64,000 nt of DNA from Mucilaginibacter mallensis (GTDB taxonomy: Bacteria; Bacteroidota; Bacteroidia; Sphingobacteriales; Sphingobacteriaceae), in the NCBI RefSeq assembly GCF_900105165.1, contig NZ_LT629740.1, forward strand, positions 310,001 through 374,000, given 5' to 3'. Below the pieces are notes generated by a model that did no database searches, had not been told where the DNA came from, and saw only the letters and a program-made list of their open reading frames with translations. Both the position numbers and the translations under genes were made by a program. Below are positions 1 to 64,000 of the stretch, piece by piece (within the stretch, counting starts at the first letter, position 1; each line of letters begins with the position of its first letter).

Positions 1-1
1 A

Positions 2-364
2 TTTGAAGAGGTAAAAGCCGGTAAATTAAATTCATGGGGTTACCAGCTTGATTTTGTGAACTTTTTTAACAACGGGCTTACCATTGTACCTAATGATAAT
101 TTGATATCAAATATAGGCTTTGGCCCTGCAGCTACCCATACCCTTCAGGCAAATAGCCTCAACGCTAATGTGCCGGTAACGGAAATTACAGAAATAACAC
201 ACCCTGTATTTGTATTGCCCGAAAAACAGGCCGATATGTGCATATTAAACCGCGACTTTAATATTGAAGAAAGGAAGCGGAGGCAAAACTTATTGCGTCG
301 CAAGGTAAAAAGATGGTTTAAGCAAGCGCTTAGAACTGCGGCAACCTATATGTTTATCAGCTAA
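2..364 (+). CDS. Glycosyltransferase (GT-A-like), C-terminal part only
   Basis: The reading frame is open from base 2, so the gene begins outside the window; 120 codons remain. The segment carries SWGYQLDF followed by a NLISNIGFG..ATHT stretch, which I recognise from a family annotated as nucleotide-diphospho-sugar transferase or HlpA-like glycosyltransferases. The gene at 48661-49578 has an equivalent C-terminal segment (NSWAIRWY, then a LVHNIG motif), so the two look related. The tail is basic (RKRRQNLLRRKVKRW), typical of a peripheral membrane glycosyltransferase. GTG at 56 is an internal valine, not a start. It most likely transfers a sugar in surface polysaccharide synthesis; the substrate is unknown. 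Confidence 0.75.
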   Translation, partial: FEEVKAGKLNSWGYQLDFVNFFNNGLTIVPNDNLISNIGFGPAATHTLQANSLNANVPVTEITEITHPVFVLPEKQADMCILNRDFNIEERKRRQNLLRRKVKRWFKQALRTAATYMFIS

Positions 365-371
365 TTGCAGA

Positions 372-1184
372 TTACTTATTTAATTTGTCTTTAATATATT
401 GCCAGTCGGTCATCAACAGGCCTTTTGTTTTGCCATATATTTTCTCCTCCGTGTTCTTCACAAACTTCTTTGCTTTCCTGAGCAAAAAACTCTCCCGTAC
501 AGGTACCAGTATATCATGGCTGAATTGCTGTTTGCTGAACATGTGTAAAAACTTGCCGTCGCTATAAAAATTATAACCCAAGTGCTGGGCTATATAGGCC
601 AGCGAGCTGGTGGTATAAAATGATATATGCTGCCCGGTTTCGAGCGATAAATATGCCCATTCTTTAAAATCAGCAATTTTTTCGGGCTGAATTTCAGTGG
701 TAAAAAGCAGGTTATCCGAAAGTTTAAGCATGTTTTTTATCTCCTCAACCGGATCGGGCAGGTGCTCAAGTACTTCAAAGGCAGTTATTAGCTCAAAGTT
801 TGTTTCAGCAGGCAGATCGGCAAGCGAAAAATGCTCGGCAAATAAATTGGGGCAATATTTATCGGTATTGTAAAAGTTGAACCCCTTATCGCGCATTAAA
901 CGGGTAAACAATCCATATCCTCCGGCATAATCTAAAAAAAGGCCTTCATGCTTAAAATTCTTAATTAAAAGCTTGCTTGCCCTATCGGCCAAATAAATAT
1001 TGCGCGAAGCCAGGCCAATATCCAGTTTGGTTATTACAGATGCGTATGCTTCTTCCAGCCAAAAAGGCTCCTCGGTTTGTATAAAGCCGGTTTCATTGCA
1101 TTTGTAATACTTAACCTCATACTTATTCAGAACTGTTTTGGTAAATAATAATGAAGTTTCGCCACCTGTAATTTTGCTTCTCAT
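372..1184 (-). CDS. Class I SAM-dependent methyltransferase
   Basis: 270 residues. The Rossmann motif I is seen as LDYAGGYG (residues 84-91), and ITAFEVLEHLPDP (133-145) is the post-I/motif II signature of the Methyltransf_23 group. Relatives often begin with a CxxC zinc ribbon; here the N-terminus reads MRSKITGGETSLLFT and keeps only C29, so the metal site appears lost. It converges with the glycosyltransferase fragment, with 7 bases between the stop codons, which fits a role in polysaccharide or natural-product decoration. The acceptor cannot be told from sequence. ATG start; no clear promoter box was found just upstream. Confidence 0.8.
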   Translation of the reverse strand: MRSKITGGETSLLFTKTVLNKYEVKYYKCNETGFIQTEEPFWLEEAYASVITKLDIGLASRNIYLADRASKLLIKNFKHEGLFLDYAGGYGLFTRLMRDKGFNFYNTDKYCPNLFAEHFSLADLPAETNFELITAFEVLEHLPDPVEEIKNMLKLSDNLLFTTEIQPEKIADFKEWAYLSLETGQHISFYTTSSLAYIAQHLGYNFYSDGKFLHMFSKQQFSHDILVPVRESFLLRKAKKFVKNTEEKIYGKTKGLLMTDWQYIKDKLNK

Positions 1185-1275
1185 TTATTGGGGTTTACGT
1201 GGCATTATAATAATTGCCGCATGGAATTGGGGCTGAAATTAAACAAATTACAGATATTTATAACACTTATTAAGA

Positions 1276-1392
1276 TAGTGTCAAGTCAACAGTCTTTAGT
1301 CGTAAGTCTAAAGCCATATTTCGTTCTTTTTGAATTTTGACTCAAGACTTTAGGCTCATGACTAGCGACATTTTATGATTGACACGACACTA
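1276..1392. repeat. Imperfect inverted repeat (empty palindromic element)
   Basis: The left arm (1276-1312, containing GTCTTTAGTCGTAAGTC) is imperfectly repeated inverted at 1348-1392 (containing CTTTAGGCTCATGACTAG and ending GACACGACAC). The 35-base centre is AT-rich and has no ORF. With the terminator beside it, this makes up most of the 315-base gap between the methyltransferase and the barrel gene; nothing else is recognisable there. It resembles short intergenic palindromes common in Sphingobacteriaceae. Confidence 0.55.
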
Positions 1393-1404
1393 GTGCTATA
1401 TATG

Positions 1405-1440
1405 AAAAAATGTGATACCCTTTTTCAAGAGTATCACATT
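1405..1440 (-). terminator. Rho-independent terminator of the outer-membrane barrel gene
   Basis: A perfect 10-bp stem AATGTGATAC (1409-1418) pairs with GTATCACATT (1431-1440) across a 12-base loop. On the minus strand the stem is followed by six T (A tract at 1405-1410). It lies 60 bases beyond the stop codon of the gene at 1500-2153. Confidence 0.85.
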
Positions 1441-1499
1441 ATAATATTACTTTGAACCTGATGTGCAGAAGTTTCTGATCTCCTGGTTCTCAAATCTTG

Positions 1500-2153
1500 T
1501 TACTTAATCCTGAATCCCAATCCTACCTGGAAAACCTGGTTACGATAATCAGGGCCATTATTATTGCCATTTGCAGTCAAATCAAGCGCATACCGTGCAC
1601 GTATTTCAACTACTGGGTTAATGTCAAAGCTTACGCCAAAAACACCGGCTACTATGGTGTTATTACCATTGTAATTATAATTATCGGTAGTGGTACCTGT
1701 TGGATCGTGGTAAGTGTTATTTGTTGAAGTTAAAAACGATACCTGCGGGCCTAACAACAGGTTAAATCCCGGAACTAAATGAAACTTGGCAAGTAATGGC
1801 ACATCAATAAAATTGGCGCGCGATGTAAAGTTAGTACCGTCATCTAATTGTGCTGAGAAACCTTTTTGGGAGAATAACACTTCAGGCTCGAATGATACAG
1901 GGTAAGCAATAGGCACATCAAAATAAAGCCCGGCATTAAAACCTGCTATAGTACCGGTAGAGTTATATGAATCATAAGCATCAACTGTATTGGCTATGTT
2001 TAAGCCGCCTGTTATACCAACTTTAACGGTATAAAAGTCGTCATTGGAGCGCTTTTGTTGATGATGCGGATGACGCGGACCGTAGTAATATTGCTGGGCG
2101 CTAACTGAACCTGCTGCGAACAGGCAAATAGCCATAAAGAGAATTTTTTTCAT
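1500..2153 (-). CDS. Outer-membrane beta-barrel protein (PorT-like family)
   Basis: 217 residues with the start placed at the ATG at 2153, because MKKILFMAICLFAAGSVSAQ is a textbook signal peptide; an upstream start at 2198 would put 15 extra residues in front of it. After a His/Gln-rich linker (YYYGPRHPHHQQK) the chain has alternating strands (VKVGITGGLNIANT, FNAGLYFDVP, FEPEVLFSQKGF, LGPQVSFLTS) and ends in QVFQVGLGFRIK with a terminal aromatic-strand signature, as in the OMP_b-brl_2 group. It probably folds as an 8-stranded barrel in the outer membrane. Function is unknown. It has its own promoter box and terminator. Confidence 0.8.
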   Translation of the reverse strand: MKKILFMAICLFAAGSVSAQQYYYGPRHPHHQQKRSNDDFYTVKVGITGGLNIANTVDAYDSYNSTGTIAGFNAGLYFDVPIAYPVSFEPEVLFSQKGFSAQLDDGTNFTSRANFIDVPLLAKFHLVPGFNLLLGPQVSFLTSTNNTYHDPTGTTTDNYNYNGNNTIVAGVFGVSFDINPVVEIRARYALDLTANGNNNGPDYRNQVFQVGLGFRIK

Positions 2154-2183
2154 AATGTAAATAGTTTTTATAAACGTATAGAG

Positions 2184-2191
2184 CAAAAATA
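2184..2191 (-). promoter_or_regulatory. Bacteroidota -7 box TATTTTTG for the barrel gene
   Basis: An exact TAnnTTTG match on the minus strand, 30 bases before the ATG at 2153. I found no convincing -33 TTG partner. Confidence 0.45.
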
Positions 2192-2265
2192 AACACAAAG
2201 GTTTATTTAAGGTTTTAATTTTTTATGGATATGGTAAAAATAATGTCATAGAAACCGAATTTAGC

Positions 2266-2273
2266 TACATTTG
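2266..2273 (+). promoter_or_regulatory. -7 box TACATTTG of the GH3 gene
   Basis: An exact TAnnTTTG match whose last base is only 4 bases before the ATG at 2278, so transcription should begin at or next to the start codon (leaderless or nearly so). No clear -33 element is seen. Confidence 0.5.
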
Positions 2274-2277
2274 AACT

Positions 2278-4002
2278 ATGGCCGGATACAGGAAAAGCAT
2301 TATATATACACTGCTGTTTTTACTAAATTTTATTGCTGTAGATGCATTTGCGCAAAAAGAGACCTATATAGAATCACTAAAAAAGCAAAATCATTGGGTC
2401 GACTCGGTATTTAAAAAGATGAACCGGAGGCAGAAGATAGCCCAGTTCTTTTTTGTGCGGGCACATACCAATTTGGGACAGGCTTATGAAGATTCTGTTG
2501 CCAAAGTTATAAGCGATGAGCAGGTTGGCGGCCTGGTATTCTTCCAGGGTGGGCCGGTTAGGCAGGCCGATTTGATTAACAGGTATCAAAAGCTGAGCAA
2601 CGTACCACTGCTGATAGCCATGGATGGCGAGTGGGGTGTAGGTATGCGACTGGATTCAACCACATCGTTCCCTTACCAGATGACATTGGGCGCTATACAG
2701 GATAATACGTTGATATACAAAATGGGGCAACAGGTGGCTTATGATTTTAAACGCCTGGGCATGCAAATGAACCTGGGTCCGGACATGGATATCAACAATA
2801 ATCCCGACAACCCGGTGATTAACTACCGGTCTTTTGGCGATAACAAATACAATGTAGCGCAAAAAGGCATAGCCTACCTTAAGGGTATGCAGGACGAGGG
2901 CTTGCTAACAACTGCAAAGCATTTCCCCGGCCACGGTGATACCAATGTAGATTCGCACCTTGATCTGCCATCGCTGCCGTTTAGCCGTGCCCGATTGGAT
3001 TCATTGGAAGAATATCCCTTTAGGGAAGCTATAAAGGCAGGCATAAGCGGTGTGATGATAGCGCATATGGATATTCCTGCTTTGGATAATACAAAGAATT
3101 TGCCATCAACCCTCTCACGAAAAATTGTTACGGGTATACTGAAAGATTCGCTGGATTTTAAAGGGCTTGTAGTGTCTGATGCAATGGAGATGAAGGGAGT
3201 TATAAAATATTTCCCTAATGGCGAAGCCGATCTGCGGGCATTTATGGCCGGTAATGATATTATTGAGCTTTCGCAGAATTCTGCCCGTGCCATAAAAATA
3301 ATCAGGAAAGCGGTACGTAAAGGGCAGATAGCGCAGGATGAGTTTGATGCCCGGGTTAAAAAGATATTAGCCGCTAAATACTGGGCAGGCTTAAGCAATT
3401 ATAAGCCAACTCCACTAACCAATCTTGTAGCCGATCTGAACAGGCCCAGTGAGCAGGAACTGGTACAGCAATTAAGTGACGCGTCAGTTACAGTGTTAAG
3501 AGGAAATGCTGCGTCGGTACAACTTAACCCTATACTTAAAACAGCTATTATTAGCATCGGCGTAACACAGTATACCGAGTTTCAGAAAAATCTTTCCAGA
3601 TGGTACCTGAATTGTGCCTTGTTCAGGGTTGGGAAAACAGCATCTGTTAGTGATTTGAATAGTTTGTATAACGTATTAAAGCAATACCAGCAGGTATTTA
3701 TCAGTATAAACGATACCCGCCCGCGCCCGCAAAGCAAACTGGACTATAGTAATGAGGTGAAGTTATTTATAACGCAACTAGCTGCGAAAAAAAATACGGT
3801 TATAACTGTTTTCGCTAACCCGTACACCATTGCCGGTTTGCCGGGGATTGAAAAAGCAGGGGCATTAATGGCCTGCTACCAAAATAGTGATGATATGCAG
3901 CGCGCGGCGGTAAAAGTTATTATCAGGCGTATAAACCCGACAGGTAAATTGCCGGTAAATGTAAATACGTTTTTCCCTTACGGGACTGGGGTTAGTTTGT
4001 AG
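2278..4002 (+). CDS. Secreted glycoside hydrolase family 3 (NagZ-like beta-N-acetylhexosaminidase)
   Basis: 574 residues with an N-terminal signal peptide ending near DAFAQ (residue 26). The GH3 N-terminal barrel follows: KHFPGHGDT..DSHLDLP (about 213-230) is the His/Asp dyad loop typical of NagZ-type hexosaminidases, and LVVSDAMEMKGV (about 297-308) holds the expected aspartate nucleophile. The C-terminal 180 residues resemble the GH3_C alpha/beta layer (TVITVFANPY, KLPVNVNTFFP). Many Bacteroidota homologues continue into a beta-lactamase domain of about 400 residues; here it is absent. The likely role is cleaving N-acetylglucosamine from muropeptides or chitin-like oligomers in the periplasm; the exact substrate is inferred. 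Confidence 0.88.
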   Translation: MAGYRKSIIYTLLFLLNFIAVDAFAQKETYIESLKKQNHWVDSVFKKMNRRQKIAQFFFVRAHTNLGQAYEDSVAKVISDEQVGGLVFFQGGPVRQADLINRYQKLSNVPLLIAMDGEWGVGMRLDSTTSFPYQMTLGAIQDNTLIYKMGQQVAYDFKRLGMQMNLGPDMDINNNPDNPVINYRSFGDNKYNVAQKGIAYLKGMQDEGLLTTAKHFPGHGDTNVDSHLDLPSLPFSRARLDSLEEYPFREAIKAGISGVMIAHMDIPALDNTKNLPSTLSRKIVTGILKDSLDFKGLVVSDAMEMKGVIKYFPNGEADLRAFMAGNDIIELSQNSARAIKIIRKAVRKGQIAQDEFDARVKKILAAKYWAGLSNYKPTPLTNLVADLNRPSEQELVQQLSDASVTVLRGNAASVQLNPILKTAIISIGVTQYTEFQKNLSRWYLNCALFRVGKTASVSDLNSLYNVLKQYQQVFISINDTRPRPQSKLDYSNEVKLFITQLAAKKNTVITVFANPYTIAGLPGIEKAGALMACYQNSDDMQRAAVKVIIRRINPTGKLPVNVNTFFPYGTGVSL

Positions 4003-4010
4003 AACCTCCT

Positions 4011-4102
4011 GTCATCCCGAACTTGTTTCGGGATCCCATAAAACAGGATGCACGTTTGCTGGTTACTTAGCATGTGAGGTGCTGAAACAAGTTCAGCATG
4101 AC
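4011..4102. repeat. GTCAT-headed inverted hairpin pair (REPIN-like)
   Basis: The left unit GTCATCCCGAACTTGTTTCG (from 4011) and the right unit, ending in ATGAC at 4102, are inverted copies sharing the core GAACTTGTTTC. Each unit is also a hairpin by itself (CCCGAA/TTCGGG and GCTGAA/TTCAGC around a short loop). The pair lies between the GH3 gene and the epimerase gene. Related pairs are at 14989-15403 and 26590-26701. Confidence 0.7.
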
Positions 4103-4118
4103 AATTAATTAAATTAGC

Positions 4119-4796
4119 ATGGAAACAAAAATAAGAGCCATAATAACAGGCGCTACCGGCATGGTGGGCGAAGGTGTATTGCACGAATGCCTGCTGCACC
4201 CACAGGTAGAGGAAGTACTGATAATTAATCGGAAACCCAGTGGTATAGTGCATCCTAAACTAAAGGAGATCATTCATGCTGATTTTTTTGATCTGTCGGC
4301 TATTGAGGGTCAGCTTTCGGGTTATAATGCCTGTTACTTTTGTTTGGGAGTATCATCGGTAGGGATAAAAGAACCGGAATATTACAAGCTAACTTATACC
4401 CTCACTCTTAATGTGGCCCAAACGCTCAGTAAACTAAACCCGGATATGACCTTTTGCTATGTATCCGGCGGTGGCACGGATAGTACCGAGAAAGGCAGCT
4501 CGATGTGGGCGAGGGTAAAAGGTAAAACCGAGAACGATTTAATGAAACTGTCTTTTAAGCGCGTTTATAATTTCAGACCAGGCTATATGCACCCAACCAA
4601 AGGCTTGAAGAATGTATTGCCTTATTACAAGTACATGTCGTGGCTTTATCCGTTTGTAAGAAGGTTCTTTCCGCAATTTGTGAGCACCCTAGCCGAGTTA
4701 GGTCAGGCGATGATTAATGTGGTACTTATTGGTTATGATAAACCTGTTTTAGAAGTGAAGGATATTGTGAAGTTGGCGCATGTTGCTGATAAATAG
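4119..4796 (+). CDS. NAD(P)-binding epimerase/short-chain oxidoreductase-like protein
   Basis: 225 residues. The N-terminal GATGMVGEG (11-19) is a dinucleotide-binding glycine loop at the end of the first Rossmann strand, and VLIINRKPSG follows as the second strand. FCYVSGGGTD (about 115-124) is the third conserved strand. A classical YxxxK catalytic pair is not evident, so it belongs to the atypical NAD(P)H-binding group found in Bacteroidota rather than to sugar epimerases with proven function. Substrate unknown. It is a monocistronic gene following the palindromic repeat, with no obvious promoter box. Confidence 0.75.
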   Translation: METKIRAIITGATGMVGEGVLHECLLHPQVEEVLIINRKPSGIVHPKLKEIIHADFFDLSAIEGQLSGYNACYFCLGVSSVGIKEPEYYKLTYTLTLNVAQTLSKLNPDMTFCYVSGGGTDSTEKGSSMWARVKGKTENDLMKLSFKRVYNFRPGYMHPTKGLKNVLPYYKYMSWLYPFVRRFFPQFVSTLAELGQAMINVVLIGYDKPVLEVKDIVKLAHVADK

Positions 4797-4839
4797 ATGA
4801 TTAAATTTATTTAAATTAGCTTTAGGTAAAGCTTAAGCT

Positions 4840-5010
4840 ATGGATAAAAGGTATTTCGCGGTAAAGCTCATCCCCAGTCGCCCAAGCTTTGCGCAGGACC
4901 TAACGGATGATGAAAGAGCTGTTATGCAGCAGCACTCCGCTTACTGGCGCAGCATGATGGCTGAGGAAAAGGTACTGGTATTCGGTCCGGTACTTGACCC
5001 GGCAGGATAA
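4840..5010 (+). pseudogene. Truncated YciI-family protein
   Basis: 56 codons reading MDKRYFAVKLIPSRPSFAQ and then a VFGPVLDPAG end, closely matching the first two thirds of YciI-like (YCII) proteins of about 95 residues. A TAA stop falls exactly where relatives continue with a GYGIGILEV-like strand. Downstream bases contain NGI and IL in another frame, followed by more stops, so the 3' third looks decayed by a frameshift plus nonsense change. Family members are small ferredoxin-like-fold proteins, some putative enzymes. A functional short form cannot be excluded. Confidence 0.6.
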
Positions 5011-5075
5011 TGGAATATGAATTTTACCAGATACTGGCAGTGGTGAAAGAGTGAAGGATGGTTTAAAAAGAAAGT

Positions 5076-5630
5076 TTAACTGATCAACTTTTTATCACGT
5101 AGTTTTTGAAGTATAAAATTAGCTTCAGCCTCATCAAGCGCTTCGCCGAACATGATGGTTTGCATACCATAATCAAATTTTATGGTCCCTTTTTTATCCA
5201 GGTTAAATATGTTTGACCGTCCAAAGCCAAACGGGCCTGTGGCAAAATAGTCTTCTCGTGCGCGAAAGTCTTTCGTTTCACGAAGATCATACGTTTTAAG
5301 CCTGTAAAGAAAGACTCCCTTTTTATCAATTGTAAGGGCTCCTTGCCCCGCAGATATTACTTCTTTGCCCATAAGCATCCACCAAAATGTTCTTAAAGCA
5401 AAAAAACCGCCTACAGTCCATCCGCAAAGCCAAATAATTAAAAAAGGCGCCGGACCTCTGCCCCAGAAACCAAATGCCGTTGCTGACACAAAAATTTCCC
5501 CGGCAAGCCAGCCACATAGCCAAAAGCTTAAAAATAAAATAATGAACCAGTTTTTCTTGGTTGGGATTGTTATCTCAATACCTCCAAAATCTTCGTCAAT
5601 AGTGGCGCGACCGGTGTAGGGTATTTCCAT
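5076..5630 (-). CDS. Membrane protein with two helices and a cytosolic tail, function unknown
   Basis: 184 residues. After a hydrophilic N-terminus (TIDEDFGGIEITIPTKK) there are two membrane segments, about residues 28-54 (WFIILFLSFWLCGWLAGEIF) and 62-90 (APFLIIWLCGWTVGGFFALR). The rest is soluble with beta-strand character (ALTIDKKGVFLYRLKTYDL, GTIKFDYGMQTIMFGEAL) and could be a PH-like fold; this is a guess from pattern only. I do not recognise a named family. It stands alone, divergent from the helicase gene. Confidence 0.7.
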   Translation of the reverse strand: MEIPYTGRATIDEDFGGIEITIPTKKNWFIILFLSFWLCGWLAGEIFVSATAFGFWGRGPAPFLIIWLCGWTVGGFFALRTFWWMLMGKEVISAGQGALTIDKKGVFLYRLKTYDLRETKDFRAREDYFATGPFGFGRSNIFNLDKKGTIKFDYGMQTIMFGEALDEAEANFILQKLRDKKLIS

Positions 5631-5711
5631 TTGTTAAATATGATATTTTTTTATGATGATATAAAATATTCAACCAGGTATTATGGTTGATTTATAACCT
5701 TGATTAATTCG

Positions 5712-5719
5712 TAAATTTG
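5712..5719 (+). promoter_or_regulatory. -7 box TAAATTTG of the helicase gene
   Basis: An exact TAnnTTTG match ending 6 bases before the ATG at 5726. A TTGA at 5687 is a possible but too distant -33 partner. The position favours ATG 5726 over TTG 5717, which overlaps the box. Confidence 0.5.
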
Positions 5720-5725
5720 TTCACT

Positions 5726-8700
5726 ATGCAATCATCCTTCAATAAATATAATGAGAAATTTCAGCAGGCTTTAGCCAATTTAAACCCGGAGCAATTAGCC
5801 GCGGTTAATAAAATGGATGGGCCGGTGCTGGTAGTTGCCGGGCCGGGTACTGGTAAAACACAGATACTTGCAGCGCGCATAGGCAAGATATTGACAGATA
5901 CCGATGCCCTGCCAAATGAGATCCTTTGCTTAACCTATACCGATGCTGGCGCTATTGCAATGCGCAAACGTTTGTTCGAGTTTATTGGTCCGGATGCTTA
6001 CCGTATTAATATCTATACTTTCCACGCCTTTTGTAATGAGATCATCCAGGAAAACCTGGAGTATTTCGGCAAGCTGAATTTAGAACCATTATCAGAACTG
6101 GATGGCGCTATGCTGTTCCGCGAGTTGGTTGATGAGTTGCCGAACGATCATTTATTAAAGCGTTTTACCGGTGATATCTATTTTGATGCTCCGCGCTTAA
6201 AACGTCTTTTCTCTACCATGAAAAGCGAGGGCTGGGACGCTGATATAATTGCCGCTGCAGTAAAGGAATATATGGACGATCTGCCTAACCGTGAAGAATT
6301 TATCTATAAGCGGGCAAACGCCACAAAAGGCATCAAAATAGGCGACCCAAAACAAAAAGATATTGATGCCGCGCAGGAAGCTATGCAAAAGCTGATGGCG
6401 GCAGTAAACGAATATAAAAACTACGCCATCAAAATGGGCGAAAAGGGCTGGTATGATTATGACGATATGATCATATGGGTATTAAAAGCCTTCCGCGAAA
6501 ATGAGGAGATCCTGCGCAAATACCAGGAACGCTATCAATATATACTGGTAGATGAGTTTCAGGATACCAGCGGATCACAAAATGAGCTCCTGAAATTCCT
6601 GCTGAACTACTGGGAAACGCCCAACGTGTTTGTGGTTGGTGATGACGACCAGTCGATCTTCAAATTTCAGGGCGCTAACATGAAGAATATTTTGGATTTT
6701 GCCAATGATTATGTACAAACACTGCATACCGTAGTGCTTAAGCATAATTATCGCTCTAACCAGCAGATACTTGATATTTCAAAGGCGCTTATCAATAATA
6801 ACCAGGAGAGGCTGACCAGTCAGCTGGCTCTGGATAAGGACCTGCGCTCGTCGCACCCGCGCTTTGATGAGCTGGTGGTTGAGCCGGTGATCCGTGAATA
6901 TGAAAATCCCGGTCAGGAGGTAGTGGATATCGCTTTGCAGATCAAAAATCTGATCGATAAAGGCATTTCGCCCGATGAAATAGCAGTGATCTACCGTAAC
7001 CATAGCCAGGTTGAGGACCTGCTGCAATACCTCGATAATCAAAAGATAGCGGTTAATACCAAACGAAAGATAGATATCCTTACTCAGCCCTTTGGTGAAA
7101 AGATCATTACCATTTTGCGTTACCTCGCCATGGAAATGGATTCACCTTATAGCGGCGATGAGTTATTATTCGAGATCATGCACTATGATTTCTTTAGTAT
7201 CCCGCCAATTGAGATTGCTAAGGCAAGTATCGCGGTAGCAAAAGAGAACTATGCCACGGTATCAAATAATCAGCCCAAGACCTCGTTACGCCGTTATATC
7301 AGCGAAATGCGCACCCCGGCACAACCCGGATTGTTTGATAGTGCGCAAAATGTGGAAATGAAATTCCTCATCAACAATATCGATCTGCTGTTAAAAGACT
7401 CGGTAAGCATAACACTGCAGCAATTTTTTCAGCATGTGATATCCAAGATGGGAATTCTGCGGTATATCATGCAGCAGCAGGATAAGGGCACGCATATGCA
7501 AATGCTCACCAATCTGTTCGACTTTTTAAAGGACGAGAGCCGCAAAAATCCTGAGATCAGCCTCGCCGACTTGATCCTAACCATCGACTTGATGAAAAAG
7601 AACAACATCAGGCTGAGTTTAAACCAGGTTATATTTTCTGATAACGGCATTAACTTTTTAACAGCCCACGGCTCGAAAGGGCTGGAATATGAGTATGTGT
7701 TCTTCATCGGTTGCGATAAAAAGACCTGGGACAGCAAGGGCCGCAACACCGGCTTCAGCTATCCGGATACATTAACGCAAAGTCGCGCTGATGATATCGC
7801 CCAAAAGGAAGAATCGCGCAGGTTATTCTATGTAGCACTTACGCGGGCAAAACAATGCCTCATGATCTCCTATGCTTCAAAAGATAAAAATGGCAAGGAT
7901 CAGGAAGCATCGCAATTTATTGGTGAAATATTGGCCGATACGCATTTGGTGGTAGAGCATCCAAAGGTAAAAGAGGATGAAATGCTCGAGTTTTATGCAG
8001 CGCAGTTCAGCATTGATGATAAACCGAAGATCGAACTGCTCGACAGGAATTATATTAACCAGCTGCTGCAAAACTATACGCTATCGGTAACCCATTTAAG
8101 CAATTATCTGGATTGCCCGTTACGGTTTTATTTTCAGTGTTTGATCAGGGTGCCATCGGGTAAAAGCCCGTCGGCTACATTTGGGCAGGCTGTACACTGG
8201 GCGCTGAACAAAACCTTTAAAAAACTGCAGGAATGGGGTGATGAATTCCCGCCGACCGAAGAGTTTATGAAGGAATATCGCTGGTACATGTACCGTAATC
8301 GCGATTCGTTCACCAAAGAGGAATTTAAACTGCGTGTAGCCTACGGCGAAAAGATCTTGCCCGCGTATTACGAGCAAAGCATCCCGACATGGAACAAGAT
8401 AGCCGTAACTGAACGCACCATAAAAAATATCGAGATACAGGGCGTACCCATTAAGGGTAACCTGGATAAGATAGAGTTTGAGGGTAAAAACGTAACCGTA
8501 GTTGATTACAAAACCGGTAAGTTTAAAAATGCCAAAGATAAATTTATACGCCCAACCAATGAAGAACCCAATGGCGGCGATTACTGGCGCCAGGCGGTTT
8601 TCTACAAAATATTAATTGACCACGACCGCACCAACGACTGGCAGGTAGTGAACACCTTGTTTGAGTTTGTGGAACCCATAAAAGATGGCGAATACCACAA

Positions 8701-8890
8701 AGAAAAAGTATTTATAACACATGAGGATACCGCCACGGTAACCGAACAGATAACAACCGTTTATCAAAAAATTATGGCTCACGATTTTAATACCGGCTGC
8801 GGCAAAAAGGAATGCGACTGGTGCCATTTTGTAAAAAGCAATTTTAAACAGGCTGATGGGGTGTTGGTGGAGGAAATGGACGGGGAATAA
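5726..8890 (+). CDS. UvrD/AddA-type helicase fused to a PD-(D/E)XK Fe-S nuclease
   Basis: 1054 residues from ATG 5726; TTG 5717 would overlap the promoter box. SF1A helicase motifs appear in order: GPGTGKTQIL (Walker A, about 42-51), DEFQDTSGSQNELL (Walker B, about 276), VVGDDDQSIFKFQGA (III, about 306), LKHNYRSNQQIL (IV), TAHGSKGLEYEYV (V, about 643) and RRLFYVALTRAKQ (VI, about 698). The C-terminal 270 residues form a RecB-type nuclease: an early cysteine in DCPLRFYF, FGQAVHWAL, GNLDKIEF and VVDYKTGK (catalytic D and K), then CGKKECDWC. The early cysteine plus the C-x4-C-x2-C end match the 4Fe-4S staple of AddB nucleases. It probably processes DNA ends for recombination or repair. No AddA partner is adjacent, so one chain may do both jobs. 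Confidence 0.9.
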   Translation: MQSSFNKYNEKFQQALANLNPEQLAAVNKMDGPVLVVAGPGTGKTQILAARIGKILTDTDALPNEILCLTYTDAGAIAMRKRLFEFIGPDAYRINIYTFHAFCNEIIQENLEYFGKLNLEPLSELDGAMLFRELVDELPNDHLLKRFTGDIYFDAPRLKRLFSTMKSEGWDADIIAAAVKEYMDDLPNREEFIYKRANATKGIKIGDPKQKDIDAAQEAMQKLMAAVNEYKNYAIKMGEKGWYDYDDMIIWVLKAFRENEEILRKYQERYQYILVDEFQDTSGSQNELLKFLLNYWETPNVFVVGDDDQSIFKFQGANMKNILDFANDYVQTLHTVVLKHNYRSNQQILDISKALINNNQERLTSQLALDKDLRSSHPRFDELVVEPVIREYENPGQEVVDIALQIKNLIDKGISPDEIAVIYRNHSQVEDLLQYLDNQKIAVNTKRKIDILTQPFGEKIITILRYLAMEMDSPYSGDELLFEIMHYDFFSIPPIEIAKASIAVAKENYATVSNNQPKTSLRRYISEMRTPAQPGLFDSAQNVEMKFLINNIDLLLKDSVSITLQQFFQHVISKMGILRYIMQQQDKGTHMQMLTNLFDFLKDESRKNPEISLADLILTIDLMKKNNIRLSLNQVIFSDNGINFLTAHGSKGLEYEYVFFIGCDKKTWDSKGRNTGFSYPDTLTQSRADDIAQKEESRRLFYVALTRAKQCLMISYASKDKNGKDQEASQFIGEILADTHLVVEHPKVKEDEMLEFYAAQFSIDDKPKIELLDRNYINQLLQNYTLSVTHLSNYLDCPLRFYFQCLIRVPSGKSPSATFGQAVHWALNKTFKKLQEWGDEFPPTEEFMKEYRWYMYRNRDSFTKEEFKLRVAYGEKILPAYYEQSIPTWNKIAVTERTIKNIEIQGVPIKGNLDKIEFEGKNVTVVDYKTGKFKNAKDKFIRPTNEEPNGGDYWRQAVFYKILIDHDRTNDWQVVNTLFEFVEPIKDGEYHKEKVFITHEDTATVTEQITTVYQKIMAHDFNTGCGKKECDWCHFVKSNFKQADGVLVEEMDGE

Positions 8891-8934
8891 TCCAGTAGAC
8901 GCGACACATTCAACATACGTCAATAAAAAATAAT

Positions 8935-10287
8935 ATGAAGTATTTAGTATTTCTTATCCCTGTATTTTTTGTGCTGAATTCACCGGCGCAAACCATTATC
9001 AAGCAGGATGCTGCTATTAAACAAATGGTTGACGAGGTTTCATCCAGGAACATAGAGGCTATCATTCGTAAGCTGGTAAGTTTTAAAAGCAGGCACACGC
9101 TTAGTGATACTTCCAGTAAAACAACAGGCAGTGGTGCGGCGCGTAACTGGATTAAGGCCGAGATGGAGCACTATGCGGCTGCATCAGGTGGTAGAATGGT
9201 GGTACAGTTTGATACTTTTACTCAGCCTAAAGGAGAAAGGATTGACAAAGCTGTAAAGCTTAAAAATGTTCTGGCTGTTTTAAAGGGAACAGACCCTAAT
9301 GATACCAGGGTTTATATTGTATCGGGTCATTATGATTCCCGTGTAAACGATGTAATGAATCCCGATGCTGTTGAACCGGGAGCTAATGATGATGCCTCAG
9401 GGACTGCCGTATCAATGGAACTGGCAAGGGTGATGGCAAAGCGATCATTCCCGGCTACCATAATTTTTATGTCGGTAGTGGGTGAAGAGCAGGGGCTATA
9501 TGGGTCAACAAATGTGGCCAAGCGTGCTAAGGCTGAGAACTGGAATATTGATGCCATGCTCAATAATGATATTGTTGGCAATACCCATGGCATGGAAACT
9601 GACTTGAAGGATAACCGCAGCGTGCGTGTTTTTAGCGAAGGAGTACCGTCTGTTATGGCTGATAATGTAAAGCAGGTATCGGGTTTAATAGCTTTGGGCG
9701 GCGAAAATGACAGCCCCTCGCGCGAATTGGCCCGATATATAAAAGAAGTTGCTGAACGCTATGTCGATCAGCTTGATGTGACGATGATATATCGCCGCGA
9801 CCGGTACTTACGCAGCGGCGACCATGTGCCATTTTTATTACAGGGTTTTACAGCGGTAAGATTCACGGAAATGAATGAGGATTTTACCCGCCAACATCAG
9901 GATGTACGTACTGAAAAGGGTGTAGATTATGGTGATCTTCCCGATTTTGTTGATTTTAATTACGTGCAAAAAGTAGCCAGAATGAATCTTTCTGTATTGG
10001 CAAACTTGGCGCTTGCACCTGCCGAGCCACAAAATGCAGGCATTGTTACCAGCGGCTTAACCAACAAAACCATTTTAAAATGGGATAAACCTAAAACCGG
10101 CAAAAAACCGGCAGGCTATTATGTACTGATGCGCGAAACGATCAATCCGTATTGGGAAAAGAAATTTTATGTAACAGATACCACTGCTACGTTAAGTTAT
10201 TCCAAAGATAATTACCTTTTCGCCGTACAATCGGTAGATGCAGATGGGCATGAAAGTCTGCCGGTATTTCCAAAGCCGATAAGATAA
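8935..10287 (+). CDS. Secreted M28-family zinc metallopeptidase
   Basis: 450 residues with signal peptide MKYLVFLIPVFFVLNSPAQ. The M28 zinc ligands and catalytic residues are visible in order: SGHYDSR (His about 131, Asp 133), GANDDASGT (bridging Asp about 153), VGEEQGLYGS (catalytic and ligand Glu about 183), NNDIVGN (Asp about 213) and SGDHVPF (last His about 295). The C-terminal 85 residues, starting after LAPAEPQNAG, resemble a fibronectin III domain (TILKWDKP, GYYVLMRET, YLFAVQSVDADGHES). It is probably an aminopeptidase acting in the periplasm or outside the cell. No T9SS sorting tail is present. Confidence 0.9.
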   Translation: MKYLVFLIPVFFVLNSPAQTIIKQDAAIKQMVDEVSSRNIEAIIRKLVSFKSRHTLSDTSSKTTGSGAARNWIKAEMEHYAAASGGRMVVQFDTFTQPKGERIDKAVKLKNVLAVLKGTDPNDTRVYIVSGHYDSRVNDVMNPDAVEPGANDDASGTAVSMELARVMAKRSFPATIIFMSVVGEEQGLYGSTNVAKRAKAENWNIDAMLNNDIVGNTHGMETDLKDNRSVRVFSEGVPSVMADNVKQVSGLIALGGENDSPSRELARYIKEVAERYVDQLDVTMIYRRDRYLRSGDHVPFLLQGFTAVRFTEMNEDFTRQHQDVRTEKGVDYGDLPDFVDFNYVQKVARMNLSVLANLALAPAEPQNAGIVTSGLTNKTILKWDKPKTGKKPAGYYVLMRETINPYWEKKFYVTDTTATLSYSKDNYLFAVQSVDADGHESLPVFPKPIR

Positions 10288-10333
10288 GAACATAATTCTC
10301 TTAGATTAAAGATCGTCTTTAAATCCCCATCAC

Positions 10334-10444
10334 TAGCGCAAGTCTTGTGGGTGAAACGCCCTGAGCGATTGCTGACTTGTGCTTGTTTATATTCCAAAAA
10401 CACAAGTCACCCCTACTTATCCCAAACTCACAAGACTTGCGCTA
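10334..10444. repeat. TAGCGCAAGTC-type inverted hairpin pair
   Basis: The outer arms TAGCGCAAGTCTTGTGGGT (10334-10352) and its inverse at 10426-10444 match at 18 of 19 positions. The inner arms TGACTTGTG (10373-10381) and CACAAGTCA (10401-10409) are perfect. Each half folds into a hairpin (GCGCAAGTC with GACTTGTGC), so this is a head-to-head pair of one unit. A single unit occurs at 16241-16274. It fills most of the gap between the M28 gene and the ABC permease gene, which converge here. Confidence 0.75.
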
Positions 10445-10514
10445 AAACCGGGCAGATAAGCGCGGATAGATTCTTCGTACCTCAGAATGACAATTTTTTA
10501 TAATAATCAGATCA

Positions 10515-11324
10515 TTACTTCACACTCTTTTTCAGCACAATAAAATAGCCAGCTATAAAAACAACAGCGGCAACAATAAGACTAACTAAAATCTCTTTTG
10601 TAAACATATCAATAGTTATTACAGGCATTCCAGGGCTGGGAGGGGCTTGCCCATGACGTGGCAATATGCTTAATGCCAGCATAGGGTGCGAATAAGGGAA
10701 AAGGTAGGCATAGGTCCATTTGTTGGCGGCTAAAATAACACCGGTTATAGTGGCTACAAAACCAATACCCATCGGCTTTAAAAAATCGCGGAATAGCAGG
10801 CTCAGTAAAAATTGTATAGACAATATACCTAATGAGGATAAAAATAATTTAAAATATAGCTGGGTCAAAGTGCTGGCAATGCTGTATTCACTAAATTTTA
10901 ATTGAGGCTTTAACAAACCCAACAGGTTGCCGAAACCAAGTGTGAAAAGCACAAATAATGCAAGGCATAAGAGCACTAAAAATAAGGCATAAAAAAACTT
11001 AGCCGAATAAACCGACAGCTTTGATATTGGTAAACTGAACAGCGTTTTCCAGGTGTCGGCCTTGTGTTCGATGCTGTTTACAGAGTATGCTATAAACACA
11101 ATGAGCATCGGTAATAACAATGAACCCATCACGCCTAATATAGCGCCTGAAAACTGTACCCAAAGCATTATTCCCGGCAGCCCTGCCAGCTTGTCGCTAT
11201 GGGAGTAAAAGCCAATGAACAGTAACAGGCAAAGCAGTAGTGGTAGTATCACAGCGCTCCAAAAACCGGCAGTTTTCCGGGTTTTATAAAACTCAGACCT
11301 GAATGATAATATAAATCCTTTCAT
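10515..11324 (-). CDS. ABC-2 type transporter permease
   Basis: 269 residues with about six hydrophobic helices (for example VILPLLLCLLLFIGFY, ILGVMGSLLLPMLIVFIAY, FFYALFLVLLCLALFVLFTL and the C-terminal ILVSLIVAAVVFIAGYFIVL). The opening MKGFILSFRSEFYKTRKT is typical of ABC2_membrane_4 permeases related to lantibiotic-immunity exporters (MutE/EpiE-like). The start lies 6 bases after the stop of the ATPase gene, so the two form an operon and presumably one exporter. The exported substrate is unknown; exporters of this class often confer peptide-antibiotic resistance. Confidence 0.85.
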   Translation of the reverse strand: MKGFILSFRSEFYKTRKTAGFWSAVILPLLLCLLLFIGFYSHSDKLAGLPGIMLWVQFSGAILGVMGSLLLPMLIVFIAYSVNSIEHKADTWKTLFSLPISKLSVYSAKFFYALFLVLLCLALFVLFTLGFGNLLGLLKPQLKFSEYSIASTLTQLYFKLFLSSLGILSIQFLLSLLFRDFLKPMGIGFVATITGVILAANKWTYAYLFPYSHPMLALSILPRHGQAPPSPGMPVITIDMFTKEILVSLIVAAVVFIAGYFIVLKKSVK

Positions 11325-11330
11325 GATGGC

Positions 11331-12230
11331 TTAGGCGGTTTGGGTAATGGCTAAAAATAGTTTCTCCAGGTCTTGCTGTTGTTTGTTAATGCTGTATACA
11401 ACATAGCCCATTTGGTTAAGCATGGTATTTATTTCCCCCATTTGCTGTTTGGAGGTATAAGGCAGATATATATGTTGCTCAGTAACATCGCTAACAATAA
11501 CATTATTCCGGCTCAAATAATTGGCAGCGTCGGCAGTGTTGTCTGTTTCAATCTGTATCAATGGCTTGTTCATGCTTTCCAGTTCCTTAATACTTCCCTG
11601 GAAAAGCAACTCCCCATGGTTGATGATACCTACATGTGTAGCCATACGCTCTATTTCTGCCAATAAGTGGCTTGATATAAAAACCGTTTTCTGATGTTCT
11701 TTAATCAATTTTATAAGCAGTTCACGTATCTCAATTATTCCGTTTGGATCCAGGCCGTTGGTGGGTTCATCTAAAATAAGCAATTTAGGGTCTGATAATA
11801 ACGCCAGGGCTATACCCAAACGCTGTTTCATCCCTAATGAATATTGCCCGGCTTTTTTATGTGCGGCGTCGGTTAAATGTACCAGGTTTAGCATGTCATC
11901 AACACGTTTTTCTGATATCTGTAACAACAACGCCCTGTTTAGTAAGTTTTCCTTACCGGTAAGGTGAAGATATATAGCGGGTTGCTCAATGAGTGAGCCA
12001 ATTTGCGAAAGTATTTCAAGGCGGTTACTTTTTAGTTCCTTGCCAAAAATATGTATGCTGCCTTGCTGTACCTGTAGCAGATTCAGCAGTAATTTTATGG
12101 TTGTGGTTTTCCCGGCACCATTTGGGCCTAAAAAACCATATATGCTCCCTTCGGGTACTTGCAGGGATACTGATTTAACAACCGCTTGGTTGCCAAAGTT
12201 AAAGGTTAACCCGGCTGTATCTATTACCAC
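11331..12230 (-). CDS. ABC transporter ATP-binding subunit (BcrA-like)
   Basis: 299 residues. Walker A is GPNGAGKTT (35-43), the Q-loop region is IGSLIEQPAIY, the signature is SLGMKQR (131-137), Walker B is LLILDEP (150-156) with the D-loop NGLDP, and the H-switch is VFISSHLL. The C-terminal 80 residues form the regulatory extension common in BcrA/NatA-type ATPases. The GTG start at 12230 is supported by AAGGAG about 6 bases upstream, one of few clear Shine-Dalgarno sites in this window, and by overlap with the stop of the small upstream ORF. It energises the permease at 10515-11324. Confidence 0.92.
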   Translation of the reverse strand: MVIDTAGLTFNFGNQAVVKSVSLQVPEGSIYGFLGPNGAGKTTTIKLLLNLLQVQQGSIHIFGKELKSNRLEILSQIGSLIEQPAIYLHLTGKENLLNRALLLQISEKRVDDMLNLVHLTDAAHKKAGQYSLGMKQRLGIALALLSDPKLLILDEPTNGLDPNGIIEIRELLIKLIKEHQKTVFISSHLLAEIERMATHVGIINHGELLFQGSIKELESMNKPLIQIETDNTADAANYLSRNNVIVSDVTEQHIYLPYTSKQQMGEINTMLNQMGYVVYSINKQQQDLEKLFLAITQTA

Positions 12231-12430
12231 ACTTTCTCCTTGCTAATGGAGCAAACTGTTTTAATTAAACTAACACTTTTAAAAAAAAGTGAGGTAGCCT
12301 GGTGGCATGAATTACATGCTATCGCAGTCTTTTTTTGTTGAAACTGGTAGCTAAAGCCCATGATTAAGGCAAACAGCACTGGTACCAGTAATAAAACAAA
12401 AGGGTTTGAGTTTGTTATCAGCTTTTTCAT
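12224..12430 (-). CDS. Small membrane-anchored ORF leading the ABC exporter operon
   Basis: 68 residues: a short basic start, one hydrophobic helix (FVLLLVPVLFALIMGFSY, about 11-28), then a polar tail with a CNSC pair. It overlaps the start of the ATPase gene by 7 bases, an arrangement typical of translational coupling. I do not recognise the family. It could be a small exporter subunit, an immunity-type peptide or simply a leader ORF. The basic MKKLITNS start and the single helix favour a real protein over chance. Confidence 0.5.
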   Translation of the reverse strand: MKKLITNSNPFVLLLVPVLFALIMGFSYQFQQKKTAIACNSCHQATSLFFKSVSLIKTVCSISKEKVW

Positions 12431-12587
12431 TGTGAGTGATTTGATGATACAAAGGAATATTAATTATTCCACCCCCTAAAAACATTTAGACCAAGTTCCC
12501 TTATTCATAGACGAACCCCTATTTACCCCGACAAACCCGTTTATAGGAGATAATTACCCGTTCATCGGTAAAAAGCATGCCTATATA

Positions 12588-12627
12588 TAAATTTGTGTAT
12601 GATAACACAGTCAAAATATTATATTTG
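12588..12627 (+). promoter_or_regulatory. Two -7 boxes upstream of the LytS kinase gene
   Basis: TAAATTTG at 12588-12595 and TATATTTG at 12620-12627 are both exact TAnnTTTG matches, 114 and 82 bases before the ATG at 12710. Neither has a clear -33 partner. They lie in the divergent spacer between the exporter operon and the kinase. Confidence 0.45.
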
Positions 12628-12709
12628 GTATAGTGTAGCTATTGTGTGATGTGCTGAAAAAATAAACACTCATGATAATTCCATTACCCTTAATATGTAA
12701 TTGACTTTA

Positions 12710-13723
12710 ATGAAAAAAAGCTGGCAAATATTCTGGCATGTGTTTTTTTGGATATGCCTTATCTCGCTATTCCTGTACCTGGGTAGTGACGATACGCAGC
12801 TGGGCCTAAAAGGGCTTTTAATCATTTTTTTACTATACCCGTTAATTAACATTAGCATATTTTATCTGAACTACCTTGTTTTTATTCCAATCTTTTGGGA
12901 TAAAAAACGATATAGTAGCTACGGTATTTTAATTGTGCTCACCATAATCATTTTTGGACTTGGTAAGTACGGCGTTGGCCTTCATTTTAAGCAATACGTG
13001 CTGATGCATGAAAAAGGCTATGTAATTGGTTTTTGGCAGTATTTTTTGGGGACTGTTTTTACCAGCCTTATATTCCTTTTCCTGAGCATTGTACTACAAA
13101 TTACTACCGACTGGTTTCTGAATGAGCGCGTACAGCGCGATCTGGAGAACCAGCGACTCAGCGCCGAACTCTCCTTCCTGAAATCGCAGATCAACCCGCA
13201 TTTCCTTTTCAACTCACTGAACAGTATATACTCGCTGGCCTACCAGCGTTCGGAAACTACGCCAGAGGCTATACTTAAATTATCCGAAATTATGCGTTAC
13301 ATGCTGTATGAATGTAATGATAATAAGGTTTTGCTGACCAAGGAGCTGCAATACCTGCAAAACTATATCGACCTTCAAAAGATCCGTTTCGGCAAAAAAT
13401 CATATATCGATTTTAAAGTGACTGGTCAGGTTGATGGCCAACAGATAGTGCCGCTATTACTGATAGCTTTTATTGAAAATGCCTTTAAACATGGCGTTGT
13501 CAACGATCCTTTATCACCCATCCATTTATTAATAGATGTGAATGAAGATCATCTGCATTTTTACATCCAGAATAAAAAGCATAGCAATAACCGCGACGCT
13601 ATGGGCGGCATAGGTTTAAATAATGTTAAACGCCGGCTCGATCTGCTCTACCCTGGTAAATACAGTTTAACTATTAATAATGAAGAGCAAACCTACACCA
13701 GCGAACTATCATTGGTTTTATAA
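12710..13723 (+). CDS. LytS/YehU-type membrane sensor histidine kinase
   Basis: 337 residues from ATG 12710 (a TTG three codons upstream is less likely). The N-terminal 130 residues hold four membrane helices. The His_kinase domain follows: FLKSQINPHFLFNSLNSIYS with the phospho-accepting His at 164. The ATPase part shows LLIAFIENAFKHG (N-box) and GGIGLNNVKRRLDLLYPG (G-box), the short form usual in this group. It pairs with the LytTR regulator at 14214-14960, though a small gene separates them. The signal is unknown; kinases like this often respond to membrane state or peptides. Confidence 0.9.
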   Translation: MKKSWQIFWHVFFWICLISLFLYLGSDDTQLGLKGLLIIFLLYPLINISIFYLNYLVFIPIFWDKKRYSSYGILIVLTIIIFGLGKYGVGLHFKQYVLMHEKGYVIGFWQYFLGTVFTSLIFLFLSIVLQITTDWFLNERVQRDLENQRLSAELSFLKSQINPHFLFNSLNSIYSLAYQRSETTPEAILKLSEIMRYMLYECNDNKVLLTKELQYLQNYIDLQKIRFGKKSYIDFKVTGQVDGQQIVPLLLIAFIENAFKHGVVNDPLSPIHLLIDVNEDHLHFYIQNKKHSNNRDAMGGIGLNNVKRRLDLLYPGKYSLTINNEEQTYTSELSLVL

Positions 13724-13834
13724 ATAATTGCTTTCTCCCAATTTCATATATGAATAAAATAATTTGATAAATTATTTTATTCAACTGTAATGTTCTGGCC
13801 TTTGCTTACGTAATGGCTATAAAACCGCTGGATT

Positions 13835-14089
13835 ATGAAATACATTATTAATTATGTGTTGTTTATGGCCGTATGCGCTGTGATCTCTCCTTTTTTTAAA
13901 AATAATGTTCATTCTTCGTCCTCACACCCATTTAAAGACAGCCACAATATGATTAGCAGTACTACCCATACAGATTATTGGGGTCTGCGGACTAATTTAT
14001 CGCCCACCATTATGGATGACAAGAATCAAACTGTTGAACACAATGTTTTTACATCTTATTGGGGAACTATTATATTAAGAGGTAATTAG
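13835..14089 (+). CDS. Small secreted or membrane-anchored protein between kinase and regulator
   Basis: 84 residues with an N-terminal hydrophobic segment (YIINYVLFMAVCAVISPFF, 3-21). The rest is polar and carries two YWG motifs (HTDYWGLRT and TSYWGTIIL), the second close to the C-terminus. I do not recognise the family. Its position inside a LytS/LytTR locus suggests an exported peptide or sensor partner, but that is inference. There is no strong ribosome binding site, as for many genes here. It may be expressed with the kinase, 111 bases upstream. Confidence 0.5.
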   Translation: MKYIINYVLFMAVCAVISPFFKNNVHSSSSHPFKDSHNMISSTTHTDYWGLRTNLSPTIMDDKNQTVEHNVFTSYWGTIILRGN

Positions 14090-14213
14090 TGATATATTGT
14101 GCCTGCCGTCTTTCTTTTCTTATTAATGCTGATTCAAAAGAAACAGCTGAATTGTTAAAAGAAACTCACTTTTCAAATTTTCCGGTACTACATCCTGAAT
14201 AATCATTAGTTTT

Positions 14214-14960
14214 ATGCCCATGATCAGATGCCTTGTTGTTGACGATGAGCCTTTAGCGCTGCATATAGTGGAAGATTACATTTCCAAAGTGCCGTTCCTG
14301 CAACTGGTTAAATCAACCACCAATCCTATTGAAGCTTTAACGCTGGTGCAGCAGGGCGATGTTGACCTGGTCTTTCTTGATGTGCAGATGCCCGAGCTTA
14401 CCGGCATCCAGTTCCTGAAGATTGCCAATGGTAAAGCCAAGGTTATCCTAACCACTGCCTACCCTGAATATGCGTTGGAAGGCTATGAACTGGATGTGGT
14501 CGACTACCTGCTTAAGCCCATCGCGTTTGATCGTTTTTTTAAATCGGTACAAAAGGCCCAGGCTATTATACAGCCGTCGGCTAAATTAATAGTTATACCT
14601 GAGCCTGTACAGCAGCAACAGCAGCCGCAGAACGACTTTTTAAGCGATTTTATCTTCATAAAAAGCGAACACAAAATACAAAAGGTGTACCTGCGCGATA
14701 TTTTATTTATCGAGGGACTGAAAGATTATATCTCCATATTTACCCCTGCCGAGCGTATCATCACCCTGCAAAACATGAAAAAGATGGAAGATGCCTTGCC
14801 CGAAAGGCATTTTATCCGCGTACATAAATCATACATTGTATCGCTCAATAAGATCGACAGCATCGAGCGCAGCCGCATATGGATAGGTGACAAGATCATC
14901 CCCGTAGGCGACACCTACCGCGACCCATTCTTCAAGATAATTGACGGGAAGAATATTTAG
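14214..14960 (+). CDS. LytTR-family response regulator
   Basis: 248 residues. Receiver domain: VVDDEP (8-13) acidic pocket, LVFLDVQMPE with phospho-acceptor Asp56, VILTTAYPEYALEG (Thr/Ala switch region) and VDYLLKPI with the conserved Lys. A Gln-rich linker (QQQQQPQ, about 137) leads to the LytTR DNA-binding domain (KVYLRDILFIEGLKDYISI, RHFIRVHKSYIVSLNKI, IPVGDTYRD). It binds DNA as the output of the upstream LytS kinase. The start could be ATG 14214 or the ATG two codons later; both leave the receiver intact. Confidence 0.92.
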   Translation: MPMIRCLVVDDEPLALHIVEDYISKVPFLQLVKSTTNPIEALTLVQQGDVDLVFLDVQMPELTGIQFLKIANGKAKVILTTAYPEYALEGYELDVVDYLLKPIAFDRFFKSVQKAQAIIQPSAKLIVIPEPVQQQQQPQNDFLSDFIFIKSEHKIQKVYLRDILFIEGLKDYISIFTPAERIITLQNMKKMEDALPERHFIRVHKSYIVSLNKIDSIERSRIWIGDKIIPVGDTYRDPFFKIIDGKNI

Positions 14961-14988
14961 CCAATGGCTCAATGCAAATAAAGAGGGA

Positions 14989-15403
14989 GGGTCATGCTGA
15001 GGTACTCGAAGCATAAGCGTAAAGGCCCTCAACGCCATGCTCTACGTTTGCTTTTTTCTAACGGATAGTTCAGGTAGCAAATGCCAATCTCTATTTATTA
15101 AAGCCTCTTTCTTAGTCCTATTCCAACCTTTAATCTGTTTTTCAAAAGCAATTGCCTGGGCAGGATCCGGAAACCGCTCATGAAATACAAGCTTTACCGG
15201 CCTCCTTTTGCTGGTATATGAACTGGGGCTAATTCCATTATCGTGTTCATACAAACGCCTTTCCAAATCATTGGTGATACCGGTATAATATGAATTATCA
15301 CTGCATAAGAGTATATATACGAAGTATTGGTTCATTTATAGTTCTTCCTTTAATATGATACGTAGGCCTTTGCCCTTATGCTTCGAGTGCCTCAGCATGA
15401 CCC
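14989..15403. mobile_element. Candidate mobile element: GIY-YIG gene enclosed by GTCAT-headed inverted repeats
   Basis: The arms at 14989-15027 and 15365-15403 are each 39 bases and match inverted at 36 positions. They begin GGGTCATGCTGAGG and contain ACTCGAAGCAT; each arm can fold by itself (ATGCT with AGCAT). Between them lies a single ORF, the GIY-YIG gene (15042-15335), with 14 and 29 bases to the arms. The whole unit is 415 bp and sits between two convergent genes. Related GTCAT-headed pairs without an ORF occur at 4011-4102 and 26590-26701. That it moves as a unit is an inference. Confidence 0.55.
15042..15335 (-). CDS. Small stand-alone GIY-YIG nuclease-family protein
   Basis: 97 residues, the usual length of stand-alone GIY-YIG domains. 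FVYILLC (5-11) and YYTGITND (16-23) correspond to the GIY and YIG elements. R26 and R27 in DLERRLYEH, H31 in the same stretch and E65 in AIAFEKQIKGW fit the catalytic Arg, His and metal-binding Glu. AAGGAAG lies 8 bases before the ATG at 15335. The fold cuts DNA in UvrC and homing nucleases; activity here is unproven. The gene is completely enclosed by inverted repeats, which sets it apart from a normal chromosomal gene. Confidence 0.85.
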   Translation of the reverse strand: MNQYFVYILLCSDNSYYTGITNDLERRLYEHDNGISPSSYTSKRRPVKLVFHERFPDPAQAIAFEKQIKGWNRTKKEALINRDWHLLPELSVRKKQT

Positions 15404-15423
15404 TACGCACAAATCATTTAACT

Positions 15424-16188
15424 TTACGCTTTCACCACCATAGGCACTGCGGGCGGTTGCCCAAGCGCTTTCCTTATCCTGTTCTCTGCATCCAGTACCA
15501 ATTCCTCGGCGGGGATTTTGCCGGGTTCAATAGGTGCAAGCACATCAACGGTGGTTTTGATAAAGGTATTTATAGGGAAAATGCCGAATTTTACTATTTT
15601 CCAGGAGTTATTTATGACTATGGGCACCAATAATGCCTCAGGGCATTTTTTTAGTATAGTTGCTATACCTGCCGCGCGGAAAGGTTTTACATTGCCATCC
15701 TTTGAGCGTGTGCCCTCCGGAAATATCACGGTCGACCATTTATTTTCTTTCATGCGCGTAGCCAGCTTAACTATCTCAGTAATGGATTGCCTTGAATCCT
15801 TACGGTCAATATTAGCGGCGCCCCCATATTTAAGGTTGAATGATATGGATGGGATACCCCGGGTTAGTTCAATCTTCGAAATAAATTTAGCATGATATTT
15901 TCGCAGGTACCAGATAAGCGGCGGTATATCAAACATACTTTGGTGATTGGCTATAAAGATTATCGGCCTCCCTATCGGCAACTCCTGTGTATTGGTGAAC
16001 TTTACGGTATCACCTGCCAGGTATAAGCTGCTCATTAAGCAAAAGTTTAGCAGGTCGACTGATTTTTTATGCGCGCTATAGCCCCCCAATTTATAGCAAA
16101 GCCATTGTATAGGATGAAAAATGCACAGTGCCAGGAAAAATACCACTGTAACAATGGGTGTTAAAATATAGCCGAGGAACTTTCTCAT
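15424..16188 (-). CDS. plsC: 1-acyl-sn-glycerol-3-phosphate acyltransferase
   Basis: 254 residues. An N-terminal membrane helix (YILTPIVTVVFFLALCIF) is followed by acyltransferase block 1, NHQSMFD (81-87, the Hx4D catalytic pair), block 2 around GGAANIDRKDSR, and block 3, FPEGTRS (156-162, phosphate binding). Block 4 is seen as LLVPIVINNSW. It acylates lysophosphatidate to phosphatidate at the inner membrane. It is monocistronic, upstream of the GIY-YIG element, and no partner gene is adjacent. Confidence 0.9.
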   Translation of the reverse strand: MRKFLGYILTPIVTVVFFLALCIFHPIQWLCYKLGGYSAHKKSVDLLNFCLMSSLYLAGDTVKFTNTQELPIGRPIIFIANHQSMFDIPPLIWYLRKYHAKFISKIELTRGIPSISFNLKYGGAANIDRKDSRQSITEIVKLATRMKENKWSTVIFPEGTRSKDGNVKPFRAAGIATILKKCPEALLVPIVINNSWKIVKFGIFPINTFIKTTVDVLAPIEPGKIPAEELVLDAENRIRKALGQPPAVPMVVKA

Positions 16189-16240
16189 TGTATTTAGCAG
16201 GGCTAAATTATAAAATATTTCAATAATGCTTATCCATTTT

Positions 16241-16274
16241 TAGCGCAAGTCTTGTGGGTTGATGACTTGTGCCA
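16241..16274. repeat. Single TAGCGCAAGTC hairpin unit
   Basis: TAGCGCAAGTCTTGTGGGT matches the left arm of the pair at 10334-10444. Here it folds on itself (GCGCAAGTC with GACTTGTGC, one G-U pair) and has no inverted partner. It lies between the plsC promoter region and the end of the Nudix gene. Confidence 0.65.
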
Positions 16275-16285
16275 TTGTAGGGATA

Positions 16286-16849
16286 TTACCCCAGTTTATT
16301 TTCAAGCAGCAGTAATTTAACCTTTAATATGCCCGCTACCGACATGGAATCGGTTATTTTGCCTTCACAAACCATTTGGTATGCTTCCTCAAAAGGTACC
16401 TTTTTTACAACGAGTTGCTCAGTATCCTCAGGCTCGGCCTCAAATTGTTCAAGACCGCGGGCCAGGTAAAGGATGCTGAGCTCATCACTTACCGAGTTGG
16501 AGAGGTGCAGGCGCTGTATCTCCGTCCACTCACTGGCTTTAAGGCCGGTTTCTTCAAGCAACTCGCGTTTGGCTGAATCAATTGGGTCGATACCGAGCAA
16601 ACCTCCGCCTTCAGTTATCTCCCAGCTGTATTGGTCCAACGGGAAACGGTATTGGCCCACCAGGTAAGTGTTCATGTCCTTATCCAAAGTAACAATACCT
16701 ATGGCCAGGTTCTTAAAGTGCACCTTGCCATAAATCCCCGGGTTACCCGATGGATTGATCACCTGGTACTCAGTTAAACTGATCCAGGGGTTAGTATAAA
16801 TATGTTTTGCGGATGTAATGGTCCAGGGATTTTCTTCGGTGTGATGCAT
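16286..16849 (-). CDS. Nudix hydrolase (ADP-ribose pyrophosphatase-like)
   Basis: 187 residues. The Nudix box is at 81-103: a GGG start, then DSAKRELLEETGL. The RELLEE core with its metal-binding glutamates is intact, but the first conserved glutamate of the box (GX5E) is replaced by Ile87. ITEGGG before it and VGQYRFPLDQYSWE upstream resemble the ADP-ribose and NDP-sugar hydrolase branch. It probably cleaves ADP-ribose or a nucleoside diphosphate sugar in the cytosol. A weak box TACCTTTA lies just before the ATG, downstream of the metK terminator, so it likely has its own promoter. Confidence 0.88.
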   Translation of the reverse strand: MHHTEENPWTITSAKHIYTNPWISLTEYQVINPSGNPGIYGKVHFKNLAIGIVTLDKDMNTYLVGQYRFPLDQYSWEITEGGGLLGIDPIDSAKRELLEETGLKASEWTEIQRLHLSNSVSDELSILYLARGLEQFEAEPEDTEQLVVKKVPFEEAYQMVCEGKITDSMSVAGILKVKLLLLENKLG

Positions 16850-16878
16850 GGGCGTAAAGGTAATAATCTGCTTTAAAC

Positions 16879-16915
16879 AAAAATAGCGATGGGTATCAAA
16901 CCCATCGCTATTTTT
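16879..16915 (-). terminator. Terminator of metK
   Basis: A perfect 15-bp stem (AAAAATAGCGATGGG, 16879-16893, with its inverse at 16901-16915) and a 7-base loop. Read on the minus strand it ends in a T-rich run (ATTTTTGTTT). It separates metK from the Nudix gene. Confidence 0.9.
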
Positions 16916-16925
16916 GTTATTTAAA

Positions 16926-16960
16926 GTCTCACCCTTCAGGGGGAGATTTAGAGGGGGCTC
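16926..16960. repeat. Single CCCCCTGAAGGG-type repeat unit
   Basis: On the minus strand it reads GAGCCCCCTC, an AAATCT stretch, then CCCCCTGAAGGG. This is a unit of the family that occurs as an inverted pair at 35243-35329. It lies directly after the metK stop codon and before the terminator. Confidence 0.5.
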
Positions 16961-18211
16961 TTACAACCCAAACGCCGTCTTCACCTTGTCAACATAATCC
17001 AATTTTTCCCAGGTAAACAGTTCCACTTCTTTAGTAATGGTGGTGCCATCATGCCCGGTAAAAGTTTTGGTTACAATTTGGCTTGGTTTGCCAAAGTGAC
17101 CGTAAGCAGCAGTTTCGCTGTATATTGGGTTGCGCAGTTTAAAACGGGTTTCAATAGCATAAGGCGTCATATTAAAGATCGACTCCACTTTCTTAGCTAT
17201 CTCGCCATCATTTAAACCAACTTTTCCTGTTCCGTAAGTGTTTACATAAATACCCATTGGCTGTGCAACACCAATAGCATATGATACCTGTACCAATACT
17301 TCATCGCAAACACCGGCAGCAACCAGGTTTTTAGCAATGTGGCGGGTAGCATAAGCAGCAGAACGATCAACTTTTGATGGGTCTTTGCCCGAGAAAGCAC
17401 CACCACCATGTGCACCTTTACCACCGTAGGTATCTACGATGATCTTACGACCGGTTAAACCGGTATCGCCATGCGGCCCGCCGATAACAAATTTACCGGT
17501 TGGGTTAATGTGGTATTTAATATCGTTATTGAAGAAATGCGCGTATTTAGGGTATTTAGCTTTTACACGCGGTATAAGTATGCTGATGATATCGCTGCTG
17601 ATCTTGGCAAGCATCACTTTTTCCTCATCAAAATCATCATGCTGGGTTGATATTACAATGGCATCAATGCGGGTAGGCTTGTTGTTATCATCATACTCCA
17701 GTGTAACTTGTGATTTTGCATCAGGGCGCAGGTATTTGATCTCCGTATTTTCGCGGCGGATAGCAGCTAGCTCAATTAATAAAGCGTGGGCAATATCCAA
17801 TGCCAGTGGCATATAGTTATCAGTTTCAATAGTGGCATAGCCAAACATCATACCCTGGTCGCCGGCACCTTGCTCTTCTTTTGCCTGGCGGTCAACACCC
17901 TGGTTAATATCCGGTGATTGTTCATGTATGGCCGATAGTACACTGCATGAACTGCCATCAAACATATATTCGCCTTTGGTATAACCTATTTTATTGATTA
18001 CCTCGCGGGCAATTTTTTGTACATCTAAATAAGCTTTTGATTTTACCTCACCCGCCAAAAAAACCTGGCCGGTAGTAACTAAAGTTTCGCAGGCAACCTT
18101 TGATTCCGGGTCGAATGCTAAGAACTGATCAATCAGCGCATCTGATATCTGGTCGGCAACTTTATCTGGATGTCCCTCTGACACAGATTCTGAAGTGAAT
18201 AAATATGGCAT
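16961..18211 (-). CDS. metK: S-adenosylmethionine synthetase
   Basis: 416 residues, close to the usual 385-420. Family signatures are complete: [14 protein letters not shown] (12-25) for ATP and metal, [12 protein letters not shown] (about 120-131), the lid-region [20 protein letters not shown], and the glycine-rich [19 protein letters not shown] (about 270-288). It makes SAM from methionine and ATP in the cytosol. The 5' leader carries a SAM-II-type riboswitch, so the product probably feeds back on its own expression. ATG start 75 bases after the riboswitch pseudoknot; terminator and promoter make it monocistronic. Confidence 0.97.
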
Positions 18212-18286
18212 ATTTTTAAAGTGTTTTTACAAAAATTAAAAACAAATGAAAGGAAATAAACTGGATCGTTTTGTAAAAAGAAGCAT

Positions 18287-18375
18287 GGTTTTAGCACTTT
18301 TTTACGTGGTTGCAATCCGGCCCCGACTTGTTTTGATGACTATCAGAATCAATCGGGACAATTAAATCAGTCCAC
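18287..18375 (-). promoter_or_regulatory. SAM-II-type riboswitch in the metK leader
   Basis: Read on the minus strand: P1 GUGG (18372-18375) pairs with CCAC (18306-18309). Loop 1 starts with CUGAUUUAA (18362-18370), the same word as in the SAM-II metX example I remember. GGAUUGCA (18311-18318) pairs as the pseudoknot with UGCUAAAACC (18287-18296) through GCA/UGC and GG/CC, where the remembered sequence has CC/GG, so the pair covaries. The linker UAAAAAAG fits SAM-II L3. Unlike the compact form, about 40 bases are inserted in loop 1, with CCCGA (18353-18357) pairing to UCGGG (18322-18326). P1 is only 4 bp. It presumably senses SAM and represses metK. Confidence 0.82.
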
Positions 18376-18385
18376 TGTTGGTCTG

Positions 18386-18393
18386 CAAAAATA
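18386..18393 (-). promoter_or_regulatory. -7 box TATTTTTG of metK
   Basis: An exact TAnnTTTG match on the minus strand, ending about 10 bases before P1 of the riboswitch. Transcription would therefore start almost exactly at the aptamer, as expected. Confidence 0.6.
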
Positions 18394-18423
18394 AAACAAT
18401 TTTTACAAAGCCGAAAATACATT

Positions 18424-18431
18424 TACTTTTG
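18424..18431 (+). promoter_or_regulatory. -7 box TACTTTTG of the lipid kinase gene
   Basis: An exact TAnnTTTG match 21 bases before the TTG start at 18453. It is divergent from and 30 bases away from the metK box. Confidence 0.5.
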
Positions 18432-18452
18432 CCACACTGAAATTACATGTAG

Positions 18453-19343
18453 TTGAAAAGGAAAGCTTTATTTATTGTAAACCCGGTATCGGGAGGGAAG
18501 AAGAAAGACGGTGTGCCGGATATGATAGAAAAAAACCTTGACAAAAGTGTTTTTGAATATAGTATTGTTTATAGTGACGGCGTAGCACATGCGCATGTAA
18601 TTGCAAAAGAGGCTATTGCGAGCCACGATTTGATTGTTGCCGTTGGCGGCGATGGTACAGTAAATGAAATAGCATCGGCATTAGTGGGCAGTAATACCGT
18701 TTTTGGTATTATTCCTTTTGGTTCGGGTAATGGCCTTTCGCGGTTTTTAGGTATCCCGATGGATGCTGAAAAAGCCATTCAAAATCTTAATGTATGGCAC
18801 GTTGAAACTATTGACGCCGCCACAGCCAATGGCGAATGGTTCTTTAATATGGCAGGTATGGGCTTCGATGCACATATAAGCGAAGTATTCTCACACCAGA
18901 AAACCCGTGGTTTCAGCACCTATATTAAATCATCTTTCCGCGAGATCAATAATTATAAAGCGCATACCTATCATATAGATATTGATGGAGTGGTTTATGA
19001 GCGTGAAGCTTTTATGCTCAGCTTTGCCAATTCATCGCAATACGGTAATAACGCCCATGTGTCGCCCCATGCCTCGGTGCAGGATGGTTTGCTTGATGTT
19101 TGTATCATTAAACCTTTCCCGCTATGGCGTTTTGTGGGAATGGGTATCCGAATGTTCACCAAAACTGCCCACAGATCAAAATATGTAGAGATCATCAGGG
19201 GAAAGCACATTATTATAAAGCGTAATGAACCAGGCCCCTTTCATCTTGATGGCGAGCCCCGCATAGCTCCCGCGGTTGTTGATATTAATGTAGCACCCGC
19301 ATCATTAAGAATAATTGCAGGGAAATCCTTTAGAAAACAGTAG
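18453..19343 (+). CDS. Diacylglycerol/lipid kinase family protein (YegS/DgkB-like)
   Basis: 296 residues. The start is a TTG; the nearest ATG at 18447 runs straight into TAG. The N-terminal ALFIVNPVSGG (5-15) is the DAGK opening, GGDGTVNE (65-72) is the nucleotide-binding loop, and PFGSGNGLSRFLGIP (88-102) is the second conserved block. The second half is the beta-sandwich lid with FHLDGEP near the end. It phosphorylates a lipid (diacylglycerol or a related lipid) with ATP at the inner membrane; the true substrate is not predictable. A palindrome follows the stop immediately. Confidence 0.9.
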   Translation: MKRKALFIVNPVSGGKKKDGVPDMIEKNLDKSVFEYSIVYSDGVAHAHVIAKEAIASHDLIVAVGGDGTVNEIASALVGSNTVFGIIPFGSGNGLSRFLGIPMDAEKAIQNLNVWHVETIDAATANGEWFFNMAGMGFDAHISEVFSHQKTRGFSTYIKSSFREINNYKAHTYHIDIDGVVYEREAFMLSFANSSQYGNNAHVSPHASVQDGLLDVCIIKPFPLWRFVGMGIRMFTKTAHRSKYVEIIRGKHIIIKRNEPGPFHLDGEPRIAPAVVDINVAPASLRIIAGKSFRKQ

Positions 19344-19363
19344 AGACGTAATATTTTACGTCT
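19344..19363. repeat. Short palindrome AGACGTAA/TTACGTCT
   Basis: An 8-bp perfect stem with a 4-base loop directly after the lipid kinase stop codon, without a T-run. It resembles the AGACG-type palindromes common between genes in Bacteroidota and may act as an mRNA 3' end structure. Confidence 0.5.
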
Positions 19364-19520
19364 TAAAATGCCTGTTTCGCATCTTAACAACTTCTTAACA
19401 TTAAATATTATATAAGTTTTCAGCATTTTTATAACTTGCAATCCCTTAAAGAAGCAAATAATATTTTCTTTAATGGATAGATAGGCGCATAATATCGCGC
19501 CATGTGGATAATAAGGAATC

Positions 19521-19859
19521 ATGTCAAAGAAAAATAAAAATATTACAGGGGTAGTATATTCCACCGATCCGGGCTTTCAATACCAGGAAGACGATAATTC
19601 GGTTGATACCTTACCGCCCCAGCAACAAAACCTTAAAATTTACCTCGACCGTAAAGGGGGCAGTAAATTGGTTACCCGTGTAAGTGGGTTTATTGGTGCC
19701 GATGATGAACTTGAGGTAATAGGCAAAAAACTGAAATCAAAATGTGGTGTTGGCGGCTCTGTTAAGGATGGCGAAATATTAATACAGGGCGATTTCAGGG
19801 ATAAGGTTCTCACGCTATTGCAAACAGATGGTTTTAAGGCTAAAAAGGCAGGCGGATAA
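19521..19859 (+). CDS. SUI1/eIF1-family translation factor (YciH-like)
   Basis: 112 residues, the family's length. After a polar N-terminus ([11 protein letters not shown]), the SUI1 domain shows [36 protein letters not shown] (the conserved GxGGS loop), [16 protein letters not shown] and a final FKAKKAGG. In bacteria YciH is reported to assist fidelity of initiation; the role in Bacteroidota is not established. Monocistronic, 177 bases after the lipid kinase gene. Confidence 0.92.
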
Positions 19860-20072
19860 AGTGTATTTTTTGTTTCGTATAAAGCAAATAGTGTCAATTT
19901 TACACCTTTAAAAAAAATAAATCGGTCATGGAAATAATATTATTTTCATAGAAACAATGTAGAGCTAATAATGGTTAATATACTGAAAATGTGTAATTTA
20001 TATTTTAAAATAAAAACAGCGAACCCTGCTTAGATTCAATTATAACATTATAGTTACAAGTTTTTTATAAAG

Positions 20073-20271
20073 TATTTTTTGTTATTATTAAAAAAAATGG
20101 GTTTCATTGTAAAAAATACTTTTGCCGAAATACAATTTTTGGGCGTAGAAGCGTTATTCATACACCCAATTACAGCTTTGAGGCCCTTGTAACGGAAAAA
20201 GGTTAAAGTAATAACAGAAAAGATTTTTTTTTTTCATTAAAATTCTATTTTTGTTATTCCTAAAAAAAATG
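20073..20271 (+). repeat. Duplicated 26-27-base promoter-like segment upstream of exbB
   Basis: Bases 20073-20099 (TATTTTTTGTTATT, then AAAAAAAATG) are repeated directly at 20246-20271 with one base deleted and a few changes. Only the second copy has an exact TAnnTTTG. Both are in the AT-rich 465-base gap before exbB; apart from these and the promoter boxes I see nothing recognisable in it. Confidence 0.5.
20117..20253 (+). promoter_or_regulatory. Two candidate -7 boxes for the exbB operon
   Basis: TACTTTTG at 20117-20124 and TATTTTTG at 20246-20253 are exact TAnnTTTG matches, about 200 and 71 bases before the ATG. The long leader between the first box and exbB could hold regulation, but no known motif was recognised. 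Confidence 0.45.
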
Positions 20272-20324
20272 CATTTAATTAACATATTTATATAAACACT
20301 GACAAAAACTAAATTTTTAAAGTA

Positions 20325-21161
20325 ATGGCAAATGTCCCAACAAAACCAACCGCTCCAGTAAAGAAAGAAAGCTCAAGTGCATCGAGCATATTTGCCAGTT
20401 TGGCAATCGTAATTTGCTTGTGTGTGTCCTTATTAATTTTCTTCTTCATTTTAGCCGATCCTAGCCACTATAAAGGCGGTGATGTGCTAAACGGCGAACC
20501 ATCTGATATATATGGTATCGTGCACAGAGGCGGTTACCTGGTACCTTTGGTAATGGGTTACGTATTAATGGTTATCGTGTTCTCTATCGAGCGTTTTATT
20601 GTTATCGGTAAAGCAACAGGTACCAGCAGCATCGAAACTTTCGTTAGAAAGATCCAAACATTCCTAAGCGCAGGAAACATTGATGGCGCTTCAGCTGAGT
20701 GCGACAAACAAAAAGGTTCAGTTGCTAACGTTATCAAAGCAGGTTTGAAAAAATACCGCGAAATGGAAACTGAAGCAACACTTGATGTTGATCAAAAAAC
20801 TTTAGCTATCCAAAAAGATATTGAAGAAGCAACAGCTTTAGAAATGCCTATGTTGGAGCAAAACTTAACTATCATAGCTACTTTGGTATCTATCGGTACA
20901 TTAACCGGTCTGTTAGGTACGGTTGTGGGTATGATCAAGGCCTTCCACGAGCTGGCAGGTAACGGTGGTGGTACTAACACTGGTGCATTATCAGCAGCTA
21001 TCTCTGAAGCACTTGTAAACACTGCATTAGGTATCAGTACTTCAGCAATATCAATTGTAATGTACAACGTATTTACATCAAAAATTGATAATCTTACTTA
21101 CGCTATTGATGAAACAGGATTTAGCATTGTGCAAACATTTGCTGCATCACACAAAAAATAA
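20325..21161 (+). CDS. exbB: ExbB/TolQ/MotA-type proton channel subunit
   Basis: 278 residues. An N-terminal helix (SLAIVICLCVSLLIFFFIL, about 24-43) is followed by the canonical ExbB helices: YLVPLVMGYVLMVIVFSIER (first), the LEQNLTIIATLVSIGTLTGL region (second, MotA_ExbB core, then GTVVGMIKAFHEL), and ALVNTALGISTSAISIVMYN (third). A cytosolic domain lies between the first and second. It forms the proton-driven motor with the two ExbD proteins and the TonB protein encoded just downstream, energising outer-membrane transporters. It heads an operon of at least four genes. Confidence 0.93.
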   Translation: MANVPTKPTAPVKKESSSASSIFASLAIVICLCVSLLIFFFILADPSHYKGGDVLNGEPSDIYGIVHRGGYLVPLVMGYVLMVIVFSIERFIVIGKATGTSSIETFVRKIQTFLSAGNIDGASAECDKQKGSVANVIKAGLKKYREMETEATLDVDQKTLAIQKDIEEATALEMPMLEQNLTIIATLVSIGTLTGLLGTVVGMIKAFHELAGNGGGTNTGALSAAISEALVNTALGISTSAISIVMYNVFTSKIDNLTYAIDETGFSIVQTFAASHKK

Positions 21162-21181
21162 TAAGAGGTACAATTTATTTT

Positions 21182-21214
21182 TATACGCCTGTGGCCTCAT
21201 AAGCCCGGCGTATA
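21182..21214 (+). other. Intercistronic hairpin between exbB and exbD
   Basis: TATACGCC (21182-21189) pairs perfectly with GGCGTATA (21207-21214) around a 17-base loop and has no T-run. It could set relative mRNA stability of exbB against exbD; this is inference. Confidence 0.4.
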
Positions 21215-21253
21215 ATTGAATTCATTATATTACTCATTTTAATAAAATAAATT

Positions 21254-21865
21254 ATGCCCAGAGTAAAAGTCGCGAGGAAAAGTACAGCGATCGACATGAC
21301 AGCCATGTGCGACGTAGCTTTTCTTTTGCTTACCTTTTTTATATTATCAGCAAAACCTAAGACGCAAGATCCGGTTAGAGCTGAGATTCCAGCGGCAACA
21401 TCAATATCTACAATTCCCGAAACTGATTTTATAACCATCCTTATAGGACAAGGAAAAGTGTTTTTTGGTGTTGAAGGTGATGATGTGCGCAAAAAAACAT
21501 TATCCTTAATGGCCGAGAAATACAAAATGAGCTTTACACCTGATGAGGCTAACACTTTCGCAAGTATGCAATCATTTGGAGTGCCAATAAGCCAGTTACA
21601 CCAACTGCTTGCCATGTCAAATAAAGACAGGGCGTCATTGGTGCAGCCAGGCATACCGGTTGATACCACTGCAACCAATGAATTATTTGATTGGGTGCAT
21701 TCAGCACGTTTAGCTAATAAATTTTTGCATGACAAAGATCCGAAAATTGGTGTTAAAGGTGACAGCCAGGAAGAATATCCTGTTGTAGATAAGGTAATTG
21801 CTACGCTGCAAAAACAAAGAGTTAACAGATTTAATTTAATAACGTCGTTAAAAACGGCTAAATAA
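21254..21865 (+). CDS. exbD: ExbD/TolR-family protein, first copy
   Basis: 203 residues. A short basic N-terminus precedes the single membrane helix (AMCDVAFLLLTFFILSAK), whose Asp19 matches the essential proton-carrying aspartate of ExbD/TolR. The periplasmic part is longer than usual (about 165 residues) and includes a stretch rich in small polar residues (QPGIPVDTTATNELFD), then a conserved end (VIATLQKQRVNRFNLIT). It sits 92 bases after exbB, with a hairpin between. It works with ExbB and TonB in the inner membrane. Confidence 0.92.
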   Translation: MPRVKVARKSTAIDMTAMCDVAFLLLTFFILSAKPKTQDPVRAEIPAATSISTIPETDFITILIGQGKVFFGVEGDDVRKKTLSLMAEKYKMSFTPDEANTFASMQSFGVPISQLHQLLAMSNKDRASLVQPGIPVDTTATNELFDWVHSARLANKFLHDKDPKIGVKGDSQEEYPVVDKVIATLQKQRVNRFNLITSLKTAK

Positions 21866-21871
21866 AAGAAA

Positions 21872-22399
21872 ATGGCAGAATTAGATACCTCCGGCGGGGG
21901 TAAACATAAAGGCGGAAAGGTAAGAACCAAGAAGAAAAACACTCGCGTGGATTTAACCGCGATGGTGGATCTTGCGTTCCTGCTGATTACCTTCTTTATC
22001 CTTACTACCACTCTTAGCAAGCCTAAGGCTATGGAGTTGGTTATGCCGGATAAAAGCGATACAACAAAACAATTGGCTGTGCCCGAAAGCAGAACAATGA
22101 CCTTATTGCTGGGAAGCAATGATAAGTTGGAGTGGTTTGTAGGCGAGCCAGGTAAATCAAAACCATCTGTAATAGGCTACAGTGATTTGCGTAAAACATT
22201 AGTTGAGCAAGATAAGTTAATAAAGGATTCACACGGTGGCCAGGGCATGATTGTTATTGTTAGCCCTAGCGATAAAAGCACCTACAAAAATGTGGTTACG
22301 GTAATGGACGAGTTGAATATTACCAACATTGACCAGCGTGCCATTGTGAAAATTTTACCTGTTGACATTGATTTGCTCAAAAGGGATAATCTATATTAA
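21872..22399 (+). CDS. exbD: ExbD/TolR-family protein, second copy
   Basis: 175 residues. A Lys-rich N-terminus (GGGKHKGGKVRTKKKNTR) is followed by the helix LTAMVDLAFLLITFFILTT with the key Asp33. The periplasmic domain contains ELVMPDKSD and ends KILPVDIDLLKRDNLY. It begins 6 bases after the first exbD, so the two are made together; two distinct ExbD proteins per ExbB is a common Bacteroidota arrangement. Confidence 0.92.
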   Translation: MAELDTSGGGKHKGGKVRTKKKNTRVDLTAMVDLAFLLITFFILTTTLSKPKAMELVMPDKSDTTKQLAVPESRTMTLLLGSNDKLEWFVGEPGKSKPSVIGYSDLRKTLVEQDKLIKDSHGGQGMIVIVSPSDKSTYKNVVTVMDELNITNIDQRAIVKILPVDIDLLKRDNLY

Positions 22400-22431
22400 C
22401 AATATAAACAAATTATTAAAAGCCTTAAAAA

Positions 22432-23259
22432 ATGTTTGGATCTAAATTAGACATATTCAAGAGGGAATGGACCGATGTTATTTTTAAGGGCCGTAATAAA
22501 GAATATGGGGCTTATGAATTAAGAAATTCTAATTCCCGCAATACCAATCTTGCGCTTCTTATAGGTGGCTTGTTCTTCATATTTATTATATCGTTAAACA
22601 CGATTATAAATGCGATAGAAGGGTTTATTCCTAAAGCGCCAGAAGTGGTAAAAATTACGGACGTTAAATTATTACCTCCACCTCCCGCGGACCCGGCCAA
22701 AAAACCACCTCCGCCACCACCAGAACCACCAAAACCAAAAGTTAACCAGGTTAAATTCCCGCCTCCGGTTGTAAAACCCGATAATGAGGCTAAGGAACCA
22801 CCTCCAACAACTAAAGAATTGGTAAACGCCGATCCGGGACCAAAAACACAAGCCGGTGACGCGAATGCTGACGTTCAGATTGACGGACCTGTAGGTAATG
22901 GTGATAAAGTTACCGAAGCCGACCCTAACCAGATTTTTAACGCGGTTGAAAATGAACCAGAATTTAAAAATGGTGGTTTACCAGGCTTCTACAAGTACTT
23001 GGGTAACGCTATCAAATATCCTTCTGTTGATAAGGAAAACAACGTACAGGGTAAGGTTTTAGTTACCTTCGTAGTTGAAAAAGACGGAAGCTTAACAGAT
23101 GTTAAAGCATTACGCGGTCCGGATGAATCATTGCAGGACGAAGCTGTAAGAGCTGTTAAAGCATCACCAAAATGGAAGCCAGGTATACAAAACGGTCGCC
23201 CGGTTCGTGTGCAATACACTGTTCCTGTGAGCTTTACGCTTTCAGGCGGAGACGAATAA
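22432..23259 (+). CDS. tonB: TonB-family energy transducer
   Basis: 275 residues. Short cytosolic start (FKREWTDVIFKGRNKEYGAY, the form seen in Bacteroidota TonB proteins), one membrane helix (LALLIGGLFFIFIISLNTII, about 41-60), a proline-rich periplasm-spanning region (about 80-125, PPPPADPAKKPPPPPPEPPK), then a TonB_C domain (KVLVTFVVEKDGSLTDVKAL, then SPKWKPGIQNGRPVRVQYTV). It couples the ExbB/ExbD motor to outer-membrane receptors. It starts 32 bases after the second exbD. Confidence 0.95.
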   Translation: MFGSKLDIFKREWTDVIFKGRNKEYGAYELRNSNSRNTNLALLIGGLFFIFIISLNTIINAIEGFIPKAPEVVKITDVKLLPPPPADPAKKPPPPPPEPPKPKVNQVKFPPPVVKPDNEAKEPPPTTKELVNADPGPKTQAGDANADVQIDGPVGNGDKVTEADPNQIFNAVENEPEFKNGGLPGFYKYLGNAIKYPSVDKENNVQGKVLVTFVVEKDGSLTDVKALRGPDESLQDEAVRAVKASPKWKPGIQNGRPVRVQYTVPVSFTLSGGDE

Positions 23260-23265
23260 TGTATA

Positions 23266-23502
23266 ATGTCATCAAATTTCAATAATAGGCAAAAATCGCT
23301 CAAAAGGCGGTTTTTGCTTTTAGGTATTATCAGGTTGGTATGTGTTGTAGGCGCAGGGTTTTTAATTATTATTTTTTCTAAAAAACTCAATCTTAACCTT
23401 TCATATACTGATAAACTGATAGTAGGTGCGCTGTTTATTGTTTATGGTGTGGCACGCTTTGTGTTCTCACGTAAGAGAGGAGAATTTGATGATGAAGAAT
23501 AA
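23266..23502 (+). CDS. Small two-helix membrane protein of the TonB operon
   Basis: 78 residues. Basic N-terminus (NNRQKSLKRRF), two hydrophobic helices (LLLGIIRLVCVVGAGFLIII, about 17-36, and KLIVGALFIVYGVARFVF, about 50-67) and a charged end (SRKRGEFDDEE). It begins 6 bases after tonB and overlaps the next gene, so it belongs to the operon. No named family recognised; it could be a small accessory subunit. Confidence 0.75.
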   Translation: MSSNFNNRQKSLKRRFLLLGIIRLVCVVGAGFLIIIFSKKLNLNLSYTDKLIVGALFIVYGVARFVFSRKRGEFDDEE

Positions 23503-24412
23503 GTTGAAGTTTTTAGCGTTAGGGTTACTGTCCTTACCATTATTACAGGCTTGCAAACAAAAAGCAAAACCGGCTTATAATGATACCTGGGTAGCCGGAA
23601 ACGCGAAGTTTGCAGCTGACGAATCCTTTCAGCCAATTGTTGACCAGGAATTGTACATGTTTAAAGCGCTGAATACTAAAGCCGATCCTGAAATTACTTA
23701 CAGATCCGAAAATGATGTTTTAAGGTTGCTGCTTGCTGATAGTGTAAGAGTAGCAATACTTTCACGTGATTTGGATAGTAATGAGCTAAAAGTATTAAAA
23801 ACAAGAAACTTAACGCCTGCCGTTAGCCGTTTCGCGATAGATGCAGTGGTGCTGATTGTAAATAAAGTGTCAAATGATACAACTATTACACTTAGCGACG
23901 TTAAAAAAATGCTCAACGGAAAGGCTAAAACCGACAAAAACATCGTTTTTGATAACCCAGGCTCAAGTTTGGTGAGGTATTTGAAAGAACTGTCGGGAAA
24001 TAATGACTTTAAACTAAAGAACCTTTTTGCACTCAAATCAAACAAAGAGGTGATCAAATATGTAAGTACTCACCCCGATGCAATAGGTATAACAGGCTTT
24101 AGCTGGCTGGATGATTCAAATAACGATACAAAGGAAGCTGCAGCAAGCGTTAAGATGGTGGCTGTGAAGGATGAAGACAATAAAAAGTACCCAACAACGT
24201 ACTTTAAGCCGTCTCAAACTTCATTGTCATTAAAACAATATCCTTTAAGCAGGGGTTTATTCATCGTAAACTGCACCGACAGGCAGGGCTTGGGAACAGG
24301 ATTTGCATCATTTATAACTGGCGAGCGCGGACAAAGGATAATTATGGAATCGGGTTTATTGCCTGATGAGATACCAGGAAGAGAAATTAGTATTAAACAA
24401 TCATTAAACTAA
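23492..24412 (+). CDS. PstS-like periplasmic phosphate-binding lipoprotein
   Basis: 306 residues from ATG 23492 (ATG 23489 is equally possible); GGAG at 23479-23482 is well spaced for either, and both overlap the preceding gene. LLSLPLLQAC is a lipobox with the lipidated Cys. The mature part matches PBP_like_2/PstS proteins (FAADESFQPIVDQELYMF, RFAIDAVVLIVNKV, GITGFSWLDD, YPLSRGLFIVNC, GTGFASFITGERGQRIIMES). It probably binds phosphate or another anion, but no pst transporter genes are adjacent; placement behind TonB suggests a link to outer-membrane uptake. Confidence 0.87.
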   Translation: MKNKLKFLALGLLSLPLLQACKQKAKPAYNDTWVAGNAKFAADESFQPIVDQELYMFKALNTKADPEITYRSENDVLRLLLADSVRVAILSRDLDSNELKVLKTRNLTPAVSRFAIDAVVLIVNKVSNDTTITLSDVKKMLNGKAKTDKNIVFDNPGSSLVRYLKELSGNNDFKLKNLFALKSNKEVIKYVSTHPDAIGITGFSWLDDSNNDTKEAAASVKMVAVKDEDNKKYPTTYFKPSQTSLSLKQYPLSRGLFIVNCTDRQGLGTGFASFITGERGQRIIMESGLLPDEIPGREISIKQSLN

Positions 24413-24430
24413 AAATTATATATTATTCAA

Positions 24431-26113
24431 ATGAAAATCAATAGTAAAATAGCCACGGCAGTATTTGGTTTGGCATTTGCAGGCACCGCAGTACATGCGC
24501 AAAGCCTTGACGATGCTAAGAAAGCAATTACCGCTGAGCAATATCAAAAAGCTAAAACAATGCTGAAGAACCTAACGGTTACTGAAGCAACTAAAGACGA
24601 AAATTACTTTTACCTGGGTTGGGTTTATTTAAAACAGGATGAAGCCGATTCAGCAAAAATATGGTTTAATAAAGGGGTTGCCGTAAATCCAAAATCATCA
24701 TTAAACTATGTAGGTTTGGGTGCGGTTGCACGTTTAAATAAGGACCAGGCAGGTGCTACATCAAACTTTAACCAGGCATTAGCATTAGCTGGTAAAAAAG
24801 ATAGCAAGCCTTATGTTTACATTGGTAAAAGCTACCTTTTAACAAACAATGGCGCACCTTTAGCACCTTACTCAGCATCACCTGCTGATGCACAGGCAGC
24901 GATTGATGTGTTAAACAAAGGTGTGGCAATTAACCCAAAAGATGCTGAGCTGTTTTTAACATTAGGCGATGCTGATCTTACGCAATTAAAGTCTGATGCT
25001 TACTCAAACTATTCAACAGCCCTGGATCTTGATCCAAAATCACCGGCTGCTGATGTGGCACAAGGTGTTTTAATAAAATATGCCAATAACTTTGATGATG
25101 CTATAAAGGATTTTCAGGCTGCGCTGCAAATCGATCCAAACTTTGGTCCGGCTTACCGCGAATGGGCTGAAACTGATGCGCGTTGGGCAAAAAACGATCC
25201 TAAAGTTGCAGTTGATAAAGCAAATGAAGCTATTACTCAATACAAAAAATACCTGAGCTTAACAGATATGTCGTTAGAATCGCAAATGCGTTATGCCGAC
25301 TTCCTGATCTTCGCAGGTAAATATGATGAGTTACAAGCGTTGACTAAACAACTTTCAACGTCTGCAAGTGTTAATCTAAGGGTTTACCGTTATTTAGGTT
25401 ATGCAGCTTACAATAACAAAGATTACCCTGCCGGCTTAACTGCTATGAACACCTGGATGACCAAAGCTGATCCTAAACGTATCATCCCATTGGATTATAC
25501 TTACTTAGGCCACCTGCAAATTGCTAGCGGCCAGGATTCATTAGGTATGCAAAACCTTAGAAAAGCGTATTCATTGGACACTACACAAACAGATGTATTA
25601 GGCGAAATTGCAAGATCTTTATATACACAAAAGAAATATAAAGAATCTGGCGATGCATATGCATTATTTGTAAGCAAATCTAAAGGTGCAACGCTGCCCG
25701 ATCTTTTCAATGAGGGCCGTGCCTATTATTTTGCATATGATCCTAAGAAGCCTGATACTACATTGTTAGCTAAAGCCGATTCAGCATTTAGCCAGGTACA
25801 GCAAAAAGCTACAAAGCCAGTTGCTGCAGTTTCACTTTTCAGGGCATATACTAATGACCTGCGTGAAACTGATCGTAATAACATTAAAGGGTATGCAAAA
25901 CCTTTTTATGAACAATTTGTAGCGCTAACAACGGCTAAAGCAACAATCAGCGATGCTGATAAAAAGAGCTTGGTTACTGCTTATGATTACCTGGGTACTT
26001 ACTATGAGTTAATAGCAAAAGATCCAACTAAGGCTGCTGATAATTTCAGTAAAGCTTTAGCGCTAAACCCTACAGATCCGCAAGCGCTGGATTATCAGAA
26101 AAGGAAAAAATAA
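24431..26113 (+). CDS. Secreted TPR-repeat protein
   Basis: 560 residues with signal peptide MKINSKIATAVFGLAFAGTA, then VHAQ. Multiple tetratricopeptide units follow (for example YFYLGWVYLKQDEADSAKIW, INPKDAELFLTLGDADL, LDPKSPAADVAQGVLIKYAN, IDPNFGPAYREWAETDAR, and a final KAADNFSKALALNPTDPQAL). It is a periplasmic scaffold of unknown partner. It is 18 bases after the PstS-like gene and ends at a strong terminator, so it is the last gene of the exbB operon. Confidence 0.88.
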   Translation: MKINSKIATAVFGLAFAGTAVHAQSLDDAKKAITAEQYQKAKTMLKNLTVTEATKDENYFYLGWVYLKQDEADSAKIWFNKGVAVNPKSSLNYVGLGAVARLNKDQAGATSNFNQALALAGKKDSKPYVYIGKSYLLTNNGAPLAPYSASPADAQAAIDVLNKGVAINPKDAELFLTLGDADLTQLKSDAYSNYSTALDLDPKSPAADVAQGVLIKYANNFDDAIKDFQAALQIDPNFGPAYREWAETDARWAKNDPKVAVDKANEAITQYKKYLSLTDMSLESQMRYADFLIFAGKYDELQALTKQLSTSASVNLRVYRYLGYAAYNNKDYPAGLTAMNTWMTKADPKRIIPLDYTYLGHLQIASGQDSLGMQNLRKAYSLDTTQTDVLGEIARSLYTQKKYKESGDAYALFVSKSKGATLPDLFNEGRAYYFAYDPKKPDTTLLAKADSAFSQVQQKATKPVAAVSLFRAYTNDLRETDRNNIKGYAKPFYEQFVALTTAKATISDADKKSLVTAYDYLGTYYELIAKDPTKAADNFSKALALNPTDPQALDYQKRKK

Positions 26114-26124
26114 CCAATAAAATT

Positions 26125-26155
26125 AAAGGCCTCAGTAAAATGAGGCCTTTTTTAT
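26125..26155 (+). terminator. Terminator of the exbB-tonB-TPR operon
   Basis: AAAGGCCTCA (26125-26134) pairs perfectly with TGAGGCCTTT (26141-26150) around a 6-base loop, followed by a T-run. It separates the operon from nuoA. Confidence 0.92.
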
Positions 26156-26169
26156 TATCAATGCATTAG

Positions 26170-26177
26170 TATATTTG
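26170..26177 (+). promoter_or_regulatory. -7 box TATATTTG of nuoA
   Basis: An exact TAnnTTTG match ending 4 bases before the nuoA ATG (26182), immediately after the preceding terminator. The transcript would be leaderless or nearly so. Confidence 0.6.
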
Positions 26178-26181
26178 CAGC

Positions 26182-26553
26182 ATGGAAGTACAAAGTTTGC
26201 CGGTAAATTATTTGCCCATTATTTTTCAAATGCTGGTAGCACTTGGTTTTGTGGTTACCACTATGTTTGTTACCCACAAAATTGGGCCAAAGCGTAAAAC
26301 AAAGGATAAGTTAACCCCATTTGAGTCGGGTATCGAAGTTATCGGTAATGCCCGCACACCTATCTCCATTAAATATTTCCTGGTAGCCATACTGTTTGTA
26401 TTGTTTGATGTGGAAGTAATATTTATGTACCCATGGGCAGTTAACTTTAAAGCTTTAGGCACAGGCGGATTGATAGAGATGTTCATCTTTATGGCCACGC
26501 TGCTATTAGGCTTTATCTATGTAATAAAAAAAGGCGCTTTAGACTGGGATTAA
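26182..26553 (+). CDS. nuoA: NADH-quinone oxidoreductase subunit A
   Basis: 123 residues with three membrane helices (YLPIIFQMLVALGFVVTTMF, YFLVAILFVLFDVEVIFMYP, FIFMATLLLGFIYVIKKGAL). The PFESGIE loop and the conserved Glu in DVEVIF are the family hallmarks; both are present. It is part of the membrane arm near the quinone site. It starts the complex I locus but is separated from nuoB by 274 bases containing a palindromic repeat. Confidence 0.95.
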   Translation: MEVQSLPVNYLPIIFQMLVALGFVVTTMFVTHKIGPKRKTKDKLTPFESGIEVIGNARTPISIKYFLVAILFVLFDVEVIFMYPWAVNFKALGTGGLIEMFIFMATLLLGFIYVIKKGALDWD

Positions 26554-26589
26554 TTCCCGTTATTATACCGCCTTTAAATTTATAAAGGC

Positions 26590-26701
26590 GTCATTGCGAG
26601 GAACGAAGCAATCGCTATGCTATACAGAGCAAAAAGAAAGATCGTAACCTTGCAAAAATCTGACCTGCTACTGTAGAGATTACTTCGTTCCTCGAAATGA
26701 T
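26590..26701. repeat. GTCAT-headed inverted hairpin pair between nuoA and nuoB
   Basis: GTCATTGCGAGGAACGAAGC (from 26590) and its inverse at 26678-26701 match at 21 of 24 positions. Each unit also folds alone (ATTGC with GCAAT). There is no ORF between them. It lies inside the complex I locus, with a new promoter box for nuoB after it. The rest of the nuoA-nuoB gap is featureless AT-rich sequence. Confidence 0.75.
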
Positions 26702-26775
26702 GGAATGGCTTGTTTAGACTAATTCTAAATATATTCTACCAATTGCATAGTGTATTAATTACAGCTTAATTATTG

Positions 26776-26783
26776 TAAATTTG
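26776..26783 (+). promoter_or_regulatory. -7 box TAAATTTG upstream of nuoB
   Basis: An exact TAnnTTTG match 44 bases before the nuoB ATG, downstream of the palindromic repeat. It suggests that nuoB and the genes after it have a promoter separate from nuoA. Confidence 0.5.
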
Positions 26784-26827
26784 TTCATCCTATTCCGCTT
26801 TGGATGGGTTTTTGTATTATATAGTTC

Positions 26828-27370
26828 ATGAGTGATATTCAGTTAGTTGAAGCTCCTCCTGGTGTAGAAGGTGCTGGGTTTTTCGCTACTTCGCTTGATA
26901 AAGCAATAGGTTTAGCGCGTTCAAACTCCTTATGGCCTTTGCCATTTGCCACTTCGTGCTGTGGTATTGAGTTTATGGCCACCATGGCTTCCCATTATGA
27001 TTTGTCGAGGTTTGGTGCCGAGCGTTTAAGTTTTTCGCCTCGTCAGGCCGATCTTTTGATGGTTATGGGTACCATTGCCAAAAAAATGGGTCCGGTATTA
27101 CGCCAGGTTTACCTGCAAATGGCCGAACCCCGCTGGGTTATAGCTGTTGGTGCCTGCGCATCAAGCGGTGGTATATTTGATACTTATTCAGTTTTACAAG
27201 GTATTGACGAGATCATCCCGGTTGACGTTTACGTTCCCGGTTGCCCGCCACGCCCTGAGGCTATCATTGATGGCTTTATGGGTATCCAAAAACTGGTTCA
27301 AACGGAATCATTACGCCGGAGAAGTACACCGGAGTATCAGAAATTATTAGCTTCATACGGAATTCAGTAA
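26828..27370 (+). CDS. nuoB: NADH-quinone oxidoreductase subunit B
   Basis: 180 residues. The four cysteines that bind cluster N2 are visible: the tandem pair C44-C45 in TSCCGIEF, C110 in GACASSGG and C139 in PGCPPRPEA. It carries electrons to quinone at the junction of the peripheral and membrane arms. The stop codon overlaps the start of nuoC (TAATG). Confidence 0.97.
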   Translation: MSDIQLVEAPPGVEGAGFFATSLDKAIGLARSNSLWPLPFATSCCGIEFMATMASHYDLSRFGAERLSFSPRQADLLMVMGTIAKKMGPVLRQVYLQMAEPRWVIAVGACASSGGIFDTYSVLQGIDEIIPVDVYVPGCPPRPEAIIDGFMGIQKLVQTESLRRRSTPEYQKLLASYGIQ

Positions 27371-27873
27371 TGGGTAAAATAACAAACGAAGAGCTTCTAC
27401 AGAAGATCAACGCAAAGTTTGACCAGCAAATAACCGTTGTTGGCGAGCCTTATGGTTTATTAACTATTGAAACCAGCCGCGATCATATCATAGATCTTTT
27501 AGATTTTCTTAAAAATGATACTGTAATGCAGTTCATTTTTTTAACTGATATTACAGGTATCCATTATCCCGAACAGGCAAGCCCTATCGGAGTAATTTAT
27601 CACCTGCATAGCCTGGTAAATAATGTGCGCATCCGTATAAAAGTTTTCCTGCCTGCCGATGATTACCATATCCCTACTGCAACAACAGTATGGAACGGTG
27701 CCAACTGGATGGAAAGAGAAACCTATGACTTTTTTGGAGTGATATTCGACGGTCACCCCGATTTGCGCAGGATATTAAATGTTGACGACATGACGGCCTT
27801 CCCGATGAGAAAAGAATTTCCATTGGAAGACCCTAACCGTGTTGATAAGAAAGATTACTTTTTTGGTAGATAG
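27370..27873 (+). CDS. nuoC: NADH-quinone oxidoreductase subunit C
   Basis: 167 residues. The 30-kDa subunit signature is seen in ANWMERETYDFFGVIFDGHP and LRRILNVDDM, followed by FPMRKEFPLEDPNRVDKKDY. It is a structural subunit of the Q module, next to NuoD. Separate nuoC and nuoD genes are seen here, unlike the fused nuoCD of enterobacteria. The start overlaps the nuoB stop. Confidence 0.95.
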   Translation: MGKITNEELLQKINAKFDQQITVVGEPYGLLTIETSRDHIIDLLDFLKNDTVMQFIFLTDITGIHYPEQASPIGVIYHLHSLVNNVRIRIKVFLPADDYHIPTATTVWNGANWMERETYDFFGVIFDGHPDLRRILNVDDMTAFPMRKEFPLEDPNRVDKKDYFFGR

Positions 27874-27885
27874 ATACAAATACTG

Positions 27886-29097
27886 ATGCAAAATCATCCT
27901 GTATATACAGATAACGATCCGCAAACCGCGCCCTCAACCTTAAACTTAGGGCCAACGCACCCTGCAACGCATGGCGTTTTCCAAAACGTATTGCAGCTGG
28001 ATGGCGAAAGGATCATCAGCGGGGTATCAACCATTGGCTACATACACCGTGCCTTTGAAAAAATTGCCGAACACAGGCCATTTTACCAGATCACCCCATT
28101 AACCGACCGTTTAAACTATTGCTCATCACCCATAAACAACATGGGCTGGCACATGACGGTTGAAAAACTTTTAGGTATCGAAACGCCAAAACGTGTGGAT
28201 TACCTGCGCGTAATAGTAATGGAACTTGCACGTATATCAGATCATATCATCTGTAACGGTGTATTGGGTGTTGATACCGGTGCTTTCACAGGTTTCCTTT
28301 ACATGATGGAATATCGTGAAGCCATTTATGAAATTTATGAAGAAGTTTGCGGCTCACGCCTTACCACCAACATTGGCAGGATAGGCGGTTTCGAGCGTAA
28401 CTTTAATGCCATAGCCTTTAACAAGCTGCGTAAATTCCTGAAGGATTTCCCGCCGGTTTTACGTGAGTTTGAAGCCCTGTTTAACCGTAACCGGATATTT
28501 GTTGATCGTACCAAAGGTGTTGCCGAAGTTACTATTGAAGAGGCTTTAAGCTATAGCTGGACCGGCCCACTTTTACGTGCAACAGGCCTGGATTATGATG
28601 TTAGGGCGATGAACCCCTACTCATCATATGAGGACTTTGACTTTGAAGTACCGGTAGGTGAAAAAGGTGATGTTTACGCCCGTTTTCTGGTGCGTAACGA
28701 AGAAATGTGGCAGAGTATGCGCATAATTGAGCAGGCATTAATGAAATTGGAAAAAGAGCCGTCAGATATTTTTCATGCTGACGTGCCTGAGTTCTACCTG
28801 CCTCCAAAAGAAGAAGTTTATAACAATATGGAAGCCCTTATTTATCATTTTAAAATAGTGATGGGCGAAATAGATACCCCAACATCCGAAGTATATCACT
28901 CGGTTGAAGGTGCCAATGGCGAGTTAGGTTTTTATTTGGTGAACGATGGCGGCAGATCTCCATACCGCTTGCATTTCCGCAGGCCGAGTTTCATCAATTA
29001 CCAGATGTACGCGCCAATGAGCCGTGGTATGTTGTTATCTGATGCGATTATTAACATGAGTAGTTTAAACGTAATAGCCGGAGAATTAGATGCTTAG
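27886..29097 (+). CDS. nuoD: NADH-quinone oxidoreductase subunit D
   Basis: 403 residues. Typical 49-kDa subunit features: LNLGPTHPATHGVFQNVLQL near the N-terminus (quinone-site His), GYIHRAFEKIAEHRPF, DRLNYCSSP, and the C-terminal GELGFYLVNDGGRSPYRLHF with the conserved Asp. It lines the quinone pocket with NuoB. The last 8 bases overlap nuoE. Confidence 0.97.
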   Translation: MQNHPVYTDNDPQTAPSTLNLGPTHPATHGVFQNVLQLDGERIISGVSTIGYIHRAFEKIAEHRPFYQITPLTDRLNYCSSPINNMGWHMTVEKLLGIETPKRVDYLRVIVMELARISDHIICNGVLGVDTGAFTGFLYMMEYREAIYEIYEEVCGSRLTTNIGRIGGFERNFNAIAFNKLRKFLKDFPPVLREFEALFNRNRIFVDRTKGVAEVTIEEALSYSWTGPLLRATGLDYDVRAMNPYSSYEDFDFEVPVGEKGDVYARFLVRNEEMWQSMRIIEQALMKLEKEPSDIFHADVPEFYLPPKEEVYNNMEALIYHFKIVMGEIDTPTSEVYHSVEGANGELGFYLVNDGGRSPYRLHFRRPSFINYQMYAPMSRGMLLSDAIINMSSLNVIAGELDA

Positions 29098-29617
29098 AGT
29101 TGACGATGCACAAGCTGTTCCGGTAGAGTTTTCATCGGAACTGATAACCAAATTTGATGATGTAGTTAGCCGTTATCCCGAAGGCAAACAAAAATCAGCC
29201 CTATTGCCTATACTACATTTAGTACAGGCTGAGTATGGCTGGTTAAGCGCCCCTGCAATGGATAAGGTGGCTGATTATCTTAAAATAAAAGATATTGAAG
29301 TATACGAAGTAGCCACTTTTTACAGCATGTACTTTATGCGCCCGCAAGGCAAATATGTACTGGAGGTTTGCCGTACAGGCCCTTGCTGCTTGGTAGGTGC
29401 CGAAAAAATAATGGACTATATTGAAAACAAACTTGGCGTTAAGGAAGGCGAAGTTACACCTGACGGCTTATTTAGCTGGCGCGGAGTGGAGTGTTTGGCG
29501 GCCTGTGGCTTTGGCCCGGTGTTGCAGATAGGCCCTGAATATACTTTTTATGAAAATTTAACGGAGGCTTCCGTTGATAACCTGATTGGAGATTTAAAAA
29601 GAAAAGGAAATAATTAA
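29090..29617 (+). CDS. nuoE: NADH-quinone oxidoreductase subunit E
   Basis: 175 residues. The thioredoxin-like 2Fe-2S domain has C-x4-C in CRTGPC and C-x3-C in CLAACGFGP, as in the 24-kDa subunits. The N-terminal helical part includes LPILHLVQAEYGWLS and EVATFYSMYF. It binds cluster N1a beside NuoF in the NADH module. It starts 8 bases inside nuoD, so translation is coupled. Confidence 0.96.
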   Translation: MLRVDDAQAVPVEFSSELITKFDDVVSRYPEGKQKSALLPILHLVQAEYGWLSAPAMDKVADYLKIKDIEVYEVATFYSMYFMRPQGKYVLEVCRTGPCCLVGAEKIMDYIENKLGVKEGEVTPDGLFSWRGVECLAACGFGPVLQIGPEYTFYENLTEASVDNLIGDLKRKGNN

Positions 29618-29623
29618 GGAAAA

Positions 29624-29803
29624 ATGGTCAACACAAACCTGGTATTGGCAGATGCTTTATTTGTATTCGTAATGTCTATGATAAATATGACCGACGGATT
29701 CAAAAAGAACATGATCATACTAGGGCCGTTGGTTATTATAGCTTTTATTACCTGCGTGGTAAGGCATATCAATTATTACAAGCAAACCAGGAGGATTTAT
29801 TAA
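29624..29803 (+). CDS. Twin membrane microprotein A in the nuo operon
   Basis: 59 residues. Two hydrophobic stretches (LVLADALFVFVMSMI and MIILGPLVIIAFITCVV) are followed by the basic tail RHINYYKQTRRIY. It begins 6 bases after nuoE, and its stop overlaps the start of twin B (TAATG). The two twins have equal length and 19 identical residues without gaps, including TC in the second helix and RH-NYYK---IY at the end. I know no family name. Placement inside the NADH-module genes suggests an accessory or assembly role in complex I; this is inference. Confidence 0.8.
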   Translation: MVNTNLVLADALFVFVMSMINMTDGFKKNMIILGPLVIIAFITCVVRHINYYKQTRRIY

Positions 29804-29982
29804 TGAGCAAAAAAGGATTAATTTTTACTGATATCATTTGCATCATAGGCATCGCCCTGTTAACATATGATTTAAGTAGTGTTAAAAACTCAACGCCGTT
29901 AATTTTCTTAGCCCTTATTGGTTTTGCAACCTGCCTCAGAAGGCATGTTAATTATTACAAGTTGAACAAAAAGATTTATTAG
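29803..29982 (+). CDS. Twin membrane microprotein B in the nuo operon
   Basis: 59 residues, paralogous to twin A (about 32 percent identity by hand alignment). Hydrophobic stretches are LIFTDIICIIGIALLTYDL and PLIFLALIGFATCL; the basic tail is RRHVNYYKLNKKIY. Its ATG overlaps the stop of twin A, and nuoF begins 5 bases after its stop, so all are coupled. Conservation is concentrated in the second helix and the tail, pointing to a shared binding role. Tandem duplication of an ancestral gene is the simplest origin. Confidence 0.8.
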   Translation: MSKKGLIFTDIICIIGIALLTYDLSSVKNSTPLIFLALIGFATCLRRHVNYYKLNKKIY

Positions 29983-29987
29983 TAGCC

Positions 29988-31328
29988 ATGGCGCGTAAAT
30001 TACTTTTAGAACATATAAACGTACCCGGCATCAACACTTTTGATGTTTACCGCTCAAAAGGCGGTTATGCAGCTGTTGAAAAGGCGCTTAAAACTTTAAC
30101 ACCCGAAGAGGTTGTTGAGGAAGTTAAAAAATCGGGCTTGCGCGGCCGTGGTGGTGCAGGTTTTCCTACCGGGATGAAATGGAGCTTTTTGGCTAAGCCA
30201 GAGGGTGTTGCCCGTTACTTGGTTTGTAATGCCGATGAGTCGGAGCCCGGAACTTTTAAGGACCGTTACCTGATGACCTATATCCCTCACTTATTAATTG
30301 AGGGTATGATAGTAGCCAGTTTTGCATTAGGCGCTAAAACATCATACATCTACGTTCGTGGGGAAATGATGCCGCAGATCCGCATTCTTGAAAAAGCGAT
30401 CGCGGAAGCAAAAGCAAAAGGATTTTTAGGTAAAAATATCTTAGGCACAGGTTACGACCTGGAGCTATACGTACAACCCGGTGGCGGCGCCTACATTTGC
30501 GGCGAAGAAACTGCTTTGTTGGAATCATTGGAAGGTAAACGTGGTAACCCACGCATAAAACCACCATTCCCGGCTATCGCAGGTTTGTATGGTTGCCCAA
30601 CTGTGGTAAATAATGTGGAATCAATTGCTGCTGTAGTCCCTATCATTAATGAAGGTGGCGAAGAATATGCTAAAGTTGGTATCGGCCGCAGTACAGGCAC
30701 TAAGCTGATCTCAGCAGGTGGTAACGTTAAAAAACCAGGTGTATTTGAAATTGATTTGGGCTTACCGGTTGAAGAATTTTTATACTCCGATGAATATTGC
30801 GGTGGTATAGCCAACGGCAAACGCCTAAAGGCGGTTGTTGCAGGCGGTTCATCCGTACCAATCTTACCGGCAAACCTGTTCCTGAAAACTATAAATAACG
30901 AACCGCGCCTAATGAGCTATGAATCATTAGCTGATGGTGGTTTTGCTACCGGTACCATGATGGGTTCAGGTGGTTTCATTGCTTTTGATGAGGATCAGTG
31001 CATCGTTCGCAATACCTGGAACTTCACCCGTTTTTATCATCACGAAAGCTGCGGACAATGTTCGCCATGCCGTGAGGGTACCGGATGGATGGAGAAAGTA
31101 TTGCACCGATTAGAGCATGGTCATGGTAGCCTGAGCGATATGGACTTGCTGGTTGATGTATCTAAGAAAATAGAAGGAAATACAATTTGTCCGCTGGGTG
31201 ACGCGGCTGCATGGCCGGTGGCTAGTGCGATCCGCCATTTCAGGGATGAGTTTGAATGGCACGTAACAAACAGCGCCGAAGCAGTTAGCAGGAATTACGG
31301 AATAGCACATTATGCTGATCGTTGGTAA
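29988..31328 (+). CDS. nuoF: NADH-quinone oxidoreductase subunit F
   Basis: 446 residues. [13 protein letters not shown] (about 52-64) binds NADH, and [14 protein letters not shown] is the FMN-binding stretch. Cluster N3 ligands are in [15 protein letters not shown] and the distal cysteine in [13 protein letters not shown]. It oxidises NADH and passes electrons to FMN and then the clusters. It is followed by a four-helix-bundle gene within inverted repeats before nuoG. Confidence 0.97.
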
Positions 31329-31341
31329 AAGCTGAAGCTAT

Positions 31342-31801
31342 TTAAGTCAAAATTAAAAAGTCAAAATTCAAAAATAGAAAGTAAGAACGTTGAACGAGAA
31401 ACCTTACGACATCAAACACAGATGTTACCAGTTTTCAAAAGAGATAGTTCAATTTGTATCGGCAGCTAAATTTGAAAGAATACACTTTTCAATATTTGAT
31501 CAATTAATAAGAAGCGGTACCTCTATTGGTGCCAACATAATAGAAGCGAAGGCGGGAAGTTCGGCAAAGGATTTTAGGAATTTTTATACAATTGCGCTAA
31601 AATCTGCAAACGAAACAAAATACTGGCTTTGTTTAATAAGAGATACGATAGATAGTAATATCGAAAAAGATAAAATAAACGGGTTGATAAAAGAAGCTGA
31701 CGAACTGTCAAAGATCATCGCTTCAATAATTATCAACCTGCAAAAATGAAAATCAACTCAAAGGCTATTTTTGACTTTTGAATTTTTAATTTTGACTTTA
31801 A
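31342..31801. mobile_element. Candidate mobile element: four-helix-bundle gene inside inverted repeats, within nuo
   Basis: The left arm 31342-31377 (containing AGTCAAAATTAAAAAG) and the right arm 31765-31801 are inverted copies matching at about 33 of 36 positions. The only ORF between them is the four-helix-bundle gene. The left arm starts 14 bases after the nuoF stop, and the right arm ends one base before the nuoG ATG. Arms of AT-rich GTCAAAATT type differ in sequence from the GIY-YIG element, but layout and size (460 bp) are alike. Mobility is inferred. Confidence 0.55.
31390..31749 (+). CDS. Four-helix-bundle protein (S23/IVP family)
   Basis: 119 residues from a TTG start; no ATG is available near the N-terminus. 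Family pattern: YQFSKEIVQFVSAAKF, FDQLIRSGTSIGANIIEAKA, SSAKDFRNFYTIALKSANET, then KYWLCLIRDTI and a helical C-terminus (IIASIIINLQK). This matches the four-helix-bundle family of 23S rRNA intervening-sequence ORFs, related to Avd of diversity-generating retroelements. Members are thought to bind nucleic acid; the function of scattered copies is unknown. Its location between nuoF and nuoG is out of context, and it is enclosed by inverted repeats. Confidence 0.85.
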   Translation: MNEKPYDIKHRCYQFSKEIVQFVSAAKFERIHFSIFDQLIRSGTSIGANIIEAKAGSSAKDFRNFYTIALKSANETKYWLCLIRDTIDSNIEKDKINGLIKEADELSKIIASIIINLQK

Positions 31802-31802
31802 A

Positions 31803-32801
31803 ATGAAGGTAACAATAGACGGAATACCCGTTGAAGTAGAACCCGGAACAAGCATCCTGAATGCCGCGAGGCAAATTGGTGGTGATATTGTGCCGCCTGC
31901 TATGTGCTATTATTCCAAGCTGGAAGGCAGCGGCGGTAAATGCCGTACCTGTTTAGTAAAGGTAAGCAAGGGATCAGAAAAAGATCCGCGCCCAATGCCA
32001 AAGCTGGTAGCATCATGCCGTACCGCGGTTATGGATGGGATGGAAGTGCAAAACATTACTTCGCCAGAGGTAATTGAGGCACGTAAAGGGATAGTTGAAA
32101 TGTTATTGATAAACCACCCGCTTGATTGCCCTATTTGCGACCAGGCCGGTGAGTGTGATCTGCAAAACCTGGGCTATGAGCACGGTGCTGCAAAAACCCG
32201 CTATGAGTTTGATCGCCGTACATTCGAAAAGATCGACATTGGCGATAAGATCCAGCTGCACATGACCCGCTGTATCCTTTGTTACCGTTGTGTTTTCACC
32301 GCCGACCAGATCACCGATCAGCGTGAGCATGGTATCCTGAATCGTGGCGACCACTCCGAAATATCAACCTACATACATAAAGTTATTGATAACGATTTCT
32401 CAGGAAACGTAATTGATGTTTGCCCGGTAGGCGCTTTAACTGATAAAACTTTCCGCTTTAAAAATCGCGTTTGGTTTACCAAGCCGGTTGAGGCACACAG
32501 GGATTGTAACCATCCTAACTGTAACGGTAAGGTGACCCTTTGGTATAAAGGTGAGGATGTATTACGTGTTACCGCACGTAAGGATGTTTACGGCGAGGTT
32601 GAAGAATTTATTTGCAATGAATGCCGTTTTGATAAAAAGAAAACTGCTGATTGGGTAATTGAAGGCCCGCGCAAGGTGTCAAACCAATCGGTTATCAGCT
32701 CAAATCATTACGAAACTTTACACCCGCTGCCGGTTGTAAAAACAAACCCTGTGCTTAAAGAAGCAAACCAGGAGCAATTTGAAAGGGATACACGTTTATA
32801 A
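31803..32801 (+). CDS. nuoG: NADH-quinone oxidoreductase subunit G, short form
   Basis: 332 residues. Clusters in order: 2Fe-2S (CYYSKLEGSGGKCRTC and later VASCRTAV), the His-Cys3 motif of N5 (HPLDCPICDQAGEC), N4 ligands (CILCYRC and VCPVGALTDKTF), then a start of the MopB Fe4S4 region (CNHPNCNGKV and FICNECRFDKKK). The large molybdopterin-like domain of E. coli-type NuoG is absent. The stop overlaps nuoH start by one base and the chain ends in a polar tail, so the short length looks natural, as I believe it is in other Bacteroidota. Confidence 0.93.
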   Translation: MKVTIDGIPVEVEPGTSILNAARQIGGDIVPPAMCYYSKLEGSGGKCRTCLVKVSKGSEKDPRPMPKLVASCRTAVMDGMEVQNITSPEVIEARKGIVEMLLINHPLDCPICDQAGECDLQNLGYEHGAAKTRYEFDRRTFEKIDIGDKIQLHMTRCILCYRCVFTADQITDQREHGILNRGDHSEISTYIHKVIDNDFSGNVIDVCPVGALTDKTFRFKNRVWFTKPVEAHRDCNHPNCNGKVTLWYKGEDVLRVTARKDVYGEVEEFICNECRFDKKKTADWVIEGPRKVSNQSVISSNHYETLHPLPVVKTNPVLKEANQEQFERDTRL

Positions 32802-33844
32802 TGGAATTAGCAGATATAATCATAAAATTTGTACTGATAGTGATCATTTTCGCTATCAGCCTGGTGGTGGCCATGTATTCCACCTATGCCGAACGTAAAG
32901 TTGCCGCGTTTTTCCAGGATAGGATAGGTCCTAACCGTGCCGGTCCCTGGGGAATCTTACAGCCATTATGTGATGGTGGTAAAATGTTCCTGAAAGAAGA
33001 GATCATCCCGACCAATGCCAGCGCGTTCCTGTTTATTGCAGGCCCGTCATTAGCAATTTTAACCGCATGTATCGGTTCGGCTGTTATCCCATGGGGGCAG
33101 CATTTAACTATTGGCTCACATGTTATCGATTTGCAAGTAACTGATATCAACGTAGGTGTATTATACATCTTCGGTGTGGTATCATTAGGTGTATATGGTG
33201 TAATGATAGGCGGCTGGGCATCAAACAATAAATACTCTTTATTAGGTGCTATACGTGCTGCATCACAAAACATCAGCTACGAAATTTCAATGGGCCTTTC
33301 TATCATCGCCCTATTGATGTTAACCGGTACTTTAAGCTTACGCGAAATTGCAGAGCAACAGCACGGTTTCTGGTCGCATGGCTGGTTTACATGGAATGTA
33401 TTCCGTCAGCCATTGGGTTTCCTGATCTTCATTGTATGTGCTTTTGCTGAAACCAACCGTACACCATTTGATTTGCCTGAGTGCGAAACCGAGCTGGTAG
33501 GTGGGTATCATACCGAATACTCATCCATGAAACTGGGTTTTTACCTGTTTGCTGAGTATATCAACATGTTTATTTCATCGGCAGTAATGGCTACGCTTTA
33601 TTTTGGCGGATACAATTTTCCTTTCATGCACCATTTAGGCTTGACAGAAAATTGGGTAACCATTTTAGGGGTGATAGCATTATTTGCTAAAATAATTTTC
33701 TTCATCTTCTTCTTCATGTGGGTACGGTGGACAATCCCCCGTTTCCGCTACGATCAGTTGATGGATCTGGGCTGGAAGATATTGATACCACTAGCCATAG
33801 CTAATATTGTATTGACGGGAGTGATAGGTACTATTTTTAAATAG
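32801..33844 (+). CDS. nuoH: NADH-quinone oxidoreductase subunit H
   Basis: 347 residues with eight membrane helices. AERKVAAFFQDRIGPNRAGP near the N-terminus and AETNRTPFDLPECETELVGG in the middle (acidic quinone-tunnel loop) are the two family signatures. It connects the quinone site to the proton-pumping arm. It overlaps nuoG by one base and precedes nuoI by 15. Confidence 0.97.
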   Translation: MELADIIIKFVLIVIIFAISLVVAMYSTYAERKVAAFFQDRIGPNRAGPWGILQPLCDGGKMFLKEEIIPTNASAFLFIAGPSLAILTACIGSAVIPWGQHLTIGSHVIDLQVTDINVGVLYIFGVVSLGVYGVMIGGWASNNKYSLLGAIRAASQNISYEISMGLSIIALLMLTGTLSLREIAEQQHGFWSHGWFTWNVFRQPLGFLIFIVCAFAETNRTPFDLPECETELVGGYHTEYSSMKLGFYLFAEYINMFISSAVMATLYFGGYNFPFMHHLGLTENWVTILGVIALFAKIIFFIFFFMWVRWTIPRFRYDQLMDLGWKILIPLAIANIVLTGVIGTIFK

Positions 33845-33859
33845 TTAAAGGATTGAATA

Positions 33860-34357
33860 ATGGAATCATTAAGTAATAAAAAGAAGTTAATTGAATCAAA
33901 GCCCCTCAACTTTTGGGAGCGCGCTTACCTGCCTGCCATTTTATCGGGCTTGTCAATTACTATGAAACACTTTTTCAGGAAGCCGGTAACCATCAGCTAT
34001 CCTGAAGAAAAACGTGAGTTTTCTGAAAACTTCCGTGGCATGCACTCACTTAAACGTGATGAGAACGGTAAAGAGCGTTGCACAGCCTGTGGTTTATGCG
34101 CCCTATCATGCCCTGCAGAAGCGATCACCATGATAGCTGCCGAGCGCCAGAAAGGTGAAGAGCACTTATACCGTGAGGAAAAATATGCTGCTGTATATGA
34201 AATAAATATGCTGCGCTGCATTTTCTGCGGTTTATGCGAGGAAGCTTGCCCTAAAGAAGCCATCTATCTTGACGGTGATATAGTGCCTGCGGATTATTTA
34301 AGGAAAGATTTTATTTACGGTAAGGACAAATTAGTAGAAGCGCCCTTAAATCAATAA
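33860..34357 (+). CDS. nuoI: NADH-quinone oxidoreductase subunit I
   Basis: 165 residues. Two 4Fe-4S ferredoxin motifs are intact: CTACGLCALSCP (about 74-85) and CIFCGLCEEACP (about 120-131), binding N6a and N6b. An amphipathic N-terminal helix (FWERAYLPAILSGLSITMKH) anchors it to the membrane arm. Followed by an internal promoter box before nuoJ. Confidence 0.96.
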   Translation: MESLSNKKKLIESKPLNFWERAYLPAILSGLSITMKHFFRKPVTISYPEEKREFSENFRGMHSLKRDENGKERCTACGLCALSCPAEAITMIAAERQKGEEHLYREEKYAAVYEINMLRCIFCGLCEEACPKEAIYLDGDIVPADYLRKDFIYGKDKLVEAPLNQ

Positions 34358-34367
34358 AGAAGTTTTA

Positions 34368-34375
34368 TACCTTTG
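34368..34375 (+). promoter_or_regulatory. Internal -7 box TACCTTTG upstream of nuoJ
   Basis: An exact TAnnTTTG match in the 59-base gap between nuoI and nuoJ, 41 bases before the nuoJ ATG. It may give extra transcription of the membrane-arm genes nuoJKLMN. Confidence 0.45.
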
Positions 34376-34416
34376 CCCAACCATTTTAAGGCATAAGGTA
34401 TTTTGTAAATATAAAC

Positions 34417-34914
34417 ATGAATACATTTTACTTCATCGCGTTTTTGTCCATATTCTTTTCGATATTGGTCATATCTGCAAAAAATCCGGTGCATAGCATA
34501 CTTTACCTTGTACTCACATTTTTTACATTCACTATTCAGTATATTTTGCTGAATGCCCAGTTCCTGGCCATTGTGAATTTCATTGTGTACATGGGTGCCA
34601 TATTGGTACTGTTTCTATACACGCTCATGCTCATGAACCTGAATAAAGATTCGGAGCCATTCAAATCAAACATTGTAAAAATTGCCGCTGTTTTAGGTGG
34701 CGGCTGCTTATTTGTAGTGCTGTTTGCCTGTTTCAGGCAGGTAGGTATTAATGAGCCTGTAGTGTTGAAAGATCCAAGCCTTGGTCTGGTAAAAAACCTG
34801 GGTAAAGTGCTATTCAACGAATTTTTATTACCGTTCGAGATCTCCTCACTGTTGCTGTTATCTGCCATGGTTGGAGCTGTTTTATTAGCCACTAAAGACC
34901 CAAAAACTGTATAA
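34417..34914 (+). CDS. nuoJ: NADH-quinone oxidoreductase subunit J
   Basis: 165 residues with five membrane helices. NPVHSILYLVLTFFTFTIQY and the conserved VNFIVYMGAILVLFLYTLML (with the pi-bulge helix sequence YMGAI) identify it. It is a membrane-arm subunit in the proton path. Its stop overlaps the start of nuoK. Confidence 0.95.
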   Translation: MNTFYFIAFLSIFFSILVISAKNPVHSILYLVLTFFTFTIQYILLNAQFLAIVNFIVYMGAILVLFLYTLMLMNLNKDSEPFKSNIVKIAAVLGGGCLFVVLFACFRQVGINEPVVLKDPSLGLVKNLGKVLFNEFLLPFEISSLLLLSAMVGAVLLATKDPKTV

Positions 34915-35243
34915 TGGAAAGTTTAACAAATACACTGCATACAGTACCGCTGAATCATTATATTTTATTGAGCGCTATTATATTTTCAATAGGTGTAATG
35001 GGTGTGCTGTTACGCAGAAATGCCATCATCATTTTTATGTCGGTTGAGTTGATGCTTAACGCGGTTAACCTGTTGCTTACCGCTTTCTCGGTATATAGCG
35101 GTGATGCCAGCGGACAAGTATTCGTGTTTTTCATTATGGCACTGGCAGCAGCCGAAGTAGCCGTAGGTCTGGCCATCATAGTAATGATATACCGTAACAC
35201 CAACTCTATCGATATTAACGTATTGAACAGGTTAAAGTGGTAA
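34914..35243 (+). CDS. nuoK: NADH-quinone oxidoreductase subunit K
   Basis: 109 residues, three helices. The conserved glutamates are present in FMSVELMLNAVNLLL and AAAEVAVGLAIIVMIYRN. An Mrp-like proton-channel subunit. After it comes a GC-rich palindromic repeat and then nuoL. Confidence 0.96.
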   Translation: MESLTNTLHTVPLNHYILLSAIIFSIGVMGVLLRRNAIIIFMSVELMLNAVNLLLTAFSVYSGDASGQVFVFFIMALAAAEVAVGLAIIVMIYRNTNSIDINVLNRLKW

Positions 35244-35329
35244 GCCCCCCGGCCCCCTGAAGGGGGAGTTTGGAGAGTTTATATAAAATTAAAAGACAAG
35301 TTTCTGTTCCCCTTTAGGGGTTAGGGGCT
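35243..35329. repeat. CCCCCTGAAGGGGG-type inverted hairpin pair between nuoK and nuoL
   Basis: The left hairpin CCCCC TGAA GGGGG (35253-35266) and the right hairpin CCCC TTTA GGGG (35309-35320) lie inside an outer inverted pair (AAGCCCC and GGGGCTA). GC-rich against an AT-rich neighbourhood. A single related unit occurs at 16926-16960. It fills nearly the entire nuoK-nuoL gap. Confidence 0.65.
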
Positions 35330-35348
35330 AAAAATTATAACATAACAA

Positions 35349-37244
35349 ATGGATAAATATATCTGGCTTATTCCTGTATTACCCTTAGCCGGTTTTATTA
35401 TTAACGGACTTGGCCGTAATACCTTGTCGAAGAAGATGATCGGTTTTATCGGCAGCTTTTTGGTATTTGCATCTTTCGCTCTTAGTGTTGCCGCCTTTTT
35501 ACAAGTAAGATCAACCGGCGCTTTCAATGTTACTTTGTACGATTGGATCCACGTAGAATACTTTAAAATCCCATTCGCGTTCCTGGTTGATCAGCTAAGT
35601 TCAATAATGCTGCTCATCATTACCGGCGTAGGCTTTTTGATCCACCTATACTCTATAGGTTATATGCATGATGATGAAGGCTATGGTAAGTTTTTCGCCT
35701 ACCTTAACCTGTTCGTATTCTTCATGCTATTGCTGGTTTTAGGTTCAAACTATGTGATACTGTTCATTGGCTGGGAAGGCGTAGGCTTATGCTCATACCT
35801 GCTGATCGGTTTCTGGTACAACAACCCCGCTTATGCCGATGCCGCTAAAAAGGCATTCATCATGAACCGCATTGGTGACCTTGGCTTCTTGATCGGCATG
35901 TTCTTAATATTCCGGGTGTTCGGAAGTTTTGAGTTTGCAACTGTATTTAAAACAGCTGCCACCATGCACAGCGGGCAGGTTCCATTGTTTGTAATAACCT
36001 TATTGCTGTTTATCGGTGCTACCGGTAAATCGGCACAGATACCATTGTTTACCTGGTTACCTGATGCAATGGCCGGTCCGACACCAGTTTCAGCATTGAT
36101 ACACGCTGCAACCATGGTTACTGCAGGTGTTTATATGATAGTGCGTTCTAATATCTTGTTTTCACTGTCTCCGGATATGATGGAGGTGATAGCCATTGTA
36201 GGTTTAGCCACAGCAACACTGGGCGCGCTGATCGCGTTAACACAAACCGATATCAAAAAAGTATTAGCCTATTCAACAGTATCACAATTAGGTTATATGT
36301 TTTTAGGCTTAGGTGTAGGTGATTATACCGGTGCATTCTTCCACGTAATTACACACGCTTTCTTTAAAGCATTATTATTCCTTGGCGCAGGGTCGGTTAT
36401 CCACGCGGTTAGCGGCGAACAGGATATGCGCAAAATGGGCGGTTTAAAAGGAAAATTACCATACACCTTCGCAACCATGCTGATAGGTACGATAGCTATA
36501 TCAGGTATCCCACCTTTCTCAGGTTTCTTTTCAAAGGATGAGATCCTGTACCATACTTACCTGTTCAGCCCTGCAATGTATGTTATAGGTGTTATAGTAG
36601 CTATGTTCACATCATTCTACATGTTCAGGTTAATGTTCCTTACTTTCTGGGGAAAATTCAGAGGTACACATGAGCAGGAACATCATTTACATGAATCACC
36701 GCTAAGTATGACCATACCTTTAATTATCCTGGCAATATTATCAACTGTAGGTGGATTTTTAGGCTTACCTGAAAGCTGGGGCGGGCATGATTGGTTAGCC
36801 GGTTGGTTAAAGCCATTATTGATATCCGTTCCGGGAGCTTCATCTAATGCAGTTCCGCCAAATGAATTATTGCTGATGGGTGTTTCTGCAGGAGTAGCGG
36901 TAATTGCATTAATTTATGCTTATAATAAATATGTTAAAAAAGCTACGCTGCCGGTTGCCGATACCGAAGAGCGTTCTTTCTGGGAAAACCTTTCATACAA
37001 CAAGTTTTATATTGATGAGTTGTACGATGCCATCGTCCGCAAGCCGCTTGATGCGTTATCAACCTTCTTTTACAATGTTGTTGATCGTGCCGGTATCGAT
37101 GGTTTGGTGAACAGCATTGGAAGAGGACCTGTTGAGGCCAGCAAAGGTTTACGCCTGTTGCAAACCGGTAATGTGGGCTTTTACATCTTCATGATGGTGA
37201 TAGGTATTATTGCTGTATTAGTATATAGTTTAGTTAGAATATAA
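35349..37244 (+). CDS. nuoL: NADH-quinone oxidoreductase subunit L
   Basis: 631 residues, family length. Antiporter-like core with FIGWEGVGLCSYLLIGFWY (key Glu), GKSAQIPLFTWLPDAMAGP (conserved Lys), VSALIHAATMVTAGVYMIVR and the Lys of TDIKKVLAYSTVSQLGYM. About 15-16 membrane helices, with the C-terminal lateral helix region after NKFYIDELYDAIV. It pumps protons at the distal end of the membrane arm. Confidence 0.97.
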   Translation: MDKYIWLIPVLPLAGFIINGLGRNTLSKKMIGFIGSFLVFASFALSVAAFLQVRSTGAFNVTLYDWIHVEYFKIPFAFLVDQLSSIMLLIITGVGFLIHLYSIGYMHDDEGYGKFFAYLNLFVFFMLLLVLGSNYVILFIGWEGVGLCSYLLIGFWYNNPAYADAAKKAFIMNRIGDLGFLIGMFLIFRVFGSFEFATVFKTAATMHSGQVPLFVITLLLFIGATGKSAQIPLFTWLPDAMAGPTPVSALIHAATMVTAGVYMIVRSNILFSLSPDMMEVIAIVGLATATLGALIALTQTDIKKVLAYSTVSQLGYMFLGLGVGDYTGAFFHVITHAFFKALLFLGAGSVIHAVSGEQDMRKMGGLKGKLPYTFATMLIGTIAISGIPPFSGFFSKDEILYHTYLFSPAMYVIGVIVAMFTSFYMFRLMFLTFWGKFRGTHEQEHHLHESPLSMTIPLIILAILSTVGGFLGLPESWGGHDWLAGWLKPLLISVPGASSNAVPPNELLLMGVSAGVAVIALIYAYNKYVKKATLPVADTEERSFWENLSYNKFYIDELYDAIVRKPLDALSTFFYNVVDRAGIDGLVNSIGRGPVEASKGLRLLQTGNVGFYIFMMVIGIIAVLVYSLVRI

Positions 37245-37265
37245 ACCTTAGCGTTTAAATATAAA

Positions 37266-38732
37266 ATGACGGTTAGTGTATTAATTTTTTTACCGATTAT
37301 AGCAGCTCTTGCTGTGTTCTTATTGAAAAATGAGATAGCAAAATATGTTGCTTTGTTTTTTGCTGTTGCTGAACTGGCTGTAGCCGGCTGGTTTCTAGCC
37401 AATTTTGTACCCGATGCTACCATACAGTACTCTATTAATGTACCATGGATAGTAAAAATGGGCATTTACTTTAACGCAGGTATTGATGGTATAAGTATGG
37501 TAATGGTATTGCTTACCACTTTACTGGTACCACTTATTATATTAACAACCTATAAGCACACGTATAAAAACGCATCGGCTTTTTATGCGCTGATATTGTT
37601 TATGCAGGCTGGTTTATTAGTTGTATTTACTGCTTTAGACGGATTTTTATTTTATGTAGGGTGGGAAGCAGCGCTTATACCTATCTACTTTATATGCGCT
37701 ATGTGGGGCGGTCAGAACCGTATCCGTGTTACGCTTAAGTTTTTCATTTACACATTTGCAGGCTCATTATTTATGCTGGTAGGTATTATTTACCTATACA
37801 TGCAAGCGCCTAACGGTACTTATGACCTGATGCAATTTTATGCTACCAAATTAGACCCGGCACGTCAGAACTGGGTTTTCTGGTCGTTCTTCCTGGCATT
37901 CGCTATTAAAATTCCTTTGTTCCCATTACATACCTGGCAGCCTGATACCTATACCGAAGCACCATCAGCAGGTAGTATGCTATTAGCCGGTATTATGCTA
38001 AAAATGGGTTTATATGGTTTAATGCGCTGGTTAATACCTAACGCGCCAATAGCATTTTTACATTGGCAAAATTTGGTAATGATACTTGCTGTTATCGGTG
38101 TTCTATATGCCGCAATAATTGCCTTCACTCAAAAGGAGGGCAAACGTTTAGTCGCCTATTCATCAATATCACACGTTGGCCTCATAGCCGCTGGTATATT
38201 TAGCCTTACCTTACAAGGCACACAGGGCGCAATGATCCAAATGCTTAATCACGGCATAAACGTGGTTGGCTTATTCTTTATCTGGGATATCATCAGCAGG
38301 CAAATGAACACCATGGATGTAAACCAGCTGGGTGGTATTGCTAAAGTTGCACCAAAGTTTGCTACAGCATTTTTAATAATTGTTTTAGGAACGGTAGCCC
38401 TGCCATTAACCAACGGCTTTATAGGTGAGTTTTTACTGTTGAGCGGTGTTTACCAGTATAGCTTCTGGTTCGGGCTTGTAGCAGGTTTAAGCATCATATT
38501 TGGTGCAGTTTATATGCTCAGGATGTACAAGAATGTTATGCAGGGCGAAACCAATGCCCTAACTGCATCTTTTGTTGATGTTAGCGGCTCAGATAAATTA
38601 ACCCTTATCATAATTTGTATATTAATAATAGGTATCGGTGTTTATCCGCAGCCAATATTACATCTTTCAGAAGCTGCTGTTGACAAATTGCTGTTAACAA
38701 TAAGCACTAAAGCAATGAATGTTACATTATAA
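37266..38732 (+). CDS. nuoM: NADH-quinone oxidoreductase subunit M
   Basis: 488 residues, 14 helices. FYVGWEAALIPIYFICAMWG (Glu), AFAIKIPLFPLHTWQPDTYT (Lys), EGKRLVAYSSISHVGLIAAG and LNHGINVVGLFFIWD are the antiporter motifs. It starts 21 bases after nuoL. Proton-pumping membrane-arm subunit. Confidence 0.96.
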   Translation: MTVSVLIFLPIIAALAVFLLKNEIAKYVALFFAVAELAVAGWFLANFVPDATIQYSINVPWIVKMGIYFNAGIDGISMVMVLLTTLLVPLIILTTYKHTYKNASAFYALILFMQAGLLVVFTALDGFLFYVGWEAALIPIYFICAMWGGQNRIRVTLKFFIYTFAGSLFMLVGIIYLYMQAPNGTYDLMQFYATKLDPARQNWVFWSFFLAFAIKIPLFPLHTWQPDTYTEAPSAGSMLLAGIMLKMGLYGLMRWLIPNAPIAFLHWQNLVMILAVIGVLYAAIIAFTQKEGKRLVAYSSISHVGLIAAGIFSLTLQGTQGAMIQMLNHGINVVGLFFIWDIISRQMNTMDVNQLGGIAKVAPKFATAFLIIVLGTVALPLTNGFIGEFLLLSGVYQYSFWFGLVAGLSIIFGAVYMLRMYKNVMQGETNALTASFVDVSGSDKLTLIIICILIIGIGVYPQPILHLSEAAVDKLLLTISTKAMNVTL

Positions 38733-38790
38733 CCGGCAAACTGAATTTTGCTTATTAATGATAAATAGAGATCAGATTTAAAGAAAGAAA

Positions 38791-40176
38791 ATGAATACCT
38801 TAATAATAATATCTGTTTTACCCATAGTGCTTTTGTATTTGGGTTTATATAAAGCTAAAAAAGCATTGCTGCCGGTTGCTGTTATCGGTTTGCTTGCTGC
38901 TTTAGGCTTTGCCCTTGCACAATGGACATCAATTGATGTAGCTCAGCCTATTTACCATGGCATGATGTTGTTTAATAACTATTCAATAGCGTTTTCAGCC
39001 ATTACTATTATATCCACTATACTTATCCTGTTATTATCAAAAGGTTATTTTGAACGTATAAGCGATCACATTGCCGAGTATTATGCCATTATCCTGTTTT
39101 CGTTAGCAGGTATCATTGTAATGGTATCCTATTATAACCTAACCATGCTTTTTATAGGTATCGAGATCATGTCGGTTAGTTTATATATCCTGGCAGGTAT
39201 TAAAAAGAATGATTTTGCTTCAAATGAGGCGGCTTTAAAATATTTCCTGATGGGTGCTTTCTCAACCGGGTTTTTACTATTCGGTATAGCGCTTATTTAC
39301 GGTACAACAGGCTCATTTAACTTAGAAGCTATCCGTAACTGGGTAGTGGCCCATCCACGGGGCATGGACCCTATGATGGGTACTGGTATCATGCTGATCA
39401 TTGTTGGCCTTTGCTTTAAGGTAGGCGCTGCCCCATTCCATTTCTGGACCCCGGATGTATATGAAGGCTCACCAACGCTGATCACCGCGTTCATGTCAAC
39501 AGTAGTTAAAACTGCAGGCTTTGCAGCATTCCTGCGTTTATTTGCAGAGTGCTTTGCACCAGTAGCTGATTTCTGGATGCCTGCCCTGCTTATCATAACT
39601 ATATTAACCTTATTCATAGGCAATATTACTGCTCTTTACCAGCAAAGCTTTAAACGTATGCTGGCGTTCTCCAGCATATCACATGCCGGCTATATGCTTT
39701 TTGCTATCGTAGCATTAGGCGCAAGCTCGGCAAACTCGGTATTTGTATACGCTACTGCTTATTCAATTGCTTCTATCATCGCGTTTGCGGCCTTAATACT
39801 GGTACAACAACAATCAGGAAGCGATAACTTTGAGAGCTTTAACGGCCTGTCAAAAAAGAACCCTTTCCTGGCCCTGGTATTAACTATAGCCATGCTATCA
39901 TTAGCGGGTATACCGCTTACAGCAGGTTTTATGGGTAAATTCTTTATGTTCTCAAGTGCTCTTTCGCATTACCAGGTTTGGTTGGTTGTACTGGCGGTAG
40001 TAAACGCTATTATCAGTATCTTCTATTATTTCAGGGTAATTGTAGCCATGTATTTCCGCACTGCTGAAACCAGCGAAGTACAGATCCCGGCATACTATAG
40101 CTTTGTTTTAGGCTTCTCCGCATTAGTAACCATTATTATTGGCGTATATCCAACATTTATTGCGTACCTTATTTAA
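38791..40176 (+). CDS. nuoN: NADH-quinone oxidoreductase subunit N
   Basis: 461 residues, about 14 helices. LFIGIEIMSVSLYILAGI holds the conserved Glu, CFKVGAAPFHFWTPDVYEGS the Lys region, and SFKRMLAFSSISHAGYMLF the third motif. It is the last gene of the complex I locus, 58 bases after nuoM, and is followed by a terminator-like hairpin. Confidence 0.96.
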   Translation: MNTLIIISVLPIVLLYLGLYKAKKALLPVAVIGLLAALGFALAQWTSIDVAQPIYHGMMLFNNYSIAFSAITIISTILILLLSKGYFERISDHIAEYYAIILFSLAGIIVMVSYYNLTMLFIGIEIMSVSLYILAGIKKNDFASNEAALKYFLMGAFSTGFLLFGIALIYGTTGSFNLEAIRNWVVAHPRGMDPMMGTGIMLIIVGLCFKVGAAPFHFWTPDVYEGSPTLITAFMSTVVKTAGFAAFLRLFAECFAPVADFWMPALLIITILTLFIGNITALYQQSFKRMLAFSSISHAGYMLFAIVALGASSANSVFVYATAYSIASIIAFAALILVQQQSGSDNFESFNGLSKKNPFLALVLTIAMLSLAGIPLTAGFMGKFFMFSSALSHYQVWLVVLAVVNAIISIFYYFRVIVAMYFRTAETSEVQIPAYYSFVLGFSALVTIIIGVYPTFIAYLI

Positions 40177-40188
40177 TAATAAGGCATA

Positions 40189-40219
40189 ACTACAAATTGA
40201 TTTAATATTTGTAGTTTTA
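40189..40219 (+). terminator. Probable terminator after nuoN
   Basis: ACTACAAAT (40189-40197) pairs with ATTTGTAGT (40207-40215), a 9-bp AT-rich stem with a 9-base loop followed by TTT. Weak but well placed between nuoN and the DedA gene. Confidence 0.6.
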
Positions 40220-40227
40220 CATAGTGA

Positions 40228-40866
40228 ATGGAAAGTTTTTGGGAACACCTGCAAAATTTAACGGACGCTCAATCCATCATAAGCAGAGGAGGATTTTTTC
40301 TTTTGCTTATCGTTGTTTTTGCTGAAACCGGATTGTTTTTTGGTTTTTTTTTACCGGGAGACTACCTGCTATTTATGGCTGGTTTGCTTTGCGCAAGCGG
40401 AATGTTCGATATCCAGATCACTACGCTTATCATTTCATTAATTATAGCGGGAATTTTAGGCAACTACGCAGGCTACTGGTTTGGCTACCGAACGGGGCCA
40501 ATTTTATTCAACAAAAACGATTCTTTGCTGTTTAAAAAGCGGTATGTAGTAATGGCCGAGCAATTTTATGTTAAATATGGCGGTATGGCGCTAATTTTGG
40601 GCAGATTTTTCCCTATAATTAGAACTTTTGCTCCTATCTTTGCAGGAGTTGTTAAAATTGATATTAAAAAGTTTACACTTTATAATATTATTGGCAGCGT
40701 AGCATGGGTGGTAACACTATGTTTAACAGGTTACTTCCTAGGTAGAAAATACCCGGATATAACGCATTACCTGGACTATATAATCATTGGATTTTTTGTT
40801 GTTACATCTATTCCGTTGATCATCGCTTTTTTTAGAAAAAAAAGCACACAAAGTAAAGTAAGTTAA
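40228..40866 (+). CDS. DedA-family membrane protein
   Basis: 212 residues. Family marks: ETGLFFGFFLPGDYLLFMAG (conserved E and PGD), GNYAGYWFGYRTGP, and GRFFPIIRTFAPIFAGVVKI (FxRxx-P region). Several re-entrant and membrane helices with a basic C-terminus (FRKKSTQSKVS). DedA/SNARE-associated proteins are thought to flip lipids such as undecaprenyl phosphate across the inner membrane. It starts just after the nuo terminator, 30 bases before the pyrophosphatase gene. Confidence 0.9.
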   Translation: MESFWEHLQNLTDAQSIISRGGFFLLLIVVFAETGLFFGFFLPGDYLLFMAGLLCASGMFDIQITTLIISLIIAGILGNYAGYWFGYRTGPILFNKNDSLLFKKRYVVMAEQFYVKYGGMALILGRFFPIIRTFAPIFAGVVKIDIKKFTLYNIIGSVAWVVTLCLTGYFLGRKYPDITHYLDYIIIGFFVVTSIPLIIAFFRKKSTQSKVS

Positions 40867-40896
40867 CCCTATAAATAATAAATATAACACTACTAA

Positions 40897-41442
40897 ATGA
40901 GCACACAACATCCCTGGCACCAGGTTTCACCCGGAGATAATGTACCCGAAATTGTACAAGCAGTAATTGAAATACCTAAAGGGTCTAAGGCTAAATATGA
41001 AATTGATAAGGAGTCAGGTTTATTAAAGCTTGATCGTGTTTTATTTTCTTCTGTAATGTACCCGGCTAATTATGGTTTCATCCCGCAAACTTATTGCGAT
41101 GATCATGACCCGCTTGATATATTAGTATTATGTTCTGTTGATGTATTCCCAATGTCGATCATCGAAGCTAAGGTAATAGGTGTAATGCACATGGTTGATA
41201 ACGGCGAGCAGGATGATAAAATTATAGCAGTTGCAAAAAACGACATGTCTGTAAACTATATCAACGACCTGAATGAATTGCCGCCGCATGCCATGAAAGA
41301 GATCGTTCGTTTTTTCCAGGATTACAAAAAGCTGGAAGGCAAGAACGTAACGATTGAACATTTACTGGGCTTGCGTTATGCTCACAAAGTAATTCAAGAA
41401 AGTATGGAATTGTATAAATCCACTTTCCCTGTGTACCAATAA
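40897..41442 (+). CDS. ppa: Inorganic pyrophosphatase, family I
   Basis: 181 residues. The active-site run [20 protein letters not shown] carries the D-x4-D signature of soluble type I enzymes; KYEIDKESG and [11 protein letters not shown] contribute the other acidic and basic residues. It hydrolyses pyrophosphate to drive biosynthesis in the cytosol. It precedes the CBS-domain gene by 7 bases, likely one transcript. Confidence 0.94.
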
Positions 41443-41449
41443 ATAATTA

Positions 41450-42790
41450 ATGGACCCCGCAGAACTCACCGTAAATTATTTTTACCTTTTCCTTACCATT
41501 TTCCTGGTATTGTTGAACGGCTTTTTTGTTGCCGCGGAATTTGCCATGGTAAGGGTGCGGGGCTCGCAAATTGAAATAAAAGCCAAAACGGGCAGTCGCC
41601 TGGCTAAAACTACCCGTGGCATTTTACATAATTTAGATGGCTACCTGGCTGCAACGCAGCTGGGTATTACCATTGCTTCGCTGGCCCTGGGCTGGTTTGG
41701 CCAATCGGTGGTAACAGCCATAATGCTGCACCTGTTTTTATCACTGGGCATTGCTATTACATCTACCCTGGTACTTAACATTTGCCACTTTGTGGCATTC
41801 TCGGTTATTACAGTTTTCCATATCACTTTTGGCGAGCTTGCACCAAAGTCAATAGCCATACAGCGTTCCACACGTACCGTAATGGCCATTGCGGTGCCGT
41901 TACGCTTGTTTTATGTGGTGTTTAAACCCATTATCTGGTGTTTGAATACCTTTGCCAATTTTATATTGAGAATAGTTGGCATTGATGCCGTGCAGGGTGA
42001 AACACACCATAGTTCTGAGGAATTACAATACCTGCTGGATCAGGGTAAGGAAACTGGTGCTATCGACTCAAATGAGCACGAACTGATACAGAACGTATTT
42101 GAGTTTAATGAACGTGTGGTTAAAAATATTATGGTGCCCCGTACCAAAATATCAGGCGTTGATATCCATACGGATAAGGACGAGTTGCTTGAAACACTGA
42201 TAACCGAAGGCTACTCGCGTATGCCGGTTTATGATGATGTGATAGATAAGATCATAGGTATTGTACACGCCAAGGATATCCTGCCTTTACTTGCACGAAA
42301 TGAGCCGATAATTTTAAAGGACATTATCCGCAAGCCGTATTTTATCCCCGAAACAAAAAAAATAAACGACCTGATGGCCGAGCTGCAGCAAAAACGCATA
42401 CAGATAGCCATTGTGCTTGATGAATTTGGCGGCACGGCGGGTATGGTTACGCTTGAAGATATAGTTGAGGAACTGGTAGGCGAGATACAGGATGAGTACG
42501 ATGAGGAAAAACCAATTGTTGAACGTGTAAACGACCGTGAGTTTATCGTAAATGCCCTGGCACCTATTTATGATGTAAACAGCCACCTGCCACATGATCT
42601 GCCGGAGGACGGTGATTATGATACCGTATCGGGCTGGTTGGGTGATATATTTGGTAAGATACCTGATGTAGGCGAACAAAAGGAATCAAACGGGTATAAC
42701 ATTACGGTACTACGTAAATCCGACCAGAATATTGAATCAGTAAAGCTTGAGCTGCTGATTAATGAAGAAGATGCTGTAGATTTACACTAA
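41450..42790 (+). CDS. CNNM/CorC-type transporter with CBS domains (hemolysin family)
   Basis: 446 residues. DUF21 membrane domain (1-190) with NGFFVAAEFAMVRVRGSQIE and ASLALGWFGQSVV, then a CBS pair (about 225-345: VKNIMVPRTKISGVD, YSRMPVYDDVIDKIIGIVHA, IAIVLDEFGGTAGMVTLEDI) and a CorC_HlyC transporter-associated domain with SGWLGDIFGKIPD. Probably exports or regulates Mg2+/Co2+ at the inner membrane. It is sometimes called GldE in Bacteroidota when next to gld genes; no such context is adjacent here. Confidence 0.9.
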   Translation: MDPAELTVNYFYLFLTIFLVLLNGFFVAAEFAMVRVRGSQIEIKAKTGSRLAKTTRGILHNLDGYLAATQLGITIASLALGWFGQSVVTAIMLHLFLSLGIAITSTLVLNICHFVAFSVITVFHITFGELAPKSIAIQRSTRTVMAIAVPLRLFYVVFKPIIWCLNTFANFILRIVGIDAVQGETHHSSEELQYLLDQGKETGAIDSNEHELIQNVFEFNERVVKNIMVPRTKISGVDIHTDKDELLETLITEGYSRMPVYDDVIDKIIGIVHAKDILPLLARNEPIILKDIIRKPYFIPETKKINDLMAELQQKRIQIAIVLDEFGGTAGMVTLEDIVEELVGEIQDEYDEEKPIVERVNDREFIVNALAPIYDVNSHLPHDLPEDGDYDTVSGWLGDIFGKIPDVGEQKESNGYNITVLRKSDQNIESVKLELLINEEDAVDLH

Positions 42791-42792
42791 TT

Positions 42793-42872
42793 AGAAGCAA
42801 GAGTTAGAAATCAAGCTTAAAATACCAGTAATAAGTTTTCTTATCTTGACTCATGATTCTTAAATCTTGATT
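42793..42872. repeat. Degenerate inverted repeat before rsmE (empty)
   Basis: AGAAGCAAGAGTTAGAAATC (from 42793) is imperfectly inverted at 42845-42872 (CTTGACTCATGATTC, then TTAAATCTTGATTC). No ORF inside. Words such as GACTCATGA recall the palindrome at 1276-1392. It fills most of the 89-base gap. Confidence 0.4.
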
Positions 42873-42879
42873 CCATACA

Positions 42880-43590
42880 ATGCATCTTTTTTACACCCCG
42901 GATATTGAACCCTCACACCCCCAATATTTTCTTAGCGAAGAGGAAAGCAAACACGCTGTAAGGGTTTTGCGCCTGAATGTTGGCGACAAAGTGCAGTTAA
43001 TCGATGGTAGAGGTGGCTTATATACCGCTGAAATTAAAGACGCCCACCCTAAAAGAACCATCCTGCAAATTACTGATGTGGTAACCGGCTTTAACAAGCG
43101 GAATCATTACCTGCATATAGCCATTGCCCCCACAAAAAATATTGAACGTTTAGAATGGTTCCTTGAAAAAGCAACCGAGATAGGTATTGATGAGATCTCG
43201 CTTATCATCTGTCAGCGCTCCGAGCGTAAAGAGGCGAAAGTTGACAGGTTAAATAAGATCATAACCTCGGCCATAAAACAATCCTTAAAAGCTTACCACC
43301 CCATATTAAACGAGCCGGAACCTTTGAGCAAATTACTATCCCGAAGCTTTGACGGGCAGAAATTTATAGCGCATTGTGAGGAAAGTGATAAATCGAATCT
43401 GAAACAGGATATCAGCCTAAATGGCAAATATTTAATTTTAATAGGTCCGGAGGGGGATTTTAGTCCGAAGGAAATTGAGGATGCTTTGCATAATGATTTT
43501 AAAGCCATAACTTTAGGTCAAAGTCGTTTAAGAACGGAAACCGCTGCTTTGGAGGCTTGTTTTGAAGTAAACTTTTTAAACCGCGAATGA
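42880..43590 (+). CDS. rsmE: 16S rRNA (uracil(1498)-N3)-methyltransferase
   Basis: 236 residues. The SPOUT knot signature is intact: LILIGPEGDFSPKEIEDA and LGQSRLRTETAALEACF. The N-terminal PUA-like part includes HAVRVLRLNVGDKVQLIDGR, and the middle WFLEKATEIGIDEI is typical. It methylates U1498 of 16S rRNA. The stop codon overlaps the next gene by 4 bases. Confidence 0.95.
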   Translation: MHLFYTPDIEPSHPQYFLSEEESKHAVRVLRLNVGDKVQLIDGRGGLYTAEIKDAHPKRTILQITDVVTGFNKRNHYLHIAIAPTKNIERLEWFLEKATEIGIDEISLIICQRSERKEAKVDRLNKIITSAIKQSLKAYHPILNEPEPLSKLLSRSFDGQKFIAHCEESDKSNLKQDISLNGKYLILIGPEGDFSPKEIEDALHNDFKAITLGQSRLRTETAALEACFEVNFLNRE

Positions 43591-44249
43591 GAAAAGGCAT
43601 TTATATAGGCGTTGCATTGTTAATATTGTTTGTAATGAGCAGCTTTAATGACCCTACCTATAAAATGGCTAAGCTAAAATACAATGGCGGCGGCGATTGG
43701 TACGGTGATCGCACAGCCCTGCCCAATCTCATCAAATTTTGCAACGAGAATTTAAAAACCAATTTTCAATTACAGGACGAAGTAGTGGATGTTGGCAGTG
43801 CCGAAATATTTAATTATCCATTTATTTTCATGACCGGCCACGGCAATGTGATCTTCTCCGACCAGGAAGCGCAGAACCTGCGTGCTTATTTAATAGGCGG
43901 CGGTTTTTTGCATATCGATGATAACTACGGCCTCGACCAATTTATAAGGCCGCAAATGAAAAAGGTTTTTCCGGAGCTTGATTTTGTGGAGCTGCCGCTC
44001 AATCATCCCATCTATCACCAAAAATATAGCTTCCCCAACGGGTTGCCCAAAGTGCATGAGCACGATGGTAAACGGGCCCAGGGTTTTGGCTTGATCTATA
44101 AGGGGCGCCTGGTGTGTTTTTACGACTATCAGTGCGATTTAGGCAATGGTTGGGAGGATTATGGCACATACGCCGGCGATACCCAGGAAACACGCTTAAA
44201 AGCCCTTAAAATGGGCGCTAATATGATCCAATATGTATTTACGCAGTAG
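43587..44249 (+). CDS. DUF4159-domain secreted protein
   Basis: 220 residues. A short hydrophobic N-terminus (IYIGVALLILFVMSSF) acts as signal or anchor. MAKLKYNGGGDWYGDRTALP, FIFMTGHGNVIFSDQEAQNL and GGGFLHIDDNYGLDQFI are features of DUF4159, a glutamine-amidotransferase-like fold of unknown function in Bacteroidota. The overlap with rsmE (ATGA) indicates co-translation. Confidence 0.88.
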   Translation: MRKGIYIGVALLILFVMSSFNDPTYKMAKLKYNGGGDWYGDRTALPNLIKFCNENLKTNFQLQDEVVDVGSAEIFNYPFIFMTGHGNVIFSDQEAQNLRAYLIGGGFLHIDDNYGLDQFIRPQMKKVFPELDFVELPLNHPIYHQKYSFPNGLPKVHEHDGKRAQGFGLIYKGRLVCFYDYQCDLGNGWEDYGTYAGDTQETRLKALKMGANMIQYVFTQ

Positions 44250-44300
44250 GGCGAAGCTAAACCAGGATTTGTTGACTTTTTATTTCCTAAATCAATCCCA

Positions 44301-44531
44301 ATGAGAAGAATATTTGCGAGTAGCAATAGTGACAAATTAGTCTTTTGGCAAAAAGTATATTTTTGCTTCAATATCATTGGGTTATGTAGTACGGTTTTAG
44401 CAAATGCATTTAAAAAAGATCTTTTGCCATATAGAACTATTATATCAATTTATTTACCAGTAGTATTGTTAATTTGGATAGTTGCTATGATTATGGTTTT
44501 CATCTTAAAACGTAAAATAAATTCAAACTGA
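44301..44531 (+). CDS. Small two-helix membrane protein, unknown
   Basis: 76 residues with two hydrophobic segments (VYFCFNIIGLCSTVLANAF, about 19-37, and TIISIYLPVVLLIWIVAMIM, about 46-65) and a basic C-terminus (LKRKINSN). The codon pattern looks coding but no family is recognised, and the flanking sequence is more AT-rich than that of its neighbours. It could be a recent or lineage-specific gene. Confidence 0.5.
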   Translation: MRRIFASSNSDKLVFWQKVYFCFNIIGLCSTVLANAFKKDLLPYRTIISIYLPVVLLIWIVAMIMVFILKRKINSN

Positions 44532-44608
44532 GACACTACAGATTGATTGAATTTTAAGAATTTTATGATACTATTGTTTGCAGCATATTAATCTCTAATC
44601 TTTAAACT

Positions 44609-45109
44609 ATGTACAAGATAAAAGTAAACGGCAAATATGATTACGAGATAGATAATAACGGCAAAGGTTTATCTATTAATAATGAACCTGTAAATGCTGA
44701 TATGAGGCAGATAAACGCGTCTTCATGGCATATCATCAACAAGTTGCAATCGTACAATGCTGAGGTGATAAGTTTTAATGCTGCTGAAAAAACAGCGGAG
44801 ATAAAAGTGAACAACAATATTTACACCGTAAGCGCTAAAGATCAGTTTGATGTATTGCTGGATAAACTTGGCCTGAGCTCCCTTAATAATGCTAAGGTTA
44901 GCGAGGTAAAGGCGCCTATGCCCGGTCTGGTACTTAAAGTGTTTGTTGCCGTAGGCGATGAGGTTAAAAAGGGGGATAACCTGTTTATACTGGAAGCCAT
45001 GAAAATGGAGAACATCATTAAAGCTCCCGCAGATGTTACCGTAAAAACTGTAAAGCTAAAACCAGGCGATAAAGTAGAAAAAGGCCAGGTACTGCTGCAA
45101 TTCAATTAA
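44609..45109 (+). CDS. Biotin carboxyl carrier protein of an acyl-CoA carboxylase
   Basis: 166 residues. A C-terminal biotinyl domain (about 98-166) starts VKAPMPGLVLKVFVAVGDEV and has the biotinylation motif EAMKMEN with the target Lys132. The N-terminal 90 residues form the linker or partner-binding segment seen in stand-alone carriers of propionyl- or acetyl-CoA carboxylase (pccA/BCCP-like). The biotin carboxylase and carboxyltransferase genes are not in the window. It converges with gldJ over a strong hairpin. Confidence 0.9.
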   Translation: MYKIKVNGKYDYEIDNNGKGLSINNEPVNADMRQINASSWHIINKLQSYNAEVISFNAAEKTAEIKVNNNIYTVSAKDQFDVLLDKLGLSSLNNAKVSEVKAPMPGLVLKVFVAVGDEVKKGDNLFILEAMKMENIIKAPADVTVKTVKLKPGDKVEKGQVLLQFN

Positions 45110-45142
45110 TTTAATCCTATCCTTAAAAAGGTCTTAAAAAGA

Positions 45143-45190
45143 GAAAGGCGAAAGATTTAAGAACCTTTCGCCTTTCAGCTTTTATCTTTC
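45143..45190. terminator. Bidirectional terminator between the biotin carrier gene and gldJ
   Basis: GAAAGGCGAAAG (45143-45154) pairs perfectly with CTTTCGCCTTTC (45165-45176) around a 10-base loop, followed on the plus strand by a T-rich run. It lies between two convergent stop codons and can serve both. Confidence 0.85.
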
Positions 45191-45198
45191 AGCCTAAA

Positions 45199-46773
45199 TT
45201 ATTTGGCTACAAATTTCTTAGGTTTTTTAACACTGAAGTGAGGTTTACCATTCGGGTTCATCTCAGCTGCACCAACCATATCCATAGCGCAACGGAAACC
45301 AACTTCGGCACTTGCATTGTCCTCATCCATAAAACGGCGGGTTGCAGGGTTTAACCAAAATGCAAGGTCGTTCCATGATCCACCTTTGTAAACTTTACTG
45401 TGGTCATTAACCAAAGTGGTAGTACCATATAACGCTTGGTTTACAGTATCAGCATAACCACGTTGATCCGGGTTGTATGCTTTGCCAGCCAAGGCATCTT
45501 TTGGTGCCGCTTGTGCTGCTTTTTTAATTGAATCAGTTTGCTGCTGCTGAGCTATGATCTCACTGTATTTTAATTTTTTACCTGATGTAGCCGGATCATA
45601 TACCGGGCGACCGTATTTGTCTTTAGCATAGATACCTTTTGTAGGATCGGCTAAACGTTTGTTGGTGTACTCATTACCACGGAAAGGATTGAAATCCTCA
45701 ACCTCATCAAATGAAGTTTGGCGGTAGGTATCCTGTACCCATTCGTTTACGTTACCAGCCATATTATATAAACCAAAATCATTTGGTGGGTATGACCTTA
45801 CTGGTGCGGTAATATCAGCCTTATCGTTCAGGTAACCACCTACACCGGCGTTATCACCTTCACCACGTTTAAAGTTAGCTAATATTAAACCCCTGGTTTT
45901 CCTTTTTGGTGAGCGTACGCCTAAACCATTCCATGGGTATATTTTGCCATCGTTAATGTTTTCAAACTGGGTGTTTCCGGCTAAAGCAAGCGCTGCATAT
46001 TCCCATTCGGCCTCTGTAGGTAAACGGTAAGCTTGTTTTAATATACCATCTTCCATACGGGCAGGGCGAACAGCTTTACCTTTGGCATTTGGATTTAAAT
46101 CCGGTAACATTTTTTTACCATCAATACCGGCGCCTCTAACCTGGCCATTTAAATACATATCTGTATTGAAAGTTTCCTGGTTATTGTTTTTGCCTTTGTT
46201 ATCTTTTACGGTTGCAAGCATACCTTTTTGCTCTAATATATACTCATTAGCGCGGTCGGTACGGTAACGGCAATAATCTTGTGCCTGATCCCATGATACA
46301 CCAACTACCGGGTAATCCTGGAAAGCGGGGTGGCGTAAATAGTTGTCTACATAAGGCTCGTTATATGATAATGGTCTGCGCCATACTAATGTATCAGGCA
46401 GGGCATCATAGTAATATTCATGGTCATTAGGGTAAGCAATGCTTATCCAGTGCAGGTAATCCAACCAATCCTGGTTTGATACTTCGGTATCATCCATATA
46501 GAAAGATGGTATGGTAACACGCCTGCGCACATTGTTATAATCGTAAGCAACATCCTGATCGGCACTGCCACCCAAAACAAAGGTACCGCCTTCAATGGCA
46601 ACCATACCCGGGCCCGGTGAGGGATGTGTTTGGCGAAACTTTACATATCCGCCATTATTCCTGTCGTTGTAAGGTATCCCTGTTTTTTCAGATTGCTGAT
46701 GTTTAGCACAACCACTTATCAGGGCCCCTGCAGCTAAAAGTACTAAAGCAGTTTTAGTAAAAACTATCTTCAT
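45199..46773 (-). CDS. gldJ: Gliding motility / T9SS lipoprotein GldJ
   Basis: 524 residues. Lipobox LLAAGALISGC with Cys22. The body is an FGE-sulfatase (SUMF1-like) domain: MVAIEGGTFVLGGSAD, FYMDDTEVSNQDWLDYLHWI, YPVVGVSWDQAQDYCRYRTD, YRLPTEAEWEYAALA and the C-terminal KVYKGGSWNDLAFWLNPATR. Asn/Gln-rich insertions distinguish GldJ from plain SUMF1 proteins. In Flavobacterium GldJ is needed for gliding and T9SS; its neighbour on the other side is porV, which supports the call. GldK is the closest alternative. Confidence 0.85.
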   Translation of the reverse strand: MKIVFTKTALVLLAAGALISGCAKHQQSEKTGIPYNDRNNGGYVKFRQTHPSPGPGMVAIEGGTFVLGGSADQDVAYDYNNVRRRVTIPSFYMDDTEVSNQDWLDYLHWISIAYPNDHEYYYDALPDTLVWRRPLSYNEPYVDNYLRHPAFQDYPVVGVSWDQAQDYCRYRTDRANEYILEQKGMLATVKDNKGKNNNQETFNTDMYLNGQVRGAGIDGKKMLPDLNPNAKGKAVRPARMEDGILKQAYRLPTEAEWEYAALALAGNTQFENINDGKIYPWNGLGVRSPKRKTRGLILANFKRGEGDNAGVGGYLNDKADITAPVRSYPPNDFGLYNMAGNVNEWVQDTYRQTSFDEVEDFNPFRGNEYTNKRLADPTKGIYAKDKYGRPVYDPATSGKKLKYSEIIAQQQQTDSIKKAAQAAPKDALAGKAYNPDQRGYADTVNQALYGTTTLVNDHSKVYKGGSWNDLAFWLNPATRRFMDEDNASAEVGFRCAMDMVGAAEMNPNGKPHFSVKKPKKFVAK

Positions 46774-46973
46774 ATTTTCACAATTATTTTATATGTATGA
46801 ATCGTTAAAATTAAAAAAATTTCATTAAAAATGATAAATTTTATGGCCTAAGCGCCATTAAAATAAACCGCCTTTTGGCTTTTAAACGTAAATAACTTCA
46901 ATTGTGTTACATACATCGCCATATTTATGGCTTAAAGATAACTTATATATACTTATAAGCCAAAGTATATTTA

Positions 46974-46981
46974 TATATTTG
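46974..46981 (+). promoter_or_regulatory. -7 box TATATTTG of porV
   Basis: An exact TAnnTTTG match 22 bases before the porV ATG, in the 230-base divergent spacer between gldJ and porV. No matching box was found for gldJ. Confidence 0.55.
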
Positions 46982-47003
46982 AAACACACATTCAATACAT
47001 TCA

Positions 47004-48122
47004 ATGAGGTTTTTCTACAATAGAATTACTATTGTTTTAGTAATAATATTATCCCCCTTTTTAGTTACTGCACAAACTAGTACTAACGGAAGTAATGCTA
47101 ATGCAATAGCAACAGCGGTCCCTTTTTTAACCATATCACCCGATTCACGCTCCGGAGCCTTAGGAGATGCAGGGGTAGCCATATCACCCGATGTTAATGC
47201 AAACTACTGGAACCCATCGAAACTGGCATTTATTGAAAGCGATAATAGTTTTTCACTATCATATAGCCCATGGCTGCGTAATTTAGTGCCCGATATCAGT
47301 TTATCATACCTAAGTTATGCCCATAAGCTTGATGATAGGAATGCTATTGGCTTATCTTTGCGCTACTTTAACATAGGCACCATAGCTTTAACAGATGGCA
47401 ATGGTAATTCACTGGGTAACTTTACACCTTCTGAATTTTCTATCGACGGGTCATTCGCCCGTAAGTTTGGTGAGAATTTTTCACTGGGTTTAACATTGCG
47501 TTATATACATTCAAATTTATCAAACGGATCGGCCTCAACCCCCAATCAGGGAGAGAAAGCGGGCAATGCCGTTGCCGCCGATGTATCAGCATACTATAAA
47601 AACCCAACACAGGAATTTGGCACTGATGCCTTGTTTGCTTTTGGTGTTGATATTTCAAACATTGGTACAAAGATCAGTTATTCGGATAATGGCCCGTCAT
47701 ATTTTTTACCGACTAATTTAAAAGCAGGTATAGCCAACACCTGGTATATTGATAATGCCAACGATGTAACATTTGCACTTGATATTAATAAATTATTGGT
47801 TCCTACAAACGCTGGCAGCGATGTTTCTGTACCTGCAGGCATATTTCAGTCGTTCTCTGATGCGCCCTTAAGTACAGAATTTCATGAAATATACTACTCA
47901 GCAGGGTTAGAGTACACGTATGACAAAGCCCTGGCATTAAGAGCAGGTTATTTTTATCAAAGCCCTAGCGAGGGTGGTCGTAACTACCTTACTTTGGGTG
48001 TGGGCGTAAAATACCAGGAATTCGGGTTTGATTTTGCTTATCTGGCAGCCAGTCAGGCAAACAGTCCTTTAGCTAACACATTACGTTTTACCTTATCGGC
48101 CAATTTTGGCGGCACTAAATAA
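47004..48122 (+). CDS. porV: Type IX secretion outer-membrane protein PorV
   Basis: 372 residues. A signal peptide (ITIVLVIILSPFLVTAQ) is followed by the PorV opening AVPFLTISPDSRSGALGDAG, then VAISPDVNANYWNPSKLAF. The chain alternates beta strands (FSLGLTLRYIHSNLSNG, YSAGLEYTYDKALALRAGYF, LGVGVKYQEFGFDFAYL) and ends in LRFTLSANFGG, typical of a FadL-like barrel. PorV shuttles T9SS cargo and works with PorU; porU is often beside it but is not here. It is followed closely by ispF. Confidence 0.9.
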   Translation: MRFFYNRITIVLVIILSPFLVTAQTSTNGSNANAIATAVPFLTISPDSRSGALGDAGVAISPDVNANYWNPSKLAFIESDNSFSLSYSPWLRNLVPDISLSYLSYAHKLDDRNAIGLSLRYFNIGTIALTDGNGNSLGNFTPSEFSIDGSFARKFGENFSLGLTLRYIHSNLSNGSASTPNQGEKAGNAVAADVSAYYKNPTQEFGTDALFAFGVDISNIGTKISYSDNGPSYFLPTNLKAGIANTWYIDNANDVTFALDINKLLVPTNAGSDVSVPAGIFQSFSDAPLSTEFHEIYYSAGLEYTYDKALALRAGYFYQSPSEGGRNYLTLGVGVKYQEFGFDFAYLAASQANSPLANTLRFTLSANFGGTK

Positions 48123-48126
48123 TAAA

Positions 48127-48612
48127 GTGGCAAAAATAAAAGTAGGTTTTGGTTTTGATGTGCACCAGTTAAGGGAGCAGCATCCGTTTGTTTTAGGCGG
48201 CGTAAATCTTGAACATCACTCCGGTGCGTTTGGTCATTCTGATGCCGATGTATTACTGCATGCCATTTGTGATGCCTTGCTGGGCGCAGCTAATCTGCGG
48301 GATATTGGTTATCATTTCTCAAATAAGGATGATCGTTGGAAAGGCATCAGTAGCTTAATCCTATTGCAGCATGTTGTAGTACTGTTAAAGGAAAAAGGCT
48401 GGCAAATAGGTAATATTGATGCCATGGTATGCCTTGAAGCACCAAAAATAAATCCCCATATCCCCGCCATGCAGGCTAATATTGCCAAGGCCGCAGGTAT
48501 AAGTGAGGATGATATCTCCATTAAAGCTACCACCAACGAACAATTAGGCTTCATCGGTCGCGAAGAAGGTATTGTTGCCTACGCGGTTTGTTTGATTGAA
48601 AAAGAAGGATAA
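48127..48612 (+). CDS. ispF: 2-C-methyl-D-erythritol 2,4-cyclodiphosphate synthase
   Basis: 161 residues from a GTG at 48127, four bases after the porV stop; an upstream TTG at 48106 would overlap porV and exceed the family length of about 160. Zinc and substrate residues are seen: GFDVHQL (D11, H13 with this start), GHSDADVLLHAICDALLGAA, DIGYHFSN, and the C-terminal IKATTNEQLGFIGREEG. It forms the cyclic intermediate of the MEP isoprenoid route. Confidence 0.95.
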   Translation: MAKIKVGFGFDVHQLREQHPFVLGGVNLEHHSGAFGHSDADVLLHAICDALLGAANLRDIGYHFSNKDDRWKGISSLILLQHVVVLLKEKGWQIGNIDAMVCLEAPKINPHIPAMQANIAKAAGISEDDISIKATTNEQLGFIGREEGIVAYAVCLIEKEG

Positions 48613-48660
48613 TTCTGCTTTAAAAAGCGTGCACGCGTTATTTCAATTACACCCGGTTTT

Positions 48661-49578
48661 TTATTTTTTTATAAAATACCTTACCCGCAGCTGCTTTATA
48701 AACACAATTCCCCGCTTCACTAAGCTTCCTTTTCGATTCTTGAGGAAAGACCTGATAGCCTGGTGAGCCTGTTCATCTTCCTTAATAGAGTTCGGGAATT
48801 GTTTAACAGGTTTTTGGGCGATCTTTACCTGGTAGGTGTTCTCAATATTGGAGTGTACACCACTGCCATCGTGCCCTATGTTGTGCACCAGCGAGTGCGA
48901 TGGGTTGAGCGTTAGTCCGCCATTTAAAAATATAGACGCGTACCAGCGTATGGCCCAGGAATTATTTTTGCCTGTTTTAAACTCCTGCATCTGTTTCCAG
49001 AAATTCATGGTGCCATCAATAGAGAACTGATGGATCTTCTGCTTATCGAACTGATTGATGAGCTTGTCAATATCCGGTTCAAAATCTTTCCAGGCGTGGG
49101 CCCAGGTTGCCCATCCCCAGCTGGTGGCAATGCGATAAAAAAATGTTTCGGGCAGGCTTTTATCGTCCAGATCGAACATATAGGAACCGATGTGCATTAC
49201 CTTTTCTTCGGCAGCGTAGCGGGTAAGCGCTTCGTTAAAATATTCAAGGGTATAGGGTGATGAAAGCAGGTCATCCTCAAAAACAATCACCTTACCGTAT
49301 TCCTTTATCAGCTGACTAACCCCATCAATAATTGAATTAGCCAACCCCTTATTTTGTTTGCTGCTAATTACCTTAACCGATTTAAACCCTGTTACCTCCT
49401 TAGCCAGTTGCCTTACCTGTTCAACTTTAGCCTGATCCGCATCGGTTTTGGCACCATCTGAGAAGATAAAAAGCCGCGATTCCTCGGCCAGTACATTCTT
49501 CTGCAAATAGTTTAAGGTGCGACGGGTATGGTCGGGCCGATTATAAACGAATAAAGCTATCGGGGCAAGGTTTTGCAT
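48661..49578 (-). CDS. GT-A-type glycosyltransferase
   Basis: 305 residues. LAPIALFVYNRPDHTRRTL starts the fold, SSKQNKGLANSIIDGV gives the nucleotide loop, and VIVFEDDLLSSPYTLEYF carries the EDD (DxD-like) metal site. SWGWATWAHAWKDF and the NSWAIRWYA region form the acceptor end. It is the same family as the partial gene at 2-364. It converges with ispF and is separate from the T9SS pair to its right. The donor sugar and glycan are unknown. Confidence 0.85.
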   Translation of the reverse strand: MQNLAPIALFVYNRPDHTRRTLNYLQKNVLAEESRLFIFSDGAKTDADQAKVEQVRQLAKEVTGFKSVKVISSKQNKGLANSIIDGVSQLIKEYGKVIVFEDDLLSSPYTLEYFNEALTRYAAEEKVMHIGSYMFDLDDKSLPETFFYRIATSWGWATWAHAWKDFEPDIDKLINQFDKQKIHQFSIDGTMNFWKQMQEFKTGKNNSWAIRWYASIFLNGGLTLNPSHSLVHNIGHDGSGVHSNIENTYQVKIAQKPVKQFPNSIKEDEQAHQAIRSFLKNRKGSLVKRGIVFIKQLRVRYFIKK

Positions 49579-49658
49579 TTTTTTATAACCGGATTAAAAT
49601 GATGCAACGAAAGTAAAATTATAAGCTCAGGATTTCAAAAACTTATACCATAATTCTG

Positions 49659-50657
49659 TTAAAAAGCAGGGCAAACTACATCTCGGTTTACCGAATTACC
49701 ACGAAATACATAACTTATGGATAATTCAATGCCTCCCTGTGAGTTTGATGCAGTCCGCAACGCTGATGTGTTCAGATCATAGCTTAAGCCAATAGTGGTA
49801 TTGCTAAAGTGATAGCCAACATCAAGTATGGCCGCATCATTAAAACGATACATGGCCCCTAATATAAATGCATTGTTATTATCCGCCCTAAACTCCGAAT
49901 TTATACCAAGGTCTTTTTCCTGAGCTTTTTGCTGGCGCATGTAAATAAAATGCGGGGTAAAATAAATGCCTTCATCTGCCGCTAAACGCACGCCGCCATG
50001 CACAGTAAGGCGCATGGGTAAGCTGCTTTTCGCGCTTTCGGTAGCAAATGGATCGCTGGGCTGATTAAGGTGAAATAAGCTTACACCACCAAAAATATTT
50101 GCCGCCTCTGCAGGGTCGCTGTCATCATAATAAATACCTGCACCGGCATCAAAAACACTAACACCATTTGAAGCAAAATTTTCATTACTGGGGAGGGAGG
50201 GGTCATAACCTATCAAAGGATTGTACTGATCATCAAGCTGAAGCTTATTTATATCAAAAGTGCGGCTGATAATACCTGCCTGTACGCCAAAATGTACCTG
50301 CTTGTAATTATTATCAGATACATTTATGACATAGCTTAACGATCCGTAGGCCGTAAGGTAATTAAAACCCGCGCTCCCGGCAGATTCATCCAATATATTA
50401 ACACCGATACTTAACTTATTGGTAGCCTTGAAATCAGCAGATACGGCTGTAGTTTGATAGGCATTGTTAATTGTGGCCCACTGATCTTTATAATTAGCCA
50501 TAATGCGTATATCACCATCAAAAACGCCTGTTAACGCCGGGTTTAACCATAGCGGATACGCGTAGTACTGCGAAAAATGCGGATCTATTTGTGCTTTTAC
50601 CCGGCTTACAATTACAACCTGTAACAGTACTGCCATTGCGATTATTATCTTCTTCAC
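49659..50657 (-). CDS. PorP/SprF-family T9SS membrane protein
   Basis: 332 residues. A signal peptide (MKKIIIAMAVLLQVVIVSRV) is followed by the family opening QIDPHFSQYYAYPLWLNPAL and TGVFDGDIRIMANYKDQWAT. The remaining chain is a beta barrel, with internal strands such as GAMYRFNDAAILDVGYHFSN and the end IELSISYVFRG. Proteins of this family help one adjacent T9SS-secreted adhesin to the surface, as SprF does for SprB. It overlaps the adhesin gene by 4 bases (ATGA), so the two are made together. It is probably the dedicated partner of the 1526-residue protein. Confidence 0.9.
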   Translation of the reverse strand: MKKIIIAMAVLLQVVIVSRVKAQIDPHFSQYYAYPLWLNPALTGVFDGDIRIMANYKDQWATINNAYQTTAVSADFKATNKLSIGVNILDESAGSAGFNYLTAYGSLSYVINVSDNNYKQVHFGVQAGIISRTFDINKLQLDDQYNPLIGYDPSLPSNENFASNGVSVFDAGAGIYYDDSDPAEAANIFGGVSLFHLNQPSDPFATESAKSSLPMRLTVHGGVRLAADEGIYFTPHFIYMRQQKAQEKDLGINSEFRADNNNAFILGAMYRFNDAAILDVGYHFSNTTIGLSYDLNTSALRTASNSQGGIELSISYVFRGNSVNRDVVCPAF

Positions 50658-53600
50658 TTTAACAGTGTAATTGTTCCTTTTTTAGTTACTTGTTGTCCAT
50701 CATTCATTACCGCCTGCACATAGTACACATACACGCCAACGGGTTGCTTGGTGCCTTTATAAGTGCCATCCCAACCGACACTTTGACTGGTTGATTTAAA
50801 CAGCATTTCGCCCCACTGGTCGTATACATAAAAATTCAGGCTTTTTATCTCTTCACTATGTACATAAACCACATCGTTTACACCATCACCGTTAGGTGTA
50901 AAGGCATTGGCCACGTAAATAAGATCATGTACCGAATTATGCGCTACACCGGTAACCGCTGTTGAGCTGCCGCTAAGCTGGCAGGTTGATGCACCTGTAG
51001 CCTCAACCATTATAGTTACACTTTCGCCTAATTTAAGTCCGGTTATGGTATGCGTTAAACCCGAAGTTCCGGAGCTTGGCGTGTTAAATGTCACTCCGCC
51101 GTCCATACTCACCTGGTATCCGCTGGCACCATCTACAGCACCCCAGCTAAAAGTAACGGTAGTGACAGTAGTGCCACCAACCGTCACTACAGGTGCTGCT
51201 AATTGCTGGTACATGGTCACAGTGGCTATAGAGCGTGTGACTGATATACATCCGGTAGTATTATTTACTGCTTCGGCATAATAAATTGCATTATTGTTTA
51301 AAACAGGTGTTTTAAAATTACTGCCTGTAGCCAATGGAGTAGTAGAGGCGTTAGAAGTATACCAGCTTATGGTAGCATCAGGATCAGAGCTGGATGCCAC
51401 AATTGTACTGCTGGTACCGGGACATATAGAGATATTTTGTGTAATAATACCAGGTGTTGGCGTAACAATAACGCTTGCCGCAGTACGCACTGCCGAAGTA
51501 CAGCTATTACTATTAACAGCCTCCACATAATAAGTGGTACTTGATGATAATTGAGGGGTTGAAAAATCAGTACCCGTAAATACCGATGTACCACCGGTTG
51601 CAGTATTGTACCAGTTATAAGTAATGCCAGACTGTGGACTGGCAACGCTTAACGAAGCCTGTGTACCTGAACAAATAGATACCGGGCTTTTTACAACAGC
51701 AGGTGTAACCGGAAGTGCAATTACGTTAACCTGCACGCTGCCCATGGATGGCGTAGTACATGGGCCATTTACCGCCTCAATATAAAAAGTAGTATTTGCA
51801 TTTATTAGCTTAATTGTGTACGACGGGCCTGTAAACAATAAATTAGTTTTTGTTGCAGAATCATACCAATTATACACTACACCTGTTTGCGGATTGTTTA
51901 TCGAAAGTGATGTAGTACTTCCCGAACATACAGATACCGTTGGCGAAACCGGCGTAGGTGTTACAGGCGGCTGTGTAACGTTAACCTGTACTGCGGTACG
52001 CGTTATAGATGTACAACCGCCAATGTTACTCATCGCTTCAACATAATAAGTAGTTGAAGTAGCTAAGGCTGACGTAGTATAAGAATTGCCCGACGCAAGC
52101 AATGTGCCGCCGGTAGCTGCTGCATACCAGTTATAGGTAAGATTAGCCTGCGGGCTTGTAACTGCCAGGGTTGCGGTTGAGCCACTGCAAATGCCCGCTG
52201 GTGATGATGCTTGCGGAGCTACGGGTAAATCAATAGGGGTAATAATTACCTGCGTTCTGCTTGCGCTGGTGCAACTGTTAGCATTTACCGCTTCGGCATA
52301 ATAGGTATTATCTGTCAGATCAGTTTGCTTATACGATGTACCTGTACCCAGCAAAGTACCACCGGTAGCTGCAGCATACCAATTATAGGTTAAACCAGCC
52401 TGTGGGGTAGCAATATTGAGTGTGGAGGCGGTACCACTACATACGGGCAAAGGTGTTTGTATCTGCGGGGCTGCCGGTAGCGGGATAACGGTAATGTCAA
52501 ATTTTGTACGGGTGGCACTTATGCAACCTGTTGTATTTACATTTTCAACATAATAAGTGGTATTTTGGGTAAGGGCACCAGTGACAAAGGTTACCCCGCT
52601 ACCTACAGCTGTTCCGCCGGTTGGCACAGTATACCAGTTGTAATGGCCATCCTGCGGGGCATCATCTGTTAAAGTTAACGAACTGCCATAACATGTTGAT
52701 ACACTATTAGTAGCTAAAGCGGGTGCCGATGGCAAGGCAACAACAGTTACCTGAACAGTTGCTAATGAAGTGCTTGTACATGAACCATTGGTAGCCTCGA
52801 TATAATAAGTAGTGTTGCTTGTTAAAAGGCCCGTTGTATAGTTTGTACCTGTGTGCAACAGCGTGGTTTTAGCCGGTGAATCGTACCAGTTATAGGTTAC
52901 ACCCGCCTGAGGATTTGATACGGAAAGCCCAACACCGCTGCCTGTACATATGCTTACTGCCGCTGCTGTGGAAACAGGTGTGGCAGGGGTGGGTGAAATA
53001 GTGATTGTTACGGTATTACTATATGATGGACATTGCCCCGATGTTATCATCCGCCTGTAATAAGTGGTACTGCTTATTGCTGAGGGATCATAATCTTTAG
53101 CTATGGCGCCGTTGATATTAACAAAGGTTGTGTTATCTGTTGAACTTTGCCATTGATAGGGATAGGTTGCTAGCCCCCCGGTAGGTGTGCTGCCCGTAAT
53201 TGAAGATGGATCACCATTGGAACAAAAAGCAATTACAGCAGGTGCGATAATAGTATTATTTAAAATGGCTGCATTTATTGTAACATCAAAATAAGAATCG
53301 TAACTGGTTACCCCCTGAATAATAACTTGCCTGCGATAGTTGTAAATAATTGCAGCACCTGTATTATTGTTTAAAACCGGAGTTGTATAGTTAACCTCAT
53401 TGTTTGTGCCAGGCGCACTGGCCCAGACATTATTTTGTGATATCTGCCATAAGTAACTTGTAGGAGTAGATGTCTTTATCTCTCCATACCAGGTAGCCAC
53501 ATCTCCTGAGCACACATATTCTGCCTGCGGAATAGCCCCTGCAGCAAACACCACATTAACCGTGTAGTTAAGCGATGAACAATTCGCCGAAAGGGTATAG

Positions 53601-55234
53601 GTTACTGCATTAGTGAAATCCTGTGCAGCACCCGATACCGGAGCAAGTGTTACACCGCTGGTATAGGCTACAGTTGGCACCAATGCTTTAACATTTGTAC
53701 CTGCCGGAACCGTAACTGTTATGATCAGGTTTGTTTGGTCGATAACTGCAGGCGAGCTTTGTTGAGGAATTGAAAACCCGGTAATTTGAGCTTGTGCCGA
53801 TGCAACACTCTGCGTATATTTAGCTAAAAAGCAATCCCTGCTGCCGCTTTGCGCTGTACGGATTACCGGGGTACATGCTGATGCGCTGAAATTTACAGTA
53901 GAACAAAAGCCCCCTGTATATAAAACATCGTTATTGTTATCGATAGCTACATTTCTACCGAGGTTTTGACTACAACTGTTATTACCCCCGTTAAATGCCC
54001 ATTTATAGTTAAGATTTGAATCGTATTTAGCCAGGAAAAAATCCTGAAGCCCATGATCAGAAACAAGCGCATTGGAGGTAGCTGAGGGGTCGAAGTCAAT
54101 TGTGCCGCTAAAATATCCCGACACATAAACATAATCATCCTTACTGCATACTATACCATAATTAAATATACTCCCCCCGCTGCCGCCTACATCATTAACA
54201 GATTGAAAAACACCTGCCGAAGAGTATTTAGATAAAAAAATATCCTGGCTGCCAGAGGGATTAAGCGTAACTGTTCCAAAATTCATCTGGGACGTAAATG
54301 GACCATCAATATAAATATCATCTTTTGAATTAATACACAAATTGGTATTATCGCCAACAACCGTTCCGGTAAAAGATTTCACCCATATTAAAATACCTGA
54401 TGGGCTGTATTTGGCAATATATGTAGAGTTACCATTGCCATTTAAGTTATAAGCTGTGCCAAGAGGGTTAAAATTATCGTTACTTTCAAAATGGCCGCAT
54501 ACTACCGTATTATTTTGGCTATCAAACTCACTGAATATACTTTCAGAGCGGGTAGCATCAGGCAGGTTAATTGCCCATAACACGTTACCATTGGGATCAT
54601 ATTTAACAGTTAAAGCATTAAAAGATCCGCTTGTAGATGAGTAACTTTTTCCACCGAGAGAAAATGATGATTCAAATCGCAAACACTGTACAATGTTTCC
54701 CTGACTATCAGACGCAACGTGAGCGCCATAATCAGTACTACTACCACCTACCGATTTAGCCCATACAAAGCCGCCGTTAGTATTAAGTTTAATAACAAAC
54801 GCGTCCCAGTCGCCCCCGTTTTGTATAGTGGCAGAACCAAAATTAATACTTGTTGAATTGTATTGCCCGCTGATTATCGGGTTACCATTGATATCAACAG
54901 TCATGGAATTTACCTGGTCGGTTCCATCGCCCCCAAAACTTTTGGCCCAAATTAAAGCGCCTGCCGATGTATATTTTGCAACGAAAATATCAAACCCGCC
55001 GCCTGAAGCTGTTAAATTATATACGCCAGCTGAAGGGTCAAAATCGGCGGTACCATCATAGAAACCGGCAACGTAAACGTTATTTTGTTTATCAACTTTT
55101 ACTGCCGATGAGATACAATTTGAGGTGGGGCCACCAATATCATCAACCCACTTTGGGGTAGCGATCTGGCACATACTCAACAAGGGAATAAATAGCAATA
55201 CTGTGATAAGTAAAGTCCGTACGAACTTAATCAT
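50654..55234 (-). CDS. Giant T9SS-secreted adhesin with CHU_C (type B) sorting tail
   Basis: 1526 residues. Signal peptide (FVRTLLITVLLFIPLLSM). Residues about 25-475 are SBBP-type beta-propeller repeats (ANDVDKQNNVYVAGFYDG-like; SAGALIWAKSFGGDGTDQ). Then come Ig-like domains, including seven successive units of about 85 residues built on CSGxxxxL, PQxGxTYNWYxxATGGT, TTYYVEA and CTSxxRT, followed by a fibronectin III-like unit (FSWGAVDGASGYQVSMDGG). The last 85 residues match the gliding-associated CHU_C / T9SS type B sorting domain (AFTPNGDGVNDVVYV, YVYDQWGEMLF, GWDGTYKG). It is co-translated with its PorP/SprF partner. Likely a surface adhesin or a component of the gliding machinery. Confidence 0.9.
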   Translation of the reverse strand: MIKFVRTLLITVLLFIPLLSMCQIATPKWVDDIGGPTSNCISSAVKVDKQNNVYVAGFYDGTADFDPSAGVYNLTASGGGFDIFVAKYTSAGALIWAKSFGGDGTDQVNSMTVDINGNPIISGQYNSTSINFGSATIQNGGDWDAFVIKLNTNGGFVWAKSVGGSSTDYGAHVASDSQGNIVQCLRFESSFSLGGKSYSSTSGSFNALTVKYDPNGNVLWAINLPDATRSESIFSEFDSQNNTVVCGHFESNDNFNPLGTAYNLNGNGNSTYIAKYSPSGILIWVKSFTGTVVGDNTNLCINSKDDIYIDGPFTSQMNFGTVTLNPSGSQDIFLSKYSSAGVFQSVNDVGGSGGSIFNYGIVCSKDDYVYVSGYFSGTIDFDPSATSNALVSDHGLQDFFLAKYDSNLNYKWAFNGGNNSCSQNLGRNVAIDNNNDVLYTGGFCSTVNFSASACTPVIRTAQSGSRDCFLAKYTQSVASAQAQITGFSIPQQSSPAVIDQTNLIITVTVPAGTNVKALVPTVAYTSGVTLAPVSGAAQDFTNAVTYTLSANCSSLNYTVNVVFAAGAIPQAEYVCSGDVATWYGEIKTSTPTSYLWQISQNNVWASAPGTNNEVNYTTPVLNNNTGAAIIYNYRRQVIIQGVTSYDSYFDVTINAAILNNTIIAPAVIAFCSNGDPSSITGSTPTGGLATYPYQWQSSTDNTTFVNINGAIAKDYDPSAISSTTYYRRMITSGQCPSYSNTVTITISPTPATPVSTAAAVSICTGSGVGLSVSNPQAGVTYNWYDSPAKTTLLHTGTNYTTGLLTSNTTYYIEATNGSCTSTSLATVQVTVVALPSAPALATNSVSTCYGSSLTLTDDAPQDGHYNWYTVPTGGTAVGSGVTFVTGALTQNTTYYVENVNTTGCISATRTKFDITVIPLPAAPQIQTPLPVCSGTASTLNIATPQAGLTYNWYAAATGGTLLGTGTSYKQTDLTDNTYYAEAVNANSCTSASRTQVIITPIDLPVAPQASSPAGICSGSTATLAVTSPQANLTYNWYAAATGGTLLASGNSYTTSALATSTTYYVEAMSNIGGCTSITRTAVQVNVTQPPVTPTPVSPTVSVCSGSTTSLSINNPQTGVVYNWYDSATKTNLLFTGPSYTIKLINANTTFYIEAVNGPCTTPSMGSVQVNVIALPVTPAVVKSPVSICSGTQASLSVASPQSGITYNWYNTATGGTSVFTGTDFSTPQLSSSTTYYVEAVNSNSCTSAVRTAASVIVTPTPGIITQNISICPGTSSTIVASSSDPDATISWYTSNASTTPLATGSNFKTPVLNNNAIYYAEAVNNTTGCISVTRSIATVTMYQQLAAPVVTVGGTTVTTVTFSWGAVDGASGYQVSMDGGVTFNTPSSGTSGLTHTITGLKLGESVTIMVEATGASTCQLSGSSTAVTGVAHNSVHDLIYVANAFTPNGDGVNDVVYVHSEEIKSLNFYVYDQWGEMLFKSTSQSVGWDGTYKGTKQPVGVYVYYVQAVMNDGQQVTKKGTITLLK

Positions 55235-55319
55235 GTGTTTAGGGTGCCAATAGTTTAAGACTATAATAATAGTAATAAGCTGGCGGAATTTCTAATTTAA
55301 TTACCGGAATTGTACACTT

Positions 55320-56816
55320 TTACCGGGTCAACTTCAGCCCTTTTAAAGTTTTATCTATTTTTTCATTAAAATCTTCCGAAATATGGCAGAAGTAGGTTAG
55401 TAAGCCATAAACAATTGCTGTGAAGCCACTCCGCATAGCTATATCCAGGTATAAATTCGGCATCCGCCAAAAATATTTACCTGCAAAATAACTGGCAATA
55501 CTTATAAAAATAACAACAAGATGCTTATAAGTGAACGGTTGCATTTTAAACCTGTACTTAATATAAAACCAGGTACAAAAGTTAATACCGGTAACCGTTA
55601 GCAAATAGGCTATTGCCGATCCCATACCTTTGTATTTGGGTATCAGCAAATAATTTAACCCTATACAAAATATGCTGGCAATTATAATTAAAACTGTAAT
55701 TAGCCTGTACTTATGAGAGGTTGTGATGATATAGGTATTTAATCCGCCGGTAATATCAACTAAAAAGCCAAGTCCAATCACTAAAAAGAGGCTAAAGTAT
55801 TTTGGATCAGTGAAATCTTTATTCCGGGCTACCGTATATAAATTTTCCCGGTTTATAATTATCCCAATAAAAAGAAGACAGCCTATAACCATCTGAATAA
55901 TGGAAGTTTTAGCATACACTTCGGCAATATTCGCCATGTTTTTTGATTTCCAGGCATCTGCCACTATTGCATAAGTTGTTCGGCTAAGCGCCTGCGCGGG
56001 TACACTTATCAGGATTGCTATATTAAAATACCAGCTGTAAACTCCCTGTATAGAATCGCCAGCCATTGAGCTGAGCATTAAGGTATCTACCTTTTGAAGC
56101 AGTACATATATAGCGCTCGATACCAGTGTAAATAAGCCAAAATTTACGATCTCTGCCTTTTTTATGCTTTTAAAACGATAATCATCAACCTTGCGGCTGA
56201 AGTTGCCTGAGGCAAAAAGACTAATTAAAAGCAATAAAGATATAAGGCCGTTACTTCCTATATAGAGAAATATAAAATCGTGAAAATTTATCCATCCTGC
56301 TGCAATCATTAATAAATACCCCGTAGTAAGCAAACGCAACAGCACATTTTGCAGAATATTGGAATAAATGGTTTTATAAACCACCCTTCCTGTCATTTCA
56401 AGATAACTGAAACTTACTACAAAAAAAGATAACGGTATGAGGTAATAATAATATTGGGCAAATAACGGCGATTTGTTGGCGGTATAAGCTCCTAATATTA
56501 TTGGCTTAAGCAATATATATAGTATTGTAGCGCCTGTAAAGCCAATAAGTGTAAGTATTGCAACCCAATGTATAAAACCATTGTGCCTGCGATCTTCAGT
56601 ACGATAAAATGGGAAATACTTAGCGATGATGCTAGGACCGCCCATTGATGAAACGAGTGAATACAGAACCGATACGCTGATGATCAGGTTATAAAAACCA
56701 TATTCGGCGGTATTGGTGAAGAAAGGGAAAAGCAAAACCGTATTTATATAAGCTATTGCCATACCCGCGTAGGAGACAATAGTATTTTTATAGGCCTGCT
56801 TTTTTACTATCCCCAT
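55320..56816 (-). CDS. Polysaccharide flippase (Wzx-like)
   Basis: 498 residues with about 13 membrane helices and the usual Polysacc_synt opening (YKNTIVSYAGMAIAYINTVL), then SVSVLYSLVSSMGGPSIIAK. Arg/Lys-rich inside loops match the MOP superfamily. It sits at the downstream end of a four-gene cluster with two methyltransferases and a glycosyltransferase, so it probably flips a lipid-linked glycan unit across the inner membrane. The next gene upstream ends 4 bases before its start. Confidence 0.88.
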   Translation of the reverse strand: MGIVKKQAYKNTIVSYAGMAIAYINTVLLFPFFTNTAEYGFYNLIISVSVLYSLVSSMGGPSIIAKYFPFYRTEDRRHNGFIHWVAILTLIGFTGATILYILLKPIILGAYTANKSPLFAQYYYYLIPLSFFVVSFSYLEMTGRVVYKTIYSNILQNVLLRLLTTGYLLMIAAGWINFHDFIFLYIGSNGLISLLLLISLFASGNFSRKVDDYRFKSIKKAEIVNFGLFTLVSSAIYVLLQKVDTLMLSSMAGDSIQGVYSWYFNIAILISVPAQALSRTTYAIVADAWKSKNMANIAEVYAKTSIIQMVIGCLLFIGIIINRENLYTVARNKDFTDPKYFSLFLVIGLGFLVDITGGLNTYIITTSHKYRLITVLIIIASIFCIGLNYLLIPKYKGMGSAIAYLLTVTGINFCTWFYIKYRFKMQPFTYKHLVVIFISIASYFAGKYFWRMPNLYLDIAMRSGFTAIVYGLLTYFCHISEDFNEKIDKTLKGLKLTR

Positions 56817-56820
56817 AACA

Positions 56821-57585
56821 CTAATACTTTACACCTATACGCCCGGTATAATCTATCCTGTTTAATAACAACGGGAGCTTTTGTGCCTCAATATATTCAT
56901 CCACTGCCTGGCGGGCGCCTTCCCAATGGCCGTAATCATCAATAATGATCACACCTCCCGGCACCAATAAAGGATATAAATGCTTTAATTCGTGCGCTGT
57001 TGATTCATACCAGTCGGTATCTAAACGCAGAAGCGCTATTTTACCGGGTATGGTTTGCGGGATAGTATCTTCTACCTTACCTTTTACATAATGTACCTTA
57101 CTATCGGGGTATTTTAAAGTTCCAACATTTTGCTGCACTTCCTCTAAGGCTGAATAACACCAAACTGATGTAGGGTCGTTACGATCGGTACTATTCATTA
57201 ACTCATCAGCAGCGGTACCTGTAAATACTTTATCAACTTCTGTAGGTTCCGACATGCCCTCAAAGGTATCATACAGGTAAATCTCCCTGCTTTTATCGCC
57301 CGCTTTAATTAACGTATCAATAGCTGCCATTGTACTGCCGCCACGCCATACGCCGCACTCTACAAAATCACCTGCAATGTTATTTTTAACCAGGTAATTT
57401 ACCGCATTGCATAATGAGGCAATACGCTCAGGCGTTGTCATGGTATATTGCTTTACGCGGTGGTAAGTATCTAAAGTCGACTGATCAAAATCAGCAGGTA
57501 AACCATCAACCACTAAACGGCTATCCGGCTTAACTAAATCATATCCAAATTTCTTCACAAACGAACGAACGAACTTCCGTATCAT
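56821..57585 (-). CDS. TylF/MycF-like O-methyltransferase
   Basis: 254 residues. GDFVECGVWRGGSTMAAIDT (about 75-94) is the SAM motif region of the TylF family; DTFEGMSEPTEVD, VPGGVIIIDDYGHWEGAR (metal-binding DD) and a LRLDTDWYEST stretch are family-specific. It probably O-methylates a sugar in the surface glycan. It overlaps the glycosyltransferase gene upstream by 4 bases and is followed closely by the flippase gene. Confidence 0.9.
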   Translation of the reverse strand: MIRKFVRSFVKKFGYDLVKPDSRLVVDGLPADFDQSTLDTYHRVKQYTMTTPERIASLCNAVNYLVKNNIAGDFVECGVWRGGSTMAAIDTLIKAGDKSREIYLYDTFEGMSEPTEVDKVFTGTAADELMNSTDRNDPTSVWCYSALEEVQQNVGTLKYPDSKVHYVKGKVEDTIPQTIPGKIALLRLDTDWYESTAHELKHLYPLLVPGGVIIIDDYGHWEGARQAVDEYIEAQKLPLLLNRIDYTGRIGVKY

Positions 57586-58709
57586 ATCTTCTTTTTTAAT
57601 GCTTGCTCAAGCAGGCCTGTTAAGGTAATTATTCTGTTTTTTATCTCATAATTTTCACGGATGTAAGCTGCTTCCTTTGCTCCAAGCCTTGAAGCCAAAG
57701 CAACATCGTCCGCGATTGTTATCATATGCTCAGCCATACCGCTGATGTCATACTCGTTAACTAAATAGCCGGTTTCGCCATCAACAACGGCCTCTTTAAT
57801 ACCTGTATGCCGGGTACTTACAATAGCCAGGCCCGATGATCCGGCTTCCAGTATGCTCACCGGGGTACCTTCCTTATCGCCACTGCGGGCAGTAACCGAA
57901 TGCTGTACAAAGCAACGCGACTGCTGTATCAGTTCCTTTATCTGTCCGGTGTTCAGTCTCCCTGTTAAAGTAACATTTTTTTCGAGGCAGAGATCATGCA
58001 CCAATTGTTTGGTTTCATCAAACAGTGGCCCTTCACCCACCATCCATAATTTAGCATCGGCGAACTTATTAGCTACTATTTTAAAAGCTTTTACTACCGA
58101 TATCGGCGATTTCTTCTCCACAAATCGGCCAACCGCCAAAAAGTTCCGGGCCGAATTTGAAATATCGAGCTGCGGAAACAATTCCGTATCAACCCCGCAT
58201 GAAGCATGGACTATCTTCTCAGCCGGTGCGCCTAATTGTTTAAGTGCTTCTGCCATATCACCTGATACCGCTATGATCCAACTGGCATAAGCAAAAGCTT
58301 TTTTATATAGATCATGGTACTGCGAAACCGTATCGCGGTGATGTGCATCGGCACCATGGAAGTGAATGATAAGCGGCACATTCGCCAAACGGCAGGCCTC
58401 AGTAACCATTGCTCCCACCATACCATACTCAGCAAAAACTATATCTATGTTTTGTTCCTTAAAATAGTTGGCCAATGCCCTGGTACGTACCCTGATATTT
58501 TGGCGCTTAAATATTTTTTTTTGAATAAGGTAGCTTAGCAAACCAAATTTTGAGCGGATAAGAAATTTACCCTCATCATCATAAACGGGGAAAGCACCTC
58601 CATAAAGCACCTTTTTATTACCAGGTAAACGATTAATATGCTCCTGGATAAAGGTTTCTGAAAATGCGTCCTTATTAGGCTTAATAATGCAGAGGTTAAA
58701 TGACTCCAT
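57582..58709 (-). CDS. GT4-family glycosyltransferase
   Basis: 375 residues, GT-B fold. FLAVGRFVEKKSPISVVKAF opens the donor domain, LWMVGEGPLFDETKQLVHDL continues it, and EGTPVSILEAGSSGLAIVST carries the EX7E donor motif (E..VSILEAG). The N-terminal half shows IIHFHGADAHHRDTVS. It adds a hexose from a nucleotide sugar to a lipid-linked acceptor at the inner membrane. It overlaps neighbours on both sides by a few bases, so it is in an operon with them. Confidence 0.92.
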   Translation of the reverse strand: MESFNLCIIKPNKDAFSETFIQEHINRLPGNKKVLYGGAFPVYDDEGKFLIRSKFGLLSYLIQKKIFKRQNIRVRTRALANYFKEQNIDIVFAEYGMVGAMVTEACRLANVPLIIHFHGADAHHRDTVSQYHDLYKKAFAYASWIIAVSGDMAEALKQLGAPAEKIVHASCGVDTELFPQLDISNSARNFLAVGRFVEKKSPISVVKAFKIVANKFADAKLWMVGEGPLFDETKQLVHDLCLEKNVTLTGRLNTGQIKELIQQSRCFVQHSVTARSGDKEGTPVSILEAGSSGLAIVSTRHTGIKEAVVDGETGYLVNEYDISGMAEHMITIADDVALASRLGAKEAAYIRENYEIKNRIITLTGLLEQALKKKI

Positions 58710-59401
58710 TACACCGTATCCAATGGTTTTTGTGCAATTACAATGTATAATGAAGCATCCCTGTCGCGTTGTTGCTGGGTGTTGATCTTATCAAACAAGC
58801 CTATAAATCCCTGCATTACAAAAGCAATTGACGGGTACAAAAATTTTGGAGATTTATTTAAAATAGCATCCTGAAACAGCTGTATACCACTTGCCGCCAA
58901 ACCCATAATACCGTGAAACGAGGTGATTTTAAATTTTTCAGCTTCAACTGTTTTTCTTAAACCGGCACTTGTCCAACGCCAGTAATCGTTTGGTGTTGGG
59001 TGATAGAACCAGTAACCGTGTGTAGTTAATATCATAGTACCACCCGGTTTTAAAATACGATAAGCCTCCTGCAAATACCCTGATGGCGTATCTACATGCT
59101 CCAATACCTGGTTCGATAATATGATGTCAACATAATTATCAGGCAGGGTAGTTTTACTGTCAAATCCAATATGATGTTCTGCCTTGGGGTTCATTTCCAG
59201 ATCGATACCCAGGTATTTGCCAACCTTGGGCTCAATAACCGAACGGTACGGCATATCACCACAACCAAAGTCTGCCAGTAATAAATTTTTATTGTCAGCT
59301 GTTAGCTCATCAATTATTTTTATAGTAGCATCCCTTAGCCTGGTAAGGTGTACATAACGTGTATGAAATATGGTTGGGTTTAACCGGTCGTTACCTTTCA
59401 T
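58709..59401 (-). CDS. Class I SAM methyltransferase of the polysaccharide cluster
   Basis: 230 residues. LLADFGCGDMPYRSVI (about 40-55) is motif I, YVDIILSNQVLEHVDTPS is motif II/III and GGTMILTTHGYWFYHPTPND continues the Methyltransf_11 pattern. It is the first gene of the four-gene cluster on the minus strand and shares one base with the glycosyltransferase gene. The target is probably a sugar or a lipid-linked intermediate. Confidence 0.87.
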   Translation of the reverse strand: MKGNDRLNPTIFHTRYVHLTRLRDATIKIIDELTADNKNLLLADFGCGDMPYRSVIEPKVGKYLGIDLEMNPKAEHHIGFDSKTTLPDNYVDIILSNQVLEHVDTPSGYLQEAYRILKPGGTMILTTHGYWFYHPTPNDYWRWTSAGLRKTVEAEKFKITSFHGIMGLAASGIQLFQDAILNKSPKFLYPSIAFVMQGFIGLFDKINTQQQRDRDASLYIVIAQKPLDTV

Positions 59402-59468
59402 CCGGCGAATTTAAAGTTTTTTATCGAGGTGCTTAAAAATACTTGCCTTTTCAGTTACAACAAGCTTA

Positions 59469-59840
59469 CTAATTTGGCAAAAGATATAACGCCAATACTT
59501 GTTTATTAGAAAGTGCCCTGTTATATATCCGCATATCATCCCATTTATCTTTCAAAAAACGAGCACCTGTAATTATAACTGGTACCAACATACATTAATG
59601 CAGTACCTATATTGATTGGCGATGATGAACTATCAGTAGTTGCGTCTCCAGATTTATCTAAATAAAGTTTAGCTTTTTTTAGAAACACTATAAATGGCTG
59701 TAACTATATGCCATTTAGTAGCATCCTTTTTTATCTGACCGGCTGCACATGGATCATTATCCGCTGAAATTGAATAATTAACTACGCCTGCAACTCCTAT
59801 ATAATTGGTTAAATCGCCATAGGGGCATTTACACCTACCA
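59469..59840 (-). pseudogene. Remnant of a LamG-domain gene
   Basis: Read on the minus strand, this stretch translates in three successive frames as parts of one LamG domain: CAAGQIKKDATKWHIVTAIY; KLYLDKSGDATTDSSSPINI, then GTALMYVGTSYNY; and WDDMRIYNRALSNKQVLALY with a stop at 59469. The breaks fall in runs of seven A and six T, each consistent with one extra base. No start or N-terminal half remains; the fragment begins at the terminator of the intact LamG gene. A sequencing error in the homopolymers could mimic the frameshifts but not the missing front. The gap 59402-59917 holds otherwise only the terminator. Confidence 0.75.
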
Positions 59841-59844
59841 AAAT

Positions 59845-59880
59845 AAGGAGGCTGCTCCCTGATTTAGAGACAGCCTCCTT
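59845..59880 (-). terminator. Terminator of the double-LamG lipoprotein gene
   Basis: AAGGAGGCTG (59845-59854) pairs perfectly with CAGCCTCCTT (59871-59880) around a 16-base loop; on the minus strand ATTTT follows. Confidence 0.8.
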
Positions 59881-59917
59881 AATTAAGTAATCATAAACCT
59901 TTAGTTATAATTATTAT

Positions 59918-61408
59918 TTAGTTTAGTGCGTTATAAAGTTGATTAATTTCAGTAGCGGTGACAGCACGGCTATAAATACGGATATCATTAAGTGATCCAT
60001 TAAAAAAATAGCTGGTTCCGATACTTGGATTATCCGCGCCAATATAAAGCATTGCGGTTATTGAGGCATTTGCCTTTGATATATTGATAGTACTATCGCT
60101 TAATGCACCATCTACATAAATACGAAGTTTTTGATGATCACCATAGCTATAAGTACTGGTTACCATATGCCAGCTATTAAGGCCAATAACGGTTGCTCCT
60201 ACTGCATTGGTACTTCCACCACCCGGGCCATAGCTGAGCACTCCGATTGGGCTTCCTAAATTGCCTGTGACACTCATGTTCCAGCCATTGTTAGCCCCTG
60301 TAATTCTCTTGCTCAATAAAACTGAACCATACGAACTATTATATGCAGCTATTTTAACCCATGCATTTAAGGTAAAGGAAGTATCGTTTAAGCGAAGGGC
60401 CGCATTGTCCGGCACAGAGACGTAGCTGCTTGTTCCGTTAAAACTATAAGCGCCGATAGGGTTGCCAAACCTGTCTGAGGTAGTGGTTACTGTACTTAAT
60501 GTACCGTTGTTACCATTACCCGATAGGTCATTGGCGGTATTTGTAAGTGGCCAATAAGCTACCAGTCCTGCTGTAGGAGCTGTAGTAGCATTATAAAGTT
60601 GATTAATTTCAGTAGGGGTGATAGCACGGCTATAAATACGGATATCATTAAGTGATCCATTAAAAAAATAACTGGTTCCGATACTTGGATTATCCGCGCC
60701 AATATAAAGCATTGCGGTTATTGAGGCATTTGCCTTTGATATATTGATAGTACTATCGCTTAATGCACCATCTACATAAATACGAAGTTTTTGATGATTA
60801 CCATAGCTATAAGTACTGGTTACCATATGCCAGCTATTAAGGCCAATAACGGTTGCTCCTACTGCATTGGTACTTCCACCACCCGGACCATAGCTGAGCA
60901 CTCCGATTGGACTTCCTAAATTGCCTGTGACGCTCATGTTCCAGCCATTGTTAGCCCCTGTAATTCTCTTGCTCAATAAAACTGAACCATACGAACTATT
61001 ATATGCGGCTATTTTAACCCATGCATTTAAGGTAAAGGAAGTATCGTTTAAGCGAAGGGCCGCATTGTCCGGCACAGAGACGTAGCTGCTTGTTCCGTTA
61101 AAACTATAAGCGCCAGTAGAATTGCCAAACCTGTCTGAGGTAGTGGTTACTGTACTTAATGTACCATTATTACCATTACCTGATAGGTCATAAGCAGTAT
61201 TTGCAAATGTCCAATAAGCTACTAAGCCATTAGAAATTGTGCTTGGGATAGCATTCAACGATCGATCTTTCAGATTGAGCTTTTTAGTTGAACTTAGTGG
61301 GGTAGTAGAATCACTTTTTTTACATGATGAGAATGCTGTAATAAGAACAGCGACCCCTAAAACCATCCTGGTTATAGGGGAAATTTGTGGTGAAGAATAG
61401 GTTTTCAT
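59918..61408 (-). CDS. Lipoprotein with two near-identical LamG domains
   Basis: 496 residues. A lipobox (ITAFSSC, Cys about 29) is followed by two concanavalin-A/LamG-like domains of 220 residues, each running from LVAYW through DNAALRLNDTSFTLNAWVKI and HMVTSTYSYG to SLNDIRIYSRA. At the DNA level the repeats have an exact period of 660 bases (59931 onward and 60591 onward) with only about 20 differences, so the duplication is recent or kept uniform by conversion. LamG domains bind glycans or proteins at the cell surface. It is anchored in the outer membrane by its lipid; partner unknown. It has its own terminator. Confidence 0.88.
   Translation of the reverse strand: MKTYSSPQISPITRMVLGVAVLITAFSSCKKSDSTTPLSSTKKLNLKDRSLNAIPSTISNGLVAYWTFANTAYDLSGNGNNGTLSTVTTTSDRFGNSTGAYSFNGTSSYVSVPDNAALRLNDTSFTLNAWVKIAAYNSSYGSVLLSKRITGANNGWNMSVTGNLGSPIGVLSYGPGGGSTNAVGATVIGLNSWHMVTSTYSYGNHQKLRIYVDGALSDSTINISKANASITAMLYIGADNPSIGTSYFFNGSLNDIRIYSRAITPTEINQLYNATTAPTAGLVAYWPLTNTANDLSGNGNNGTLSTVTTTSDRFGNPIGAYSFNGTSSYVSVPDNAALRLNDTSFTLNAWVKIAAYNSSYGSVLLSKRITGANNGWNMSVTGNLGSPIGVLSYGPGGGSTNAVGATVIGLNSWHMVTSTYSYGDHQKLRIYVDGALSDSTINISKANASITAMLYIGADNPSIGTSYFFNGSLNDIRIYSRAVTATEINQLYNALN
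59931..61220. repeat. 660-bp tandem direct repeat inside the LamG gene
   Basis: Two copies, about 59931-60570 and 60591-61230, differ at about 20 of 640 positions by hand comparison, and no indels are needed. Most differences lie near the distal ends of the units; a central block of more than 100 bases is identical. Confidence 0.9.
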
Positions 61409-61525
61409 ACTTGATTTTTTGTGAAAAGGTAACTAAAGGTTTATTCTGTAAATATATAATAACTACAGAATAAACAAAATTATCTATATATTAAATAATT
61501 AATCTATATGAAAATATAGTACGCA

Positions 61526-61561
61526 AAAAAGCCGGATTCATTTATTTGAATCCGGCTTTTT
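61526..61561 (-). terminator. Terminator of typA
   Basis: A perfect 15-bp stem AAAAAGCCGGATTCA (61526-61540) with its inverse at 61547-61561 and a 6-base loop; the T-run follows on the minus strand. Confidence 0.92.
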
Positions 61562-61581
61562 AGTATTGGTTAATTATATTC

Positions 61582-63393
61582 TTATTGCGACTGGAATTTC
61601 TTAGCGTTGATCCTTCTTTCATTTTCATTCAGATAGATCTTGCGTAAGCGAATGCTTTGCGGCGTAACTTCGATGTACTCATCAGCCTGTATGTATTCCA
61701 TTGATTCTTCCAATGAGAATTTGATAGCAGGTGCTATACGAACGTTGGTATCGCTACCTGATGCACGCATGTTGGTTAACTGCTTGCCTTTAGTAAGGTT
61801 AATGACCAAATCGTTATCGCGGATGTGCTCGCCTAATACCTGGCCTTCGTAAACTTCAACTCCCGGATCGATGTGGAAACGACCACGATCCTGTAATTTA
61901 TCAATAGCGAAGGCAGTGGTTTTACCGGTATCCATTGATACCAATACACCATTTAAACGACCCGGGATCTGACCTTTCCATGGTTCGTATGCTTTAAAGC
62001 GGTGAGCCATGATAGCTTCGCCACCCGTTGCTGTTAATACGTTGTTACGTAAACCAATGATACCACGTGCAGGGATATCAAACTCTAAGTGCTGTAAATC
62101 GCCTTTTGGCTCCATTACTAACAGATCGCCTTTACGTTGTGTTACCAGTTCGATAACCTTACCAGCAACATCGCCCGGTACATCAACAATAAGGGTTTCA
62201 ACCGGCTCACATTTAACACCATCAATTTCTTTGATGATAACCTGTGGCTGGCCTACCTGTAACTCATAACCTTCGCGGCGCATAGTCTCTATCAATACTG
62301 ATAAATGGAGAATACCACGGCCATACACTAAGTATGAATCAGGCGATTCGGTTTCAACAACCTTAAGCGCCAGGTTTTTTTCCATCTCTTTGTACAAACG
62401 GTCGCGCAAGTGGCGTGAAGTAACAAATTTACCTTCTTTACCAAAGAATGGTGAAGTATTGATGGTGAATAGCATGTTCATGGTAGGCTCATCAATATGG
62501 ATAACTTCCAGTTGTTCCGGTTTATCAAAATCGGCAATAGTATCGCCAATATCAAAACCTTCAATACCTACAACTGCGCAAATATCGCCTGAACTTACTT
62601 CTGTAGCCTTAACTTTACCTAAGCCTTCAAAAGTATATAATTCCTTTATTCTTGATTTCTGGATTCTGCCATCACGTTTAACCAGCGATACCGGCATGTT
62701 TTCCTTAATAGTACCACGTGCAACACGACCAACCGCGATACGGCCTACGAAAGATGAATAATCTAACGAAGTGATCTGCATTTGCAAAGTACCTTCAGCT
62801 ATTGGTGCCGGTGGAATGTTTTCCAGGATAGCATCCATTAACGGGAAGATATCAGTTGTTGGTTGTTTCCAATCTGTGCTCATCCAGCCTTGTTTTGATG
62901 AACCGTAGATAACCGGGAAATCCAGTTGATCTTCAGTTGCTTCAAGGTTGAAGAACAATTCAAATATTTGTTCATAAACTTCTTCAGGGCGACAGTTTTC
63001 CTTATCAACCTTGTTTACAACAACAATTGGTTTTAAGCCTAAAGCCAAAGCCTTTTGCGTTACAAAACGGGTTTGAGGCATAGCGCCTTCAAAAGCATCG
63101 CAAAGTAACAAAACGCCATCGGCCATTTTTAATACACGTTCAACCTCACCGCCAAAGTCGGCGTGACCAGGTGTATCAATGATGTTGATCTTAACATCTT
63201 TGTACATTACCGAAACGTTTTTTGATACGATGGTAATACCACGTTCACGTTCCAGGTCATTGTTATCCAGTATCAGTTCACCGGTTGATTCGTTGTCCCT
63301 AAAAATTGAACAAGCATGTAGAATTTTATCAACCAGAGTAGTCTTACCGTGGTCAACGTGAGCGATAATCGCTATGTTTCTTATTTTTTGCAT
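61582..63393 (-). CDS. typA: Translational GTPase TypA/BipA
   Basis: 603 residues, family length. G1 is AHVDHGKTT, G2 lies in ERERGITI, G3 is DTPGHADFGGEV and G4 is NKVDKENCRP. The EF-G-like domains follow (EGFDIGDTIADFDKPEQLEV, REGYELQVGQPQVIIKEIDG), and the C-terminal TypA-specific part includes LTKGKQLTNMRASGSD. It binds ribosomes and aids assembly or growth under stress. It is monocistronic, with a promoter box and a terminator. Confidence 0.97.
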   Translation of the reverse strand: MQKIRNIAIIAHVDHGKTTLVDKILHACSIFRDNESTGELILDNNDLERERGITIVSKNVSVMYKDVKINIIDTPGHADFGGEVERVLKMADGVLLLCDAFEGAMPQTRFVTQKALALGLKPIVVVNKVDKENCRPEEVYEQIFELFFNLEATEDQLDFPVIYGSSKQGWMSTDWKQPTTDIFPLMDAILENIPPAPIAEGTLQMQITSLDYSSFVGRIAVGRVARGTIKENMPVSLVKRDGRIQKSRIKELYTFEGLGKVKATEVSSGDICAVVGIEGFDIGDTIADFDKPEQLEVIHIDEPTMNMLFTINTSPFFGKEGKFVTSRHLRDRLYKEMEKNLALKVVETESPDSYLVYGRGILHLSVLIETMRREGYELQVGQPQVIIKEIDGVKCEPVETLIVDVPGDVAGKVIELVTQRKGDLLVMEPKGDLQHLEFDIPARGIIGLRNNVLTATGGEAIMAHRFKAYEPWKGQIPGRLNGVLVSMDTGKTTAFAIDKLQDRGRFHIDPGVEVYEGQVLGEHIRDNDLVINLTKGKQLTNMRASGSDTNVRIAPAIKFSLEESMEYIQADEYIEVTPQSIRLRKIYLNENERRINAKKFQSQ

Positions 63394-63417
63394 GAAAATG
63401 CGCCTCTAAATTTGGCG

Positions 63418-63425
63418 CAAAGGTA
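63418..63425 (-). promoter_or_regulatory. -7 box TACCTTTG of typA
   Basis: An exact TAnnTTTG match on the minus strand, 24 bases before the typA ATG at 63393. No clear -33 partner. Confidence 0.55.
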
Positions 63426-63612
63426 CGGTTAATATATGAGATTTTAAAGCGAATGCAAATGATTGAGTAATAATGACAAATGATTGAGCTATTTAGCCTG
63501 AAATTAATGCGGCTAAAGCAGGTATTGAAACATAAAATTGGGTCAATAAAACCCACGTATCTGGTAGGTACACGGAAATTGAATTTTGCTTTTTTTTAAT
63601 TCCCTCCCCACG

Positions 63613-63638
63613 GTAGGGGTTTCATTAAACCCCTACCT
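63613..63638. repeat. GC-rich palindrome between typA and the aquaporin gene
   Basis: GGTAGGGGTTT (63613-63623) pairs perfectly with AAACCCCTACC (63628-63638) with a 4-base loop. Outer CCCTCCCC and GGGAAGG stretches are imperfectly inverted. It lies in a 433-base gap between divergent genes and resembles the GC-rich repeats at 35243 and 16926. The rest of the gap holds only the two promoter boxes. Confidence 0.55.
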
Positions 63639-63773
63639 CCTCCTTCCCCAGGGAAGGAATCGCACATTGCCACCTCTCATAAAACCCTCTTGTCTGCCGC
63701 CTAATCCTACCTAACCAAAAAATCTAACTGTTTATTCCCCTATAAAACATTGTTTATCAATTATAAAATATCC

Positions 63774-63781
63774 TACCTTTA
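63774..63781 (+). promoter_or_regulatory. Near-consensus promoter TTG-N21-TACCTTTA of the aquaporin gene
   Basis: TACCTTTA differs from TAnnTTTG only in the last base, and TTG at 63750-63752 has the expected distance of about 21 bases. It lies 45 bases before the ATG at 63827. Confidence 0.45.
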
Positions 63782-63826
63782 TTATACCAATTAATTTTAT
63801 TTCTACTCACGTAAATCAATCACATT

Positions 63827-64000
63827 ATGAAAAAGTATCTAGCCGAGTTCATCGGGACGTTTTCTTTAGTATTGTTTGGATGCGGCGCTGCCGTAGTAGC
63901 CGGTAAATCAATTCCAATAACTGTTGCAGATGCACCTGCAGGCATAGGTCTGTTAGGCATAGCGTTAGCGTTTGGTTTTGCGGTTGTTGTAATGTGCTAT
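63827..64000 (+). CDS. MIP-family aquaporin, N-terminal part
   Basis: 58 codons before the window ends. [20 protein letters not shown] matches the first helix of AqpZ-type channels, and [18 protein letters not shown] is the second, with the NPA region still to come. It should be a water or small-solute channel of the inner membrane. Water versus glycerol specificity cannot be judged from this part. Confidence 0.88.

Follow-up and report, generated by a model that had tools for sequence, protein, structure and literature searches.

One of the closest known systems to the one analysed here pairs RAYT proteins, which are HUH tyrosine transposases, with short palindromic REP sequences that carry a GTAG head. 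In the passages of these papers that were covered, RAYT genes are single-copy and each has a different REPIN group beside it (PMC3116915), and the enzyme TnpAREP cuts GTAG REPs (PMC8266576). A second class of REPs carries the tag CGTC, often varied to TGTC or CCTC. According to the sections of the survey by Di Nocera et al. (2013; PMC3733652) considered here, their stems almost always start with AT pairs and span 8-9 bp around a loop of 4-5 nt, they lie between genes mostly as head-to-head dimers, and they occur in five phyla including Bacteroidetes, with Neisseria among the hosts. The same sections report no transposase genes associated with CGTC REPs, which seem to lack a dedicated transposase. 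In Neisseria, the dRS3 repeat is described as a phage integration site and is present in 646-725 copies in each of seven tabulated meningococcal genomes, and the passages covered name no partner gene for it (PMC3898611).

GTCA-headed palindromes are abundant intergenic repeats for which the survey, as far as it was covered, leaves the mobiliser open (PMC3733652). Here we describe small GIY-YIG nuclease genes that are wrapped, type by type, in their own GTCA repeats, an arrangement that opens the mobiliser question to direct tests on a protein only about 100 residues long. Among the open-licence PMC matches listed, none reported a link between GIY-YIG proteins and REPs or REPINs; a preprint or subscription paper may exist. 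In term searches of two further papers, CGTC repeats occurred in the reference lists only and GIY-YIG was absent (PMC12306157, PMC6006769).

A small GIY-YIG gene within a split REPIN

The window analysed is a stretch of 64,000 nucleotides from the complete 6.01-Mb genome of Mucilaginibacter mallensis (C1:310001-374000). It contains a cassette consisting of one small gene and two inverted arms (Table 1), located in the gap between a LytTR response-regulator gene and an acyltransferase gene, both judged by eye from their translations. A reading of the sequence alone had described 39-base arms matching inverted at 36 positions, each carrying GTCAT within GGGTCAT and folding by itself. The match of 36/39 is reproduced and extends to 37 of 40 positions (93% complementary) when the arms are taken as 40 nt. 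The gene flanks have an inverted-repeat score of 34, and none of 1000 Markov shuffles scored higher than 19. Both arms do read GGGTCAT; their tag is GTCA, preceded by G (GGTC), and not the GTAG of RAYT-linked REPs. Folding of the isolated 40-nt arms is weak, at -3.2 and -5.5 kcal/mol with DNA parameters.

A gene-less REPIN of the same family, reading GTCATGCTGAGGCACTCGAAGCATAAGCGTAAAGGCCTTT..., is found at C1:186988 and has the same arm as the cassette. Both cassette arms run up to the REPIN centre AAAGGCC that they share and then diverge. Each arm is half of a REPIN, and the gene sits inside a split head-to-head pair. A search of Rfam at this locus yielded two matches, both below the gathering score.

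The encoded protein has PF01541 (GIY-YIG; cut-off 22.6 bits) as its sole Pfam match, Y1_Tnp, the HUH tyrosine transposase family, not being among the matches, and the NCBIfam search returned no family for it. Across 33 aligned proteins, Y7, Y17, G19 and E65 are invariant and R27 is present in at least 90%; we take these five to be the GIY-YIG active-site positions.

Table 1. Cassette components and other GTCA-headed repeats located in the window
Feature	Position in window	Strand	Basis
Small GIY-YIG nuclease gene, 97 aa	15042..15335	-	PF01541, 69.9 bits; AlphaFold2 model
Left arm, half of type-1 REPIN, GTCATGCTGAGGTACTCGAAGCATAAGCGTAAAGGCC, 3' side of gene	14988..15027	+	Inverted repeat
Right arm, other REPIN half, GTCATGCTGAGGCACTCGAAGCATAAGGGCAAAGGCC on minus strand, 5' side of gene	15365..15404	-	Inverted repeat
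REP hairpin core, type 1, left arm	14991..15013	+	Motif GTCA-X4-GA-N(6-26)-revcomp(X4)
REP hairpin core, type 1, right arm	15379..15401	-	Motif GTCA-X4-GA-N(6-26)-revcomp(X4)
Gene-less REPIN, type 2, same superfamily, separate from cassette	4011..4102	.	Hairpin motif (genome 314011-314102)
Single REP (GTCATTCTGAGGTACGAAGAA)	10471..10491	-	Hairpin motif (genome 320471-320491)
Single REP, type 3 (GTCATTGCGAGGAACGAAGCAA)	26590..26611	+	Hairpin motif (genome 336590-336611)

GTCA-headed hairpins as a genome-wide repeat population

The proposal that these arms belong to GTCAT-headed, REPIN-like hairpins is borne out across the genome, where GTCATNCTGA occurs 272 times in 6.01 Mb and the reversed pattern only 6 times. 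The family-independent motif given in Table 1 finds 52 hairpins in 434 kb of this genome and 7 in the reversed sequence. Although ORFs of at least 100 aa cover 86% of those 434 kb, 48 of the 52 hairpins lie outside them. Three loop types recur, to which we give our own labels: type 1 has GAG..TCGA, type 2 has GAACTTGTTTC, and type 3 comprises the remainder, for example GAGGAACGAAG.

As is the case for CGTC REPs, head-to-head dimers predominate. Specifically, a scan of 441 hairpins, which took in some overlapping loci, found neighbours within 120 bp to be head-out 90 times, tail-out 55 times and on the same strand 34 times, and 82 of the 90 head-out pairs are of a single type. The type-1 hairpin was also assessed by covariation, with sites collected without demanding pairing at three free stem positions. 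All three positions are Watson-Crick pairs in 102 of 139 distinct sites, which include 17 different stems, whereas shuffling gives a mean of 11.9 and a maximum of 25 in 1000 trials. The three free positions still pair, and therefore the type-1 hairpin is conserved as a structure.

By these features the GTCA repeats appear largely to fit the CGTC-tagged superfamily as the covered sections of PMC3733652 define it. Like CGTC REPs they are short intergenic palindromes, and at the two ends of 90 REPINs GTCA is preceded by T or C 79 and 81 times. Visual inspection suggests that type 2, like the proteobacterial arms described below, fits a stem of 8-9 bp with an AT start and a loop of 4-5 nt. Type 1 departs from this description: its outer stem is shorter, its loop is longer, and the stem starts with AT in some families only. 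The window arms have GGTC. A further difference is that the survey found no transposase gene associated with its repeats, whereas the repeats described here enclose a GIY-YIG gene.

Enclosure of small GIY-YIG genes by GTCA hairpins

The M. mallensis genome has seven PF01541 matches. Four of these, ORFs of 96-98 aa, lie between inverted GTCA hairpins that belong to a different family in each case, and they make up four of the five GIY-YIG ORFs of at most 200 aa. The fifth (L007, 119 aa) has no GTCA arms and was rejected as a member of the set. Neither of the two long GIY-YIG ORFs (frames of 474 and 613 aa) is enclosed by GTCA hairpins. In the 434 kb of this genome scanned, only one pair of inward hairpins lies 200-1500 bp apart, and it encloses the window gene. 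In 400 kb of a related genome (G016), one such pair encloses another ORF.

A set of 138 small GIY-YIG genes was gathered by protein similarity only, leaving out three ORFs longer than 200 aa (L091, L092, L101). Inward hairpins are present within 250 bp on both sides of 48 genes and on one side of 40; in the rest, hairpins have another orientation (12), no motif is seen (36) or the contig ends (2). Among 346 other genes of the same loci, hairpins lie on both sides of one, on one side of 16 and in another orientation at 10, and 319 have none. The difference in two-sided enclosure (Fisher p = 3e-28) is stated optimistically because the counted genes are related, not independent. These counts uphold the suggestion that a GIY-YIG gene takes the place between the units that a RAYT gene would occupy, and we regard the association of small GIY-YIG genes with GTCA hairpins as firm.

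A phylum-wide search matched 129 of 198 genomes and provided 30 loci. The 29 read (own gene included; L283 was left out as the same gene as L022) have hairpins on both sides in 10 cases, on one side in 11, pointing outward in 1 and none in 7, a sample that is weak taken alone because 2 of its 14 control genes also have hairpins on both sides. A class sample around a Peribacteria genome matched 46 of 60 genomes, and its 25 genes in 30 loci have hairpins on both sides twice, on one side four times and on neither side 19 times, compared with none of 16 controls enclosed. Three loci scored as lacking the motif (L319, L321, L312) adjoin palindromes of another GTCAT class, such as GTCATCCCCGCGAAGGCGGGGATCC at L319, and all strict-motif counts are lower bounds for this reason.

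Could the genes simply have landed where landing is tolerated? Gaps rich in REPs might accept insertions of any kind, with small GIY-YIG genes present there by chance, and such a picture agrees with the concentration of REPs outside ORFs (48/52), with the different REPs that different species carry in the gap after the LytTR gene, and with the 2 of 14 enclosed controls of the phylum sample. Against it stand the control genes flanked on each side by 80 bp or more of DNA free of ORFs, none of 80 being enclosed and seven having a hairpin on one side, and the way in which the repeat type tracks the GIY-YIG lineage, even between paralogues of one genome. We therefore consider chance residence highly improbable, and permissive gaps as the only cause were rejected on the 0/80 result.

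Repeat type and gene lineage

On a tree of the 138 proteins, whose 107 columns leave many forks unsure, the repeat type changes only 4 times over 84 typed rows, whereas 200 shuffles need at least 20 changes, with a mean of 23.8. The shuffle did not include rows lacking a typed hairpin or six rows whose two sides differ in type. Type 2 was observed in just one clade of seven (L004, L011, L015, L017, L026, L033 and L135; support 100/97), and genomes with several paralogues (G000, G012, G018, G044) have different types beside paralogues of different clades. In this respect the system resembles the RAYT and TnpAREP systems as presented in the parts of PMC3116915 and PMC8266576 covered, in which a distinct gene adjoins its own repeats in each repeat family. 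The two differ in their components, RAYT being an HUH tyrosine transposase that goes with GTAG and the protein here a GIY-YIG nuclease that goes with GTCA.

Abundance of type-1 repeats was compared with the presence of a clade-I gene among 61 genomes of the family. Taking at least 105 bits to the window protein as defining a clade-I gene and at least 16 type-1 sites as abundant, all seven genomes with a clade-I gene have abundant sites (16-150), as do 6 of the 54 without one (p = 4e-6, optimistic, since both cut-offs were set with the data already in view). The strongest exception among those six is G016, which has 242 type-1 sites but lacks both a small GIY-YIG gene and any Y1_Tnp match. In the 400 kb of this genome that were read there are 18 type-1 sites, 16 of which pair up head-out into eight units of about 72-76 bp. 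The other five have 31-66 sites.

The tree also holds one clade of 25 genes, 24 of which have no motif (support 99/98), while the motif is widespread elsewhere. The expectation that GIY-YIG homologues are flanked by inverted repeats consequently stands for two large clades and fails for this one and for L007, and the statement that all small GIY-YIG genes are associated with repeats was rejected, given that the clade of 25 includes tandem copies lacking them. G016 and this clade set limits on the pairing of gene and repeat. The tandem copies, about 350-450 bp apart, number four at L133:9582-10961, two at L136:9546-10276 and two at L009:1474-2099, all in the clade without GTCA hairpins.

No GTCA hairpins at the Y1 loci read

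Another candidate explanation has the GTCA repeats moved by RAYT-type Y1 transposases, in the same manner as GTAG REPs. The M. mallensis genome does contain four Y1_Tnp matches, and intact ORFs, 181-196 aa long, underlie three of these. No GTCA hairpin lies within 350 bp of any of the 12 Y1 loci read (four from this genome and eight from the family). The three intact ORFs have inverted repeats of another kind, with scores of 40, 24 and 60, and two genomes with many type-1 sites, G046 (74) and G016, lack a Y1_Tnp match. CGTC repeats are likewise not associated with such genes according to the covered sections of PMC3733652. A Y1 mover is accordingly the least probable of the explanations considered, and RAYT was rejected in this role on the 0/12 count.

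The three intact Y1 genes (L138, L139 and L140, at C1:535158, 196985 and 3507767) are RAYT-like, and each lies between its own inverted repeats, those of L138 containing GTAG palindromes. Thus, two repeat-and-enzyme systems seem to coexist in one genome.

Occupancy of the locus and selection on the gene

The sequence-only reading had proposed a comparison with strains whose site is empty. DNA of the LytTR gene was matched in 61 of 61 genomes of the genus, and 30 loci were read. Both cassette neighbours are present at 15 of these, the window's own included, and the cassette is absent from the other 14. The same gap carries a gene-less type-3 REPIN in the closest relative (L142), with 98% and 94% identity in the neighbour proteins; one lone type-1 REP at L143; and, at L153, a different, frame-broken GIY-YIG gene in the opposite orientation with type-3 arms. 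At the other 11 two-neighbour loci no GIY-YIG gene is in the gap. Exact insertion junctions could not be read against the closest relative, G087, where the gap has another REPIN and the intergenic DNA is too diverged.

A second site, that of L003, was matched in 57 of 61 genomes. Among 30 loci read, the gene was found in M. mallensis and in G087, where the orthologue (L254) has one in-frame stop and has kept its arms, and not in the remaining 28. One of these (L258) has a gene-less type-3 REPIN at the site.

Vertical descent, which the sequence-only reading had named as a refuting outcome, is borne out in part. The cassette is missing from 14 of 15 loci, yet 38 of 39 pairs of motif-bearing genes with at least 85% identity have a common neighbour. 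This proportion is 35/89 at 75-85% identity, 11/684 at 65-75% and 12/1301 at 55-65%. In nine syntenic pairs dN/dS is 0.01-0.22, and for a tenth dS could not be computed; a comparison of the L003 gene with its stop-bearing G087 orthologue likewise gave no value. The gene is under purifying selection and is often inherited vertically. The synteny of close pairs and the low dN/dS therefore portray a maintained resident that probably relocates only rarely, while the repeats are many. So the gene resembles an in-trans RAYT more than a hopping element, in keeping with the repeat populations served in trans and the largely vertical genes of the RAYT and TnpAREP systems (PMC3116915 and PMC8266576, in the passages covered).

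The enclosed genes of M. mallensis all differ in sequence, which speaks against self-copying to many places, and 90 REPINs show no excess of target-site duplications of at least 3 bp when their ends are assumed to be at the GTCA head. On both counts the system differs from IS elements or MITEs with terminal inverted repeats. Near-identical GIY-YIG copies lie close together in a few other genomes. A recent local duplication is seen at L051:2983-4265, where 980 bp separate two GIY-YIG genes that are identical and have the same flanking hairpins.

GIY-YIG proteins include known homing nucleases, and GIY-YIG nucleases reside within mobile DNA both in homing genes and in Penelope-like elements. A free-standing selfish GIY-YIG gene could therefore cut REPINs and copy itself into them, with the REPINs spreading by other means. 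The position of the gene agrees with such a scheme, given that, of the 49 genes with two-sided hairpins (when 20 bp of the gene 3' end is counted in), 30 lie within one open REPIN, that the window arms share the REPIN centre, and that a gene-less type-3 REPIN occupies the L003 site at L258. In the remaining 19 of the 49, a complete REPIN flanks the gene on at least one side. Furthermore, homing genes do not usually show such strong purifying selection or stay so long in syntenic positions, and the REPINs would be left without a mover. The system also differs from homing genes and Penelope-like elements in that no intron or reverse transcriptase was seen and the partner is a population of short palindromes. 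We judge homing to be unlikely, although it is a serious rival.

A possible role in spreading the repeats

The AlphaFold2 model of the window protein (pLDDT 85.4, pTM 0.75) is closest to the solved UPF0213 folds 1zg2 and 1ywl and then to Slx1-Slx4, with a weaker match to the UvrC GIY-YIG domain. A sequence-profile search again places 1zg2 and 1ywl first and gives a weak match to Slx1. The UPF0213/URI proteins YhbQ and YazA are thus relatives of the window protein in fold and in sequence, and E. coli YhbQ is annotated as a DNA damage response nuclease. According to the passages of PMC7017083 covered, Slx1 is the founding member of the family to which UPF0213/URI proteins belong.

We consider it very probable that the GIY-YIG protein acts on the repeats. 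That it likely mobilises them is a further step, and the specific proposal that it is a dedicated nuclease recognising GTCA palindromes and spreading them in trans is one that we favour with some reserve. We hypothesize that the protein binds the GTCA head and the hairpin and cuts at the foot of the hairpin when a repeat pair is single-stranded or cruciform, a substrate proposed in light of the resemblance of the predicted fold to Slx1, a nuclease of branched DNA. GIY-YIG enzymes act on DNA by hydrolysis, to our knowledge with no covalent strand-transfer intermediate, and because of this the subsequent step, in which a copy of the repeat is placed elsewhere, would fall to host repair and ligation. 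The gene itself would mostly stay in place and only rarely relocate. RAYT transposases are likewise thought to spread GTAG-headed REPs in trans.

The observations that back this proposal, at the level of sequence, are the enclosure, its recurrence, the single repeat type per lineage, the conserved hairpin, the purifying selection and the differences between relatives in the same gap. Also in its favour are the abundance of type-1 repeats in the seven genomes with a clade-I gene, the arm shared by the cassette and a gene-less REPIN, and the sole inward hairpin pair in 434 kb, which encloses this gene. Counting against spreading are the many repeats of G016, the motif-less genes, the lack of duplication, the synteny of 38/39 close pairs and the 30/49 genes in mid-REPIN. 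Alternatively, a domesticated structure-specific nuclease might resolve or remove cruciforms formed by the repeats and spread nothing. The Slx1/UPF0213 fold, the annotation of YhbQ and the dN/dS values all agree with this second serious rival. It is weakened by E. coli yhbQ, a relative that lacks such flanking arms, and by the fact that maintenance alone explains neither why a gene is wrapped in its own repeat type nor why that type follows the gene lineage; we consider it unlikely, a little more so than homing. Spreading in trans remains the best single reading of the data. If it is true, unrelated nucleases gave rise to REPIN systems on at least two occasions, a role emerges for some of the small GIY-YIG proteins, many of which are unexplained, and DNA has a route of movement that requires neither HUH nor DDE chemistry.

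Armed homologues in other phyla

The restriction to Bacteroidota made in the sequence-only reading was too narrow. Searches of a plasmid collection with tblastn gave 55 and 33 matched records in overlapping sets, some of them mislabelled chromosomes judging by size, and 13 loci, mostly one per genus, were chosen and read. Ten have inverted palindromic arms on both sides: those of Methylobacterium, Planktothrix, Neisseria gonorrhoeae, Spirosoma, Rhizobium, Aeromonas caviae, Novosphingobium, Azospirillum, S. meliloti and Sphingobium. The other three (two from Sphingomonas and one from Photobacterium) have no arms. The arms read CCTCATCC in Methylobacterium, with heads toward the gene, and CGTCGCCCC in Novosphingobium, both defined by inverted-repeat alignment and eye only, and in Aurantimonas (L115, L184) they have a CCCTCATCC head. 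The gonococcal homologue, whose longest open frame is 71 aa and starts inside the domain, is flanked by GTCATTCCC palindromes that contain the dRS3 sequence ATTCCC(N8)GGGAAT, a likeness to the Neisseria dRS3/NIME arrays (PMC3898611, in the passages covered).

A broader and more tentative reading, to which we give slightly less than even weight, is that GIY-YIG proteins are the missing mobilising enzymes of the whole CGTC/GTCA palindrome superfamily, which would amount to a second, independent REPIN world. The superfamily so conceived would unite the Bacteroidota repeats, the alpha-proteobacterial GTCATCCC..GGGAT palindromes, Neisseria dRS3, and the cyanobacterial and Patescibacteria forms. A hydrolytic, structure-specific nuclease would then stand where an HUH transposase stands in the RAYT systems, constituting a new kind of DNA mobility chemistry.

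Finally, some genomes are rich in proteins of this kind. Three Peribacteria genomes (G122, G123, G124) of 1.2-1.6 Mb have 9-14 PF01541 matches each, UvrC-like ones included, and a 3.0-Mb genome of the window's class (G176) has 23 matches to the small GIY-YIG profile.
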